Shown piece after piece: positions 1 to 39,366 of a stretch of 39,366 bases of DNA. A program made the position numbers and the translations under genes. The stretch comes from a virus. Under the pieces are notes generated by a model. That model did not search any database. It worked only from the letters and a program-made list of their open reading frames with translations, and was not told where the DNA came from. Within the stretch, counting starts at the first letter, position 1, and every line of letters starts with the position of its first letter. Where the stretch lies: the IMG/VR virus record IMGVR_UViG_3300024265_000124, positions 1 to 39,366 of that record; one strand, given 5' to 3'.

Positions 1-855
1 CATGCCCTTTTAAAAGAGTCCGCTACAGCACTTTTATATAGCTCTGAACTAAGTGTCCTTCTGGGAAGAGAAAAGTACATGACAGGAATGATTCCTCTAC
101 TCACAGACCTTTATGACTGCCCAGATGAGTGGGAGACATCTACTATAACCAGAGGAGATGATGTTCTCTATAATGTTTGCTTAACAATGCTTGGAGCATC
201 TACCCCTCAGTGGATGCAGCGCATCCTTCCAGATGATGCTTTTGCTGGTGGGTTTATGTCTAGGATTCAGCTAATAACCATGCCTGCAGGCTGGGACCAA
301 GAAGAGCCAGACCCACCTCCAGCACCTCCTCAAACAGTTGAAAGGATTATAGGTGCACTTTCAGCTTTACACAATGTCCAAGGGGAGATGAAGTGGGATG
401 AAGAGGCAAAGGAGTTCTTCTTTGACTTTTACCATAAAAGAAGAATAGCATCAAGAAGCCTTACAGGTGCAGTAGAGGCTTATAGAGAACGCAAACCTGA
501 TCACTTGTTAAGATTTGCTATGCTCTTACAGTTAACTTACACCTTTGATGAGCTTATCTTAAAGAAAGGTTCCTTGGAACAAGCACTGAGAATCTTAGAC
601 GCTGTTGAGAAGGACTCTGAGGCTGTAGTTGATTATGTCTCTACTCCTATCAGGATGCGTCCAGCACAAGCAATGCTTGAAGCATTAAGAGTGAATGGAA
701 GACTAACCGAGGGAGAACTTATCCAAAAGACCTTCAGAGAGATGAGTCACCCAAGAGACATAGAAGCAACCTTAACAATGCTAAGAGAAGGGGAGATGAT
801 AAAAATGATAACGTATAAAGGAAAGGTTGGATATGAACACTCTTTCAAGGGGTAA
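1..855 (+). CDS. DUF3987-like helicase/primase-type protein, C-terminal part
   Basis: The reading frame is open from the first base, so the N-terminal part, which would hold any Walker A motif, lies outside the window. The visible 284 residues include a segment of the type SSELSVLLG, then LLTDLYDCP, then MLGASTPQWM and GGFMSRI. This pattern is typical of the DUF3987/YfjI-like ATPase proteins that phages encode beside replication genes. The last 75 residues or so look like a winged-helix domain (LTEGELIQKTF, then a beta wing ending in KGKVGYEHSF). It overlaps the start of queC by about 23 bp, so it belongs to the same rightward operon. A role in replication initiation or unwinding is inferred from family and context; the exact activity cannot be judged without the N-terminus. 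Confidence 0.6.
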   Translation, partial: HALLKESATALLYSSELSVLLGREKYMTGMIPLLTDLYDCPDEWETSTITRGDDVLYNVCLTMLGASTPQWMQRILPDDAFAGGFMSRIQLITMPAGWDQEEPDPPPAPPQTVERIIGALSALHNVQGEMKWDEEAKEFFFDFYHKRRIASRSLTGAVEAYRERKPDHLLRFAMLLQLTYTFDELILKKGSLEQALRILDAVEKDSEAVVDYVSTPIRMRPAQAMLEALRVNGRLTEGELIQKTFREMSHPRDIEATLTMLREGEMIKMITYKGKVGYEHSFKG

Positions 856-1549
856 AGCAATTGTTTGCTTCTCAGGTGGACAGGATTCAACTACTTGCCT
901 CTTTTGGGCATTAGATGAGTTCTCAGAGGTTAAGGCTGTATCTGTTGACTATGGCCAGCATCATAAAAGAGAACTTGAAGCACAAAGCATAATAGCTAAG
1001 ATGGCAAACGTAGAGCATGTAGTTCTAGATATGCCATTCCTTAGACAAATCGGAGGAGGTGCTTTAACAAGTGAAAAGATTCCTTTCAACCATGACCATC
1101 CTGTTCTACAAGACTTACCTTCTACTTTTGTGCCTTATCGTAACCTGTTTCTTTTATCTGCTGCTGCTGCTTTGGGTCTTAAACTTGGGTATCTCAATTT
1201 GGTGGCCGGGGTTTGCGAGACCGATTATTCGGGCTACCCAGACTGTAGACGAATATTCATCGACCATTTGGAAGCGACTCTTCACCAAGCTCTAGGAGGA
1301 GTGCCTGGGACTAGAATCAAAATCCATACACCTTTAATGTACCATAAGAAGCAGGATACAGTAAGAATGGCAAGAGCTATGCCTGAGGCATGGGAGGCCT
1401 TAGCCTTCACCCATACCTGCTATACAAATGACTACCCTCCATGTGGAGTTTGTAATGCTTGTAAGTTAAGAGCTATTGGATTTGAGAAGGTTGGGGTTAA
1501 GGATCCACTAATTGAGAGATGGGAACAGGAGGAGGAGGATAATGCTTAA
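833..1549 (+). CDS. queC: QueC, 7-cyano-7-deazaguanine (preQ0) synthase
   Basis: QueC converts 7-carboxy-7-deazaguanine to preQ0 using ATP and ammonia in the cytoplasm. The protein has the PP-loop pyrophosphatase motif SGGQDS at residues 14-19. Near the C-terminus it has the family zinc site, a Cys followed by CGVCNAC (C-x7-C-x2-C-x2-C). At 238 residues it matches bacterial QueC (about 230). I chose ATG 833 because GGAAAGG lies six bases upstream; an in-frame TTG at 827 would add two residues. It overlaps the upstream replication gene and the downstream thymidylate synthase homologue, so all three are co-translated. With queE, queD and folE in the same window it completes the route from GTP to preQ0. 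Confidence 0.96.
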   Translation: MNTLSRGKAIVCFSGGQDSTTCLFWALDEFSEVKAVSVDYGQHHKRELEAQSIIAKMANVEHVVLDMPFLRQIGGGALTSEKIPFNHDHPVLQDLPSTFVPYRNLFLLSAAAALGLKLGYLNLVAGVCETDYSGYPDCRRIFIDHLEATLHQALGGVPGTRIKIHTPLMYHKKQDTVRMARAMPEAWEALAFTHTCYTNDYPPCGVCNACKLRAIGFEKVGVKDPLIERWEQEEEDNA

Positions 1550-2240
1550 ACATAGTAAAGTTGTCCATGCTGCAACTATTGGAGATGCTTGGAGAGAAGC
1601 AATGCAGCTTTGCATAGCAGAAGGATGGGACTTTGTAGGTAAAGGAGGAAGTTACCCAGGTCAGATTAGAAGGCAACTAAATAGGGTAATGATTGTTATT
1701 GACCAACCATGGACACGACCTCTTTCTCCTATTATGCCTCCAGGACTTCCTGGTCCTACTAATGATGAGAAGATAGAGAACTACTTTGCCAATTACATAA
1801 TGGGAGCAGAGATGGCAGAGAATGAAGTCTATACCTATGGTACTTTTATTACTGCTCAGGTAGACCGTGTCATTGAACTTTTGGATAAAGCTAAAGGAAA
1901 CACAAACCAAGCTTGTATAGCTATTGGTGATGCTTCTACCACCTTCCTTGGTGATCCACCCTGCCTACGAGTAGTATCTTTTAAGGTAGTAGAAGGGCAC
2001 TTAGAGATGTCCGTATTCTTTAGGTCATGGGATCTATATACAGGATTCCCAGAAAACCTTGGAGGATTACAACTTCTTAAAGAATATGTAGTTGAGCAGT
2101 TAGAGCTACCTGTCCTCGATGGGCCTCTAATTGCTTACAGTGATGGCCTTCACATCTACGAGCAGTATTTCGAGATTGTGAACTCTCTTAATATTAACAA
2201 GATACCAATGGAGGACAAGGATGAACCAGGAAGACTTTAA
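1542..2240 (+). CDS. Thymidylate synthase homologue, archaeal type (ThyA fold)
   Basis: The family methylates (or hydroxymethylates) the 5 position of dUMP/dCMP with methylene-tetrahydrofolate. Visible features are the catalytic Cys141 in DPPCL, the nucleotide-binding segment RSWDLYTGFPENLGGL (Arg161, Asn172) and the sugar-binding HIYEQY (His204, Tyr206). Spacing and wording are closest to the short archaeal ThyA type rather than E. coli ThyA, and 232 residues suits that type. The Asn in PEN corresponds to the residue that favours uracil, where dCMP hydroxymethylases usually have Asp, so dUMP is the likelier substrate. The twin Arg before the catalytic Cys (SRR in E. coli) is replaced by TNQ. 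ATG 1542 follows AGGAGGAGG and overlaps the end of queC. Whether the product is dTMP or a hydroxymethylated base cannot be decided by eye. Confidence 0.82.
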   Translation: MLKHSKVVHAATIGDAWREAMQLCIAEGWDFVGKGGSYPGQIRRQLNRVMIVIDQPWTRPLSPIMPPGLPGPTNDEKIENYFANYIMGAEMAENEVYTYGTFITAQVDRVIELLDKAKGNTNQACIAIGDASTTFLGDPPCLRVVSFKVVEGHLEMSVFFRSWDLYTGFPENLGGLQLLKEYVVEQLELPVLDGPLIAYSDGLHIYEQYFEIVNSLNINKIPMEDKDEPGRL

Positions 2241-2541
2241 CGAGGTAGTAGAAGATAGGACAAGGCAGATAATAGAAGTATTAACTGAAAAGGCTAAAGA
2301 GTACTCAAGTGATACAGACCGTCTACATAACTTTAAGGTAGGCGCTGCCTTACTAGGAGTTAGTCCAGAAAAGTATGCTTGGTTCTTGTCTGTCAAGCAT
2401 TTAGTATCCATACAGGATACAATAGATGCTATTGATGAGGAGTTTCCCTCACAGGAGTATGTAAATGAGAAGTTTGGCGATGCTATTAACTACCTTATCC
2501 TTCTTGATGCTCTTATTAGAGAGAGGAGGTCAGGTGACTAA
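2221..2541 (+). CDS. Small all-helical phage protein, possibly DUF1599/Nmad1-like
   Basis: This 106-residue acidic, helical protein has the pattern EKAKEYSSDTDRLHNF early on and EKFGDAINYLILLDALI at the end. That resembles small phage proteins annotated as nucleotide-modification-associated or DUF1599 domains, which often sit beside nucleotide metabolism genes. The assignment rests on pattern memory only. ATG 2221 follows GGAGGACAAGG and overlaps the thymidylate synthase homologue by 20 bp; its own end overlaps the ligase start by 8 bp. Location between a pyrimidine enzyme and the ligase suggests a role in nucleotide or DNA metabolism, but no catalytic residues can be named. Confidence 0.6.
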   Translation: MNQEDFNEVVEDRTRQIIEVLTEKAKEYSSDTDRLHNFKVGAALLGVSPEKYAWFLSVKHLVSIQDTIDAIDEEFPSQEYVNEKFGDAINYLILLDALIRERRSGD

Positions 2542-3745
2542 GTTTTGGGAACTACTCTCTGCTATAGAAGACACAAATAGCAGGTCAGATAAGCAATACT
2601 ACCTTGGGCAACTTCTAGATGAAGTCCCATGGTTTGAGGATATGCTTAAATACACCCTTGACCCTGATATGGTCTTTAATCTTATAAAGATAAGAGAACC
2701 AGAGTCAGGAGACGAAGACCTTTCCAAAGAAGCATGGCTTCAATGGAAAAACATCCTTGATCAACTTGAGGCAAGAGACATCTCAGGCCTTCATGCAGAG
2801 GATGTAGTTGTTAATTATCTTACTGGGTTCCAGGTTAAGGTTCAAAACCTATTCCTTAGAATCATGAGGAAGGATCTAAAATGTGGCCTGGGAATAAAAA
2901 CAGTAAATGCTGTAAGGGAAATCATCTCAGAGTTCCTTGTCTGCCTAGCAGAGCAGCATGAGGACTATCCTGATATACAATACCCAGTAAGGATAGAACC
3001 AAAGATTGATGGGTACAGATGTGTTATCTTAAGAGAACATGGAAATGTTCAACTCCTTTCTCGCTCTGGAAAGGCTCTAGACTTCCCCCACCTAAAAGCA
3101 GAGTTTGAAGCCATGCCTCTTGATAATACTATGTTTGACTCTGAGATCTGGCACATAGATGGCTTCCAAGCCTTTCAAAAGGTTGCAAGGTCTCAAAGGA
3201 TAGACAGAAGCACGCTTGCAGATAAAGTCTTTTGTTCTATCTTTGCCCAGATGGATATTGCATACTTTAAGAGAAGGATGAATCCTATGTATTCGAGTGT
3301 GGGGTGGCCTTCTGAGCACAAGCATATCCAACAGATAGAGACACAGATAGCATATAGTGAAGGGGACCTTTATAGCTTCTATGCTCATTATTTAGCCAAA
3401 GGCTTTGAAGGGATAATGATAAAGGAGCAAGGGGATTATTATGAGTTTAAAAGGACTAAGAGGTGGCTTAAGCTTAAGCCGGTTAAGGATGCTGATTGTA
3501 AGATAACTGGCCGCTATCGAGGAGAAAAAGGAACTCGGCTGGAAAATACTTTTGGAGGGTTTACAGTTGTTCATCCCAATGGTGTTCCTACAGATGTTGG
3601 TGGTGGATACTCAGATGATGAGCGGGACCGATTTTGGTCCCAACCAATACAAGACCTTTTAGGATTAAAGGTTAAGGTACTTTTTCAAAACCTTACAATA
3701 GCTGGGGTTATGAGATTCCCAAGGTTTAAGGAGGTGGTGGAGTGA
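2534..3745 (+). CDS. ATP-dependent DNA ligase
   Basis: The enzyme seals nicks by way of a lysyl-AMP intermediate. Motif I is PKIDGYR with the adenylated Lys at about residue 157, followed by SRSGK and the acidic MFDSEIW segment. Motif IV is EGIMIK and motif V is WLKLKP, followed by a C-terminal OB-fold region with FGGFTV. An N-terminal region of about 150 residues precedes the adenylation domain. At 403 residues it is in the range of phage ligases. I chose GTG 2534 because GAGAGGAGG ends five bases upstream; a longer frame from 2465 overlaps the previous gene by 77 bp without support. It overlaps the acyl carrier protein start (GTGA). It probably joins Okazaki fragments or repair nicks during phage replication. 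Confidence 0.93.
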   Translation: MTKFWELLSAIEDTNSRSDKQYYLGQLLDEVPWFEDMLKYTLDPDMVFNLIKIREPESGDEDLSKEAWLQWKNILDQLEARDISGLHAEDVVVNYLTGFQVKVQNLFLRIMRKDLKCGLGIKTVNAVREIISEFLVCLAEQHEDYPDIQYPVRIEPKIDGYRCVILREHGNVQLLSRSGKALDFPHLKAEFEAMPLDNTMFDSEIWHIDGFQAFQKVARSQRIDRSTLADKVFCSIFAQMDIAYFKRRMNPMYSSVGWPSEHKHIQQIETQIAYSEGDLYSFYAHYLAKGFEGIMIKEQGDYYEFKRTKRWLKLKPVKDADCKITGRYRGEKGTRLENTFGGFTVVHPNGVPTDVGGGYSDDERDRFWSQPIQDLLGLKVKVLFQNLTIAGVMRFPRFKEVVE

Positions 3746-3981
3746 TAACAGGTACAGAGGTACTTAATCTAGTAGCAAAGCAAATGGCAATACCTCTTAA
3801 AGGGATTCGTAGTAGTGATTCTCTAAAAGAAGATCTTGACATGGATAGCCTTGATATAGTTGAGCTTGTTCTTGCCATTGAGGAAAAATATAAAGTAACA
3901 ATCTCTGATGAGGCTATAGATTCTATCTATTCAGTAAGAGACCTTATTTGCTTTCTAAAAGGAAAAACAGATGGAAACTAA
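3742..3981 (+). CDS. Acyl carrier protein
   Basis: This 79-residue acidic four-helix protein carries the phosphopantetheine attachment motif DSLD with Ser36, preceded by LKEDLDM and followed by VELVLAIEEKYKV, which is close to textbook AcpP. The GTG start overlaps the ligase stop and is preceded by AAGGAGGTGG; the 3' end overlaps queE by 11 bp, so it is firmly inside the ligase-queE operon. Host holo-ACP synthase would have to load the cofactor, as no transferase is visible in this window. Its partner is unknown. It could carry an acyl or aminoacyl group for a nucleotide or membrane modification, or interfere with host lipid metabolism. The family call is strong and the role is open. Confidence 0.93.
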   Translation: MITGTEVLNLVAKQMAIPLKGIRSSDSLKEDLDMDSLDIVELVLAIEEKYKVTISDEAIDSIYSVRDLICFLKGKTDGN

Positions 3982-4597
3982 ACCAATCCTCTACAACATA
4001 AACGAGACCTTCTACAGCATCCAAGGTGAAGGGTATTGGACTGGAAAGGCAATGGTTTTTCTACGCCTTGCAGGGTGTAACCTTAAATGTGCTTTTTGTG
4101 ATACCTCAAGCCTAACAAGGTTCTCTGGTACAGCAGAGCACATTGTCCTCTTCATAAAGAACAGTTGGCCCACAGCAGATACTGTTTGCATCACAGGAGG
4201 GGAGCCTACCATTCAACCAATTAATACTTTAGTGAGTGTACTAAGAAGTGATGGGTACCGAATCCATATGGAGACAAATGGTACTCATCTAATGGAGCAT
4301 AACCTAAAGCATATTGATTGGACTACTTTATCACCAAAAGAAACACAAAGGGATCTACCAGAAGAAGTATACCACGCTGTCAATGAGATAAAGTGGCTTC
4401 AAGGAGTTGGGCCTTATATAAAGATTGACTTAGTGAGAGACATCCTTTTCAGCAGCCCAACTATTAGACACTTCATTCAACCTATACAAGATGATAGGTA
4501 CCAAGAGAATCTTGCTGAGAGTCTTTACATGGTGAAAACCTTTCCTGAGCTTTTCCGTCTCAGCATCCAAACCCAGAACTATTTAGGGTTCAAGTAG
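3971..4597 (+). CDS. queE: QueE, 7-carboxy-7-deazaguanine synthase (radical SAM)
   Basis: QueE rearranges 6-carboxytetrahydropterin to 7-carboxy-7-deazaguanine. The N-terminal NETFYSIQGEG is the QueE signature. The iron-sulfur motif is CNLKCAFC (Cys36, Cys40, Cys43, C-x3-C-x2-C), with TGGEPT near residues 75-80 for S-adenosylmethionine binding and METNGT after it. At 208 residues it matches bacterial QueE (210-225). It starts inside the acyl carrier protein gene. Its last 15 bp overlap the end of the converging virion gene, so no room is left for a conventional terminator between the two modules. Confidence 0.95.
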   Translation: METKPILYNINETFYSIQGEGYWTGKAMVFLRLAGCNLKCAFCDTSSLTRFSGTAEHIVLFIKNSWPTADTVCITGGEPTIQPINTLVSVLRSDGYRIHMETNGTHLMEHNLKHIDWTTLSPKETQRDLPEEVYHAVNEIKWLQGVGPYIKIDLVRDILFSSPTIRHFIQPIQDDRYQENLAESLYMVKTFPELFRLSIQTQNYLGFK

Positions 4598-7500
4598 TTT
4601 AGCAGCGTCCACGACCATACCAGGAACAGGAGATAAAGGACTCCTAAGAGTACGTTCAACTTGACTCTCTTCTTCATATAAAGCCTCAAGCCTTTTCTCG
4701 TAATAGTTATAAAGCTGGTCAGTTATAAAAGGTGGAATATCCAATCTCCCAGCACTTCTAAACGCAGCTTTTATATCTTTAGCCTGTCTCTTCTTTCCTC
4801 TCCAGAACCTTACCTCATTCAAATCCTCATCAATGGGTACAACTTTAAACCCACCAAGCCCAGCAGCATGCTGACCCCAAGTTTGTGCACCAGGCTTATC
4901 CGCAGCAGTTTTGTAAAGCCTACTCCATGTCTCTCCCATAAAGGCAGGCATCATTTGTTTCCAAACATGCCCAGTTCCCTTAGCAAACTTCATTCCCCCA
5001 CTATCCCAGTCATTATAGATAGGAGCACCAGAGAAGGTCTTGTTGTTCATTAACTCACCAGAGACGGTAATCATTGGGTTTCCAATAATAGACCTTAACC
5101 CAAATACCCCCTCAGAATCAATATCACTTAGATCACCAAAGCCTGGCACCATCCAGGTAAGGTTCATCATCTGGAGGCGATCCTTAGAATCCCTAGTAGG
5201 CATCATCATATGCCAGCCATTCTTTTGCCACTCTGGCATTACTTCTTTTATACCCTCCCACTCACCATCTGTAATACCCATCTTGTCTGCAGCTATTGCA
5301 GACATAGCAGTTGGGATAGCTGCCCATTTAGAAAGCCGCCAAGGATGGTTCTTCATTGTCTCAAAGAATAAAGGCATTATCTTAAAGGTCCAAGTTGCAA
5401 ATGGAGAGATTGTAGACCTAGCAAGTTTAAGAGCAGGTGTTACCTCTCCATAGTTAAAAGTCCACTTTACAGCGTCAAGGGCTGCTTCCGAGGCATCCAT
5501 TCCTAGTCTTTTGTTATCAATATACTTTGCTAGTTTAGCCCATGTCTCTACCATCTGGTAATTCTTAATCATGAACCTCATAGGAGGGACTTTATGGGTA
5601 AACGCATACTCCATGTAGTCCCAGATGGAACTATCCCACTTTAAGGCCTGTGGGAGATAATGTGTCTCCACATCTGTAAAGGTTGTAGCTACTCCTGTAT
5701 GCTGTCTGAACTCTTTAAGGATACCAGAAGATCCTTTACCTTTCATCTCCCGAGCGAGGATCTGCCAAGATTCTCTATAAGGATTATGAGCAAGCCTTGG
5801 GTCAAAGGCTTTATAGAATGGTAGACCTCCCCAATCATTGGTTCCTATGTTAGCCATGGCATTTCTTATTTGTGAGGGGACTCTTAGCACAACCTTACCA
5901 AGTTTCCAGGGGCTTAGGAAGAACCTATTATACATTTTCATCGTATCGCCTGTAACGTGTTCAAGTGCTACAAGCCCATCATTCAGGTCCTCTGGGACGT
6001 ATAAATCCTTAAATTCGCCTTTGTATCGCCTCACATACCCAGGTAATGGGCGTTCTGATGCGAGGCCTGGTATTGATTTTAGCTTCTCAAAAAGTACCAT
6101 CTCTTCTACAGCAGCAGCCATTCTAGGAATAGCTTCCATTGTGTATCCAGAGACGCTGTATAGATCCCTTGCCATGTCTCTTATCTCATCTGAGTATGTT
6201 GGGTTGTTGTAGATCTTTTTTAATCCTTTGTTTAGCGAAGCTCCAGAAGCATCTTCCTTTCCTAGAACCTTCAACTCATCCATTACACTCTTAAAGTGTT
6301 TAGTAGAAAGGATAGCACCTTTAGAAGCAAGCTCTTCTTCAAATCTCATCTGTAGATTATCAACTATTTTAGAATGCCTAAGCTTGTTTAGTTGGCTTGA
6401 ATCTTCAACTCCAAGAAGCTTCCATTCTTCAACTGCAGCAGTAGCTTTATGAATAGCCTGCCTTTCCTTAAGAGGAAGCTTTAAGTAATCATCAAAGTCT
6501 AGTAAAGAGCTAACAGAGTAATTTCCTCTTTTAAAGTTTTCTAAAAGAACCCTCTTCCCAGGAGCACTAAGCAGATCTATCTCATCCGCCATCTTGTTTG
6601 TAGCTTGTCTTGCTAGAGAAGAGTATCTTTCTTTCTTTCTCATAGCCTCAGAGGCTTGTCTATACTTTCCACCTTTTTTATGAAGCCTTTCTTCAGCTGT
6701 AAAGAAGACACTCTTTAGCTTACCTTCAGGAGAACCTAAAGGACCTCTAAGAGGCTTTGGAATGATTGGGATGTTCATAGTTTTCTGGAAAGCCCACTCA
6801 GCAGGCCTCCACATCATTTCCCACATTTGTTTAGAGCCTGCTAAGCCAGAGTACAAAACCCCACTCTCTTTTGCTAGTGCCACTTTCTTTGCTCCTTTGA
6901 AAGCTTTAAGAGGACCAGATGCTAATCCAGCCCCTCCAAGGTAAAGAGCGCCCATACCAAGAGTGAAGTCGCTATAGTATTCCTCAAAAGTTCTTCCACC
7001 AGTTACTACTCCCCTTGCACCTTCAAAGATAAGATCAGAAGCAATCACTGTTGCTATCTCAGAAGCAAATCTTTTCTTAAAGGTATCCTTAGAACCGAAC
7101 TTAGCAGCCTTACCAAGCATAAGACTCATTGTATCTTTGTCCATAGCCATTCGCTTCATTCTGTTCTGGACAACCTTTTCTAAAGCAGGCCTAGCAAGTT
7201 TCTTCATCCCCTTCCTTAAAGCTTTTCCTTTACCAGGAGGGGTGCCTACAGCTATAGATGCTAGGTCAGCCATATCCATAACCTTACCGACTTTGTTAAG
7301 AGTTGCATATACAGCAGTCCAACCTCCCATATGAACAGCTATGTCTTTTATAAGCTGGTTATTCCCAAGTCCCATCTCAAGCATCTCTTCATCTGTTAGA
7401 GGTGGTCCGTCTCCTCTTTCAGATTCTTTATACCTTGCATAGACTCTCTCTTCAGGGGTTATCAAAGGCTGCTTAAAAGCACTTGGATCAGCTTGAGCTT

Positions 7501-7630
7501 CTAGAACCGGTTGCCTCTCAAGAGCTCCAGTAATAGGATTTCGCTTCTCAGGCAAAGAAGCACGCTTAGCACTTAGCTCCTCCTCTTTTCTCTGCTCTTG
7601 ATATCTTATAATCTCTTCACGAGTTGGCAT
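4583..7630 (-). CDS. Large virion protein, probable internal/ejection protein (1015 aa)
   Basis: The product is 1015 residues, the largest in the window, and is the last gene of the leftward virion operon. The N-terminus is charged and helical (EEIIRYQEQRKEEE). Glycine/alanine-rich stretches with membrane-like character occur near residues 95-130 and 220-245. The rest is basic and helical with many Trp and Met. The C-terminal third, with segments such as FNYGEVTPALKLARS, looks like the large polyvalent-type proteins common in phages, but I cannot name the family with certainty. Position next to other tail/ejection candidates, and size, suggest a protein carried in the capsid and delivered with DNA. 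Its ATG directly follows the TAA of the 114-aa gene, with AGGAGG in front. Confidence 0.72.
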   Translation of the reverse strand: MPTREEIIRYQEQRKEEELSAKRASLPEKRNPITGALERQPVLEAQADPSAFKQPLITPEERVYARYKESERGDGPPLTDEEMLEMGLGNNQLIKDIAVHMGGWTAVYATLNKVGKVMDMADLASIAVGTPPGKGKALRKGMKKLARPALEKVVQNRMKRMAMDKDTMSLMLGKAAKFGSKDTFKKRFASEIATVIASDLIFEGARGVVTGGRTFEEYYSDFTLGMGALYLGGAGLASGPLKAFKGAKKVALAKESGVLYSGLAGSKQMWEMMWRPAEWAFQKTMNIPIIPKPLRGPLGSPEGKLKSVFFTAEERLHKKGGKYRQASEAMRKKERYSSLARQATNKMADEIDLLSAPGKRVLLENFKRGNYSVSSLLDFDDYLKLPLKERQAIHKATAAVEEWKLLGVEDSSQLNKLRHSKIVDNLQMRFEEELASKGAILSTKHFKSVMDELKVLGKEDASGASLNKGLKKIYNNPTYSDEIRDMARDLYSVSGYTMEAIPRMAAAVEEMVLFEKLKSIPGLASERPLPGYVRRYKGEFKDLYVPEDLNDGLVALEHVTGDTMKMYNRFFLSPWKLGKVVLRVPSQIRNAMANIGTNDWGGLPFYKAFDPRLAHNPYRESWQILAREMKGKGSSGILKEFRQHTGVATTFTDVETHYLPQALKWDSSIWDYMEYAFTHKVPPMRFMIKNYQMVETWAKLAKYIDNKRLGMDASEAALDAVKWTFNYGEVTPALKLARSTISPFATWTFKIMPLFFETMKNHPWRLSKWAAIPTAMSAIAADKMGITDGEWEGIKEVMPEWQKNGWHMMMPTRDSKDRLQMMNLTWMVPGFGDLSDIDSEGVFGLRSIIGNPMITVSGELMNNKTFSGAPIYNDWDSGGMKFAKGTGHVWKQMMPAFMGETWSRLYKTAADKPGAQTWGQHAAGLGGFKVVPIDEDLNEVRFWRGKKRQAKDIKAAFRSAGRLDIPPFITDQLYNYYEKRLEALYEEESQVERTLRSPLSPVPGMVVDAAKLLEP

Positions 7631-7975
7631 TTAGCCTCCTAGAGATTTAGCGAGGGAGTTTATCTTTCCCATTAATTGAGCGTCTTCGAGCATCTCTGGG
7701 TCAATCCTGGACCCGCCAGGCATTTGCTGTCCTTGCATCTGCTGAGGCATTGGGCCTCTAGGTCCCATTGGTTGCCCCATCTGCATTCCAGGCCCACCAG
7801 GCATTGAGGGCATTCCAGGTCCTTGAGGTCCTCCTGGCATAGCTGCAGGAGTGGGTCCAGGGGGCTGGTTCATCATACCTGCAAGTGATGGTCCTCCTCC
7901 TACCTTGTGCCTTTTGATAAAACCCTCTGCTTGCTTCTTTGATATAGCTGTTTTAGGCTTTGGCGTCTTTGCCAT
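7631..7975 (-). CDS. Pro/Gly/Met-rich low-complexity virion protein
   Basis: The protein has 114 residues with a short basic N-terminus and a central stretch (about residues 33-92) made almost wholly of Pro, Gly, Met and Gln in collagen-like but irregular PGGP/GPM units, then a short helical end. Such linkers occur in phage tail or internal proteins. The gene is translationally coupled: its RBS GGGAGG overlaps the end of the upstream 435-aa gene, and its TAA abuts the ATG of the 1015-aa gene. A virion role follows from position only. Confidence 0.7.
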   Translation of the reverse strand: MAKTPKPKTAISKKQAEGFIKRHKVGGGPSLAGMMNQPPGPTPAAMPGGPQGPGMPSMPGGPGMQMGQPMGPRGPMPQQMQGQQMPGGSRIDPEMLEDAQLMGKINSLAKSLGG

Positions 7976-7977
7976 TG

Positions 7978-9285
7978 TTACCTCCCAAAGGGTTGAGTTT
8001 GAGGCATGTTTCCCATATTTAAAGGTTCTTGTGGAGAGGCCTCAGCACTTCCACCTCTACCCCATGTCCATGGTTTGAGTAATGAACGCCCTGGCTTTTG
8101 AGGAGCAGCTTTAGCAGCCTTCTTTAAATGAACATGAACTTCCATGCCTGGGATGGGTGCTCTTTGCATAGCATAGAAAATATTCTGTTCATATTCTCCA
8201 GCCAAGTACAGATTCTCCTCAGTATCATATACCCTATAATCCTTAGCCCATTCTCCTTTTGAAAGAGCTACAACTCCCTCTATAACAGATGGGCTAATAG
8301 AGCGCCTGTTTGCTTTGGCTGAATCTACTACAGTTTCTACAGCAGTACTAATTATAAAATTAGCTGCTTGAGGAGACCTCTCCCTTGTCTCCCAAACATT
8401 TTTATCAAGGAGAGTTGTCTCTGCTCTCTTGACATAAGAAGTTCTTAGAGATTGGGCATACCCAGCTATTTCAACAGATGCTTTTTTATCATCTTTGTGT
8501 ACTAGAGCTAGGTTGTAAAGGCGGGTTACCTCTCCTGTTATCTTTCCTCTTAATTCAGCACGATAAGAAACGTTTCTAGAGTCATAAAAGTCTTTAGGAT
8601 TTTCACCAAGCTTCGCCATTGAAGCACTAAGCTCAGTGACTAACTTATCAGCAGCTAAGTATGTCACTGAGCTTAGTGCAAGATAAGAGGTATCCTCTTT
8701 AACAACCTTAGCACCTTCCTTTGCTACTTCCTTCTTTTCCTCAAGCTCAGCAAGCTCCTTTTCCCTTTGCCAAAGGAGATCATTTTCATACTCAAGAGGA
8801 CCTGCATGTTTACCTCCAGGCTTTGTAACCCTTGCATACTCCTGACTAATCCTCTGTGTTCTTGAAGGAGCCATCATAGGAGCAAAGGAAGGATAAAGGG
8901 AGGAGGTTCTTTCTGTAACCTTACCTTCCTCACCAAAGTGTACACCGGTCTCCCCTCCCATTTCTCTTACCAAAGCAGCTTTCTCTTCGGTGAGAAAAGT
9001 AGTAGGAGTCTTCTTTGTGTTAAAGTACTTCTTTATCAGCTCCTCATTATCCTTCCAAGCCTTGCTACTTGTAAGCATTACCTTATCCTCATCAGGAGTA
9101 CTTAGATACTGATCTACTAACTGTGCAGCTTTGTTACTATCCCTAGTCTCCTGTTCAGTCTTCTCCTTCTCCTCACTAGCTCTCCTCCTCGCTTCCTTAT
9201 TCTGAAAGCCTCTGAGAAAAGCATCGGCAATAGGAGTAGGTCTATACTTAGCTTCGCCTAGATTAACTATGGGTGCCGTTGGCAT
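7978..9285 (-). CDS. Helical virion protein, probable internal protein (435 aa)
   Basis: The protein is highly charged and mainly helical. There are coiled-coil stretches near residues 30-55 (RRRASEEKEKTEQETRDSNK) and 175-200 (EKELAELEEKKEVAKEGAK). The C-terminus is a Pro/Gly/Trp-rich tail. There is no enzymatic motif. It lies among the last genes of the virion operon, where short-tailed phages keep ejection proteins. The start is supported by TAGGAGG eight bases upstream. Assignment as an internal or tail component is by context. Confidence 0.65.
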   Translation of the reverse strand: MPTAPIVNLGEAKYRPTPIADAFLRGFQNKEARRRASEEKEKTEQETRDSNKAAQLVDQYLSTPDEDKVMLTSSKAWKDNEELIKKYFNTKKTPTTFLTEEKAALVREMGGETGVHFGEEGKVTERTSSLYPSFAPMMAPSRTQRISQEYARVTKPGGKHAGPLEYENDLLWQREKELAELEEKKEVAKEGAKVVKEDTSYLALSSVTYLAADKLVTELSASMAKLGENPKDFYDSRNVSYRAELRGKITGEVTRLYNLALVHKDDKKASVEIAGYAQSLRTSYVKRAETTLLDKNVWETRERSPQAANFIISTAVETVVDSAKANRRSISPSVIEGVVALSKGEWAKDYRVYDTEENLYLAGEYEQNIFYAMQRAPIPGMEVHVHLKKAAKAAPQKPGRSLLKPWTWGRGGSAEASPQEPLNMGNMPQTQPFGR

Positions 9286-9294
9286 TTTCTCCTC

Positions 9295-10041
9295 CTATAG
9301 TTCCTCTGCCCATTTTTCGGTGTAAGCTTCTGCACCTTTACCAATCATCTGCTCTAGAAGACTCTGCCTTCCAGGTACACTTTGAACAGCGTAAGAATAT
9401 GGTGAGATATTTAAACTTTCCATAATAGCCTTCCAGTAAGGAGAGCCAGTTGGATCAAACTCTCCATCTACCATTTGACCTGAACCCCATCTCCACTTAT
9501 CTTCTTGCCTCTGAGCATCTGTTTGAGACAAGCCAAATTGGTAGGCTACATCTGCTGCCTTTTGGTATTGTGGATACATAATCCCTTGGTATTGCATTTG
9601 CCTTGCTCTAGCAAGGTTAGCAGTTAAATCTGCTTCACCTGACAACCTCCCAGTTGATCTAAACCCAGAACCAGCATTCCTAGCCCTGAATTCATCCATA
9701 GCCTTTTGGTCCATCTGTTCCATCTCTGGAAGCATTGCTGACCAATAGTCTTCAGAAAAAGACATATCAGGAGCAATTGACATCTCCCCTGTGAGAGGGT
9801 CAATCTGGACTCCTTGTATTCCAAGAGCACTTTGCATCTCTGGCCCATAATCATCAAAACTAAAAGGTGCTTGAGGACCAGGCTGCATGAACTGACTCAT
9901 AAGCTGCTGCATATACATCTGCATCATTTGCTGCTGCTCAGGTGTCATTGTTGGTAGCTGTTCAGTATTTATAGATGGGCCTTCAGTATCAAACAAAAAG
10001 CTCCATGCATCTCCTACTGGCCCTGAATCAAAAAGTCCCAT
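9295..10041 (-). CDS. Met/Gln-rich virion protein, probable ejection protein (248 aa)
   Basis: I chose ATG 10041 (protein start MGLFDSGP) because AAGGAGGG lies just upstream; an in-frame start at 10089 would run into the previous gene. The N-terminal region is rich in Met and Gln (PEQQQMMQMYMQQLMSQFMQ). A central segment reads FRARNAGSGFRSTGRLSGEADL followed by helices with ARARQMQYQG. This resembles small ejection or internal virion proteins of podovirus-like phages in which an Arg/Ser/Gly loop joins helices. Function is inferred from composition and operon position. Confidence 0.65.
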   Translation of the reverse strand: MGLFDSGPVGDAWSFLFDTEGPSINTEQLPTMTPEQQQMMQMYMQQLMSQFMQPGPQAPFSFDDYGPEMQSALGIQGVQIDPLTGEMSIAPDMSFSEDYWSAMLPEMEQMDQKAMDEFRARNAGSGFRSTGRLSGEADLTANLARARQMQYQGIMYPQYQKAADVAYQFGLSQTDAQRQEDKWRWGSGQMVDGEFDPTGSPYWKAIMESLNISPYSYAVQSVPGRQSLLEQMIGKGAEAYTEKWAEEL

Positions 10042-10051
10042 TTTACCCTCC

Positions 10052-10690
10052 TTATTTAAAGTTCTCTTGTCTGGAACCTGTAGTATCAAGTTTTATATGA
10101 AAGTCTAATTCCATTAGACCTACAGCACTAGCAAAGTCATTAGCTACAGTTGTATCTCTTTCAATGTATCCTCCAAGTATTGAGCTTATAGTTTTACCCT
10201 CCCCAGCAGGTTCACCTATGTCTGAGTAGATATGTACATTTGAAAAGCCTGTTATGTCTATTGTAGAGGTTAAGGAAATATCTGGAGTTGCCAAAACAGC
10301 TCCTGCAATATTCATCCATTGAATCTCAATATCCCACTTAACATTAACGTCTGCACCTGCAGGCTCTGAAGGGGTTATCCAATGGATATGAGCATCTATA
10401 TCTGTTCCTTCATAGTACCCATGTGGCACCTGAGTAATAAAATAAGCCCTTTGAGATGGATTAGAGGCAAAGCTAATAACAGGAAGATCTCTGTATATAG
10501 CTTCTGTAGCAGCTACACCTCCACCAGCAGCAGGCCTTATAGTAGTAGCAGCAACTCTCATATCATCCCAGACATACACCTGGCCTGCAGTTCTTAAAGC
10601 CTGCTGCATTTTCCAGTAAAGAGCCAAAGCCTCATGATCAGTTATTAACTGTTCCATTTGAGGCCCAACTTCAACCCAAGTGTTAAACAT
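10052..10690 (-). CDS. Beta-rich virion protein of unknown function (212 aa)
   Basis: The protein begins with a short helical part (residues 1-40). It continues with strands that include DIDAHIHWITPSEPAGADVNVKW and a hydrophobic/aromatic core typical of small jelly-roll virion proteins. There is no catalytic motif. It starts in a TAATG overlap with the beta-propeller-like gene upstream, so the two are coupled. It is probably a tail or head-tail component. Confidence 0.65.
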   Translation of the reverse strand: MFNTWVEVGPQMEQLITDHEALALYWKMQQALRTAGQVYVWDDMRVAATTIRPAAGGGVAATEAIYRDLPVISFASNPSQRAYFITQVPHGYYEGTDIDAHIHWITPSEPAGADVNVKWDIEIQWMNIAGAVLATPDISLTSTIDITGFSNVHIYSDIGEPAGEGKTISSILGGYIERDTTVANDFASAVGLMELDFHIKLDTTGSRQENFK

Positions 10691-12231
10691 TACCTTTCCC
10701 TCTCTCTGTACCAGAGAATAACTTCTCTAATAGAAAGCTCAACCTCTGGTAGTGTAAACCTGAACCTTACATTCTCTGCAGTGAAGTTTAAGCTGAACTT
10801 TAAAAGCTTGAAGCTTGTTTGAATGGTCTTAGTCCCTCTTGAGATCCAAGTAGACCCACCATCAATGGAATAGTCAAGAGTAAGAGAACCTGATCCTTTT
10901 GCTTCAATCCATATCCAGCCATATCTAGTACTTGGAGCAAAGGAGTAATCTTTTGTAGTGTAATAAGAAGGTTGAATAGTCCCATCATCAGAGATGACCT
11001 TAGCATCCATTTGGAGGACCTTAGCATCATCACTATTCTCTGTTCCAAATAGGTGAAGCTTTTGCCCAGCACCTAGTTGTTTAGCATCCCAAATAGCAGT
11101 CATCTCTGCCCAGGTGGTTGTTCCATCTCCTACTGTTGCCCAGGTATCAACTGTATCCTCTTCCCAGGACCCAGCACAGTATACAGGAACACCTGTATCT
11201 TTCCTCCACCATGCACCAGTCTTTAGATTATAGCGAAAGATATTTGTTGGAACTGTTTCTCCTGATAAAGGAATAGCAATCCAGTATTCATTAAGGTCTG
11301 GAACATATACCCCAACACTGTTTGCAGCAGCATCCATATCCATCTCACTGTTGACGCCAAAGAGGAGAGGATAGAGCTCTTTAGTTATATCCTCCATTGT
11401 CCTTCCATTAAAGATATATATTCCATCTAGGAAGAGTCCAATGACAGAGTTATAGTAATCAACGAGAGACTTTCTAGCTAGTAATCCGCCCTGTTGCTGG
11501 ATAGGTGATGGGTAGAATATATTAGGATATCCAACATAGGATACTTGGTGGATAGAGCTACCTTTAAAGACAAAGATTGTATCAAGAATCATTCTCATTC
11601 TAAGGATTCTATCCGGAGTGTCTTTTATATCTAGGCCCCCACTATTATTACTTCCCCAGGTCTCAGGGGCATCTGTATCAGACCAACGGAGCCTTGTTGG
11701 ATAAGCTACCCCATTCTCTGTAGTAGATCCAAAGACAACATATTGGTAGTAGTTAATAACTTCCTCAGCAAGGAAAGATGTATAAGCAGCTTGTATACCA
11801 TCAAGGTCTGCAAAGTTCCCAGTTCCTGTATACTTTTGAGGGTTGTTAACTGAGTCAGTTTTTACAAAGAGATCATTAGCTACACAAGCTGAGACATACA
11901 AATCTGGGTTGTTATTTACTGTAAGGGGTGTTCCAAGAGCCCCTTTAGAATCCCAAGCTCCAGCGTTATACTGACGATTGGAGGTATCTGTTAGTAGAAG
12001 AAGTCTATTAGTTCCACTTGATGTATAAAACTCAAAGAGGCCTAAGGGTAGCTCATCTGTTACAACAGTAGAGGTTAACTCAGTAAGACCAACACTTCTC
12101 CTAAGCTCTCCTCTATATAACTCTACATTCTTACAATCAGGAGAACCTCCATCTTTGACTAAGATCCCTGAGTAAGGAGTTAAGCCTTTAGTAAAATCTA
12201 TAGTTTGCTTTACAAGCTTTTTATTTGGCAT
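10690..12231 (-). CDS. Beta-propeller-like tail/neck protein (513 aa)
   Basis: The N-terminus (TIDFTKGLTPYSGILVKDGGSPDCKNVELYRGELRR, read in parts) and the later run of repeated beta segments with Trp and Gly-Asp turns resemble beta-propeller proteins that plug or stabilise the neck of short-tailed phages (P22 gp10-like) or form tail hubs. A C-terminal beta-sandwich-like part (residues 420-500) contains YGWIWIEAKGSG. It lies three genes downstream of the adaptor candidate, as expected for a connector. The family is suggested by fold-like appearance, not a firm motif. The RBS is AAGGTGA upstream of ATG 12231. Confidence 0.65.
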   Translation of the reverse strand: MPNKKLVKQTIDFTKGLTPYSGILVKDGGSPDCKNVELYRGELRRSVGLTELTSTVVTDELPLGLFEFYTSSGTNRLLLLTDTSNRQYNAGAWDSKGALGTPLTVNNNPDLYVSACVANDLFVKTDSVNNPQKYTGTGNFADLDGIQAAYTSFLAEEVINYYQYVVFGSTTENGVAYPTRLRWSDTDAPETWGSNNSGGLDIKDTPDRILRMRMILDTIFVFKGSSIHQVSYVGYPNIFYPSPIQQQGGLLARKSLVDYYNSVIGLFLDGIYIFNGRTMEDITKELYPLLFGVNSEMDMDAAANSVGVYVPDLNEYWIAIPLSGETVPTNIFRYNLKTGAWWRKDTGVPVYCAGSWEEDTVDTWATVGDGTTTWAEMTAIWDAKQLGAGQKLHLFGTENSDDAKVLQMDAKVISDDGTIQPSYYTTKDYSFAPSTRYGWIWIEAKGSGSLTLDYSIDGGSTWISRGTKTIQTSFKLLKFSLNFTAENVRFRFTLPEVELSIREVILWYRERER

Positions 12232-12239
12232 ATATCACC

Positions 12240-13448
12240 TTAGGAGAAGACCTCGTGAGTAGGAGAACCATTTCTTAATTGTAAGAGATCTGACTCAGCT
12301 GATGTAGCACCAGCTGACGTTCCAATATATAACTGTACTATATCTCCTGGTACTACAGATATACCTTCACTGTAAAAAACATATGTCCCAGAAGCAGTTG
12401 AACGTTCTGTTCCAGCAGCAACACTATTTTTATATATCTTGCCATGGGCAAGCCCAATAACTCCAGTTCTTTTAAGACTAAAGTAAGTGTTGATAGTTCC
12501 GTTTCTAGCAACAGTAACTTCTTTTACTTTGGTATACGCTCCAGATTTAGTTTCAGCATCATTGTCATACCCCAAAGAATAAGCAGTTCCTCCATCGTAG
12601 TTGGCTAACTTAGCCTGTGTTACATTGCTGTCAGCTATCTTTGCTGTGGTTACATTAGCATCAAGGATCTTTGCTGTTGTCACTTCATCATCAAGAAGCT
12701 CGAATTTCATTAAGTGTTTATACTCAGTACCATTGGAAGCAATTATCATTGCTTCATTAAGGGCTAGTGTTGGATCTGTGTCCCCATCAATGGTCCCTAT
12801 TACAGTAACTGTGTTATCTACATTGATAGCTTTTATGTAGAAGACCTTACCCTCTACTGTATTAGCATTGGGTAAGGTTGCATCAACAGTATTACTAGTA
12901 GCATCTAGCAATACTACATCATCAAACTCATCTATGGTAATAGTAGCAGCGGTTACTATTCTTAGAGCACTCCTCCTAATACCATAGATCCAGAAGTCTG
13001 TTCCATCACATATACCCCAGACATAATCCCCTCTATTAGCAAGGACTAAATCTGCAACGCTTCCTGGATAGAATGTATGCTCTGCTGTGTCTATATCATT
13101 CCAATTCCCACTATCAAGATCCACTGTAACTGGATCAGCAGAGGAATCTGTTTTCATTACAAAGAAAGGTTTACCAGCTAAAAGGGTTGGATCAAGTGTT
13201 ATTGTATTACCCCCAGCTGCACCTATAAAGGTTTCTATCTCTGTAAGAGTTGCTGTAGTCTTTGCTAAGTCATGGACAAAGGCGTGCATCCCATCATATG
13301 TTTGATCTTCCTTCCAGGCATGCTCAAGAGTAAGCCTTTCTCGGATGTCAAGCTTTAACTCTCTTATCCGATCATCCCCTTCTCGGATGGCATCTCCAGA
13401 AGCAGGGGTTGTCTCATAAGCAGCTGACCAATCATTTGTATGTGCCAT
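12240..13448 (-). CDS. Tail fibre-like protein (402 aa)
   Basis: The N-terminus contains TTPASGDAIREGDDRIRELK followed by DIRERLTLEHAW, an anchor segment found at the start of many phage tail fibres and appendages. The centre has short tandem units (TTAKILDANV, TTAKIADSNV, TQAKLANY near residues 255-283) that usually mark the collagen/beta-helix-like stalk of a trimeric fibre. The end is beta-rich, suiting a receptor- or sugar-binding tip. The RBS AAGGAGG precedes ATG 13448. Confidence 0.75.
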   Translation of the reverse strand: MAHTNDWSAAYETTPASGDAIREGDDRIRELKLDIRERLTLEHAWKEDQTYDGMHAFVHDLAKTTATLTEIETFIGAAGGNTITLDPTLLAGKPFFVMKTDSSADPVTVDLDSGNWNDIDTAEHTFYPGSVADLVLANRGDYVWGICDGTDFWIYGIRRSALRIVTAATITIDEFDDVVLLDATSNTVDATLPNANTVEGKVFYIKAINVDNTVTVIGTIDGDTDPTLALNEAMIIASNGTEYKHLMKFELLDDEVTTAKILDANVTTAKIADSNVTQAKLANYDGGTAYSLGYDNDAETKSGAYTKVKEVTVARNGTINTYFSLKRTGVIGLAHGKIYKNSVAAGTERSTASGTYVFYSEGISVVPGDIVQLYIGTSAGATSAESDLLQLRNGSPTHEVFS

Positions 13449-13458
13449 CTAAGCCTCC

Positions 13459-14160
13459 TTAAGGCATCTTATCTATAAATGGATTATTGTAGAATTGACT
13501 ATCATACTCCTGAACACCAGCTTCATCATCATCTGTTCCTGGAGTAAAGTTCATCTGTTCTTTATCATCTATAGAGTATTCTTTATACAGATCTTTGGTT
13601 ATCTTATTATAATGATCTGCTATTGAGTACTCCTCAAAGGACATAGCTGTTACCTGAGTGGTAAGAGAAACCAACAGGTCATCTATATCATCAAAGGTTA
13701 TAGTTGACCCATCAACAGTGACTGGAGCAGGATACTGATAATACTTAACAGTTGCTACATAAGCAGAGTCTGGAACATACCAGAAGATAAACTTCTTCCC
13801 CCACTTGGTATATGTATAAGGTCTATCTAAGGTTGCTTGAGGAACAATGGGAAGGATGCGCTTCCTCCACCTATCCCAAGTCATAAACCTTTGGTTATAG
13901 GTATAAGATGAATCTACAAGGCTTATAGAGTACTCTTTTCTAAACCTTACCAGATTCATAGTTGAGTGAGTATAAGCATCTGTCCCAGCAACCATGTTAA
14001 AATCTAGCTCAACTTCAAGCTCTTTAAACCTATGCTTTCTCCTTGCTAGGATCTTCTGGGCATGGTTGAAGTTGGCAAGGATAGCAGCTTGATCATCTGT
14101 GCTATCCCGTCCACCTAGATTCCTTTGAATCTGTGGGCGAAGCTCTCCATATGTAGACAT
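13459..14160 (-). CDS. Head-tail adaptor-like protein (233 aa)
   Basis: The N-terminal half is helical (ELRPQIQRNL, then NHAQKILARRKHRFKELEVE) and the middle is beta-rich, with FWYVPDSAYVATVKYYQYP. This is the layout of gp4/gp11-type adaptor proteins that sit beneath the portal in short-tailed phages. No catalytic residues are expected. The gene lies between the lysis-like cluster and the fibre. The RBS GGGAGG overlaps the end of the 49-aa gene upstream. Confidence 0.65.
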   Translation of the reverse strand: MSTYGELRPQIQRNLGGRDSTDDQAAILANFNHAQKILARRKHRFKELEVELDFNMVAGTDAYTHSTMNLVRFRKEYSISLVDSSYTYNQRFMTWDRWRKRILPIVPQATLDRPYTYTKWGKKFIFWYVPDSAYVATVKYYQYPAPVTVDGSTITFDDIDDLLVSLTTQVTAMSFEEYSIADHYNKITKDLYKEYSIDDKEQMNFTPGTDDDEAGVQEYDSQFYNNPFIDKMP

Positions 14161-14162
14161 TG

Positions 14163-14312
14163 TTACCTCCCTAGCAGTTCAGAAGAAATAGCTTGTCTCC
14201 TTGCAGCTTTTTCTTTGTCAGTCATAGTACTCTTTTTCCTTTTCTTTCCCTTGGGAAAGTACTTCTGTTGAGCTCTTTCATGCCAGTATTTAGCCTTCTT
14301 CTTATCAGGCAT
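14163..14312 (-). CDS. Small basic protein (49 aa)
   Basis: This is a short reading frame on the minus strand, starting with ATG at 14312 in a TAATG overlap with the upstream 74-aa gene (RBS GGAGA) and ending with TAA at 14163. The product starts MPDKKKAKYWHERAQQKYF and is very Lys/Arg-rich (KGKKRKKS, then KAARRQ). Its 3' end carries the Shine-Dalgarno sequence of the adaptor gene, so the frame fills what would otherwise be an unexplained gap. Strong charge suggests nucleic acid or membrane contact; the function is unknown. Confidence 0.7.
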   Translation of the reverse strand: MPDKKKAKYWHERAQQKYFPKGKKRKKSTMTDKEKAARRQAISSELLGR

Positions 14313-14536
14313 TACTTGTCTCCTATCTCAGCTTGTAGTGCCTCTTTGAAAGGAGGCCATGCTTTATCATCAAGCTTAGTAGCAGACCTTTCAACTATAC
14401 TATCTACTACTTTGATTATCATTCTAATAGCAAACTTTGCTGTAAACATTCGTAGAGCTGCTGCAGCCATAGTAGTTCCTACTTCTGCTCCTATAGCTAG
14501 TACTACCTTTGCAATTGCTGCTGCTGAGAATATCAT
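14312..14536 (-). CDS. Small membrane-associated protein, possible holin (74 aa)
   Basis: Residues 1-30 are strongly hydrophobic (MIFSAAAIAKVVLAIGAEVG, then TTMAAAALRMF), followed by an amphipathic helix and an acidic tail. This is compatible with one or two membrane passes. It is translationally coupled (TAATG) to the M15 peptidase gene upstream, and holins often sit beside endolysins. A second holin-like gene exists at 16218-16499, so the assignment is uncertain. Confidence 0.6.
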   Translation of the reverse strand: MIFSAAAIAKVVLAIGAEVGTTMAAAALRMFTAKFAIRMIIKVVDSIVERSATKLDDKAWPPFKEALQAEIGDK

Positions 14537-14973
14537 TATACTATCTCCTTTGCTTTTGCATGTTTAACTGCTACAGTTAAAGGAACTTGTTCACCATCTA
14601 CAAATCCCCAACGGGCTATTTTACCTCTAGTGTCTAAATGAAAGCCAGGACTGTTCCAGTCAGGGTAGATACCAAACCCAACTAGATGAGCAACCTGGAG
14701 GTCATTTAGGATTGTTAGAACAGCATAGTACTGATTCCAGAAAGATAGCTTTGACTTTATATGAAAGTCTACAGCATACCCTTTATAATGCCAAGAGTTT
14801 GGTGTATGTCCACTTGTCTCAAAACCACAATGGATTACAAAGCTGGCATCCTTGTCATATTTAAGTCTGTATATGTGTCTTATCTTTTCTAAGAGAAGGA
14901 TAGTAAATCCATTCATCTTGAAAGGGTCTCCCCACTTCTCACCTTTACTAAAACCTTCAATGTATTCAAACAT
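14536..14973 (-). CDS. M15-family peptidase, probable endolysin or virion lysin
   Basis: The protein cuts peptidoglycan peptides in the manner of D-Ala-D-Ala carboxypeptidases and L-Ala-D-Glu endopeptidases. The zinc site follows the M15A pattern: NSWHYKGYAVDF (His62 and Asp69 in HxxGxAxD), then GFHLD with His112 and RWGF after it. At 145 residues it is a single catalytic domain without signal peptide or cell-wall-binding domain. It lies in the virion module between small beta-rich proteins and a hydrophobic protein. It could therefore be the lysis enzyme or a structural lysin used at entry. Confidence 0.85.
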   Translation of the reverse strand: MFEYIEGFSKGEKWGDPFKMNGFTILLLEKIRHIYRLKYDKDASFVIHCGFETSGHTPNSWHYKGYAVDFHIKSKLSFWNQYYAVLTILNDLQVAHLVGFGIYPDWNSPGFHLDTRGKIARWGFVDGEQVPLTVAVKHAKAKEIV

Positions 14974-15611
14974 TATAGTACACCTTTTCCTAAGATGAAT
15001 GGTGTTAGAGAGGGTAAACCACCAACTATTGTAAGGTTTGAGACATCTCCTGATATAGAAGCACCACCTGTTACATCAGGCAAGCTATTTATTCCATACA
15101 GATATCGGAATGTATCTGTATTTGCACCCGCTATTACAGCTGTGTCTGTTAGAGAGATTCTATTAAAATCGCTGTATGCTTTAACAACATTACCTCCACC
15201 TACACGAGTATAAAGAGGATACCAGCGTGCTGCCCATGATCCTACATCTACTTGGTCAAAGATAATCCCAGTTATAGTATATTGAGCAACTCCTACCATC
15301 TGACTCCCACCTGATTCATTGGCCCATACAAATATGTTTGGGAGATCTCCGTTGTAGTGAGTATTACCATTGCCTATATTATTTGAAAGACCTAATGGGA
15401 AAAAGAGGCCAACACCAACAACGGCGCTTACAAAGAAGTCAAAGGTAATACCATCAGCTAAGTCTCCAAATCTACCTACTCCATAGTCTTTGTAGGCATA
15501 TGAGTTCTCAGTTGCCCCTCGAGTGAGCCCTGCAAAGGTTATCCTAGAGGCTATAACTGTAAGACGACTTAAGTCATCTACCTTGATAAAGTCAGGATAG
15601 AGTTCACCCAT
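14973..15611 (-). CDS. Beta-rich virion protein (212 aa)
   Basis: The protein is rich in Gly, aromatic residues and short strands (for example NIFVWANESGGSQMVGVAQY), which gives a lectin/beta-sandwich look. There is no catalytic motif. It is coupled by TAATG overlaps to genes on both sides. The composition suits a surface-exposed decoration or appendage protein, inferred from position among virion genes. Confidence 0.6.
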   Translation of the reverse strand: MGELYPDFIKVDDLSRLTVIASRITFAGLTRGATENSYAYKDYGVGRFGDLADGITFDFFVSAVVGVGLFFPLGLSNNIGNGNTHYNGDLPNIFVWANESGGSQMVGVAQYTITGIIFDQVDVGSWAARWYPLYTRVGGGNVVKAYSDFNRISLTDTAVIAGANTDTFRYLYGINSLPDVTGGASISGDVSNLTIVGGLPSLTPFILGKGVL

Positions 15612-15868
15612 TACATCTCCTTGATGACCGTTTTCTTGTCATCTTGCCTTTCTTTGGCCTTGCTTATTATATAAGGATCAAATACTAGTTTTTCGTACAA
15701 TCTTAGATCTCCTACACTATAAGAGTCTTTTTCATCTCTTACCGCTGCTGCTCGAAGCTTATGTTCATTTTGTAGATTATTCTTTTGTATCTGAAACTCA
15801 GCTTCAACCTCATCCAACTGTGCTTGTACTTCAGCTGGGTAAATGGGTCTTTCATGTCTTATAGGCAT
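15611..15868 (-). CDS. Coiled-coil small protein (85 aa)
   Basis: Residues 10-50 form a probable coiled coil (EVQAQLDEVEAEFQIQKNNL and onward), followed by a basic and acidic mixed C-terminus. I do not recognise the family. It lies in the virion operon with a good RBS (AGGAGG) before its ATG at 15868. A structural or accessory role is assumed. Confidence 0.6.
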   Translation of the reverse strand: MPIRHERPIYPAEVQAQLDEVEAEFQIQKNNLQNEHKLRAAAVRDEKDSYSVGDLRLYEKLVFDPYIISKAKERQDDKKTVIKEM

Positions 15869-15877
15869 ACCAACCTC

Positions 15878-16225
15878 CTATGCCGATGCCGAGATGCGTT
15901 CTTTAGTATAGAGGCAGAAGATGTTAGTTGAAGTTGTCTCGCTGTCCTTGTCTAAAGTTAATCCTGTATTCTCAGGTAAAGGTATATAGTTTGGATTTGT
16001 ATTAAATCCATATACCAAACCTGCTTTAGGCTTACCTATTGGATCGTAGGAGTTAGTTGCATCTGTTAAAAAGAATGTTCCTGTAGCTACATCAGCATCT
16101 ACATTCCAAGAGCACCTGTAGATACGAAGCCTCCATCCAACACCTGGAGCAGCTACAATTAACTTAGTAGCATTTCCATCTCCAATAAATGATACTGGTA
16201 TTAAAGCATGTCCTTGTTTACCCAT
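15878..16225 (-). CDS. Small beta-rich virion protein (115 aa)
   Basis: The sequence alternates hydrophobic strands and Gly/Asp turns (VGWRLRIYRCSWNVD, then GTFFLTDATNS). It resembles the short beta-sandwich proteins encoded near phage fibre genes. Its start overlaps the end of the upstream holin-like gene by 8 bp. The family is not recognised and the role is inferred from context. Confidence 0.6.
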   Translation of the reverse strand: MGKQGHALIPVSFIGDGNATKLIVAAPGVGWRLRIYRCSWNVDADVATGTFFLTDATNSYDPIGKPKAGLVYGFNTNPNYIPLPENTGLTLDKDSETTSTNIFCLYTKERISASA

Positions 16226-16499
16226 CTTTGCCCTCCAGTGAGCCTTTTATTTCATGTAGAAGGTTTGTTTGAGTCTTGTTATCTTTCTCCATTACATCTA
16301 ATCTTCTATGTACTCTATTTAAGCTTGCCACAGTTGCTCCTTGACAAGTTGTATGCGTTTGAAGTGCTATATACCCTTGAGGTAGCTCATCAACCTTTTT
16401 CTCAAGATGGTCTATCCTTCTTCCGAGACCAAGGAAGGCGAGGAGAGCCCCTATTAGCCCTCCTCCACCTGCCCAGCCCCCATCAATAAGGGGATCCAT
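16218..16499 (-). CDS. Holin-like protein: N-terminal membrane segment plus coiled coil (93 aa)
   Basis: Residues 8-25 form a short Gly-rich hydrophobic segment (WAGGGGLIGALLAFLGLG), followed by RRIDHLEKKVDEL, the start of a coiled coil that continues to residue 88. This layout, with a membrane segment then a charged helix, is found in some small phage holins and XhlA-like proteins. The M15 peptidase lies four genes downstream. The call is a topology-based inference. Confidence 0.6.
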   Translation of the reverse strand: MDPLIDGGWAGGGGLIGALLAFLGLGRRIDHLEKKVDELPQGYIALQTHTTCQGATVASLNRVHRRLDVMEKDNKTQTNLLHEIKGSLEGKDG

Positions 16500-16507
16500 A
16501 GTTAACC

Positions 16508-17575
16508 TTAATTAAAGCCAATTGCTACAAAGCGGACAGTAGCAAGAGCGGTTGCAAGGTTAGCACCGTTATCAACTTCTCCAACATCACCACTTGTAGT
16601 GTGGGTATGTGAAGAGCCTGCTGCAGAGGCAGCATCAACAAGTGAGCCTGCTCCGTGGGTATGACTGTCGCCTGTGGCAACCTCGGCAAGAGACATGTAG
16701 ACAGGTGCAAGTACTTCAATATCAGCCGCATAGATAACACCGTCAGAAGTCCCAGTGTCGGTCCACACCAACTGAGCATCAGCAGCCGCATTATCGTTGA
16801 AGTACAGAGGTTTCATTGCCGCAGCTCCAGCATCATGCGTTACCTTTACAGCGTAGGCAAAGCCCGATACTGAAGTTGTGAGACACTCAAATGGCATGAT
16901 GATATAGCCATCTGTTGCGGACGGTGAGACAAACTTAAGTCTATCATTGTCAGCCTCATCAATGTAAATCTGCACTCCAGCAGGTGAGTTGTTGTCTGTG
17001 ATGAGAAAGAAAGGGGTTGCAGCACCACAAATGCCAGAAGCATCATCAACCGCAGCATTTACATCTGCATTAGAAGCACATGTTGACTGGAGCTGAAGGA
17101 TGTTCCTTCCACCTCCTCCATATGATTCAACGGCAAAGATTGGCCCATCTGTAGCAGAATCCGAAGGGTCTGCCGCATGTGTAAGCTTAGGCGTGCCCTT
17201 TGTAACAGCTAAAGATGCTTCGACTAGAGCACCTATTGGTCCACCACCATGAGTGTGAGCAGCCTCTGCCCCCGAAGCACCTCCATCAAGAGCAACAGCA
17301 TGTGTATGAGCTGCTTCCGCTGCTACACCTGTCAGAGCAGAAACTGCAAAAGCCTTAAGCTTGTTATTTGTCTTGTCAAACTCAAACATATATCCAGCGG
17401 TTGACTCACACTGAACAGTAAACATTCTTGAAGCTTTAAAGTACTTAGAGATGTCTGTTAAAAGCTCACCCCCTGTTGGATAGGAAGCATCAAAAGCAAT
17501 CCTCCCAACAATAGCATAGAGATCTCTTGAAATCCTTACTGATCTGGGTGTATCAAGTGTTACTGTAAGACCCAT
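16508..17575 (-). CDS. Virion fibre/decoration protein with HTH metal-site-like repeats (355 aa)
   Basis: The product is beta-rich with long Ala/Gly stretches. It contains four HTH tripeptide units: AAHTHAVALDGG and AAHTHGGG near residues 88-112, and DSHTHGAGS and SSHTHTTSG near the C-terminus. Histidines in this spacing are known to hold iron in trimeric phage needle and fibre proteins, so a metal-stabilised trimer is plausible. Codon choice is richer in G and C than in neighbouring operons, as for the capsid gene, which suggests high expression. It starts after TAGGAGGGG and lies two genes downstream of the major capsid protein. Confidence 0.65.
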   Translation of the reverse strand: MGLTVTLDTPRSVRISRDLYAIVGRIAFDASYPTGGELLTDISKYFKASRMFTVQCESTAGYMFEFDKTNNKLKAFAVSALTGVAAEAAHTHAVALDGGASGAEAAHTHGGGPIGALVEASLAVTKGTPKLTHAADPSDSATDGPIFAVESYGGGGRNILQLQSTCASNADVNAAVDDASGICGAATPFFLITDNNSPAGVQIYIDEADNDRLKFVSPSATDGYIIMPFECLTTSVSGFAYAVKVTHDAGAAAMKPLYFNDNAAADAQLVWTDTGTSDGVIYAADIEVLAPVYMSLAEVATGDSHTHGAGSLVDAASAAGSSHTHTTSGDVGEVDNGANLATALATVRFVAIGFN

Positions 17576-17592
17576 TATACCCCTCCTAAGAG

Positions 17593-17638
17593 GGAGAGAA
17601 AAGGGGTGCCGAATATCACCGTTTACCCCCTTCTCTCC
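17593..17638 (-). promoter_or_regulatory. Intercistronic hairpin between two virion genes
   Basis: GGAGAGAA at 17593-17600 pairs with TTCTCTCC at 17631-17638, and GGGGT at 17603-17607 pairs with ACCCC at 17625-17629, with a small asymmetric bulge and a 17-base loop. There is no T-tract on the transcript side, so it is not a classic terminator. It may protect or process the mRNA, or tune expression of the downstream fibre gene relative to the capsid genes. Confidence 0.55.
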
Positions 17639-17645
17639 TAAAGGT

Positions 17646-18407
17646 TTATCCGATGCAGAGGTTTATCAGCGCGTACTCTGTGCTGGCACCTACATGCATT
17701 ACTCTACCAATTACATCAGCAATACTAGCAGCCTCTGTACTCTGCTCAACTGCCCCAGCAACTGGAGTATTTTGCATAGAGGCAACAACGTTGTCTCCAA
17801 TTACAAGTGTATCGTGTGTCAGTACTGCTGCAGGCCCTCTTACCTGATTCCAGAAGAAGTAGTCAGCTGTCACCACAATAGGCGAGACACCTGCTACTAT
17901 TCCAGTAAGAGTTGTTGGACCAATAATGAGATGCTTCTGCTGGTTGACGGTAAGGGTCCATTCAGAGCTCGTTGTTAGAGCAACCCTTATAGCGTCATAG
18001 ATGTTGAGCCAGAAGGCAGTAGCAGATGTAACAGCAAGGTGACTCTTCACCTTATACAGATGCCCTTCACCATCGACATCATTGATAATAAGGTAACCAT
18101 CTGCAAACAGGTTTTGTACTGCTGTTGAAGACCCAGGGGTTAGCTGAATCCTCCTGTCACCAGCAGCGGCTGCTGCAGCGATTACTTCATTGTTGAACTC
18201 TGCATCTGGTGCTACACACTGGTTAACCTTCCCAGCTGCAAGAGCAGTGCCTCCAGCTTCAGCATACTGATAGCACCTTCCATCAAGCAAAGCTCTTACT
18301 GTACCCAGAGGATGCTGTTGAATAGCGCTCTGAGCAAACAACCCCTGGTTAAAAAACTTTGGTGACTGTTCTACAAATGTTCCTGCTCGATCATTTCCTC
18401 CTGCCAT
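17646..18407 (-). CDS. Probable capsid decoration/accessory protein (253 aa)
   Basis: The gene lies directly downstream of the major capsid gene in transcription. The protein is Ala/Thr/Val-rich and beta-like. It has an N-terminal segment (FVEQSPKFFNQGLFAQSAIQ, then HPLGTVRALLDGRCYQYAE) of the type seen in head accessory proteins encoded next to capsid genes. There is no catalytic motif. ATG 18407 follows AAAGGAGAGG. The decoration role is inferred from position and composition. Confidence 0.65.
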   Translation of the reverse strand: MAGGNDRAGTFVEQSPKFFNQGLFAQSAIQQHPLGTVRALLDGRCYQYAEAGGTALAAGKVNQCVAPDAEFNNEVIAAAAAAGDRRIQLTPGSSTAVQNLFADGYLIINDVDGEGHLYKVKSHLAVTSATAFWLNIYDAIRVALTTSSEWTLTVNQQKHLIIGPTTLTGIVAGVSPIVVTADYFFWNQVRGPAAVLTHDTLVIGDNVVASMQNTPVAGAVEQSTEAASIADVIGRVMHVGASTEYALINLCIG

Positions 18408-18427
18408 AGTCCTCTCCTTTACGGATG

Positions 18428-18458
18428 CTGCCCGAGGGAATTACCCCATACCGGGCAG
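18428..18458 (-). promoter_or_regulatory. Hairpin directly after the major capsid gene
   Basis: CTGCCCG at 18428-18434 pairs perfectly with CGGGCAG at 18452-18458 across a 17-base loop that can itself pair GGG with CCC. It sits 12 bases beyond the capsid stop codon in the direction of transcription, with no following T-tract. It may stabilise the 3' end of the capsid message or act as a partial terminator. Confidence 0.55.
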
Positions 18459-18469
18459 GATTAAAGTTT

Positions 18470-19435
18470 CTACGCGGCATTTCCAGTCAACACTCCCTGT
18501 GCAACTGGGCGGGAGCAAACAACGTTCATGGTACAAAGGATCTGTGCTACACGGTCATTGACCTGGTCAGGAATGGGCTTCCACTCTGTCATCTGCATGA
18601 AGTAGTCGGTGTCACACCAGAGGTAGAAGTAGTTGGGGTTGATCATGTACCAACTTCCAGAAGGTGCTGAAGGTGCCCAATAGACAGGCCTTCCCTTAAA
18701 CACTACTCCATCAAAGAAGGGGTCACCCTCATCCTGGTTGACAATCCTTTTCTGCTCTTCAACTTCTTCCTCGTAGAGCTCGTAGGTTGTCTGGTCAGTG
18801 TAGTTGATGTAATCCCTTCTCTCAGTCTTTGCAAACTTTGTGCAGGTGTTAAAGAGATTCCTTAGATCATTTAGGAGGTAAACAGATGCAGCACCTCCAG
18901 ATGACTTTGTCTGGTTTCTAAACCAGTCATAAGTTGCCCTATTAATACCATGCACTGTGCCAGTTGAGGGAGAGTCAGCTATTAGGTTCTGAAGACCATT
19001 AGGCTCCTTAGAACCCGTGCCATCTGCAAAGACTACCCTCTCGAACTCTTCCATGAGAGCTCTTTCAGCAGCGTTCAGCTTTGTCTCTACAAGGCGAAGT
19101 AGAGCTGCTTTTCCACGGTTCTTCTGGTCGTCTGTACCATACCGAACTATGGAGACAGCAACATACTTCCAGTCCTCATAGGCCATGGTGAGTAGCTCAG
19201 GATCATCAATGGGGACAGATCCACCCTTACCCAACCAACGGACAGTCGTGTTTGAGCCGTACTCGAGAGGTATCTCAAGACGGGTATAGCCAGCCTGTTT
19301 CTTAACCTTGTTCTTCTTGTACAGCCAGTCGATGAACGGAGTCTTCTCGAATGACTGAAGTTCTGCAGTTGGAGTCCTCTTCATCCATGTTGAGGTAAAG
19401 AGTTGATCAACCGCCTGTGTCCAATCAGGAGGCAT
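18470..19435 (-). CDS. Major capsid protein (HK97-fold candidate)
   Basis: The 321-residue protein begins with a helical N-arm, then TPFIDWLYKKNKVKKQAGYTRLE (read in parts) and an E-loop-like GSNTTVRWLGKGG. It continues through a long helix with RALMEEFERVVFADG, the spine-helix region, and ends in beta strands with MINPNYFYLWCDTDYFM. The order upstream, portal then scaffold then this gene, is the standard one for a capsid gene, and its length fits. Codon use is more GC-rich than in neighbouring operons, as expected for the most abundant virion protein. AAAGGAGC precedes ATG 19435. Confidence 0.85.
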   Translation of the reverse strand: MPPDWTQAVDQLFTSTWMKRTPTAELQSFEKTPFIDWLYKKNKVKKQAGYTRLEIPLEYGSNTTVRWLGKGGSVPIDDPELLTMAYEDWKYVAVSIVRYGTDDQKNRGKAALLRLVETKLNAAERALMEEFERVVFADGTGSKEPNGLQNLIADSPSTGTVHGINRATYDWFRNQTKSSGGAASVYLLNDLRNLFNTCTKFAKTERRDYINYTDQTTYELYEEEVEEQKRIVNQDEGDPFFDGVVFKGRPVYWAPSAPSGSWYMINPNYFYLWCDTDYFMQMTEWKPIPDQVNDRVAQILCTMNVVCSRPVAQGVLTGNAA

Positions 19436-19449
19436 TTTGTAGCTCCTTT

Positions 19450-20097
19450 CTATTCTGCACCGAAGACCTCATCAAAGGCTGCTTCTGCAGCTCCTGAGAG
19501 CTCTGTCAGTTCTTTGGGCTTAACAGCTGAATGAGATGTTTGTTCCAGCATGCTTAAGGGTGTAGGCTTCTTAAGGCCTCCAGGCTTCTCTTCTGGCTTT
19601 TCGGGTTCAGGTTTAGCTGGATTTGCTCCTCTGAATTGAAGGTAGCACTGCTCAAGGGTAAGATGAGGATTCTGCATACCTACCCTAGCAATGGACTCTT
19701 TATTATCTAAGAAGTCTTTTCCATACTTTGAAGTAGCCTCTGAGATTTCAAGCTTTGCTGTAATAGTAGAGACCTGCTTTACAAGAGGATCTACATAAGA
19801 CTTCTTCACATCATCATAGATCTTCTGAGCAACTTCTCCCATCTTAGCAGTCTCAAAATCAAAGGGCTTCTCTTCCTTAGCAGGTTCAGGAGCAGGAGGC
19901 TCTTCTTCTTTAAACATCTCCTCAAGTTCAGAAAGAGAAAGAGCTTTGTTGGTTTTCTTAAGCTCTTCCATTTCACCTTTTAGAGATGCTACTTCAGCTT
20001 TAAGAGCAGCAGGATCAACTACAGTTTCTTCCTTAAGCTTTGCTGCAGCCGCTTCCTCTTCCTGTAACTTCTTTTCTTCTTCAGTAGGTTCAGGCAC
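19450..20097 (-). CDS. Capsid scaffold protein
   Basis: This is a 215-residue acidic, Glu/Lys/Pro-rich helical protein with coiled-coil segments near residues 1-65 (EEEKKLQEEEAAAAKLKEE, then EVASLKGEMEELKK). A central helix (YDDVKKSYVDPLVKQV) and a C-terminal helical end complete it. Composition, length and place just before the major capsid gene are those of internal scaffold proteins. The start is GTG 20097 with GAGGAGG upstream, overlapping the previous gene by 8 bp. Confidence 0.85.
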   Translation of the reverse strand: MPEPTEEEKKLQEEEAAAAKLKEETVVDPAALKAEVASLKGEMEELKKTNKALSLSELEEMFKEEEPPAPEPAKEEKPFDFETAKMGEVAQKIYDDVKKSYVDPLVKQVSTITAKLEISEATSKYGKDFLDNKESIARVGMQNPHLTLEQCYLQFRGANPAKPEPEKPEEKPGGLKKPTPLSMLEQTSHSAVKPKELTELSGAAEAAFDEVFGAE

Positions 20098-20353
20098 TGG
20101 GTACCTCCTCGGTTAAAGTTGTTGGTACAAGCTCTGTTGATGGTTCAACAGAAGAATCCTCATTGGTATGAAGGTTTTCTTTCAGTTGCTCTTTCTTGAA
20201 CTCTCTGTAAGCTTTTGGCAATAGGTTCTGAGCTATCCTTATAAACTTCTTAGGAAGTATCTCACCTGATGCCTCTTCAAGAAAGAACACGGGCTTAGCC
20301 TTTCCATCTTTTTTAAAGGTTATGGTTATCTTAAATCTATCATCCTCTAGCAT
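20090..20353 (-). CDS. Small protein upstream of scaffold (87 aa)
   Basis: The N-terminal half looks like a small beta-alpha domain (FKITITFKKDGKAKPVFFLE, then PKKFIRIAQNLLPKAYREFK) and the C-terminal 30 residues are acidic and Thr/Ser-rich. The family is not recognised. It is coupled to the scaffold gene by an 8-bp overlap, which hints at a role in head assembly. The RBS AAGGAGG is clear. Confidence 0.65.
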   Translation of the reverse strand: MLEDDRFKITITFKKDGKAKPVFFLEEASGEILPKKFIRIAQNLLPKAYREFKKEQLKENLHTNEDSSVEPSTELVPTTLTEEVPSA

Positions 20354-20368
20354 TTGTTTCCTCCTTTT

Positions 20369-20638
20369 TTAATCGTACATGTAACCCGATGCTGCTACCT
20401 TACGCTTTTCACACTCTTCCTTTAGCTGTTTACGAGATCCAATATAAACTGGATCAACGTCTATATGTTCCCAAAAACCAGCTGGGAATTGATGGGAACC
20501 ACCGTGTCCCGATGCTATAAATCTTTCACTTAAACCTTGGCACTCGGGGCACTTAGGGTTAAGCTCTATCTGTGCTATAGAGCGTGTATCATCCCACTCG
20601 TGTTTGCACTCTAAGCATCTTTGAGGGTAGATTGGCAT
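20369..20638 (-). CDS. FmdB-like zinc-ribbon protein (89 aa)
   Basis: The start MPIYPQRCLECKHEWDD and the second pair CPEC make a CxxC...CxxC zinc ribbon of the FmdB/regulatory-protein type. Phages of several groups carry this between portal and capsid genes. The C-terminal half is a His/Trp-containing linker and a charged helix. It is coupled to the portal gene by a TAATG overlap. It may assist portal or procapsid assembly, but no function is established here. Confidence 0.75.
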   Translation of the reverse strand: MPIYPQRCLECKHEWDDTRSIAQIELNPKCPECQGLSERFIASGHGGSHQFPAGFWEHIDVDPVYIGSRKQLKEECEKRKVAASGYMYD

Positions 20639-22392
20639 TATATCACCTTGTCTATTGACTTGGGTCGTTCTGGGGACCCACCTGGTTTGTTTGTAAAGCT
20701 CTGCTTTTTCCCAAGATTTTCAAGCATCCCTGGAGTGGGAGGATTTGGGTTCTGTGGGGGCTTCTGAACCATCTCAAAGGATGGATCAAGAGCAGCAAAG
20801 TTTCTCATAACCATCCACCTAAGAAGTACTTGGTCTGTGAATGGATCGCCGTTAAACATCTGGAATGCCTGCATCCCCATCTTCATCTTCATCTCTCTAG
20901 ACATAGGGGTTGTAGAGTCAGGGTCTATCTTAAGGTCATATTCCCCAACAAGGTCTGAGCCTTTGTAAGAGACCCACTCAGGTGCTCCACTTGGGCCAAC
21001 TATCTGAACAACCTTCTCTGTTGTCCAGAAGGTTCCTATGTATTGATTCCACTTCCTCATTATATTCATGAAGAGGTCTGCTACAACATCTCTTCTCTCA
21101 TCAGTTCTTATCCCAGAACCTCTGTCAACAGAAACAACCTCTGTTGCTGTAGGAGGAGTTGATCTTCCAGAGAATTCTCCTGCTTGGTTTGAAGAGTAAC
21201 CCATTATCTCTCTTGAGTCTCTCTCAACCTGCATCTGGTCTGTATAAAGGTCAGGTGGGATATGAGGGGTTAGGATCTTAACTACATTATCAATAGAGTC
21301 ACCTTTTAAGCCTATTGAGGTAACCATGTCTCCACTTGTAAGCTTTTCAATGTCTTCCTTCTCCATAGAGTTCAGGATGTAAAGGAACTTAAGAACAGAA
21401 ATCCTTCTATGTTTTGAAGCGCTGGTACGGATTTCATTAACTTCCTGTTGCTGAGGCCAAAGCATCTTAACATCAGAGAGACCCCAGAAGAGGTCTGGAT
21501 CTTCATTGAAGATAAGGAACTCAAAGTTAGGCCCCTCTATTTGAAGAGCATCATCCATCTCAAGGAGAACCTTTCCTTCAGAGATTACAAGGACTTTTCT
21601 CCTACGAAGGTCTCTTATCTCTACAAGGCGACAATAAACCCCATCCTTTAAAAGAAGAGGGTCACCCATCTTTCCAGCAACATTCCTTGAGTAGCCTCCT
21701 TGAAGCTTAAGCTTATTTTTGTTGTACTTCTGGTCATTCTTTACATCATCTAAGCTTCGGTAAAGAGTATGGGCAATCCAAGGGAGGGAGGTTGAAGCTC
21801 TATACCCCCAAGGTACAACTATGTTATCAGAGCTTACAGGCATAGCCCAAGGCATACCTGGTTTTATGTTCTGATTGGTTTCGATATAAGAGCCTGACTC
21901 AGTTCCAATCTGTGTTGCTGTTTCTCCATCAACAGTTAAAGCCTGAGCAGGGTTATATCCAAACTCAGAGTCAAACCCAAGCTTAACAGTTCCTGTTCCA
22001 GTTAGCCCAGCCTTTAAGACAACACTTTTAAGAGTTTGCTTTAAGCCTGTTTCTCTTACAAGTTGATTATCTATCTTTTCTATTATCCTTGCCCTCCACA
22101 TAAACTCTGGACGGGTAGGGGTTATGGTTATGAATGGGTTTCTGAAGTAGGTTCTAGGAACCATTGAGCGGATAAAGGAAAAGGTTTTGTTTACTGGGAC
22201 AATATCTTTATCCCAGTTTCCTCTGTATGCATTAGTCCATACTTCCCACATCTTAGAGTGTCCATACCTCTCACGGTACTCTTCACCCTTTCTGACTCTT
22301 GTTTCCCACATCTTGGCTAAAGCTGTGTTACTTTTTTTGGAGTCCTTTCCAGACGAACCTAATTCCTCTGGAGGGTCATTAGCTCTAGACAT
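20638..22392 (-). CDS. Portal protein
   Basis: The 584-residue protein has the appearance of a phage portal: NKTFSFIRSMVPRTYFRNP early, TGTGTVKLGFD in the clip/wing region, LIFNEDPDLFWGLSDVKML, and a helical stem/crown segment ending in a Pro-rich tail (PPQNPNPPTPGM). It follows the terminase genes and precedes the scaffold and capsid genes, which is the expected order. It would form the dodecameric channel for DNA entry and exit. Start and stop overlap both neighbours by one base (TAATG). Confidence 0.85.
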   Translation of the reverse strand: MSRANDPPEELGSSGKDSKKSNTALAKMWETRVRKGEEYRERYGHSKMWEVWTNAYRGNWDKDIVPVNKTFSFIRSMVPRTYFRNPFITITPTRPEFMWRARIIEKIDNQLVRETGLKQTLKSVVLKAGLTGTGTVKLGFDSEFGYNPAQALTVDGETATQIGTESGSYIETNQNIKPGMPWAMPVSSDNIVVPWGYRASTSLPWIAHTLYRSLDDVKNDQKYNKNKLKLQGGYSRNVAGKMGDPLLLKDGVYCRLVEIRDLRRRKVLVISEGKVLLEMDDALQIEGPNFEFLIFNEDPDLFWGLSDVKMLWPQQQEVNEIRTSASKHRRISVLKFLYILNSMEKEDIEKLTSGDMVTSIGLKGDSIDNVVKILTPHIPPDLYTDQMQVERDSREIMGYSSNQAGEFSGRSTPPTATEVVSVDRGSGIRTDERRDVVADLFMNIMRKWNQYIGTFWTTEKVVQIVGPSGAPEWVSYKGSDLVGEYDLKIDPDSTTPMSREMKMKMGMQAFQMFNGDPFTDQVLLRWMVMRNFAALDPSFEMVQKPPQNPNPPTPGMLENLGKKQSFTNKPGGSPERPKSIDKVI

Positions 22393-24062
22393 TAATCAAT
22401 CCCCTCTGGTTTAAGTTTCCTTGGTGAGACTTCCCATACAATAGGTGATGGTTTAAACTTCTGAGATTTCTTTGTCTGCTTTGGCTGAGTCTTTTTTATT
22501 TGAAATAAGCCTTTGTCTTTTATAGCTTTGTCTAAGGTATCAGCATAGAAGTCTGGGATTTGGAATACTCTATCCTCATCAAGGAATCTATACTGAACCA
22601 TCTTAGCACTTGTCTTCTTCTCATCAAGGACAGAGGCTATGGCATTATATTTACGGAAGAAGGCTTCTGCTTCCTTTATCCCCTCAGGGTCGCTAGGAGC
22701 AACCTCTGCTCTTCGGCTTAAGCTTTCTAAGACCATATGCTTTTTCCGCTCAGGGGTGGCTTGTTCATACTTTACTCCATATTGTTCCCTTCCTTTAGCA
22801 GCACTTAAAGATTTGATAATGTCAGTGTCAACTATTTCCTCTGTTCCATCTGTGTAGCGGATGACCCTTACATCTCCTTCACCCTTAAAGATGGTTTTGA
22901 TTTCTCTACCTCTAAGGGAAGAACCTGCTAGATGCTTGGAAGCACCAGAGGTTTTCCTCTGAGCAAGCTTTTTCATTATCTCTTTCTTTACTCCTGCCTC
23001 AGCATCTGTAGAGAAAAGGGTCCCTCCAATAGAGACAGCAGTAGCAGCTGGAAGGTACTTCTTTGTAAATGCTTCTATCTGGTCATCAAGGTGCCCACCA
23101 AAGAGTTGAGTCTTCCATCTTGAGTTTTGGGTATCAAAATATTTAAAGATTGCTGCTACTTCTTTATTAGTTAAGAGGTTCTCTTCCACAACCTTTTTAA
23201 AGTCCCCTAAACGGCCTTCTCTTTTTGCTATTTCAGTATATTGTTTAGGGGATAAATTTCCTCCTATACTTGTAAACTTTACACTATCTATTAAATTACT
23301 AAAGCTTACATTCTTCCCACCTTTAGCCTTTACAAGGTTTTGTAGTCTATACATAGAATACCCAGAGGTAGTATCAAAGTTTGATAGGTTAAGGCCTTTA
23401 ACTTCTAAAGACTTTAAAATATCCTGAGTGCTCTTTTCTTTACCTCTCATCCCAGGAACAGGCAAACCAAGCTTCTTAAACTTCCCAATAGGAATCTTAG
23501 GCCCAGCCTCAGCCTCTTGAGGAGCAAGAGAATCTCTGATTCTCTGTAGTTGAGGTGAGACTTTTGTTTCTGAGGGGAGCATCTGGACAGCTTGCACAAA
23601 TCCAAGAGCAGAGAGTAGCCTTACAAGGTATTGCCTTTTAGTTGCCTGAGAACTCTTAGCCATAAGATCTTTAACTGTAATCTGGCGCTTATCAGAGATA
23701 GCCTTAAGTTTATCAATATCAGAAGCATCCATAACCTGATGAATTGATACCCGGGAACCTGGTGGGAGAATGTTATCCAGAAGCTTCTCAACCTCTTCAA
23801 GTTCACCTTCCTTCATGCCTCTTCGGTGCTTAGCATAAACATTCAAAGTATCAGGTTTGGTTACACTTGTGCCCTCTAAACCAACATGGGCTTCTCCAAA
23901 AGCAAACTTCCCTTCTTTTGTCTTTACATCCAGAGCTTTGTTTATGAAAGGAGCTTCTTCCTTAGCAAATTTATACCGTGGGTGCTTGTCCCCAAGCTTC
24001 CTTAGAAAGTTAAGTCGCTTAGCAGCTGAGAAGACTCTTTCTGCTCGCTTAATTGGAGGCAA
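22392..24062 (-). CDS. Large helical protein between terminase and portal (556 aa), unknown
   Basis: I do not recognise the family. The protein is basic and helical. A hydrophobic helix near residues 147-160 (YLVRLLSALGFVQAVQML) is followed by QEAEAG, and another at about 340-355 (AATAVSIGGTLFS) is followed by DAEAG. Such short hydrophobic-then-AEAG segments are frequent in phage polyvalent or internal virion proteins. The start is TTG 24062 with AAAGGAGTG upstream, overlapping the PurD-like gene by 14 bp. Location between terL and portal suggests a head-associated or co-injected protein. This is inference. Confidence 0.6.
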   Translation of the reverse strand: MPPIKRAERVFSAAKRLNFLRKLGDKHPRYKFAKEEAPFINKALDVKTKEGKFAFGEAHVGLEGTSVTKPDTLNVYAKHRRGMKEGELEEVEKLLDNILPPGSRVSIHQVMDASDIDKLKAISDKRQITVKDLMAKSSQATKRQYLVRLLSALGFVQAVQMLPSETKVSPQLQRIRDSLAPQEAEAGPKIPIGKFKKLGLPVPGMRGKEKSTQDILKSLEVKGLNLSNFDTTSGYSMYRLQNLVKAKGGKNVSFSNLIDSVKFTSIGGNLSPKQYTEIAKREGRLGDFKKVVEENLLTNKEVAAIFKYFDTQNSRWKTQLFGGHLDDQIEAFTKKYLPAATAVSIGGTLFSTDAEAGVKKEIMKKLAQRKTSGASKHLAGSSLRGREIKTIFKGEGDVRVIRYTDGTEEIVDTDIIKSLSAAKGREQYGVKYEQATPERKKHMVLESLSRRAEVAPSDPEGIKEAEAFFRKYNAIASVLDEKKTSAKMVQYRFLDEDRVFQIPDFYADTLDKAIKDKGLFQIKKTQPKQTKKSQKFKPSPIVWEVSPRKLKPEGID

Positions 24063-25044
24063 TGTAGTCCCACTCCTTTAAAGTTTTCATTGTGTCTTGG
24101 AACTCATACCCAAGGTCTGCTCTCCACTGAATCTCTGGGTCAAGGTTAAGCTTTTGAATTGTTCTGTAGACCCTACTCTTAGCTTGATAAATATCCTCAC
24201 CTATAGAGGTTACATAATACCCCCAAGGAATTTTATATAAGTGCCTTCTTGAATGCTCTGTTATTTCTAAAGGAAAAGCCCCCTCATACCCATAGGGGAA
24301 TGGAGGGGACACAAGCAGTAAGGAACAGGCCGGTATTTGCTCCTGAGTAGCCCGTATCCCCTCCAGGGGGAGTGAAGACAGAATACTTTTCCATGTACCT
24401 TTAAAGAGTTCCTTTAAAGAGTAAAAAGCAGCATTTGATAAGTTTGTAGTAGCATTTAAAAAGGTCATACTGTTGGAGGAGATCAAGAGCTCAACTCCAA
24501 AGTACCCACAGTGGTTTAGTTCAATAAGCTCTTTTTCTATTAAGTTGAAGATAAGCTCATCCATCTTTTGGGACTTAGCTGCAAAGGTAATAGCACCCAT
24601 ATCTGCTAGGGGACCTTTTTCCCTTTCCATTAATCTTGTCATTGGGAAAGAGAACAGTGTTGGTGATACCCATTTAGTTCCAGAGAAGAACTTCCCAATA
24701 TCTACTCTATAGTAAAACCTTTTAGGATCTAAAGGTTCACACCTCTCCTTTATGGTAACAGAAGCATCAAGGAAAGATTTAATGGATGATCTTCCTCCCA
24801 GTACAGTTTTTCCATTCTCTGCAAGTATATCAATAATTCTCCCGTACTGGTCTGATGTTGAGAAGAAAAGATCTCCGCTAGAGGCGAAGGATCTCCAGTT
24901 GTATGAGATTTCCGCTTTGTCCCCCAAGACGGAATGATAATCCCCTTTTTTGGAGACGACAAGTTTGGTGTCAACTTTGAGGCTTTGAAGGTGGTCTCTA
25001 ACTCCATAACTTTCACCTTTTTCAGTTAAAAGAACTATGTTCAT
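24049..25044 (-). CDS. PurD (GAR synthetase)-like protein, ATP-grasp core degenerate
   Basis: The protein aligns by eye with phosphoribosylamine-glycine ligase over its length: an N-terminal Rossmann-like part with DLFFSTSDQYGRIIDIL and TVLGG, GPLADMGA at 144-151 (PurD has GPNTGGMGA), and a C-terminal SIGEDIYQAKSRVYRTIQKL followed by IQWRADLGYEF at 280-315 (PurD: GHTVAEAQKRAY, then CRKDIGW). It is 331 residues against about 430. About 50 residues are missing where PurD has the ATP-grasp small lobe with the ADGLAAGKGV loop. The metal-binding ExNxRxGDPE is replaced by NATTNLSNAA at about 197-206. Catalysis of the normal reaction is therefore unlikely. It sits between terL and a structural gene, coupled on both sides. 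Confidence 0.75.
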   Translation of the reverse strand: MNIVLLTEKGESYGVRDHLQSLKVDTKLVVSKKGDYHSVLGDKAEISYNWRSFASSGDLFFSTSDQYGRIIDILAENGKTVLGGRSSIKSFLDASVTIKERCEPLDPKRFYYRVDIGKFFSGTKWVSPTLFSFPMTRLMEREKGPLADMGAITFAAKSQKMDELIFNLIEKELIELNHCGYFGVELLISSNSMTFLNATTNLSNAAFYSLKELFKGTWKSILSSLPLEGIRATQEQIPACSLLLVSPPFPYGYEGAFPLEITEHSRRHLYKIPWGYYVTSIGEDIYQAKSRVYRTIQKLNLDPEIQWRADLGYEFQDTMKTLKEWDYIASN

Positions 25045-26672
25045 TATATACCTTCCTGAACATGCGGTACAACATGATTTTCAAAATAGCTCCCAGAAGA
25101 AGAACCTTTAACCCTAGATTGGATATCTTCCAGGTCTATAACAAATGGGGGTCTCTCTCCAGGCTTCCTCTTTTTCTTTGGTGCCTCTTCTGAACCAGCA
25201 AAGTAAAGGAGTCTTTTCCTAACTCCTTCAAGGGCAAGACCTAAGGCTATAACATCATCATCATGCCCTCCAGTAGCAAGATTACCAAGGACACCCATAT
25301 CTGTTTCCCCAAATCCTCTAAGCTGGTCAACTGTTACAGGATCATAAAGAATAATGTCTTTAAGCATTATTTGAAGATTTCCAATAAGCTTATACTTTGA
25401 CATCTGAGCAGTTTTAAACCCATAAGGGTTCTCAAGTTGTAATTGAGTCATTGGCCGTTTAGGAGAAATCTTTGTCTTGTATATAAGGTGAAGATTGTTT
25501 ATGTAAGGTAATTCATTTTTTATAACCGAGATGACACTCAGGCCATGTTGGTTCTGCTCTGGAACAAGATAGGCTAGGTTAAAGTCATTTCCTAAGCCTA
25601 TAACTACCTGAGCAAAATCTGGAGGCCAGAGAGTATTTACTCTATAGGCAAGAACCTGTTCCATTGTCTCTATACAGATTCCTTGGATGGTAGAATTATC
25701 TCCCCCTGTTCCTCCACCAGTGTCAACTCCAAAAGCATAATGATAACCCTCTATAGGATGGGGGTTAAGGATACCCATCTTCCCAGGTCCATAAGGGTTA
25801 TGTACTTGTACAAAGTCTGTATTCTCTGTACTTAAAACTCTTGGGAATAAACTACCACCAGTTACCCTAAAAGCTTCTTCCATAGTAAGAGGATACTCTT
25901 GGCGGAAAGAATCTTCATTTCCACCAAATTCGTCTTCAAGCTTTTCCCTTCTCCATTGAATCTGCTCAGGGGTTAGGTTAAACTCTTCAACTAATCTTAT
26001 CTCTTCTTCATTAAGCTCACTGGTTAGCGGGGTCCTGGACTGATACTCTTCGAAGATATGCCAAGGGTAGAAAAGTGCTTGAAACCTTCCCTGACCTTTG
26101 TAAGCCCTCATAAACTCCTGGTGGTGATAAGTACCATAACCATTGGCAGTTGACTCTTTTATAATAACTCCACTATCATGTGGAACTGCACCGAACAGGC
26201 CTGTTATTAAGGTTCTGGGGTCTTTCCAGAATGCAGTCTCCGAGCAATGAAGATGGGTTATAGTGTCACTTCGCCCAAATGTTTTGGACCCCGCTGTACC
26301 AATGGTGAAGGATGCTCCAGTTTTAGAAAAGCCTATCTCTTGCTCGTTTACCTTACCAGTCTGAGGTTTTGGGCCTTTAAGAGTTTTTAAGAAAAAGTGA
26401 ACTCTAGCCAAAAGCTTCTCTGTATGGTCTTTATCATGAGCTATCATAACAGCTCGAGTGTACTTGTATAAGCACTCTATTAAAAACCATGCCATTATAA
26501 ATGATGTCATTCCACCCTGGCGGAACTTTAAGACATCATTTCTATTCTTTCTATGGTCATGAAAATGCTGCTGGATGTTGTTAAGCTCAAAGGGCACTAT
26601 CTCTCCCCTTTTATTGGGGATTGAGATGAGCTTCTTTATCACATGCCCTACTGGCTTAAATTGGGTTGCCAT
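25044..26672 (-). CDS. terL: Terminase large subunit
   Basis: The protein packages DNA into procapsids, with an N-terminal ATPase and a C-terminal RNase H-like nuclease. A Walker A-like loop RQGGMTS is at residues 51-57, Walker B with the catalytic acidic pair is near LHCSETAFW (141-149), and the nuclease starts at GVDTGGGTGGDNS (about 320-333), with a late Asp in GHDDDVIALG. At 542 residues it is normal for TerL. It overlaps the small subunit gene by 17 bp upstream and the PurD-like gene downstream (TAATG). Confidence 0.93.
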   Translation of the reverse strand: MATQFKPVGHVIKKLISIPNKRGEIVPFELNNIQQHFHDHRKNRNDVLKFRQGGMTSFIMAWFLIECLYKYTRAVMIAHDKDHTEKLLARVHFFLKTLKGPKPQTGKVNEQEIGFSKTGASFTIGTAGSKTFGRSDTITHLHCSETAFWKDPRTLITGLFGAVPHDSGVIIKESTANGYGTYHHQEFMRAYKGQGRFQALFYPWHIFEEYQSRTPLTSELNEEEIRLVEEFNLTPEQIQWRREKLEDEFGGNEDSFRQEYPLTMEEAFRVTGGSLFPRVLSTENTDFVQVHNPYGPGKMGILNPHPIEGYHYAFGVDTGGGTGGDNSTIQGICIETMEQVLAYRVNTLWPPDFAQVVIGLGNDFNLAYLVPEQNQHGLSVISVIKNELPYINNLHLIYKTKISPKRPMTQLQLENPYGFKTAQMSKYKLIGNLQIMLKDIILYDPVTVDQLRGFGETDMGVLGNLATGGHDDDVIALGLALEGVRKRLLYFAGSEEAPKKKRKPGERPPFVIDLEDIQSRVKGSSSGSYFENHVVPHVQEGI

Positions 26673-27132
26673 CTGTACCTGTCTTTTTGATAAAGGGTAA
26701 GAGATTAGTTTGCTTAGAGCTAATCTCTTCTGAGGGACTATCCATCATCTGCTTAACAACATCTTCTGCAGTATTTTCTTCTCTCTCCATCTCTTTTGCT
26801 ATGAGAGGATTTTTAGAGAAGAGGCTAGCTCCTGCCAGAGCAATTCTGGCATCTGTAGATCTTAAAGCTTTTCTTATAACTTCATTATATAAGCCAGTCA
26901 TTCCCTTAAGCTCAAGCTCTAGCTCAGCCTTTACCTTTTCAGCATAGTCCTGTCCAGCTTCGCTATCAAGAGCTCTATAGACTGTAGCTACATTTACGTT
27001 TAACTCTGTAGCTGCTTCTAGAGGAGTAAGGCCAGCATAGAATAATCTAATAGCTTTCTTATGCTGTCTCTTAAGCCTTCTAGGCCTATCCTTCCGCTCT
27101 TTTGGGATAACCACTAATGTCTTCTCTTCCAT
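26656..27132 (-). CDS. terS: Terminase small subunit
   Basis: A helix-turn-helix (YAGLTPLEAATELNVNVATV, then YRAL, about residues 33-56) lies in the N-terminal half, followed by helical oligomerisation segments and a charged C-terminus. This is the layout of DNA-recognising TerS proteins, and it directly precedes terL. I placed the start at ATG 27132 with GAGGAG close upstream; an in-frame TTG at 27150 preceded by AAGGTG would add six residues. It is the first gene of the leftward virion operon, behind the promoter at 27177-27205. Confidence 0.85.
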   Translation of the reverse strand: MEEKTLVVIPKERKDRPRRLKRQHKKAIRLFYAGLTPLEAATELNVNVATVYRALDSEAGQDYAEKVKAELELELKGMTGLYNEVIRKALRSTDARIALAGASLFSKNPLIAKEMEREENTAEDVVKQMMDSPSEEISSKQTNLLPFIKKTGTDGNPI

Positions 27133-27176
27133 AAGCTCCTCAGCTTTCAACTAACACCTTATGTGCCCGTACATTT

Positions 27177-27205
27177 ATAATAACACAGCTGGTAGGCTAT
27201 GTCAA
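27177..27205 (-). promoter_or_regulatory. Leftward sigma-70-type promoter for the packaging/virion operon
   Basis: On the minus strand TTGACA (27205-27200) is followed by exactly 17 bases and then TATTAT (27182-27177). The start site would fall about 30-40 bases before terS. It is the only such site seen in front of the 22-kb leftward operon. Confidence 0.65.
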
Positions 27206-27213
27206 CCATTAAC

Positions 27214-27233
27214 TAAGATTCGATTCAATCTTA
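27214..27233. promoter_or_regulatory. Palindromic operator candidate between divergent promoters
   Basis: TAAGATT (27214-27220) and AATCTTA (27227-27233) form a perfect inverted repeat with a 6-base spacer. It lies just upstream of the -35 of the leftward promoter and about 44 bases upstream of the -35 of the rightward one, so a bound dimer could act on both. No second copy was noticed by eye. No regulator is assigned. Confidence 0.5.
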
Positions 27234-27276
27234 AGAAGTAAACTAGCACAGACGGCAGAACTTGGACATCCAATTG

Positions 27277-27305
27277 TTTACATTGGTCGGTTTTGGGGGT
27301 ATAAT
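27277..27305 (+). promoter_or_regulatory. Rightward sigma-70-type promoter
   Basis: TTTACA (27277-27282), a 17-base spacer and a perfect TATAAT (27300-27305) precede the small-gene cluster. The start site would lie near 27312, about 30 bases before the first gene. Confidence 0.75.
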
Positions 27306-27341
27306 ATATGTATGACATACAATAAAAGGAAGGAGGAGAGC

Positions 27342-27569
27342 ATGACAACACATGAGAAGGTGTTCAAGGAAATGCAGGAGCAGGATTTATGTGTTTACAT
27401 GACACAGGACATAAGAGAAATTTATAGACAGCATAGGAAGAAAAGACATGGGATGATGGTTGATGATTATTACACAAGGATTGATGTCCATCCAATCGTT
27501 ATCAATCCTTTGATTGACAAAGGAAAGATAAAGAGAATAGCACACGGACATTATGTAATTAATGGTTGA
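27342..27569 (+). CDS. Small protein, possible winged-helix regulator (75 aa)
   Basis: This is the first gene behind the rightward promoter. I chose ATG 27342 because AAGGAGGAG lies just upstream; a start at 27312 would coincide with the likely transcription start. The protein is basic. Its C-terminal part (VINPLIDKGKIKRIAHGHYVI) looks like the last helix and beta wing of a winged-helix domain. Family not recognised. First position in an early operon is common for a transcription regulator, but this is inference. Confidence 0.65.
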   Translation: MTTHEKVFKEMQEQDLCVYMTQDIREIYRQHRKKRHGMMVDDYYTRIDVHPIVINPLIDKGKIKRIAHGHYVING

Positions 27570-27594
27570 CATTGTGACATGAGTATGTTACAAT
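27566..27594 (+). promoter_or_regulatory. Second rightward sigma-70-type promoter
   Basis: A perfect TTGACA (27566-27571), a 17-base spacer and TACAAT (27589-27594) start within the stop codon of the preceding gene. The following bases ATATATGTAAT resemble those after the neighbouring promoters. Confidence 0.7.
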
Positions 27595-27646
27595 ATATGT
27601 AATGAATATTCGTGCAACATGTATGAACATTAAACAAGGAGGCAAT

Positions 27647-27850
27647 ATGCCTGACATCGAACTCACCAAGGAGGAAGTACAGGAGTACAAGGCAATGAAG
27701 GAAGCAAAGGAAAAGACAAAGGTGAACGACCGCAAGGCCCGGGCAAAGGATGTTATCATCCTCAGGAAGGCGAAGCAGAAAGGCATCAAGGCAACTGATG
27801 AGGAAATAGCAACCGAACTGACGGCAATGGCAGGACGCTCACGCTCCTAA
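27647..27850 (+). CDS. Small charged helical protein, paralogue of the 89-aa protein at 35016 (67 aa)
   Basis: The start ATG 27647 is preceded by CAAGGAGG. The C-terminal 36 residues (RAKDVIILRKAKQKGIKATD, then EEIATELTAM and AGRSR) match the end of the protein encoded at 35016-35285 (RAKDKIVLRKAAEAKIVATD, then QEIEAELKAM and EARAR) almost position by position. The N-terminal part is a charged helix. It has its own promoter, and codon use is GC-richer than nearby genes. The function is unknown; strong charge and an A-T-D-x-E-I turn suggest a small DNA-binding or protein-binding module. Confidence 0.75.
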   Translation: MPDIELTKEEVQEYKAMKEAKEKTKVNDRKARAKDVIILRKAKQKGIKATDEEIATELTAMAGRSRS

Positions 27851-28214
27851 ACCTACACCGTCCTGGGCATGACGTTAAACTGCCTACTTCTTCACAAACA
27901 CTTCCATCACTATTGTTTGCATCTCCTTTGTACTTCTAATGCTGAGAGTTGGACGAGATGGAAATATATTTTTTTTATGATTAAAATGAAAATAAAATAA
28001 AATAATGGTTGATTTTTACAAAAAAATAATATATAATACATATATGATATCTACATACACATTTATATATATTGTGACATACAAACAATGAACGAAAGAA
28101 CTACAAATAGCTGTAAACGTACTGAGGTTTTTATAAAAAAAATAAATATTATTTTCTTCATCATGTCATTATAGTAAGGATAGAAGTACACACACTCAAC
28201 AAGGAGGCTGGATA
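27851..28214. other. 364-bp AT-rich noncoding region
   Basis: There is no supported gene. The first 15 bases can pair with the end of the preceding gene (CAGGACG 27831-27837 with CGTCCTG 27859-27865). From 27960 onward the sequence is extremely AT-rich with A- and T-runs and contains the promoter at 28009-28037. TGACATACAA at 28075-28084 repeats the sequence at 27313-27322. AT-richness would also suit a replication origin or protein-bound control region, but no iterons were found. Confidence 0.6.
28009..28037 (+). promoter_or_regulatory. Third rightward sigma-70-type promoter
   Basis: TTGATT (28009-28014), a 17-base spacer and a perfect TATAAT (28032-28037) lie in an AT-rich tract about 180 bases before the next gene. 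The -35 context TTGATTTTTA is the same as at the 34305 promoter. Confidence 0.65.
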
Positions 28215-28445
28215 ATGCCAGAACACACAGGAGACAAAGTACACTTGACTACACAGACACTTCAGCAGGGTAATGACCATTACCCAAACATTCCCACTTT
28301 GAAGGATATGATTGCTCAGGTTGAAGTCTTTGAGTGCTCAGCATGCTTAATGCAGTGGGGGTCTTGCCAAGTAGAGACAAAGTGTATTAGATGTGAGTCA
28401 AAGGATTTAGTTGTCCTTGACCATGTTAATCCACCACTCTTTTAG
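28215..28445 (+). CDS. Zinc-ribbon small protein (76 aa)
   Basis: CSAC and CIRC, about 17 residues apart in the C-terminal half, form a probable four-Cys zinc site (VFECSACLMQWGSC, then TKCIRCESKDL). The N-terminal 35 residues are polar and perhaps disordered. ATG 28215 is preceded by CAAGGAGG. First gene behind the AT-rich region. The function is unknown. Confidence 0.75.
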   Translation: MPEHTGDKVHLTTQTLQQGNDHYPNIPTLKDMIAQVEVFECSACLMQWGSCQVETKCIRCESKDLVVLDHVNPPLF

Positions 28446-28459
28446 ACAAAGGAGAAGAG

Positions 28460-28882
28460 ATGATAATCATTGACTTGAACAAAGAGTGGAAGATAAAAAA
28501 AGACGTTAAGAAAGTCTTCAAGGCTGCTAACAATCTCACTAGCAAATTACAAAGGCTAAGCATTGACCTTGATGTTGAGGTCAAGGTTCATCTGAATTGG
28601 AATCCATTTCTTATTTGGATAAGACCTAGACGGAAACTATCTCCTGAAATGATGTGTGCTGTTGCTGGTGAGATTGAACTCCTTCTAGATATGACAGAAG
28701 AAGAAGAGTTTACAAAATCAATACGAGGTGAAGTAGTTGACTTTGATGGACATTACAAAGGCTTTAAGTTATGGTTTACTTTCCTTCCCGATGATACTTG
28801 TATATGGGTTGAGGAAGAGATAGCACCAGCAAGAACCTACACAACTAATCCAGTAACAAGAAAGAAACTGGTATGCTCATGA
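28460..28882 (+). CDS. Hypothetical protein (140 aa)
   Basis: The family is not recognised. There is a helical, basic N-terminal third (EWKIKKDVKKVFKAANNLTS), then an alternating strand region with several Trp (NWNPFLIWIRPRRK), then an acidic helix and a beta segment ending in Thr/Lys-rich residues. No metal site or catalytic motif is visible. ATG 28460 follows AAAGGAGAAGAG. It overlaps the next gene. Confidence 0.7.
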   Translation: MIIIDLNKEWKIKKDVKKVFKAANNLTSKLQRLSIDLDVEVKVHLNWNPFLIWIRPRRKLSPEMMCAVAGEIELLLDMTEEEEFTKSIRGEVVDFDGHYKGFKLWFTFLPDDTCIWVEEEIAPARTYTTNPVTRKKLVCS

Positions 28883-29331
28883 GTAACCTAGAGAACAATG
28901 AACCATCTGATTGGAGTGATGAGCAGGATCTTGATCCTGACATAGATCCACAAGAACCACTAGACCCGTTAGAAGTGGATGATACGCAAAGCCTTTCACC
29001 TGAGCAGTATGAAGAGCTCCAAAAGTGGAAGCAAAGACAAGGGAACAAGAAGACAGTTATCTTTGTCAAGGTAACCATTGAGCATGAGTGTTTGCTCTGT
29101 GGTCATGAGAGGAAAAGAACCATGAAGGTTGACTTGGATACAAAGAAGAAGTGGGTGGCAGAGAACCTTTTAGATAAGAACAACACCTATCATTCAAAGG
29201 ATACTACCTGTCCATTTTGCTCAGAGCATCTTATCCAAGTTGATAAGGAAACTCTTGTAAGTATGCTCATTGAGCAAGCAAAGAAACTTGGACGGACACC
29301 TTTACCAAAAAGGAGTAGACATGGAAAGTGA
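28873..29331 (+). CDS. Zinc-ribbon protein with acidic N-terminus (152 aa)
   Basis: The first 60 residues are very acidic (DEQDLDPDIDPQEPLDPLEV). They are followed by a CLLCGHERKRTMKVD segment and CPFCSEHL, a four-Cys zinc ribbon. The start is uncertain: ATG 28873, or ATG 28879 which makes an ATGA overlap with the preceding stop. Neither has a strong Shine-Dalgarno sequence, so translation is probably coupled. The function is unknown. Confidence 0.7.
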   Translation: MLMSNLENNEPSDWSDEQDLDPDIDPQEPLDPLEVDDTQSLSPEQYEELQKWKQRQGNKKTVIFVKVTIEHECLLCGHERKRTMKVDLDTKKKWVAENLLDKNNTYHSKDTTCPFCSEHLIQVDKETLVSMLIEQAKKLGRTPLPKRSRHGK

Positions 29332-29503
29332 AAATAAATACACAGTTATTAGAATAAAAGAATTGCGCTCCCTCAAGTCCGACCTTGATGAGGCAATAGG
29401 ATTATTAGAAGAAGCCCATACAATGCTTACCCAAGCAATTACTTTAGACAATACACCTGAAGATATAAAAACCTTCCTAACCAAACTGGAGGCAAACAAA
29501 TGA
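29321..29503 (+). CDS. Small helical protein (60 aa)
   Basis: Two helices with a coiled-coil look (IKELRSLKSDLDEAIGLLEE, then EDIKTFLTKLEANK). I chose ATG 29321 because AAGGAGTAG is just upstream. A longer frame from 29270 would overlap the preceding gene much further. The family is not recognised. Confidence 0.65.
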   Translation: MESENKYTVIRIKELRSLKSDLDEAIGLLEEAHTMLTQAITLDNTPEDIKTFLTKLEANK

Positions 29504-29655
29504 CTCTCGAATGTAACCTATGCAAAAGATCAGAGCACAAAAAAGAGAACAAATGCACTCATGATACAGTATGGTGTAGGAACAACAAGAAGTGGGTACA
29601 GACAACTACAGCTTACATTTGCAAAGCATACACCCCTGAGGAAAGGAGGTCCTAG
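29500..29655 (+). CDS. Cysteine-rich small protein (51 aa)
   Basis: This short frame starts with ATG 29500, overlapping the previous stop (ATGA) and preceded by TGGAGG, and ends with TAG 29653-29655. The product begins MTLECNLCKRSEHKKENKC, then has a third and fourth Cys region (TVWCRNN, AYICKAYTPEERR). The CxxC plus later Cys residues suggest zinc binding. It resembles the small Cys-rich proteins encoded nearby. The RBS of the next gene lies in its last codons. Confidence 0.65.
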   Translation: MTLECNLCKRSEHKKENKCTHDTVWCRNNKKWVQTTTAYICKAYTPEERRS

Positions 29656-29657
29656 AA

Positions 29658-29924
29658 ATGGGATGGAAATCTATTCGAGAAAAGCAATATGCTTTAAACG
29701 AAATCCGTAAGAAGGACAAACTGGCAGCATTTATGTTTGGGTGCATGAGGCAGATTGAACTTGCCTCTAGGCACTGTGAGGAGGAAGGACTAGCCGAAGC
29801 AGTAGGTGATTCCTTCAAAGACCTTGAGGATACCTTAAAGAGTTATTTCCCTGATATGTTCAAAGGGGAGAAGGATGACCTTAATGAAGCAATTGCTAAG
29901 ACATACCCTTGGGTGTTGTTTTAG
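29658..29924 (+). CDS. Small helical protein (88 aa)
   Basis: The protein is helical and amphipathic, starting MGWKSIREKQYALNEIRKK and ending in a hydrophobic tail (AKTYPWVLF). A pair of Cys residues occurs (FGCMRQ, RHCEEEG), but no paired CxxC. ATG 29658 is preceded by AAAGGAGG. Family and function not recognised. Confidence 0.65.
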   Translation: MGWKSIREKQYALNEIRKKDKLAAFMFGCMRQIELASRHCEEEGLAEAVGDSFKDLEDTLKSYFPDMFKGEKDDLNEAIAKTYPWVLF

Positions 29925-29962
29925 TAAAGAGCAAATCTAACTATGAAAGGAGGTGAGCTAGA

Positions 29963-30991
29963 TTGTCATTGAGAGAGTTGAAGAAGGGCGAGAAGGTGTT
30001 GGTGATAGGCAAGACGTCCAACTTTAATATAGGCGACATTGTAACCATCAAAGGACGAACAATTAGTGGCATTGGATACAAGTGCTCAAACGGCGAGGAA
30101 GAACTTGGCAAGAGTCGTGGCCAACTCCTCGCCATTGGCGACAAGGTAACCCGTGGGCCGGATTGGGAACGTTGTTATTATGACCAAGATGGAGGGGAAG
30201 GTAACGCTGGGGTAATAACTCACATTCTCCCAGATAGACCAAAACAGCCAGTACGTGTTCTATGGGATAATGGCAGCACTCCCGGAGCTAACCCATATTA
30301 CCGCATGACCCCCAACCACCAAGACCTCAAGCCCACAGGTGATAGCGTGGAGGATGGTAAACCAGAGTGTTTTGGAAACTGGGTATGCAATGGACATAGT
30401 TGCCAAACTTGTCCTAACATTCCATTTAGCCAAGACACAAGATGTGGATGTGACCTTGAGCGTTGCCTACATGCAAGAGGTTGTAAAGCCCAACATGATG
30501 GGGAGCCAGAGAAAGAAGATCAATTTATTAAAGAAAGTGATAAACCAGAGTGTTTTGGGAAGTACCCGTGCCGTAAATACCCTGCTTGTAGTGGATGTCC
30601 AAGCCAAGGAAGGAGCCAAGCAGGTAACTGTAAGTGCAATGCTTGTAAACATCAGCATCATGGCTGCAACCCAGAACTTGAACTAAACGAACCCAAACCC
30701 TTAAAAGAGGAGAAAACAACCATGCCAAGCACCCAGGAAACATTTGACAGGCTTGAAAGAGCCAACCAGATCAAGCTTGTTGAGAAGCCCAAAGCCGAGA
30801 ATAAGATCAAAGCAGCTGAGGAAGACTTCAACCTTTTAGAAGACGAGATGAACCGTCTTCTCAAATACCCAACACTGTTCTCTGAGAAGCAGGGAATGCT
30901 TGAGGCAGTCGTTGGTAAGGAGAAGGCCAAGGAAACAATGCGCCTACTCGACCTGGGCATGCCAGTCAGCATCAACATCACCAAGAGCTAG
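29963..30991 (+). CDS. MIB/HERC2-domain protein with two Cys-rich repeats (342 aa)
   Basis: The start is TTG 29963, 6 bases after AAGGAGGTGA. Residues 1-58 are a beta-rich, KOW/SH3-like lead-in. Residues 59-116 match the MIB/HERC2 domain of eukaryotic E3 ubiquitin ligases: VTRGPDW, DQDGGEG, then VRVLWDNG and YYRM. Two related Cys-rich units begin KPECFG near residues 133 and 193, each with eight or more Cys that could bind zinc or form disulfides. The C-terminal 90 residues (from about 254) are a separate helical domain, with an ATG at 30721 preceded by AGAGGAG that might allow a shorter product. The substrate or binding partner is unknown. There is no RING, HECT or other ligase domain. Confidence 0.8.
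   Translation: MSLRELKKGEKVLVIGKTSNFNIGDIVTIKGRTISGIGYKCSNGEEELGKSRGQLLAIGDKVTRGPDWERCYYDQDGGEGNAGVITHILPDRPKQPVRVLWDNGSTPGANPYYRMTPNHQDLKPTGDSVEDGKPECFGNWVCNGHSCQTCPNIPFSQDTRCGCDLERCLHARGCKAQHDGEPEKEDQFIKESDKPECFGKYPCRKYPACSGCPSQGRSQAGNCKCNACKHQHHGCNPELELNEPKPLKEEKTTMPSTQETFDRLERANQIKLVEKPKAENKIKAAEEDFNLLEDEMNRLLKYPTLFSEKQGMLEAVVGKEKAKETMRLLDLGMPVSINITKS
30358..30558 (+). repeat. Direct repeat pair inside the MIB/HERC2 gene
   Basis: The 18-base sequence TAAACCAGAGTGTTTTGG occurs at 30358-30375 and again at 30541-30558, 183 bp (61 codons) apart. It encodes the KPECFG start of both Cys-rich units and indicates a fairly recent internal duplication. Confidence 0.85.
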
Positions 30992-31007
30992 TCTCTCTTG
31001 CCTTGTG

Positions 31008-31022
31008 GGTGGAGTAGCCACC
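31008..31022 (+). promoter_or_regulatory. Short intercistronic hairpin
   Basis: GGTGG (31008-31012) and CCACC (31018-31022) enclose a 5-base loop in the 53-base gap after the MIB/HERC2 gene. There is no T-tract. The GGTGG/CCACC arms recur in the hairpins at 32681 and 37752. Confidence 0.4.
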
Positions 31023-31044
31023 ATCCATAGGGTTGGAGGTACAT

Positions 31045-31341
31045 ATGCTTATATGTAAGGAATCTATAACTTGTATCGAAGCACATAGATGTGGACATGC
31101 TCTACCCCATACCAAAGAGCAATGTTTAGATGTTTATTGGGTGATGGGAAAAGGTTTATGGAGATGCCCTCTATGCTTTTCATGTAAATATGGGACTTCA
31201 AATCCTGATAAGTGTCACTACCCAGACAAAAATGATACTTGTGTTTGTGAAGATGAAGAAGGACTACTCAATCTAAACAAGGAGGAAGCACATGACACAG
31301 AAGGAGCAGGAGTTAGTCAAGAGGTTACGCAAGCAGGTTAA
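31045..31341 (+). CDS. Cysteine/histidine-rich small protein (98 aa)
   Basis: There are at least nine Cys residues, in CKESITCIEAHRCGHA, CPLCFSC and CHYPDKNDTCVCED, suggesting one or two zinc sites. The C-terminal part is acidic. I chose ATG 31045 because TTGGAGG lies five bases upstream; an in-frame TTG at 31033 would add four residues. It overlaps the next gene by 50 bp. The function is unknown. Confidence 0.7.
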   Translation: MLICKESITCIEAHRCGHALPHTKEQCLDVYWVMGKGLWRCPLCFSCKYGTSNPDKCHYPDKNDTCVCEDEEGLLNLNKEEAHDTEGAGVSQEVTQAG

Positions 31342-31561
31342 GCATGAGAAGGAGCAGCATGCCCTTTGGTTTCATCGCTGGCAGGAGGCAAAGAATCTTG
31401 TACTTGATTTTAAGCATAAACTAGAAATAGAAGAAACAAAAGTAAAAGCATTTGAACATACTCCTGGTGCTATGCTTTATGAAATAATGCAAGGTGTAGC
31501 TGGTGTAGCACACGCCTCTGCTGAAATAGCAACTACAAGGATACGCAAAGGAGAAGGCTAA
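31292..31561 (+). CDS. Helical coiled-coil small protein (89 aa)
   Basis: A long charged helix (QELVKRLRKQVKHEKEQHAL, then WFHRWQEAKNLVLDFKHKLE) is followed by a more hydrophobic Ala/Gly-rich segment (MQGVAGVAHASAEIATT). AAGGAGGAAG precedes ATG 31292, and codon spacing supports the overlap with the upstream gene. Function not recognised. Confidence 0.65.
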   Translation: MTQKEQELVKRLRKQVKHEKEQHALWFHRWQEAKNLVLDFKHKLEIEETKVKAFEHTPGAMLYEIMQGVAGVAHASAEIATTRIRKGEG

Positions 31562-31562
31562 A

Positions 31563-31781
31563 ATGCTCTCAAAATACAAAGGTATCTTCAACTGGTACGG
31601 GGAAAACATCACCCTCTACACCATCTGTGAATCTATGGGCAAAGCAAGGATTAACCTCTCAGAGCAACTCTCCAAAAAGGTTGACAAACCTATAGGAATC
31701 CTTTTGCTTATCTACAGAGGTGCCAAATCCCCCAAGCACGAAATAACGGAGGTGACAAAAAGTGCAGATAACAATCTTTAA
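31563..31781 (+). CDS. Small basic protein (72 aa)
   Basis: The product is 72 residues and starts MLSKYKGIFNWYGENITLYT. It has a short hydrophobic segment (PIGILLLIYRG) and a basic C-terminal end. ATG 31563 follows AAAGGAGAAGG and directly abuts the previous stop; its end overlaps the next gene by 20 bp. No known family is recognised. Confidence 0.65.
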   Translation: MLSKYKGIFNWYGENITLYTICESMGKARINLSEQLSKKVDKPIGILLLIYRGAKSPKHEITEVTKSADNNL

Positions 31782-31965
31782 TGAAGTATCATGGCACTCT
31801 GCTTCTTTAAAGGATGCCCCTGAATTAACAAGACATAGCCCTTTTATAGAAAGTAGAGGACACCAAGGTAACGAGATGTTTAAGCTTCTTGTAGCTAATG
31901 GGGAAACCTATACAATGATTTTAATAAAGGAGGAAAAGGGTGAAGCAAGTAACAGCAAAGCTTAA
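31762..31965 (+). CDS. Small protein of unknown function (67 aa)
   Basis: GTG 31762 is preceded by CGGAGGTGAC, giving a 67-residue product starting MQITIFNEVSWHSASLKDAP. It appears to be a small alpha/beta domain with no motif. It overlaps genes on both sides in the compact rightward cluster. Confidence 0.6.
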   Translation: MQITIFNEVSWHSASLKDAPELTRHSPFIESRGHQGNEMFKLLVANGETYTMILIKEEKGEASNSKA

Positions 31966-32197
31966 GGAGATAAACCTTGACCTTTCCAAACCTCAACCCA
32001 GACCCCTTGAGCCTGGAGATAGGATCCTTTGGAATAACTACAAATCTGTTGTAGTTGAGCTGGATAGTGAAAAGATAACTGAAACAAGGAAAGGCCACAA
32101 TCTCTACATACAAGACTGGATCATCCACTCAGGAAAGATAGTTAGGGTTAGCTACATTGTAATAACTAAGAAAAAGGAGGCAAAGAAAGATGACTGA
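31940..32197 (+). CDS. Small SH3-like protein (85 aa)
   Basis: GTG 31940 is preceded by AAAGGAGGAAAA. After a helical basic start comes LEPGDRILWNNYKSVVVELD and IIHSGKIVRVSYIVITKKK, which reads as a small beta barrel of SH3/KOW type. A similar GD-type barrel is encoded at 33502-33723. Function unknown. Confidence 0.65.
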   Translation: MKQVTAKLKEINLDLSKPQPRPLEPGDRILWNNYKSVVVELDSEKITETRKGHNLYIQDWIIHSGKIVRVSYIVITKKKEAKKDD

Positions 32198-32669
32198 AAG
32201 AGAAGAGGCTATTAGGGGAAAGGAAATAACCATCAAGCATGAAGAGGGAGGAGAAAACACAGGTATTGTTATCAGTGCTGACAAGGAGATAGGCATCTTT
32301 GTTGTTGACAAGAGAAATATCATGAGTAATACCATTGGCTTAACCAAGGCTATGGAAGAGAAGAGAAAGAAGGGGTACACAGGCACCTACGAAGATCACT
32401 TCGACTGGATCCTAGATGCTATTGAGAAGAGTATAGCCTCAAAAGATTTCCCAGTTGATATGAGTGCCTTTGAAAAGATCTACCTTACAGATAGGGCAAA
32501 AGAAGCTTCGGGTAAGGGTGACTTTTTAACAGGCCTCCTTAAGGCAATGGCAGGTGGCTTAACCTCCCCAGATAGGCTCGACCCCATCAAAGAAATAGCA
32601 AAGAACATGGGCTCCTGTGCAGATTGCGACTCAGACTCCTGTGAGAACTCTCCAGCATACAAAAAGTAA
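32190..32669 (+). CDS. Hypothetical protein (159 aa)
   Basis: The N-terminal part is a small beta unit (KEITIKHEEGGENTGIVISA), followed by helices. The C-terminal tail is Cys/Asp-rich (SCADCDSDSCENS), with three Cys that may bind metal. AAGGAGG precedes ATG 32190. The family is not recognised. Confidence 0.7.
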   Translation: MTEREEAIRGKEITIKHEEGGENTGIVISADKEIGIFVVDKRNIMSNTIGLTKAMEEKRKKGYTGTYEDHFDWILDAIEKSIASKDFPVDMSAFEKIYLTDRAKEASGKGDFLTGLLKAMAGGLTSPDRLDPIKEIAKNMGSCADCDSDSCENSPAYKK

Positions 32670-32680
32670 ACAATTCTAAG

Positions 32681-32712
32681 GGTGGTTGGTGGAAAGCATC
32701 CCACTAACCACC
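32681..32712 (+). promoter_or_regulatory. 12-bp hairpin upstream of a small zinc-ribbon gene
   Basis: GGTGGTTGGTGG (32681-32692) can pair along its full length with CCACTAACCACC (32701-32712), with one G-U pair and an 8-base loop. It begins 11 bases after a stop codon and ends just before TAAGGAGG, the RBS of the next gene. There is no T-tract, so an effect on mRNA stability or translation is more likely than termination. Confidence 0.7.
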
Positions 32713-32726
32713 TAAGGAGGCATACA

Positions 32727-32912
32727 ATGTTTGAAAAAGGTCTCCCAGAACAAAGAATAGATCCACCTGATAATAACACTGTATACCTTAACCTTTGTCT
32801 CTCTTGTGGGTATTCTTTTATTCATGAAGAGAAGGATAGACCATGCATCCATTGTAAAGGTAGAACTGTTGGACAAGAGGGGGAACTTATAGAGTTCCTA
32901 GAAGAGGAGTAA
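32727..32912 (+). CDS. Zinc-ribbon small protein (61 aa)
   Basis: The product has CLSCG and CIHC about 17 residues apart (LNLCLSCGYSFIHEEKDRPC, then IHCKG), a compact zinc ribbon, and an acidic C-terminus (GELIEFLEEE). I chose ATG 32727 because AAGGAGG lies just upstream; a longer frame from 32682 would lie inside the hairpin. Confidence 0.75.
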   Translation: MFEKGLPEQRIDPPDNNTVYLNLCLSCGYSFIHEEKDRPCIHCKGRTVGQEGELIEFLEEE

Positions 32913-32917
32913 GGGAA

Positions 32918-33505
32918 ATGAACAAAAGCGAACAAGCGATAAAGCTCCTAGCCGTGGTCAGTGATGGGCTTATAAGTTCCTGTAAGGATTGTGATGGACT
33001 TGAGCTTATATGTCATTCAAGTGATTATCCTCATGAATGTTCGCTGGAGCAACAAAAGCATATGACTTGTGAGGATTGTAAATGGTTTAAGCCCTGCCCC
33101 ACCTGTCAACTTTGGGGGGAGTTGCGGAAGAAGTTGTGCTACCACGAGCAAGATGGTGTTTATGAAGGACTTGTTGGACATTGTAAACATTGTGGTAAGG
33201 AGTTCATGTGTTTAGGCGTACCAGATGAAGAACTTAGCCCCGACCTAATAGTCAAGATGCACGGAGACATCCCCCTTATCGTTCACTGGATGAAAAGCTT
33301 GAGGATTTGGGAGGAGTTTATTAACTGGATGAAAGCTTGTAGATATGAAATATCTTGTGCAATGGCTCCAGGTGGTAAGGATACAGAATTGTCTGGAGAA
33401 ATAATAGATATGTTTATTAAATATGAACATGAAGACATCCTCATCAACGGAACACTTCGGCTTTCGGCAATTGTGGAATATCTAAAGCAGAGGGAGGGAA
33501 GATGA
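32918..33505 (+). CDS. Cysteine-rich protein, probable zinc-binding (195 aa)
   Basis: The N-terminal 95 residues hold many Cys pairs: SCKDCDG, TCEDCKWFKPCPTC and HCKHCGKEFMC. This suggests two or three zinc sites. The C-terminal half is helical with several Trp (VHWMKSLRIWEEFINWMK) and no further motif. The RBS is a weak AAGGGAA, six bases after the preceding stop. Function unknown. Confidence 0.7.
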   Translation: MNKSEQAIKLLAVVSDGLISSCKDCDGLELICHSSDYPHECSLEQQKHMTCEDCKWFKPCPTCQLWGELRKKLCYHEQDGVYEGLVGHCKHCGKEFMCLGVPDEELSPDLIVKMHGDIPLIVHWMKSLRIWEEFINWMKACRYEISCAMAPGGKDTELSGEIIDMFIKYEHEDILINGTLRLSAIVEYLKQREGR

Positions 33506-33723
33506 TAAAAAGCACTGATTTCAAGAAGGGTGACCAAGTGCTATATGTCCCTTATCATGCTCATGGTAATAGACAGCACAAAGACTGCCAGAAGGGTGTG
33601 GTATCTAGTACCAATGATGAAAACGTGTTTGTTAAGTATAATAACCTAATGTGCATTATGACTACTGGGGACGAGCCCTACACAGCACAGGCTACAAGGC
33701 CCGAGGACCTAGTGATGCAATGA
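33502..33723 (+). CDS. Small SH3/KOW-like protein (73 aa)
   Basis: The pattern FKKGDQVLYVPYHAHGNRQH, then GVVSSTNDENVFVKYN and TRPEDLVM, is a small beta barrel found in many phage genomes as an uncharacterised protein. It overlaps the previous stop (ATGA), with AGGGAGGG upstream. Function unknown. Confidence 0.75.
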   Translation: MIKSTDFKKGDQVLYVPYHAHGNRQHKDCQKGVVSSTNDENVFVKYNNLMCIMTTGDEPYTAQATRPEDLVMQ

Positions 33724-33736
33724 AGAGGAGATTGCC

Positions 33737-33916
33737 ATGACCGTAAAAGATCTTAAAGAAGCACTTTCCCATCACTCAGACGACCTTGAAGTACTTATCT
33801 GCGAGGAGTTCTCAGCACTAGAAATTAACGCTGTAGTAGAAGGCCCAACAGAGCACAAGATGGACAAACACAAGGTGATGGTTCCTAAGAACTCTATAAT
33901 GTTAGCGAGTATATAG
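33737..33916 (+). CDS. Small protein (59 aa)
   Basis: This short frame begins with ATG 33737 (AAGAGGAG upstream) and ends with TAG 33914-33916. The product starts MTVKDLKEALSHHSDDLEVL, a pattern common to small phage proteins with a helix-strand start (TVKDLKEAL, then DLEVLI), and it continues with a short beta segment (HKVMVPKNSIM). It fills the gap between two genes. Function unknown. Confidence 0.7.
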   Translation: MTVKDLKEALSHHSDDLEVLICEEFSALEINAVVEGPTEHKMDKHKVMVPKNSIMLASI

Positions 33917-34098
33917 TGGAACCCCACAAGATAAAAGAATTCGATGCTTACTGCCGTGTCTGTAGGCAATGGACAGAGTTTGTAATGCTTCCACTCATTG
34001 TTTACAACACCCAATGGCTTAGATCTAAAGCTAACAACATAACCTTAAGAGCCTGTACTGTTTGCCAGAGTGTGTTTTATGGTGAAGGTAATGTTTGA
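33916..34098 (+). CDS. Zinc-ribbon small protein (60 aa)
   Basis: GTG 33916 overlaps the preceding stop by one base (TAGTG), and translation is probably coupled because no good Shine-Dalgarno is seen. CRVC and CTVC lie 32 residues apart (AYCRVCRQWTEFV, then RACTVCQSVFYG), forming a zinc ribbon. Confidence 0.65.
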   Translation: MEPHKIKEFDAYCRVCRQWTEFVMLPLIVYNTQWLRSKANNITLRACTVCQSVFYGEGNV

Positions 34099-34267
34099 TT
34101 GGTTCTGTGAGTGGCTTCTATGTAAGCTAGGTCTTCATGAGTGGTGGTATAGTGCTCAAACAGAAGAGGATTTCTTAAAGGGAGAACCTGAGACACGCTA
34201 CACTGTTTGTTGTGATAAGAAACAATACAGAGATAAAGGTGATGATTTTAAGTGGCATGACTATTAA
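34091..34267 (+). CDS. Small Cys/Trp-rich protein (58 aa)
   Basis: The product, taken from ATG 34091, starts MFDWFCEWLLCKLGLHEWWY, with YTVCCDKKQY later. It resembles small phage proteins with CK.GxHxW and a second Cys group that may bind zinc. In-frame starts at 34070, 34079 and 34082 are also possible; the Shine-Dalgarno match (GAAGG) is weak. It overlaps the upstream gene by 8 bp and is the last gene before an AT-rich gap. Confidence 0.6.
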   Translation: MFDWFCEWLLCKLGLHEWWYSAQTEEDFLKGEPETRYTVCCDKKQYRDKGDDFKWHDY

Positions 34268-34304
34268 ATAAAAAATTTATAAAAAAATAATATTTTTCTA
34301 CATC

Positions 34305-34334
34305 TTGATTTTTAGGTGCAAAATGTATTATAAT
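34305..34334 (+). promoter_or_regulatory. Fourth rightward sigma-70-type promoter
   Basis: TTGATT (34305-34310), an 18-base spacer and a perfect TATAAT (34329-34334) lie in the AT-rich gap 34268-34369. It shares TTGATTTTTA with the promoter at 28009. It would drive the nuclease-recombination-queD-folE operon. Confidence 0.65.
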
Positions 34335-34369
34335 ATACATGTAATAACCTTTAACCCAAAGGACTTATA

Positions 34370-35035
34370 GTGGCCGGTAAAAGTATCTTCAAGCTCTCTT
34401 TCCCAGAGTTAGAGCAAATAGTAGAATCAGGCCAGTTCCCAGACAACATTAACTTTGAGGGTATGGATTCCCACCCCAAAGCTAAGTCCCTCTACAATCT
34501 CCGTACCAACCCTTCTAGATTTGCAAACCTCCTTGTCCAAGACTTTCTTGCAGATACTGAACTAAAAGTAAAAGCTCGAGACAAAGTGCAAAAGAAAAAG
34601 GAAAGAGATGAACTAAGGGCAAAGCAAAAAGAACTAAAAACCCAAGAGGAAGACCTTACTCGTAGAGAAAAAGCCCTCAGAAAAGAAAAAGAAAAAGACC
34701 AAAAAAGGCTCGAAGAACAAAGACTAAAAGAAGAAAAAGAAAACAAACCCCCAAGAGAGAAAATTCCTTCAACTGTAGAGCACTCCTACAAAGGTGTAAT
34801 CCCCAAAGACCAAAGAGAGAAATCTTTAAAGATAAAAGAGAAGATGGCAGAAGCTGCTCTTTTAAAAGCCAAGAACCAAACAGGAATGTTAAAGATAATA
34901 GAAGAGACCCATTCTAGGGTTAAGAATATAGAAAAGAGTCTAACCCTAGTGATTCAAGTCCTGCACCGTATGGTAAAGGAAGAAAGCAATTCTACTAAGG
35001 AAGGAGGTGATACAAATGGCGGAGAAGCTCCCTGA
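34370..35035 (+). CDS. Charged coiled-coil protein (221 aa)
   Basis: GTG 34370 is preceded by AAAGGAC. Residues 1-65 form a small domain (FKLSFPELEQIVESGQFPDN). Residues 66-125 are an uninterrupted Lys/Glu-rich coiled coil. The rest is helical, with a final basic and then Asn/Gly/Glu-rich tail. No enzymatic motif. First gene behind the promoter at 34305, and it overlaps the small basic protein downstream. Function unknown. Confidence 0.7.
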   Translation: MAGKSIFKLSFPELEQIVESGQFPDNINFEGMDSHPKAKSLYNLRTNPSRFANLLVQDFLADTELKVKARDKVQKKKERDELRAKQKELKTQEEDLTRREKALRKEKEKDQKRLEEQRLKEEKENKPPREKIPSTVEHSYKGVIPKDQREKSLKIKEKMAEAALLKAKNQTGMLKIIEETHSRVKNIEKSLTLVIQVLHRMVKEESNSTKEGGDTNGGEAP

Positions 35036-35285
35036 TGGATTTGGTAGCCAGGAAGAGCTGGACAAGGCTAGAAAGCTCCTCGAGCGTGAAAAGAAGTCTG
35101 CTGCTCGAGAAGAGGAGCGTAGGAAGAACGATCCTGAGTACGCAGAGCGCCTAAAGAAGATGGATAGGCTTAAGCGTGCCAAGGACAAGATTGTCCTACG
35201 CAAAGCTGCAGAAGCAAAAATCGTAGCAACAGACCAGGAGATCGAAGCAGAGCTCAAGGCAATGGAAGCAAGGGCTCGGAAGTAA
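35016..35285 (+). CDS. Small charged protein, paralogue of the 67-aa protein at 27647 (89 aa)
   Basis: ATG 35016 is preceded by AAGGAGG. The protein is helical and Arg/Lys/Glu-rich. Its C-terminal 36 residues repeat the unit seen at 27647-27850 (RAKDxIxLRKA, then ATDxEIxxELxAM). Both genes are the last before an intergenic region and both use GC-richer codons than their neighbours. The longer N-terminus (SQEELDKARKLLEREKKSAA) is a coiled coil. Function unknown. Confidence 0.75.
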   Translation: MAEKLPDGFGSQEELDKARKLLEREKKSAAREEERRKNDPEYAERLKKMDRLKRAKDKIVLRKAAEAKIVATDQEIEAELKAMEARARK

Positions 35286-35340
35286 CGAAAGTACTCCTGA
35301 TTGATAGCAGTGCTAACAGTCAAGTGATGATGTACTGAGA

Positions 35341-35376
35341 GGGTAGCAGGGTGGACTGATCCTTCCCCTGCTACCC
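35341..35376 (+). promoter_or_regulatory. 11-bp perfect hairpin upstream of the nuclease gene
   Basis: GGGTAGCAGGG (35341-35351) pairs perfectly with CCCTGCTACCC (35366-35376) around a 14-base loop. The preceding bases can fold too: AGTAC near 35290 with GTACT near 35331, enclosing TAGC-AGT-GCTA. There is no T-tract; the nuclease RBS and ATG follow within 20 bases. It may be a leader structure, an attenuator or a processing site. Confidence 0.7.
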
Positions 35377-35395
35377 AATCAGAAAGGACTTAAGG

Positions 35396-36295
35396 ATGAG
35401 CGAACCAGTTAGACTTTTCTTTACAAGAACCTCAGAAGCCTGGGATTGTCCCAAGAAGGAGTACTGGAGAAACAACAAGTGGCTAATCCCCACAGGGATA
35501 AATCCCAACTTTACCCGTGGAAGTTATGTCCATGAGGTAATGGAGCATGCTGTTGCTCATGGGCTTGCAAATCCAAGTGCAGAGGATGAGGAACGCTTTG
35601 CCATAGGTCTCTCTAGATCAGAGAAGGCACATACACTAGTTGCTCCAGAAGATCATGAAATGGCTCGGGCAATGGTGTTTGGCTTATGGAAGCTTGTCAA
35701 GGACCAACACATTATAGAGGTAGAGAAGACCTACGAGTATGAAGGCAAGACCTCTGATGGGATTCCTTACATATGGACTCTCAAAGCTGACAGCATGATT
35801 AAAGAGATGTATGGGATATGGCAGGGGGAGTATAAGACAACTAAAGTCTATTCTTCAACTATTCAAAACTTCTATCACAATGGCATTCAACCTTGGTGCT
35901 ACCTTTGGTTCCTTGTCCAAATGGGTCTTCACAAGAACCTTCAAGGAGTAAGGTTGTTTGTTGCATCCAGGCCTTTAAAAAACAAGCCAAAAGGGATGAC
36001 TTCAATCCCTCCAAATGCTGTGAAAGAAGACATCCCAATGAACAGGGATAACCTCTTTAAGGCTCAAGAGTACATTGAGGATTCTGTAAGACACATTCAC
36101 CGCCTCACTGAGACAGGTGTTTACCCAAAGAACCGTAATGCCTGCCTTGACTATTATGGTGAGTGTTCCTATGCTCCTCTTTGTGCCCCAAGAGTAGAGA
36201 ACAATGAAGAGTATCTACAGGGGGTTGTTAAGAATCTCTTTAAGAAGGAAGACCCAGAAGACCATCTAAAGAAGAAGGAGGAGAAAAAAGGATGA
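35396..36295 (+). CDS. PD-(D/E)XK nuclease with Fe-S cluster cysteines (Cas4/AddB-like)
   Basis: The core motif is KAD at about 130-132 followed by GEYKTTK (Glu145, Lys147), preceded by RGSYVHEVMEH (His46). Four Cys in the Cas4/AddB arrangement, Cys18 near the N-terminus and Cys250, Cys257 and Cys263 near the C-terminus, suit a 4Fe-4S cluster that staples the domain. At 299 residues it is larger than Cas4 and lacks a helicase domain. It lies upstream of a Sak4-like ATPase and an ssDNA-binding candidate, the usual order for a phage recombination module, where it would resect DNA ends. Confidence 0.83.
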   Translation: MSEPVRLFFTRTSEAWDCPKKEYWRNNKWLIPTGINPNFTRGSYVHEVMEHAVAHGLANPSAEDEERFAIGLSRSEKAHTLVAPEDHEMARAMVFGLWKLVKDQHIIEVEKTYEYEGKTSDGIPYIWTLKADSMIKEMYGIWQGEYKTTKVYSSTIQNFYHNGIQPWCYLWFLVQMGLHKNLQGVRLFVASRPLKNKPKGMTSIPPNAVKEDIPMNRDNLFKAQEYIEDSVRHIHRLTETGVYPKNRNACLDYYGECSYAPLCAPRVENNEEYLQGVVKNLFKKEDPEDHLKKKEEKKG

Positions 36296-36522
36296 GTACA
36301 ATCATAGCTTGTGAAGAACCCAACTGTGGCTTTAACCTTCGAGGCCAGTGTACCGCTATGGCTATAGCCTTCAGAAAAACTGAGTACGATGATGGGACTG
36401 AGGGTTTCCATTGTGGTATGGAGCATGAGAGGCCTGAAGGAGAGGATAAGAAGAGCAGGTCAACATTAGGAGCTCCTATAGGTGGGTCCCGACTGAGTGA
36501 GTCTCCCCCAAGGAACCGTTAA
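36292..36522 (+). CDS. Small Cys-rich protein (76 aa)
   Basis: The product starts MSTIIACEEPNCGFNLRGQC and has one more Cys (GFHCGMEHE), together a likely zinc or Fe-S site. The C-terminal half is polar, basic and probably disordered. It overlaps the nuclease stop (ATGA) and the ATPase start (TAATG), so it is strictly coupled to both. A role in the same recombination step is inferred. Confidence 0.7.
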   Translation: MSTIIACEEPNCGFNLRGQCTAMAIAFRKTEYDDGTEGFHCGMEHERPEGEDKKSRSTLGAPIGGSRLSESPPRNR

Positions 36523-37256
36523 TGGGTTCCAACATCGAAAAGGATGGGGAGTACTTCATAACCCTTTCCCCAGATGAGATTGTTAAGCAATGGGTTTGCT
36601 TGTTCTATGGAGGGTCTGGTACACAAAAGACTCGAACCGCTGCTCAGTGGCCAAACCCAATGTTTCTCTCTTGTGAAAGGGGACAGTATGGAGGACTACT
36701 CTCTGCTAGAGAGTTCTCTCCAAAACAAGTAGTTATCAAAAGTTGGGATGAGTACCTAGCAGTCCTCCCAAAGCTACAAGCAGGGGCAGGTGTTGATTTT
36801 AACACCCTTGTCCTTGACTCTGCCACAGCCATGCAGCAGTTTATAATGAGAGACATCCTCAGTGCAGCATACAGGGAAATTCCTCAATACGAGGATTGGA
36901 ACCTTAATGCTAACCGGATGAGAACTCTCATAAACACCCTTAGCAATCTCAACTGCCACCTTATTATGATTGCTACAGAGCAGATTACCCAGGATGGCTA
37001 CTCAAAAGAAATAAAAGGCCTCCCAAACCTGCCTGGTAAACTCGCTGCGGAACTTCCACCTGCTACAGATCTTTGCTTGCACTTCTCAGCAAGGAGTCAA
37101 TTCACAGCAGATGGAAAACAAGAGACAATATTCTTGATGCACTCAGTGCCTACAAGTATGTGGGCTGGGAAAGATTGTTCTGGCTTTCTCCCAGCGGAGA
37201 TGGCAACCAAAACAGGTGAGTCAACTTTTAAGCACCTGGAAAAGCTCTTTACCTAG
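36522..37256 (+). CDS. Sak4-like RecA-fold ATPase (recombination mediator)
   Basis: The Walker A motif is GGSGTQKT (30-37) and Walker B is TLVLDS (95-100). LIMIATEQ follows as a sensor-like strand. The protein is a single RecA-fold domain of 244 residues. Phage proteins of this kind (Sak4/AAA_24) anneal single strands or load proteins onto them, often next to a PD-(D/E)XK nuclease and an SSB, as here. Confidence 0.85.
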   Translation: MGSNIEKDGEYFITLSPDEIVKQWVCLFYGGSGTQKTRTAAQWPNPMFLSCERGQYGGLLSAREFSPKQVVIKSWDEYLAVLPKLQAGAGVDFNTLVLDSATAMQQFIMRDILSAAYREIPQYEDWNLNANRMRTLINTLSNLNCHLIMIATEQITQDGYSKEIKGLPNLPGKLAAELPPATDLCLHFSARSQFTADGKQETIFLMHSVPTSMWAGKDCSGFLPAEMATKTGESTFKHLEKLFT

Positions 37257-37269
37257 GAGGTAAAAAGAC

Positions 37270-37683
37270 ATGAGAGTAGTTATTACAAAAGAGTCCATAT
37301 CAGGGCAGGATCCAGTACCAGCAGGGATTTACCAAGCGAAGTACAATAACCATTCCCTTAAGGATTCCAAGGCAGGTAATCCCACCATCTGGTTAACCTT
37401 TGTTCTTGAAACCCAGGGCGCAAACCCAGAGATCAAGACCATTGGTAAGAAGGTAGTGGATAACATTACCCTTACCGAGGATAGTCTATGGAGGGCAAAC
37501 GAGCTCTACAATGCTGCTACAGGAGAGGACCTCCCTCAAAGGGCCTTTGAGACAGAGGAGGAGTTCACAGCTTTCCTTGTAGCTGCTCTTCAGAACAAGC
37601 CTCTTCTCTTAGACATAAGCATAGGTGTCTATAAAGGCAAGCCCAGGAACAGTATCGACAGCTTCTCAACTCCTCAGGTTTAG
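37270..37683 (+). CDS. Probable ssDNA-binding protein, DUF669-like (137 aa)
   Basis: The product has the pattern PVPAGIYQAKYNNHSLKDSK, then AGNPTIWLTFVLETQG, typical of DUF669-like OB-fold proteins that follow Sak4-type ATPases. The rest includes an acidic helix (ETEEEFTAFLVAAL) and ends in VYKGKPRNSIDSF, also usual for this group. The RBS GGAGG precedes ATG 37270 by about eight bases. It would coat ssDNA for replication and annealing. Confidence 0.78.
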   Translation: MRVVITKESISGQDPVPAGIYQAKYNNHSLKDSKAGNPTIWLTFVLETQGANPEIKTIGKKVVDNITLTEDSLWRANELYNAATGEDLPQRAFETEEEFTAFLVAALQNKPLLLDISIGVYKGKPRNSIDSFSTPQV

Positions 37684-37694
37684 AGGGGTTTAAT

Positions 37695-37870
37695 GATAGG
37701 CCCATGCCTCTGGCCCGTTGAGGGTGATGCGCGAACTTTGGCATGGTACTAGGTGGCTGGTGTAGGAGGGGTAGTGATAGAATCCCCGAAACTTCGGCAA
37801 CGATAGCTTGGATGCTTTCCTCGGCTCATTATTTGAGATGCCCTTGGGAAGCCGAGCCAGCCACCAACTT
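37695..37870 (+). ncRNA. Structured RNA candidate upstream of the queD-folE operon
   Basis: The 199-base gap (37684-37882) holds no supported gene and is GC-richer than its surroundings. CCATGCC (37702-37708) pairs with GGCATGG (37740-37746). GGTGGCTGG (37752-37760) pairs with CCAGCCACC (37857-37865), closing a 114-base domain. Inside it CTCGGCT (37820-37826) pairs with AGCCGAG (37850-37856), stacked directly on the closing stem, and CCGA/TCGG (37786-37797) forms a small hairpin. No tRNA, preQ1, SAM-I or hammerhead consensus was recognised. It may be a riboswitch-like leader, a small RNA or a processing element. Confidence 0.6.
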
Positions 37871-37882
37871 AAAGGGGGACAG

Positions 37883-38125
37883 ATGGAAGACAGAGTTCTT
37901 ACAATACTTCTCTTGATTATACTTGGGTGGTTTGGGGGATTTCATCATCATTACTTAGCAACTAAAGACCTTACCTTCAAGGATAACATGATAAGAACGG
38001 AATACATAATAACTAAAAGAATCCTTGAAAGGGAAATACTAAACTATCATACACTAGTTGACTTACAAGAGGATATAGTAAAAACTGAGATCAAGAGGAG
38101 GTTGCAAAGTGAAAATTGTATATAA
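37883..38125 (+). CDS. Small membrane protein (80 aa)
   Basis: I chose ATG 37883, preceded by AAAGGGGG; an ORF extending upstream from here would run through the structured RNA. Residues 5-22 form a transmembrane segment (VLTILLLIILGWFGGF), followed by three His (HHH) and a charged helical tail. The tail probably lies in the cytoplasm. Function unknown. Confidence 0.65.
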   Translation: MEDRVLTILLLIILGWFGGFHHHYLATKDLTFKDNMIRTEYIITKRILEREILNYHTLVDLQEDIVKTEIKRRLQSENCI

Positions 38126-38372
38126 GTATGAAGTTGGGAGATTGGTGGATATACCTACAGACCATTACATCCTCAAAGTAGGAGTTCAAAGAGGAACAGT
38201 TTATCTTTGGGCTCTTGTAAACACAGACTCACCAAAGGTACAAAAGGACTTCCGTCTCTGGGGCACTGGTCAAGAGATTAACAAAGGCTTAAAAGTTGAC
38301 CATATAGGAACTTGTATTGACTACCAATCACCTCAGAAGTATGTCTGGCATGTCTTTGAGGTGTTCAAATGA
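38109..38372 (+). CDS. Small phage protein of the VWHVFE type (87 aa)
   Basis: GTG 38109 follows AAGAGGAGG (spacing about 6). The pattern KIVYKYEVGRLVDIPTDHYI, then VYLWALVNT and VWHVFEVF, matches a small beta-rich family often seen in phages (I believe DUF7352, unverified). It overlaps the preceding gene and queD. Function unknown. Confidence 0.72.
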   Translation: MKIVYKYEVGRLVDIPTDHYILKVGVQRGTVYLWALVNTDSPKVQKDFRLWGTGQEINKGLKVDHIGTCIDYQSPQKYVWHVFEVFK

Positions 38373-38779
38373 GAGTAGCTAGAAGCTTTCACTTTGATGG
38401 AGCACATAAACTAGCCAATTCCCATGAAGGGAAATGTGCAAACCTCCATGGGCATACCTGGAAGCTTACAGTCTCTCTTGAAGGGGAGATAGATTCAAGT
38501 ACAGGTATGGTAATGGACTTTTCAATCCTCAAGCCTATAGTTAACAACATAGTGAAAATGCTTGACCATAGATATTTAAATGACTTCATCCCCAACCCAA
38601 CAGCAGAAAACCTTGTTGATTGGTTTGCTAAAAAACTAATCCCAAAGTTCGAGCCAAAAGATGTAAACGACCCTCTTAACAACCTTTACTCTTTAACAAT
38701 TAAACTCCAAGAGGGTGAGGGAGGTTGGGCTGAGAACACCTATGGCCTTTTCCCTGCTCAAGAGGACTCTTCTGGATGA
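38369..38779 (+). CDS. queD: QueD, 6-carboxy-5,6,7,8-tetrahydropterin synthase
   Basis: QueD turns dihydroneopterin triphosphate into 6-carboxytetrahydropterin, the second step to preQ0. The zinc ligands are His13 (GAHKL), His27 and His29 in CANLHGH, and Cys23 is the catalytic Cys. DHRYLND and PTAEN complete the family pattern. At 136 residues it matches QueD (about 120) with a short C-terminal tail. It overlaps both neighbours (ATGA), directly upstream of folE. Confidence 0.95.
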   Translation: MRVARSFHFDGAHKLANSHEGKCANLHGHTWKLTVSLEGEIDSSTGMVMDFSILKPIVNNIVKMLDHRYLNDFIPNPTAENLVDWFAKKLIPKFEPKDVNDPLNNLYSLTIKLQEGEGGWAENTYGLFPAQEDSSG

Positions 38780-39354
38780 ATAAAAAGGCTCGGGAAAGAG
38801 AAGTAGCTAAACACATTCGAGGAGCTTTGAAAGCCATGGGGTATGACCTTAGAGACCCAGACTTGAAAAGAACCCCTGAGAGAGTTGCTAAGACCTGGGT
38901 TGAAGAGATGGTTCACATAGAACCCCCAAAGAACGTCTTGGCTGCTTTTCCAAAGAAAGGCTATAAACAAATGGTAGTAATCCATGGGCATGAAGTTTGG
39001 ACAAGGTGCCCTCATCACTTGGAGCGGGTGAGAATGATTGTTTCAATAGGATACATTCCAGGAAAGAAAGACCTTATCCCAGGACTATCCAAACCAGTAA
39101 GATTTGCAGATTACATGGCAAGAGGCCTAATGCTACAAGAGGAGTTTGCAGAGAAAACTGCCAATGCTTTCTTTGAAACACTTGAACCACAAGGTGTTGG
39201 GGTTTACGTCCGGGGGTGGCATAACTGTATGCAGGCCCGAGGGGTAAGGACAAGAGCAGATGCTACTACAACTGCTTTAAGGGGAAACTTTTTAGAGGAT
39301 CCATCTGTGAAAGCTGAGTTCATCCAGATGTGTCTAAGGGAGATATCACCATGA
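38776..39354 (+). CDS. folE: FolE, GTP cyclohydrolase I
   Basis: FolE opens GTP to dihydroneopterin triphosphate, the entry step to both folate and preQ0. The zinc ligands are Cys78 and His81 in CPHHL and Cys151 in GWHNCMQARG; His149 is the second catalytic His. IPGLSKPVRFADYMARGLML and TRADATTTALRG correspond to the conserved core. The usual CEHH is CPHH. At 192 residues it is slightly shorter than E. coli FolE. It starts in an ATGA overlap with queD, an arrangement that ensures the two enzymes are co-produced. Confidence 0.95.
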   Translation: MNKKAREREVAKHIRGALKAMGYDLRDPDLKRTPERVAKTWVEEMVHIEPPKNVLAAFPKKGYKQMVVIHGHEVWTRCPHHLERVRMIVSIGYIPGKKDLIPGLSKPVRFADYMARGLMLQEEFAEKTANAFFETLEPQGVGVYVRGWHNCMQARGVRTRADATTTALRGNFLEDPSVKAEFIQMCLREISP

Positions 39355-39366
39355 GCAAGGAACCAT
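39351..39366 (+). CDS. Start of a further gene, cut by the window end
   Basis: ATG 39351 overlaps the folE stop (ATGA) and opens MSKEP before the window ends. The operon evidently continues; the product cannot be identified. Confidence 0.5.

Follow-up and report, generated by a model that had tools for sequence, protein, structure and literature searches.

MIB/HERC2 domains have so far been described mainly from animal ubiquitin ligases. In Mind bomb 1 (MIB1), two such domains are arranged around a ZZ finger, and REP, ankyrin and RING parts complete the protein. The region formed by the two domains and the finger binds Notch-ligand tails and the N-box of JAG1, and in flies the MIB/HERC2-ZZ-MIB/HERC2 region accounts for most of Mib1 function (PMC11887331). 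HECTD1, which carries the domain in its MIB/HERC2 (CPH) form, is a HECT ligase. Literature searches, whose scope left out most subscription journals, found no report of MIB/HERC2 in phages. Here we describe a protein with this domain from the IMG/VR record IMGVR_UViG_3300024265_000124, a virus contig of 39,366 bases taken over its whole length (hereafter the window). An earlier note, made from the sequence alone, had drawn attention to the protein.

The domain and the gene that carries it

To near certainty the protein belongs to the MIB_HERC2 domain family, as judged from its sequence and predicted fold. Pfam places PF06701 on residues 59-115 (E 2.8e-10) with 40.4 bits against a gathering score of 33.5, and the profile reaches 43.6 bits on the window DNA. 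In a PDB search with the whole protein sequence MIB1 (4xi6) comes first at 2.8e-12 and HECTD1 second at 0.058. Fourteen copies from phages and bacteria were aligned, and the window copy keeps all eleven columns that are invariant among them (V62, G65, D67, W68, Q75, G83, V99, W101, Y113, R114 and L122): the conserved positions V-x2-G-x-DW, Q, G, V-x-W, YR and L are present, and the Asp-Gln-Asp-Gly-Gly loop is intact. Because the conserved DL at residues 121-122 is also present, the domain is complete, ending near residue 124. This copy has two extra residues behind DW and an extended loop between WDNG and YR.

Two AlphaFold2 models were built from alignments that held only window and fetched-locus sequences, none of them eukaryotic. 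The full-length model has a low mean pLDDT of 58.6 but is good in the MIB region; the model of residues 1-133 has a mean pLDDT of 71.2. The top four PDB entries among the structural matches (VIA) of the shorter model all belong to MIB1 or HECTD1 (Z 9.0-7.8, rmsd 2.4-4.2, 68-79 residues): MIB1 4xi7 leads with Z 9.0 and an rmsd of 2.4 over 68 residues, followed by HECTD1 3dkm (Z 8.7), MIB1 4xi6 (Z 8.7) and HECTD1 2dk3 (Z 7.8), the first unrelated chain being B. subtilis YorP at Z 6.8. Foldseek with the same model ranks MIB1 and HECTD1 first and second at probability 1.00 (best E 6e-3), no E-value falling below 0.001 with either model; with the full-length model CAP-Gly and Tudor barrels come out on top, at no significance. 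The predicted fold of the domain is the MIB/HERC2 beta-barrel. The earlier note had proposed a profile search and a structure prediction as the means of refuting its MIB/HERC2 assignment; the score is significant, the predicted fold is MIB/HERC2-like, and the assignment withstands both. Chance similarity is ruled out by the HMM score, the conserved columns and the fold.

Features of the MIB_HERC2 gene and its surroundings (window coordinates; residues are those of the protein)
Feature	Position	Strand	Residues	Basis and remarks
Sigma-70 promoter-like site, head of rightward gene run	27277..27305	+		11/12 in consensus scan; function not implied
Sigma-70 promoter-like site with TG extension	27566..27594	+		11/12 in consensus scan
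Shine-Dalgarno AAAGGAGGTGA	29946..29956	+		perfect; 6 bases 5' of TTG start; read directly
MIB_HERC2 protein ORF	29963..30991	+	342 aa	TTG start, stop included; ORF list and translation
N-terminal region, likely small beta-barrel (SH3/KOW-like)	29963..30127	+	1-55	inferred from alignment with L102 and two short strands
MIB_HERC2 domain	30137..30331	+	59-123	Pfam match 59-115
Cys-rich repeat 1, KPECFG...	30359..30490	+	133-176	8 Cys; repeat alignment and shuffles
Cys-rich repeat 2, KPECFG...	30542..30673	+	194-237	8 Cys; repeat alignment and shuffles
Long helix and two short helices, possible coiled-coil dimerisation region	30731..30952	+	257-330	predicted structure

The remaining parts of the protein are less familiar. 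The N-terminal region may be a small barrel of the SH3/KOW type, which would have five strands: it aligns with the region in front of the MIB domain of L102, and the model shows two short, weak strands (block pLDDT about 31-76 in the 1-133 model). None of the matches of that model is confined to residues 1-50, and no fold was matched clearly there. The two Cys-rich repeats proposed in the earlier note are real by alignment to each other, which scores 87 where the best of 2000 shuffles scores 57. They have no family match in Pfam, PHROG or NCBIfam, their Cys spacing is their own and unlike that of a ZZ finger, and in a reducing cytoplasm they would be likely to bind zinc. The C-terminal domain is, as had also been suggested, predicted to be helical (block pLDDT about 66-88 in the full-length model), with a weak match to Myosin_tail_1 under the Pfam cut-off. 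The absence of a ligase domain likewise holds: neither RING, HECT nor any other ligase domain was matched in Pfam or NCBIfam, and no ZZ finger was matched beside the MIB domain in Pfam up to E 1. Identity as an E3 ubiquitin ligase is ruled out on these grounds, and the protein stands outside the Mind bomb and HERC2 ligase families.

The start of the reading frame is well placed, since AAAGGAGGTGA sits six bases before the TTG. Genes for terminase, portal, major head protein and tail fibre occupy the minus strand of the contig; the MIB gene has the opposite orientation and belongs to a plus-strand run in which, further along, DNA ligase, primase-like, Sak4-like, PD-(D/E)XK nuclease and DUF669 genes are found, that is, it is oriented with the genes of replication and recombination. 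Both near-consensus sigma-70 promoter-like sites lie upstream of it, and no plus-strand terminator-like site was found between 27.1 and 36.7 kb. Early expression of the gene is likely from its position: in a plus-strand run with sigma-70-like sites at its head and no terminator-like site inside.

The same run contains further Cys-rich proteins of unassigned family (28873-29331, 31033-31341 and 32918-33505). Short proteins at 33502-33723 and 31940-32197 resemble small SH3-like barrels by eye, the first of them with weak PHROG matches (E about 0.01-0.05). Elsewhere the window carries a 7-deazaguanine gene set (queC, queE, queD and folE: 827-1549, 3971-4597, 38369-38779 and 38776-39354), which suggests modified phage DNA; a profile search of the record for the TGT family (PF01702) gave no match, so the base-inserting transferase is either absent or too divergent.

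The same domain in other phages and in bacterial cells

Relatives proved difficult to recover. Neither the window protein nor three other phage MIB proteins has a similar sequence among the INPHARED phage records, and membership of a known phage family was rejected for the window protein, which matches no PHROG at an E-value under 0.046. Peptide-pattern scans based on the window protein or on a first alignment returned no confirmed relative, and neither these scans nor INPHARED yielded a close relative of the whole 342-aa protein. Because protein patterns gave nothing at first, gapped DNA patterns were adopted; these recovered relatives, as did a later scan with an alignment headed by a phage copy. 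Most pattern hits in genomic contigs proved spurious, the main source being a Nitrospira protein, met repeatedly, that matches GxDW...QDGG by chance; the candidates L088, L089, L090, L092 and L075 are chance matches as well.

At least six other phage groups have the MIB domain over the Pfam cut-off (loci L002, L091, L100, L101, L102, L104 and the L003 group, the last being five contigs with an identical protein). Several of the records contain more than one copy. The gene content of the MIB-bearing records suggests large phages; every one of these records is an uncharacterised metagenomic sequence. Small MIB or MIB-like genes also lie next to each other in runs (L100:7502-8874, L101:6797-8628 and, on the L104 contig, G1638 57065-58583), a layout suggestive of local duplication of the domain. 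The second of these contigs also carries an AAA ATPase (L101:3876-5045), some 3 kb upstream of its MIB genes, with an N-terminal region that to the eye is reminiscent of proteasome-type ATPases.

MIB_HERC2 is rare in bacterial cells. No hits were obtained in about 1,040 genomes of Bacteroidota (345), Bacillota (348) and Pseudomonadota (349); in the planctomycete phylum 1 of 294 genomes was positive, with one further match under the cut-off, and in the myxobacterial phylum 1 of 284. The Planctomycetota genome encodes one protein with two MIB_HERC2 domains and a caspase-like domain (L057:211-4758), the Myxococcota genome one with three such domains and EF-hands (L027:1452-3317). Since both genomes are metagenome assemblies, these two positives may reflect mis-binning.

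The earlier note had called the domain eukaryote-type. The label is half right but too narrow: other phage contigs and two bacterial genomes carry the domain outside ubiquitin systems. Its further suggestion, an ancient module reused by phages, agrees with this distribution, although the weakly supported tree does not demonstrate it. In that tree of 17 rows (window, other phage, bacterial and eukaryotic copies) the other phage copies form a cluster of their own (support 79/73); the window copy lies outside it, on a long branch among eukaryotic and bacterial rows. No branch is strong, and 12 of the 14 inner branches are open. From its position outside the phage cluster the window copy may be a separate acquisition, or it may simply be divergent.

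What the protein may do

We tentatively propose, with a probability of roughly 0.45, that the protein is an adaptor of several domains which, early in infection, takes hold of a peptide belonging to a host or phage protein. By analogy with MIB1 and its relatives, the barrel, a true MIB/HERC2 barrel by sequence and predicted fold, would hold a short peptide or tail of its partner, the N-terminal small barrel probably assisting its grip. The Cys-rich repeats, which zinc would stabilise, may bind a second partner, and the helical C-terminus could bring the protein together as an oligomer. The likeliest partner would be either a protein of the host or part of the replication machinery that the phage itself encodes; ubiquitin chemistry would play no part. 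Protein-tail binding is the default expectation because the MIB1 region binds the JAG1 N-box, and a portable recognition module fits because the combination of small barrel and MIB domain recurs in L102, where the predicted barrel-like region is likewise N-terminal, and because the MIB domain is fused to an AAA+ region in L091. More generally, since the domain also occurs, with no ligase part, in other large phages, MIB/HERC2 in phages is probably a reusable peptide-binding module and not a sign of ubiquitin chemistry.

The adaptor is favoured over three other readings, here in descending order. SH3-like barrels can also bind nucleic acid or act as structural filler, and Cys-rich repeats are common in nucleic-acid binders. 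The protein could then be an accessory in which small barrels and zinc-like repeats bind DNA or RNA in the service of phage replication or recombination, as the nuclease, Sak4-like ATPase, DUF669, primase-like and ligase genes of the same run would suggest. Tudor and KOW barrels do occur among the structural matches, but they rank below the MIB hits; the specific match in sequence and fold is to MIB/HERC2, whose documented activity is the binding of protein tails. Moreover, a basic excess is confined to the N-terminal region (10 K+R vs 6 D+E), the MIB domain (8 vs 9) and the Cys region (14 vs 17) having none. We consider such an accessory unlikely, though worth keeping in mind.

Lower still we place recruitment to an AAA+ unfoldase or protease, to which the MIB barrel would hand over a host protein of its choosing: a bacterial counterpart of the substrate-binding domain of a ligase. 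Here the other phages provide the evidence. In L091 the MIB domain (33.7 bits, just over the cut-off) precedes a MoxR-like AAA+ region in one protein, next to a DUF7192 gene; in L002 MoxR-like and CobT-like genes adjoin the MIB gene; and MoxR-like PHROG matches were found in 7 of 10 records searched, nine MIB-bearing phages and the window. The window phage itself has no match to the MoxR-like PHROG family, however, and large phages often have MoxR-like genes, so the co-occurrence may be coincidence; for this protein the idea is improbable. A little less credible again is that the domain serves as a structural spacer, or was acquired and retained, with no binding role: the long branch and loop insertions of the window copy would be in keeping with it, but the retention of every invariant column and of the intact loop speaks against it.

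That the domain occurs, with no ligase, in several phages that look unrelated and in two bacterial lineages suggests that it is a general recognition barrel. It is a long shot that phages use MIB/HERC2 for substrate recognition in takeover machines, choosing the host proteins to be passed to an AAA+ unfoldase or protease; if they do, phages possess a ubiquitin-free equivalent of the recognition half of a eukaryotic ligase pathway. The ligase-free copies offer a testable system for learning what MIB/HERC2 binds outside the ubiquitin pathway.

Comparison with known carriers of the domain

MIB1 is the best match of the window protein in both sequence and structure: its MZM region (PDB 4xi6, 4xi7) shares RGPDW, QDGGEG, WDNG and YR with the phage copy. 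The architectures differ, in that the window protein has a single MIB domain, no match to ZZ or RING, and two 8-Cys repeats instead. The HECTD1 domain (PDB 3dkm, 2dk3) has the same fold, and here the difference lies in the HECT domain, which the window protein does not possess. The other phage proteins have the domain over the cut-off, as does the window protein, and in L102 the resemblance extends to the N-terminal barrel-like region; none of them was seen to have a counterpart to the Cys-rich or helical parts. Some are stand-alone tandem genes, some AAA+ fusions, and in the tree they are weakly separate from the window copy. The Myxococcota and Planctomycetota proteins resemble the window protein in bearing clear MIB domains, two or three of them, with no ligase domain; unlike it, they join these domains to EF-hands in the one case and to a caspase-like domain in the other.
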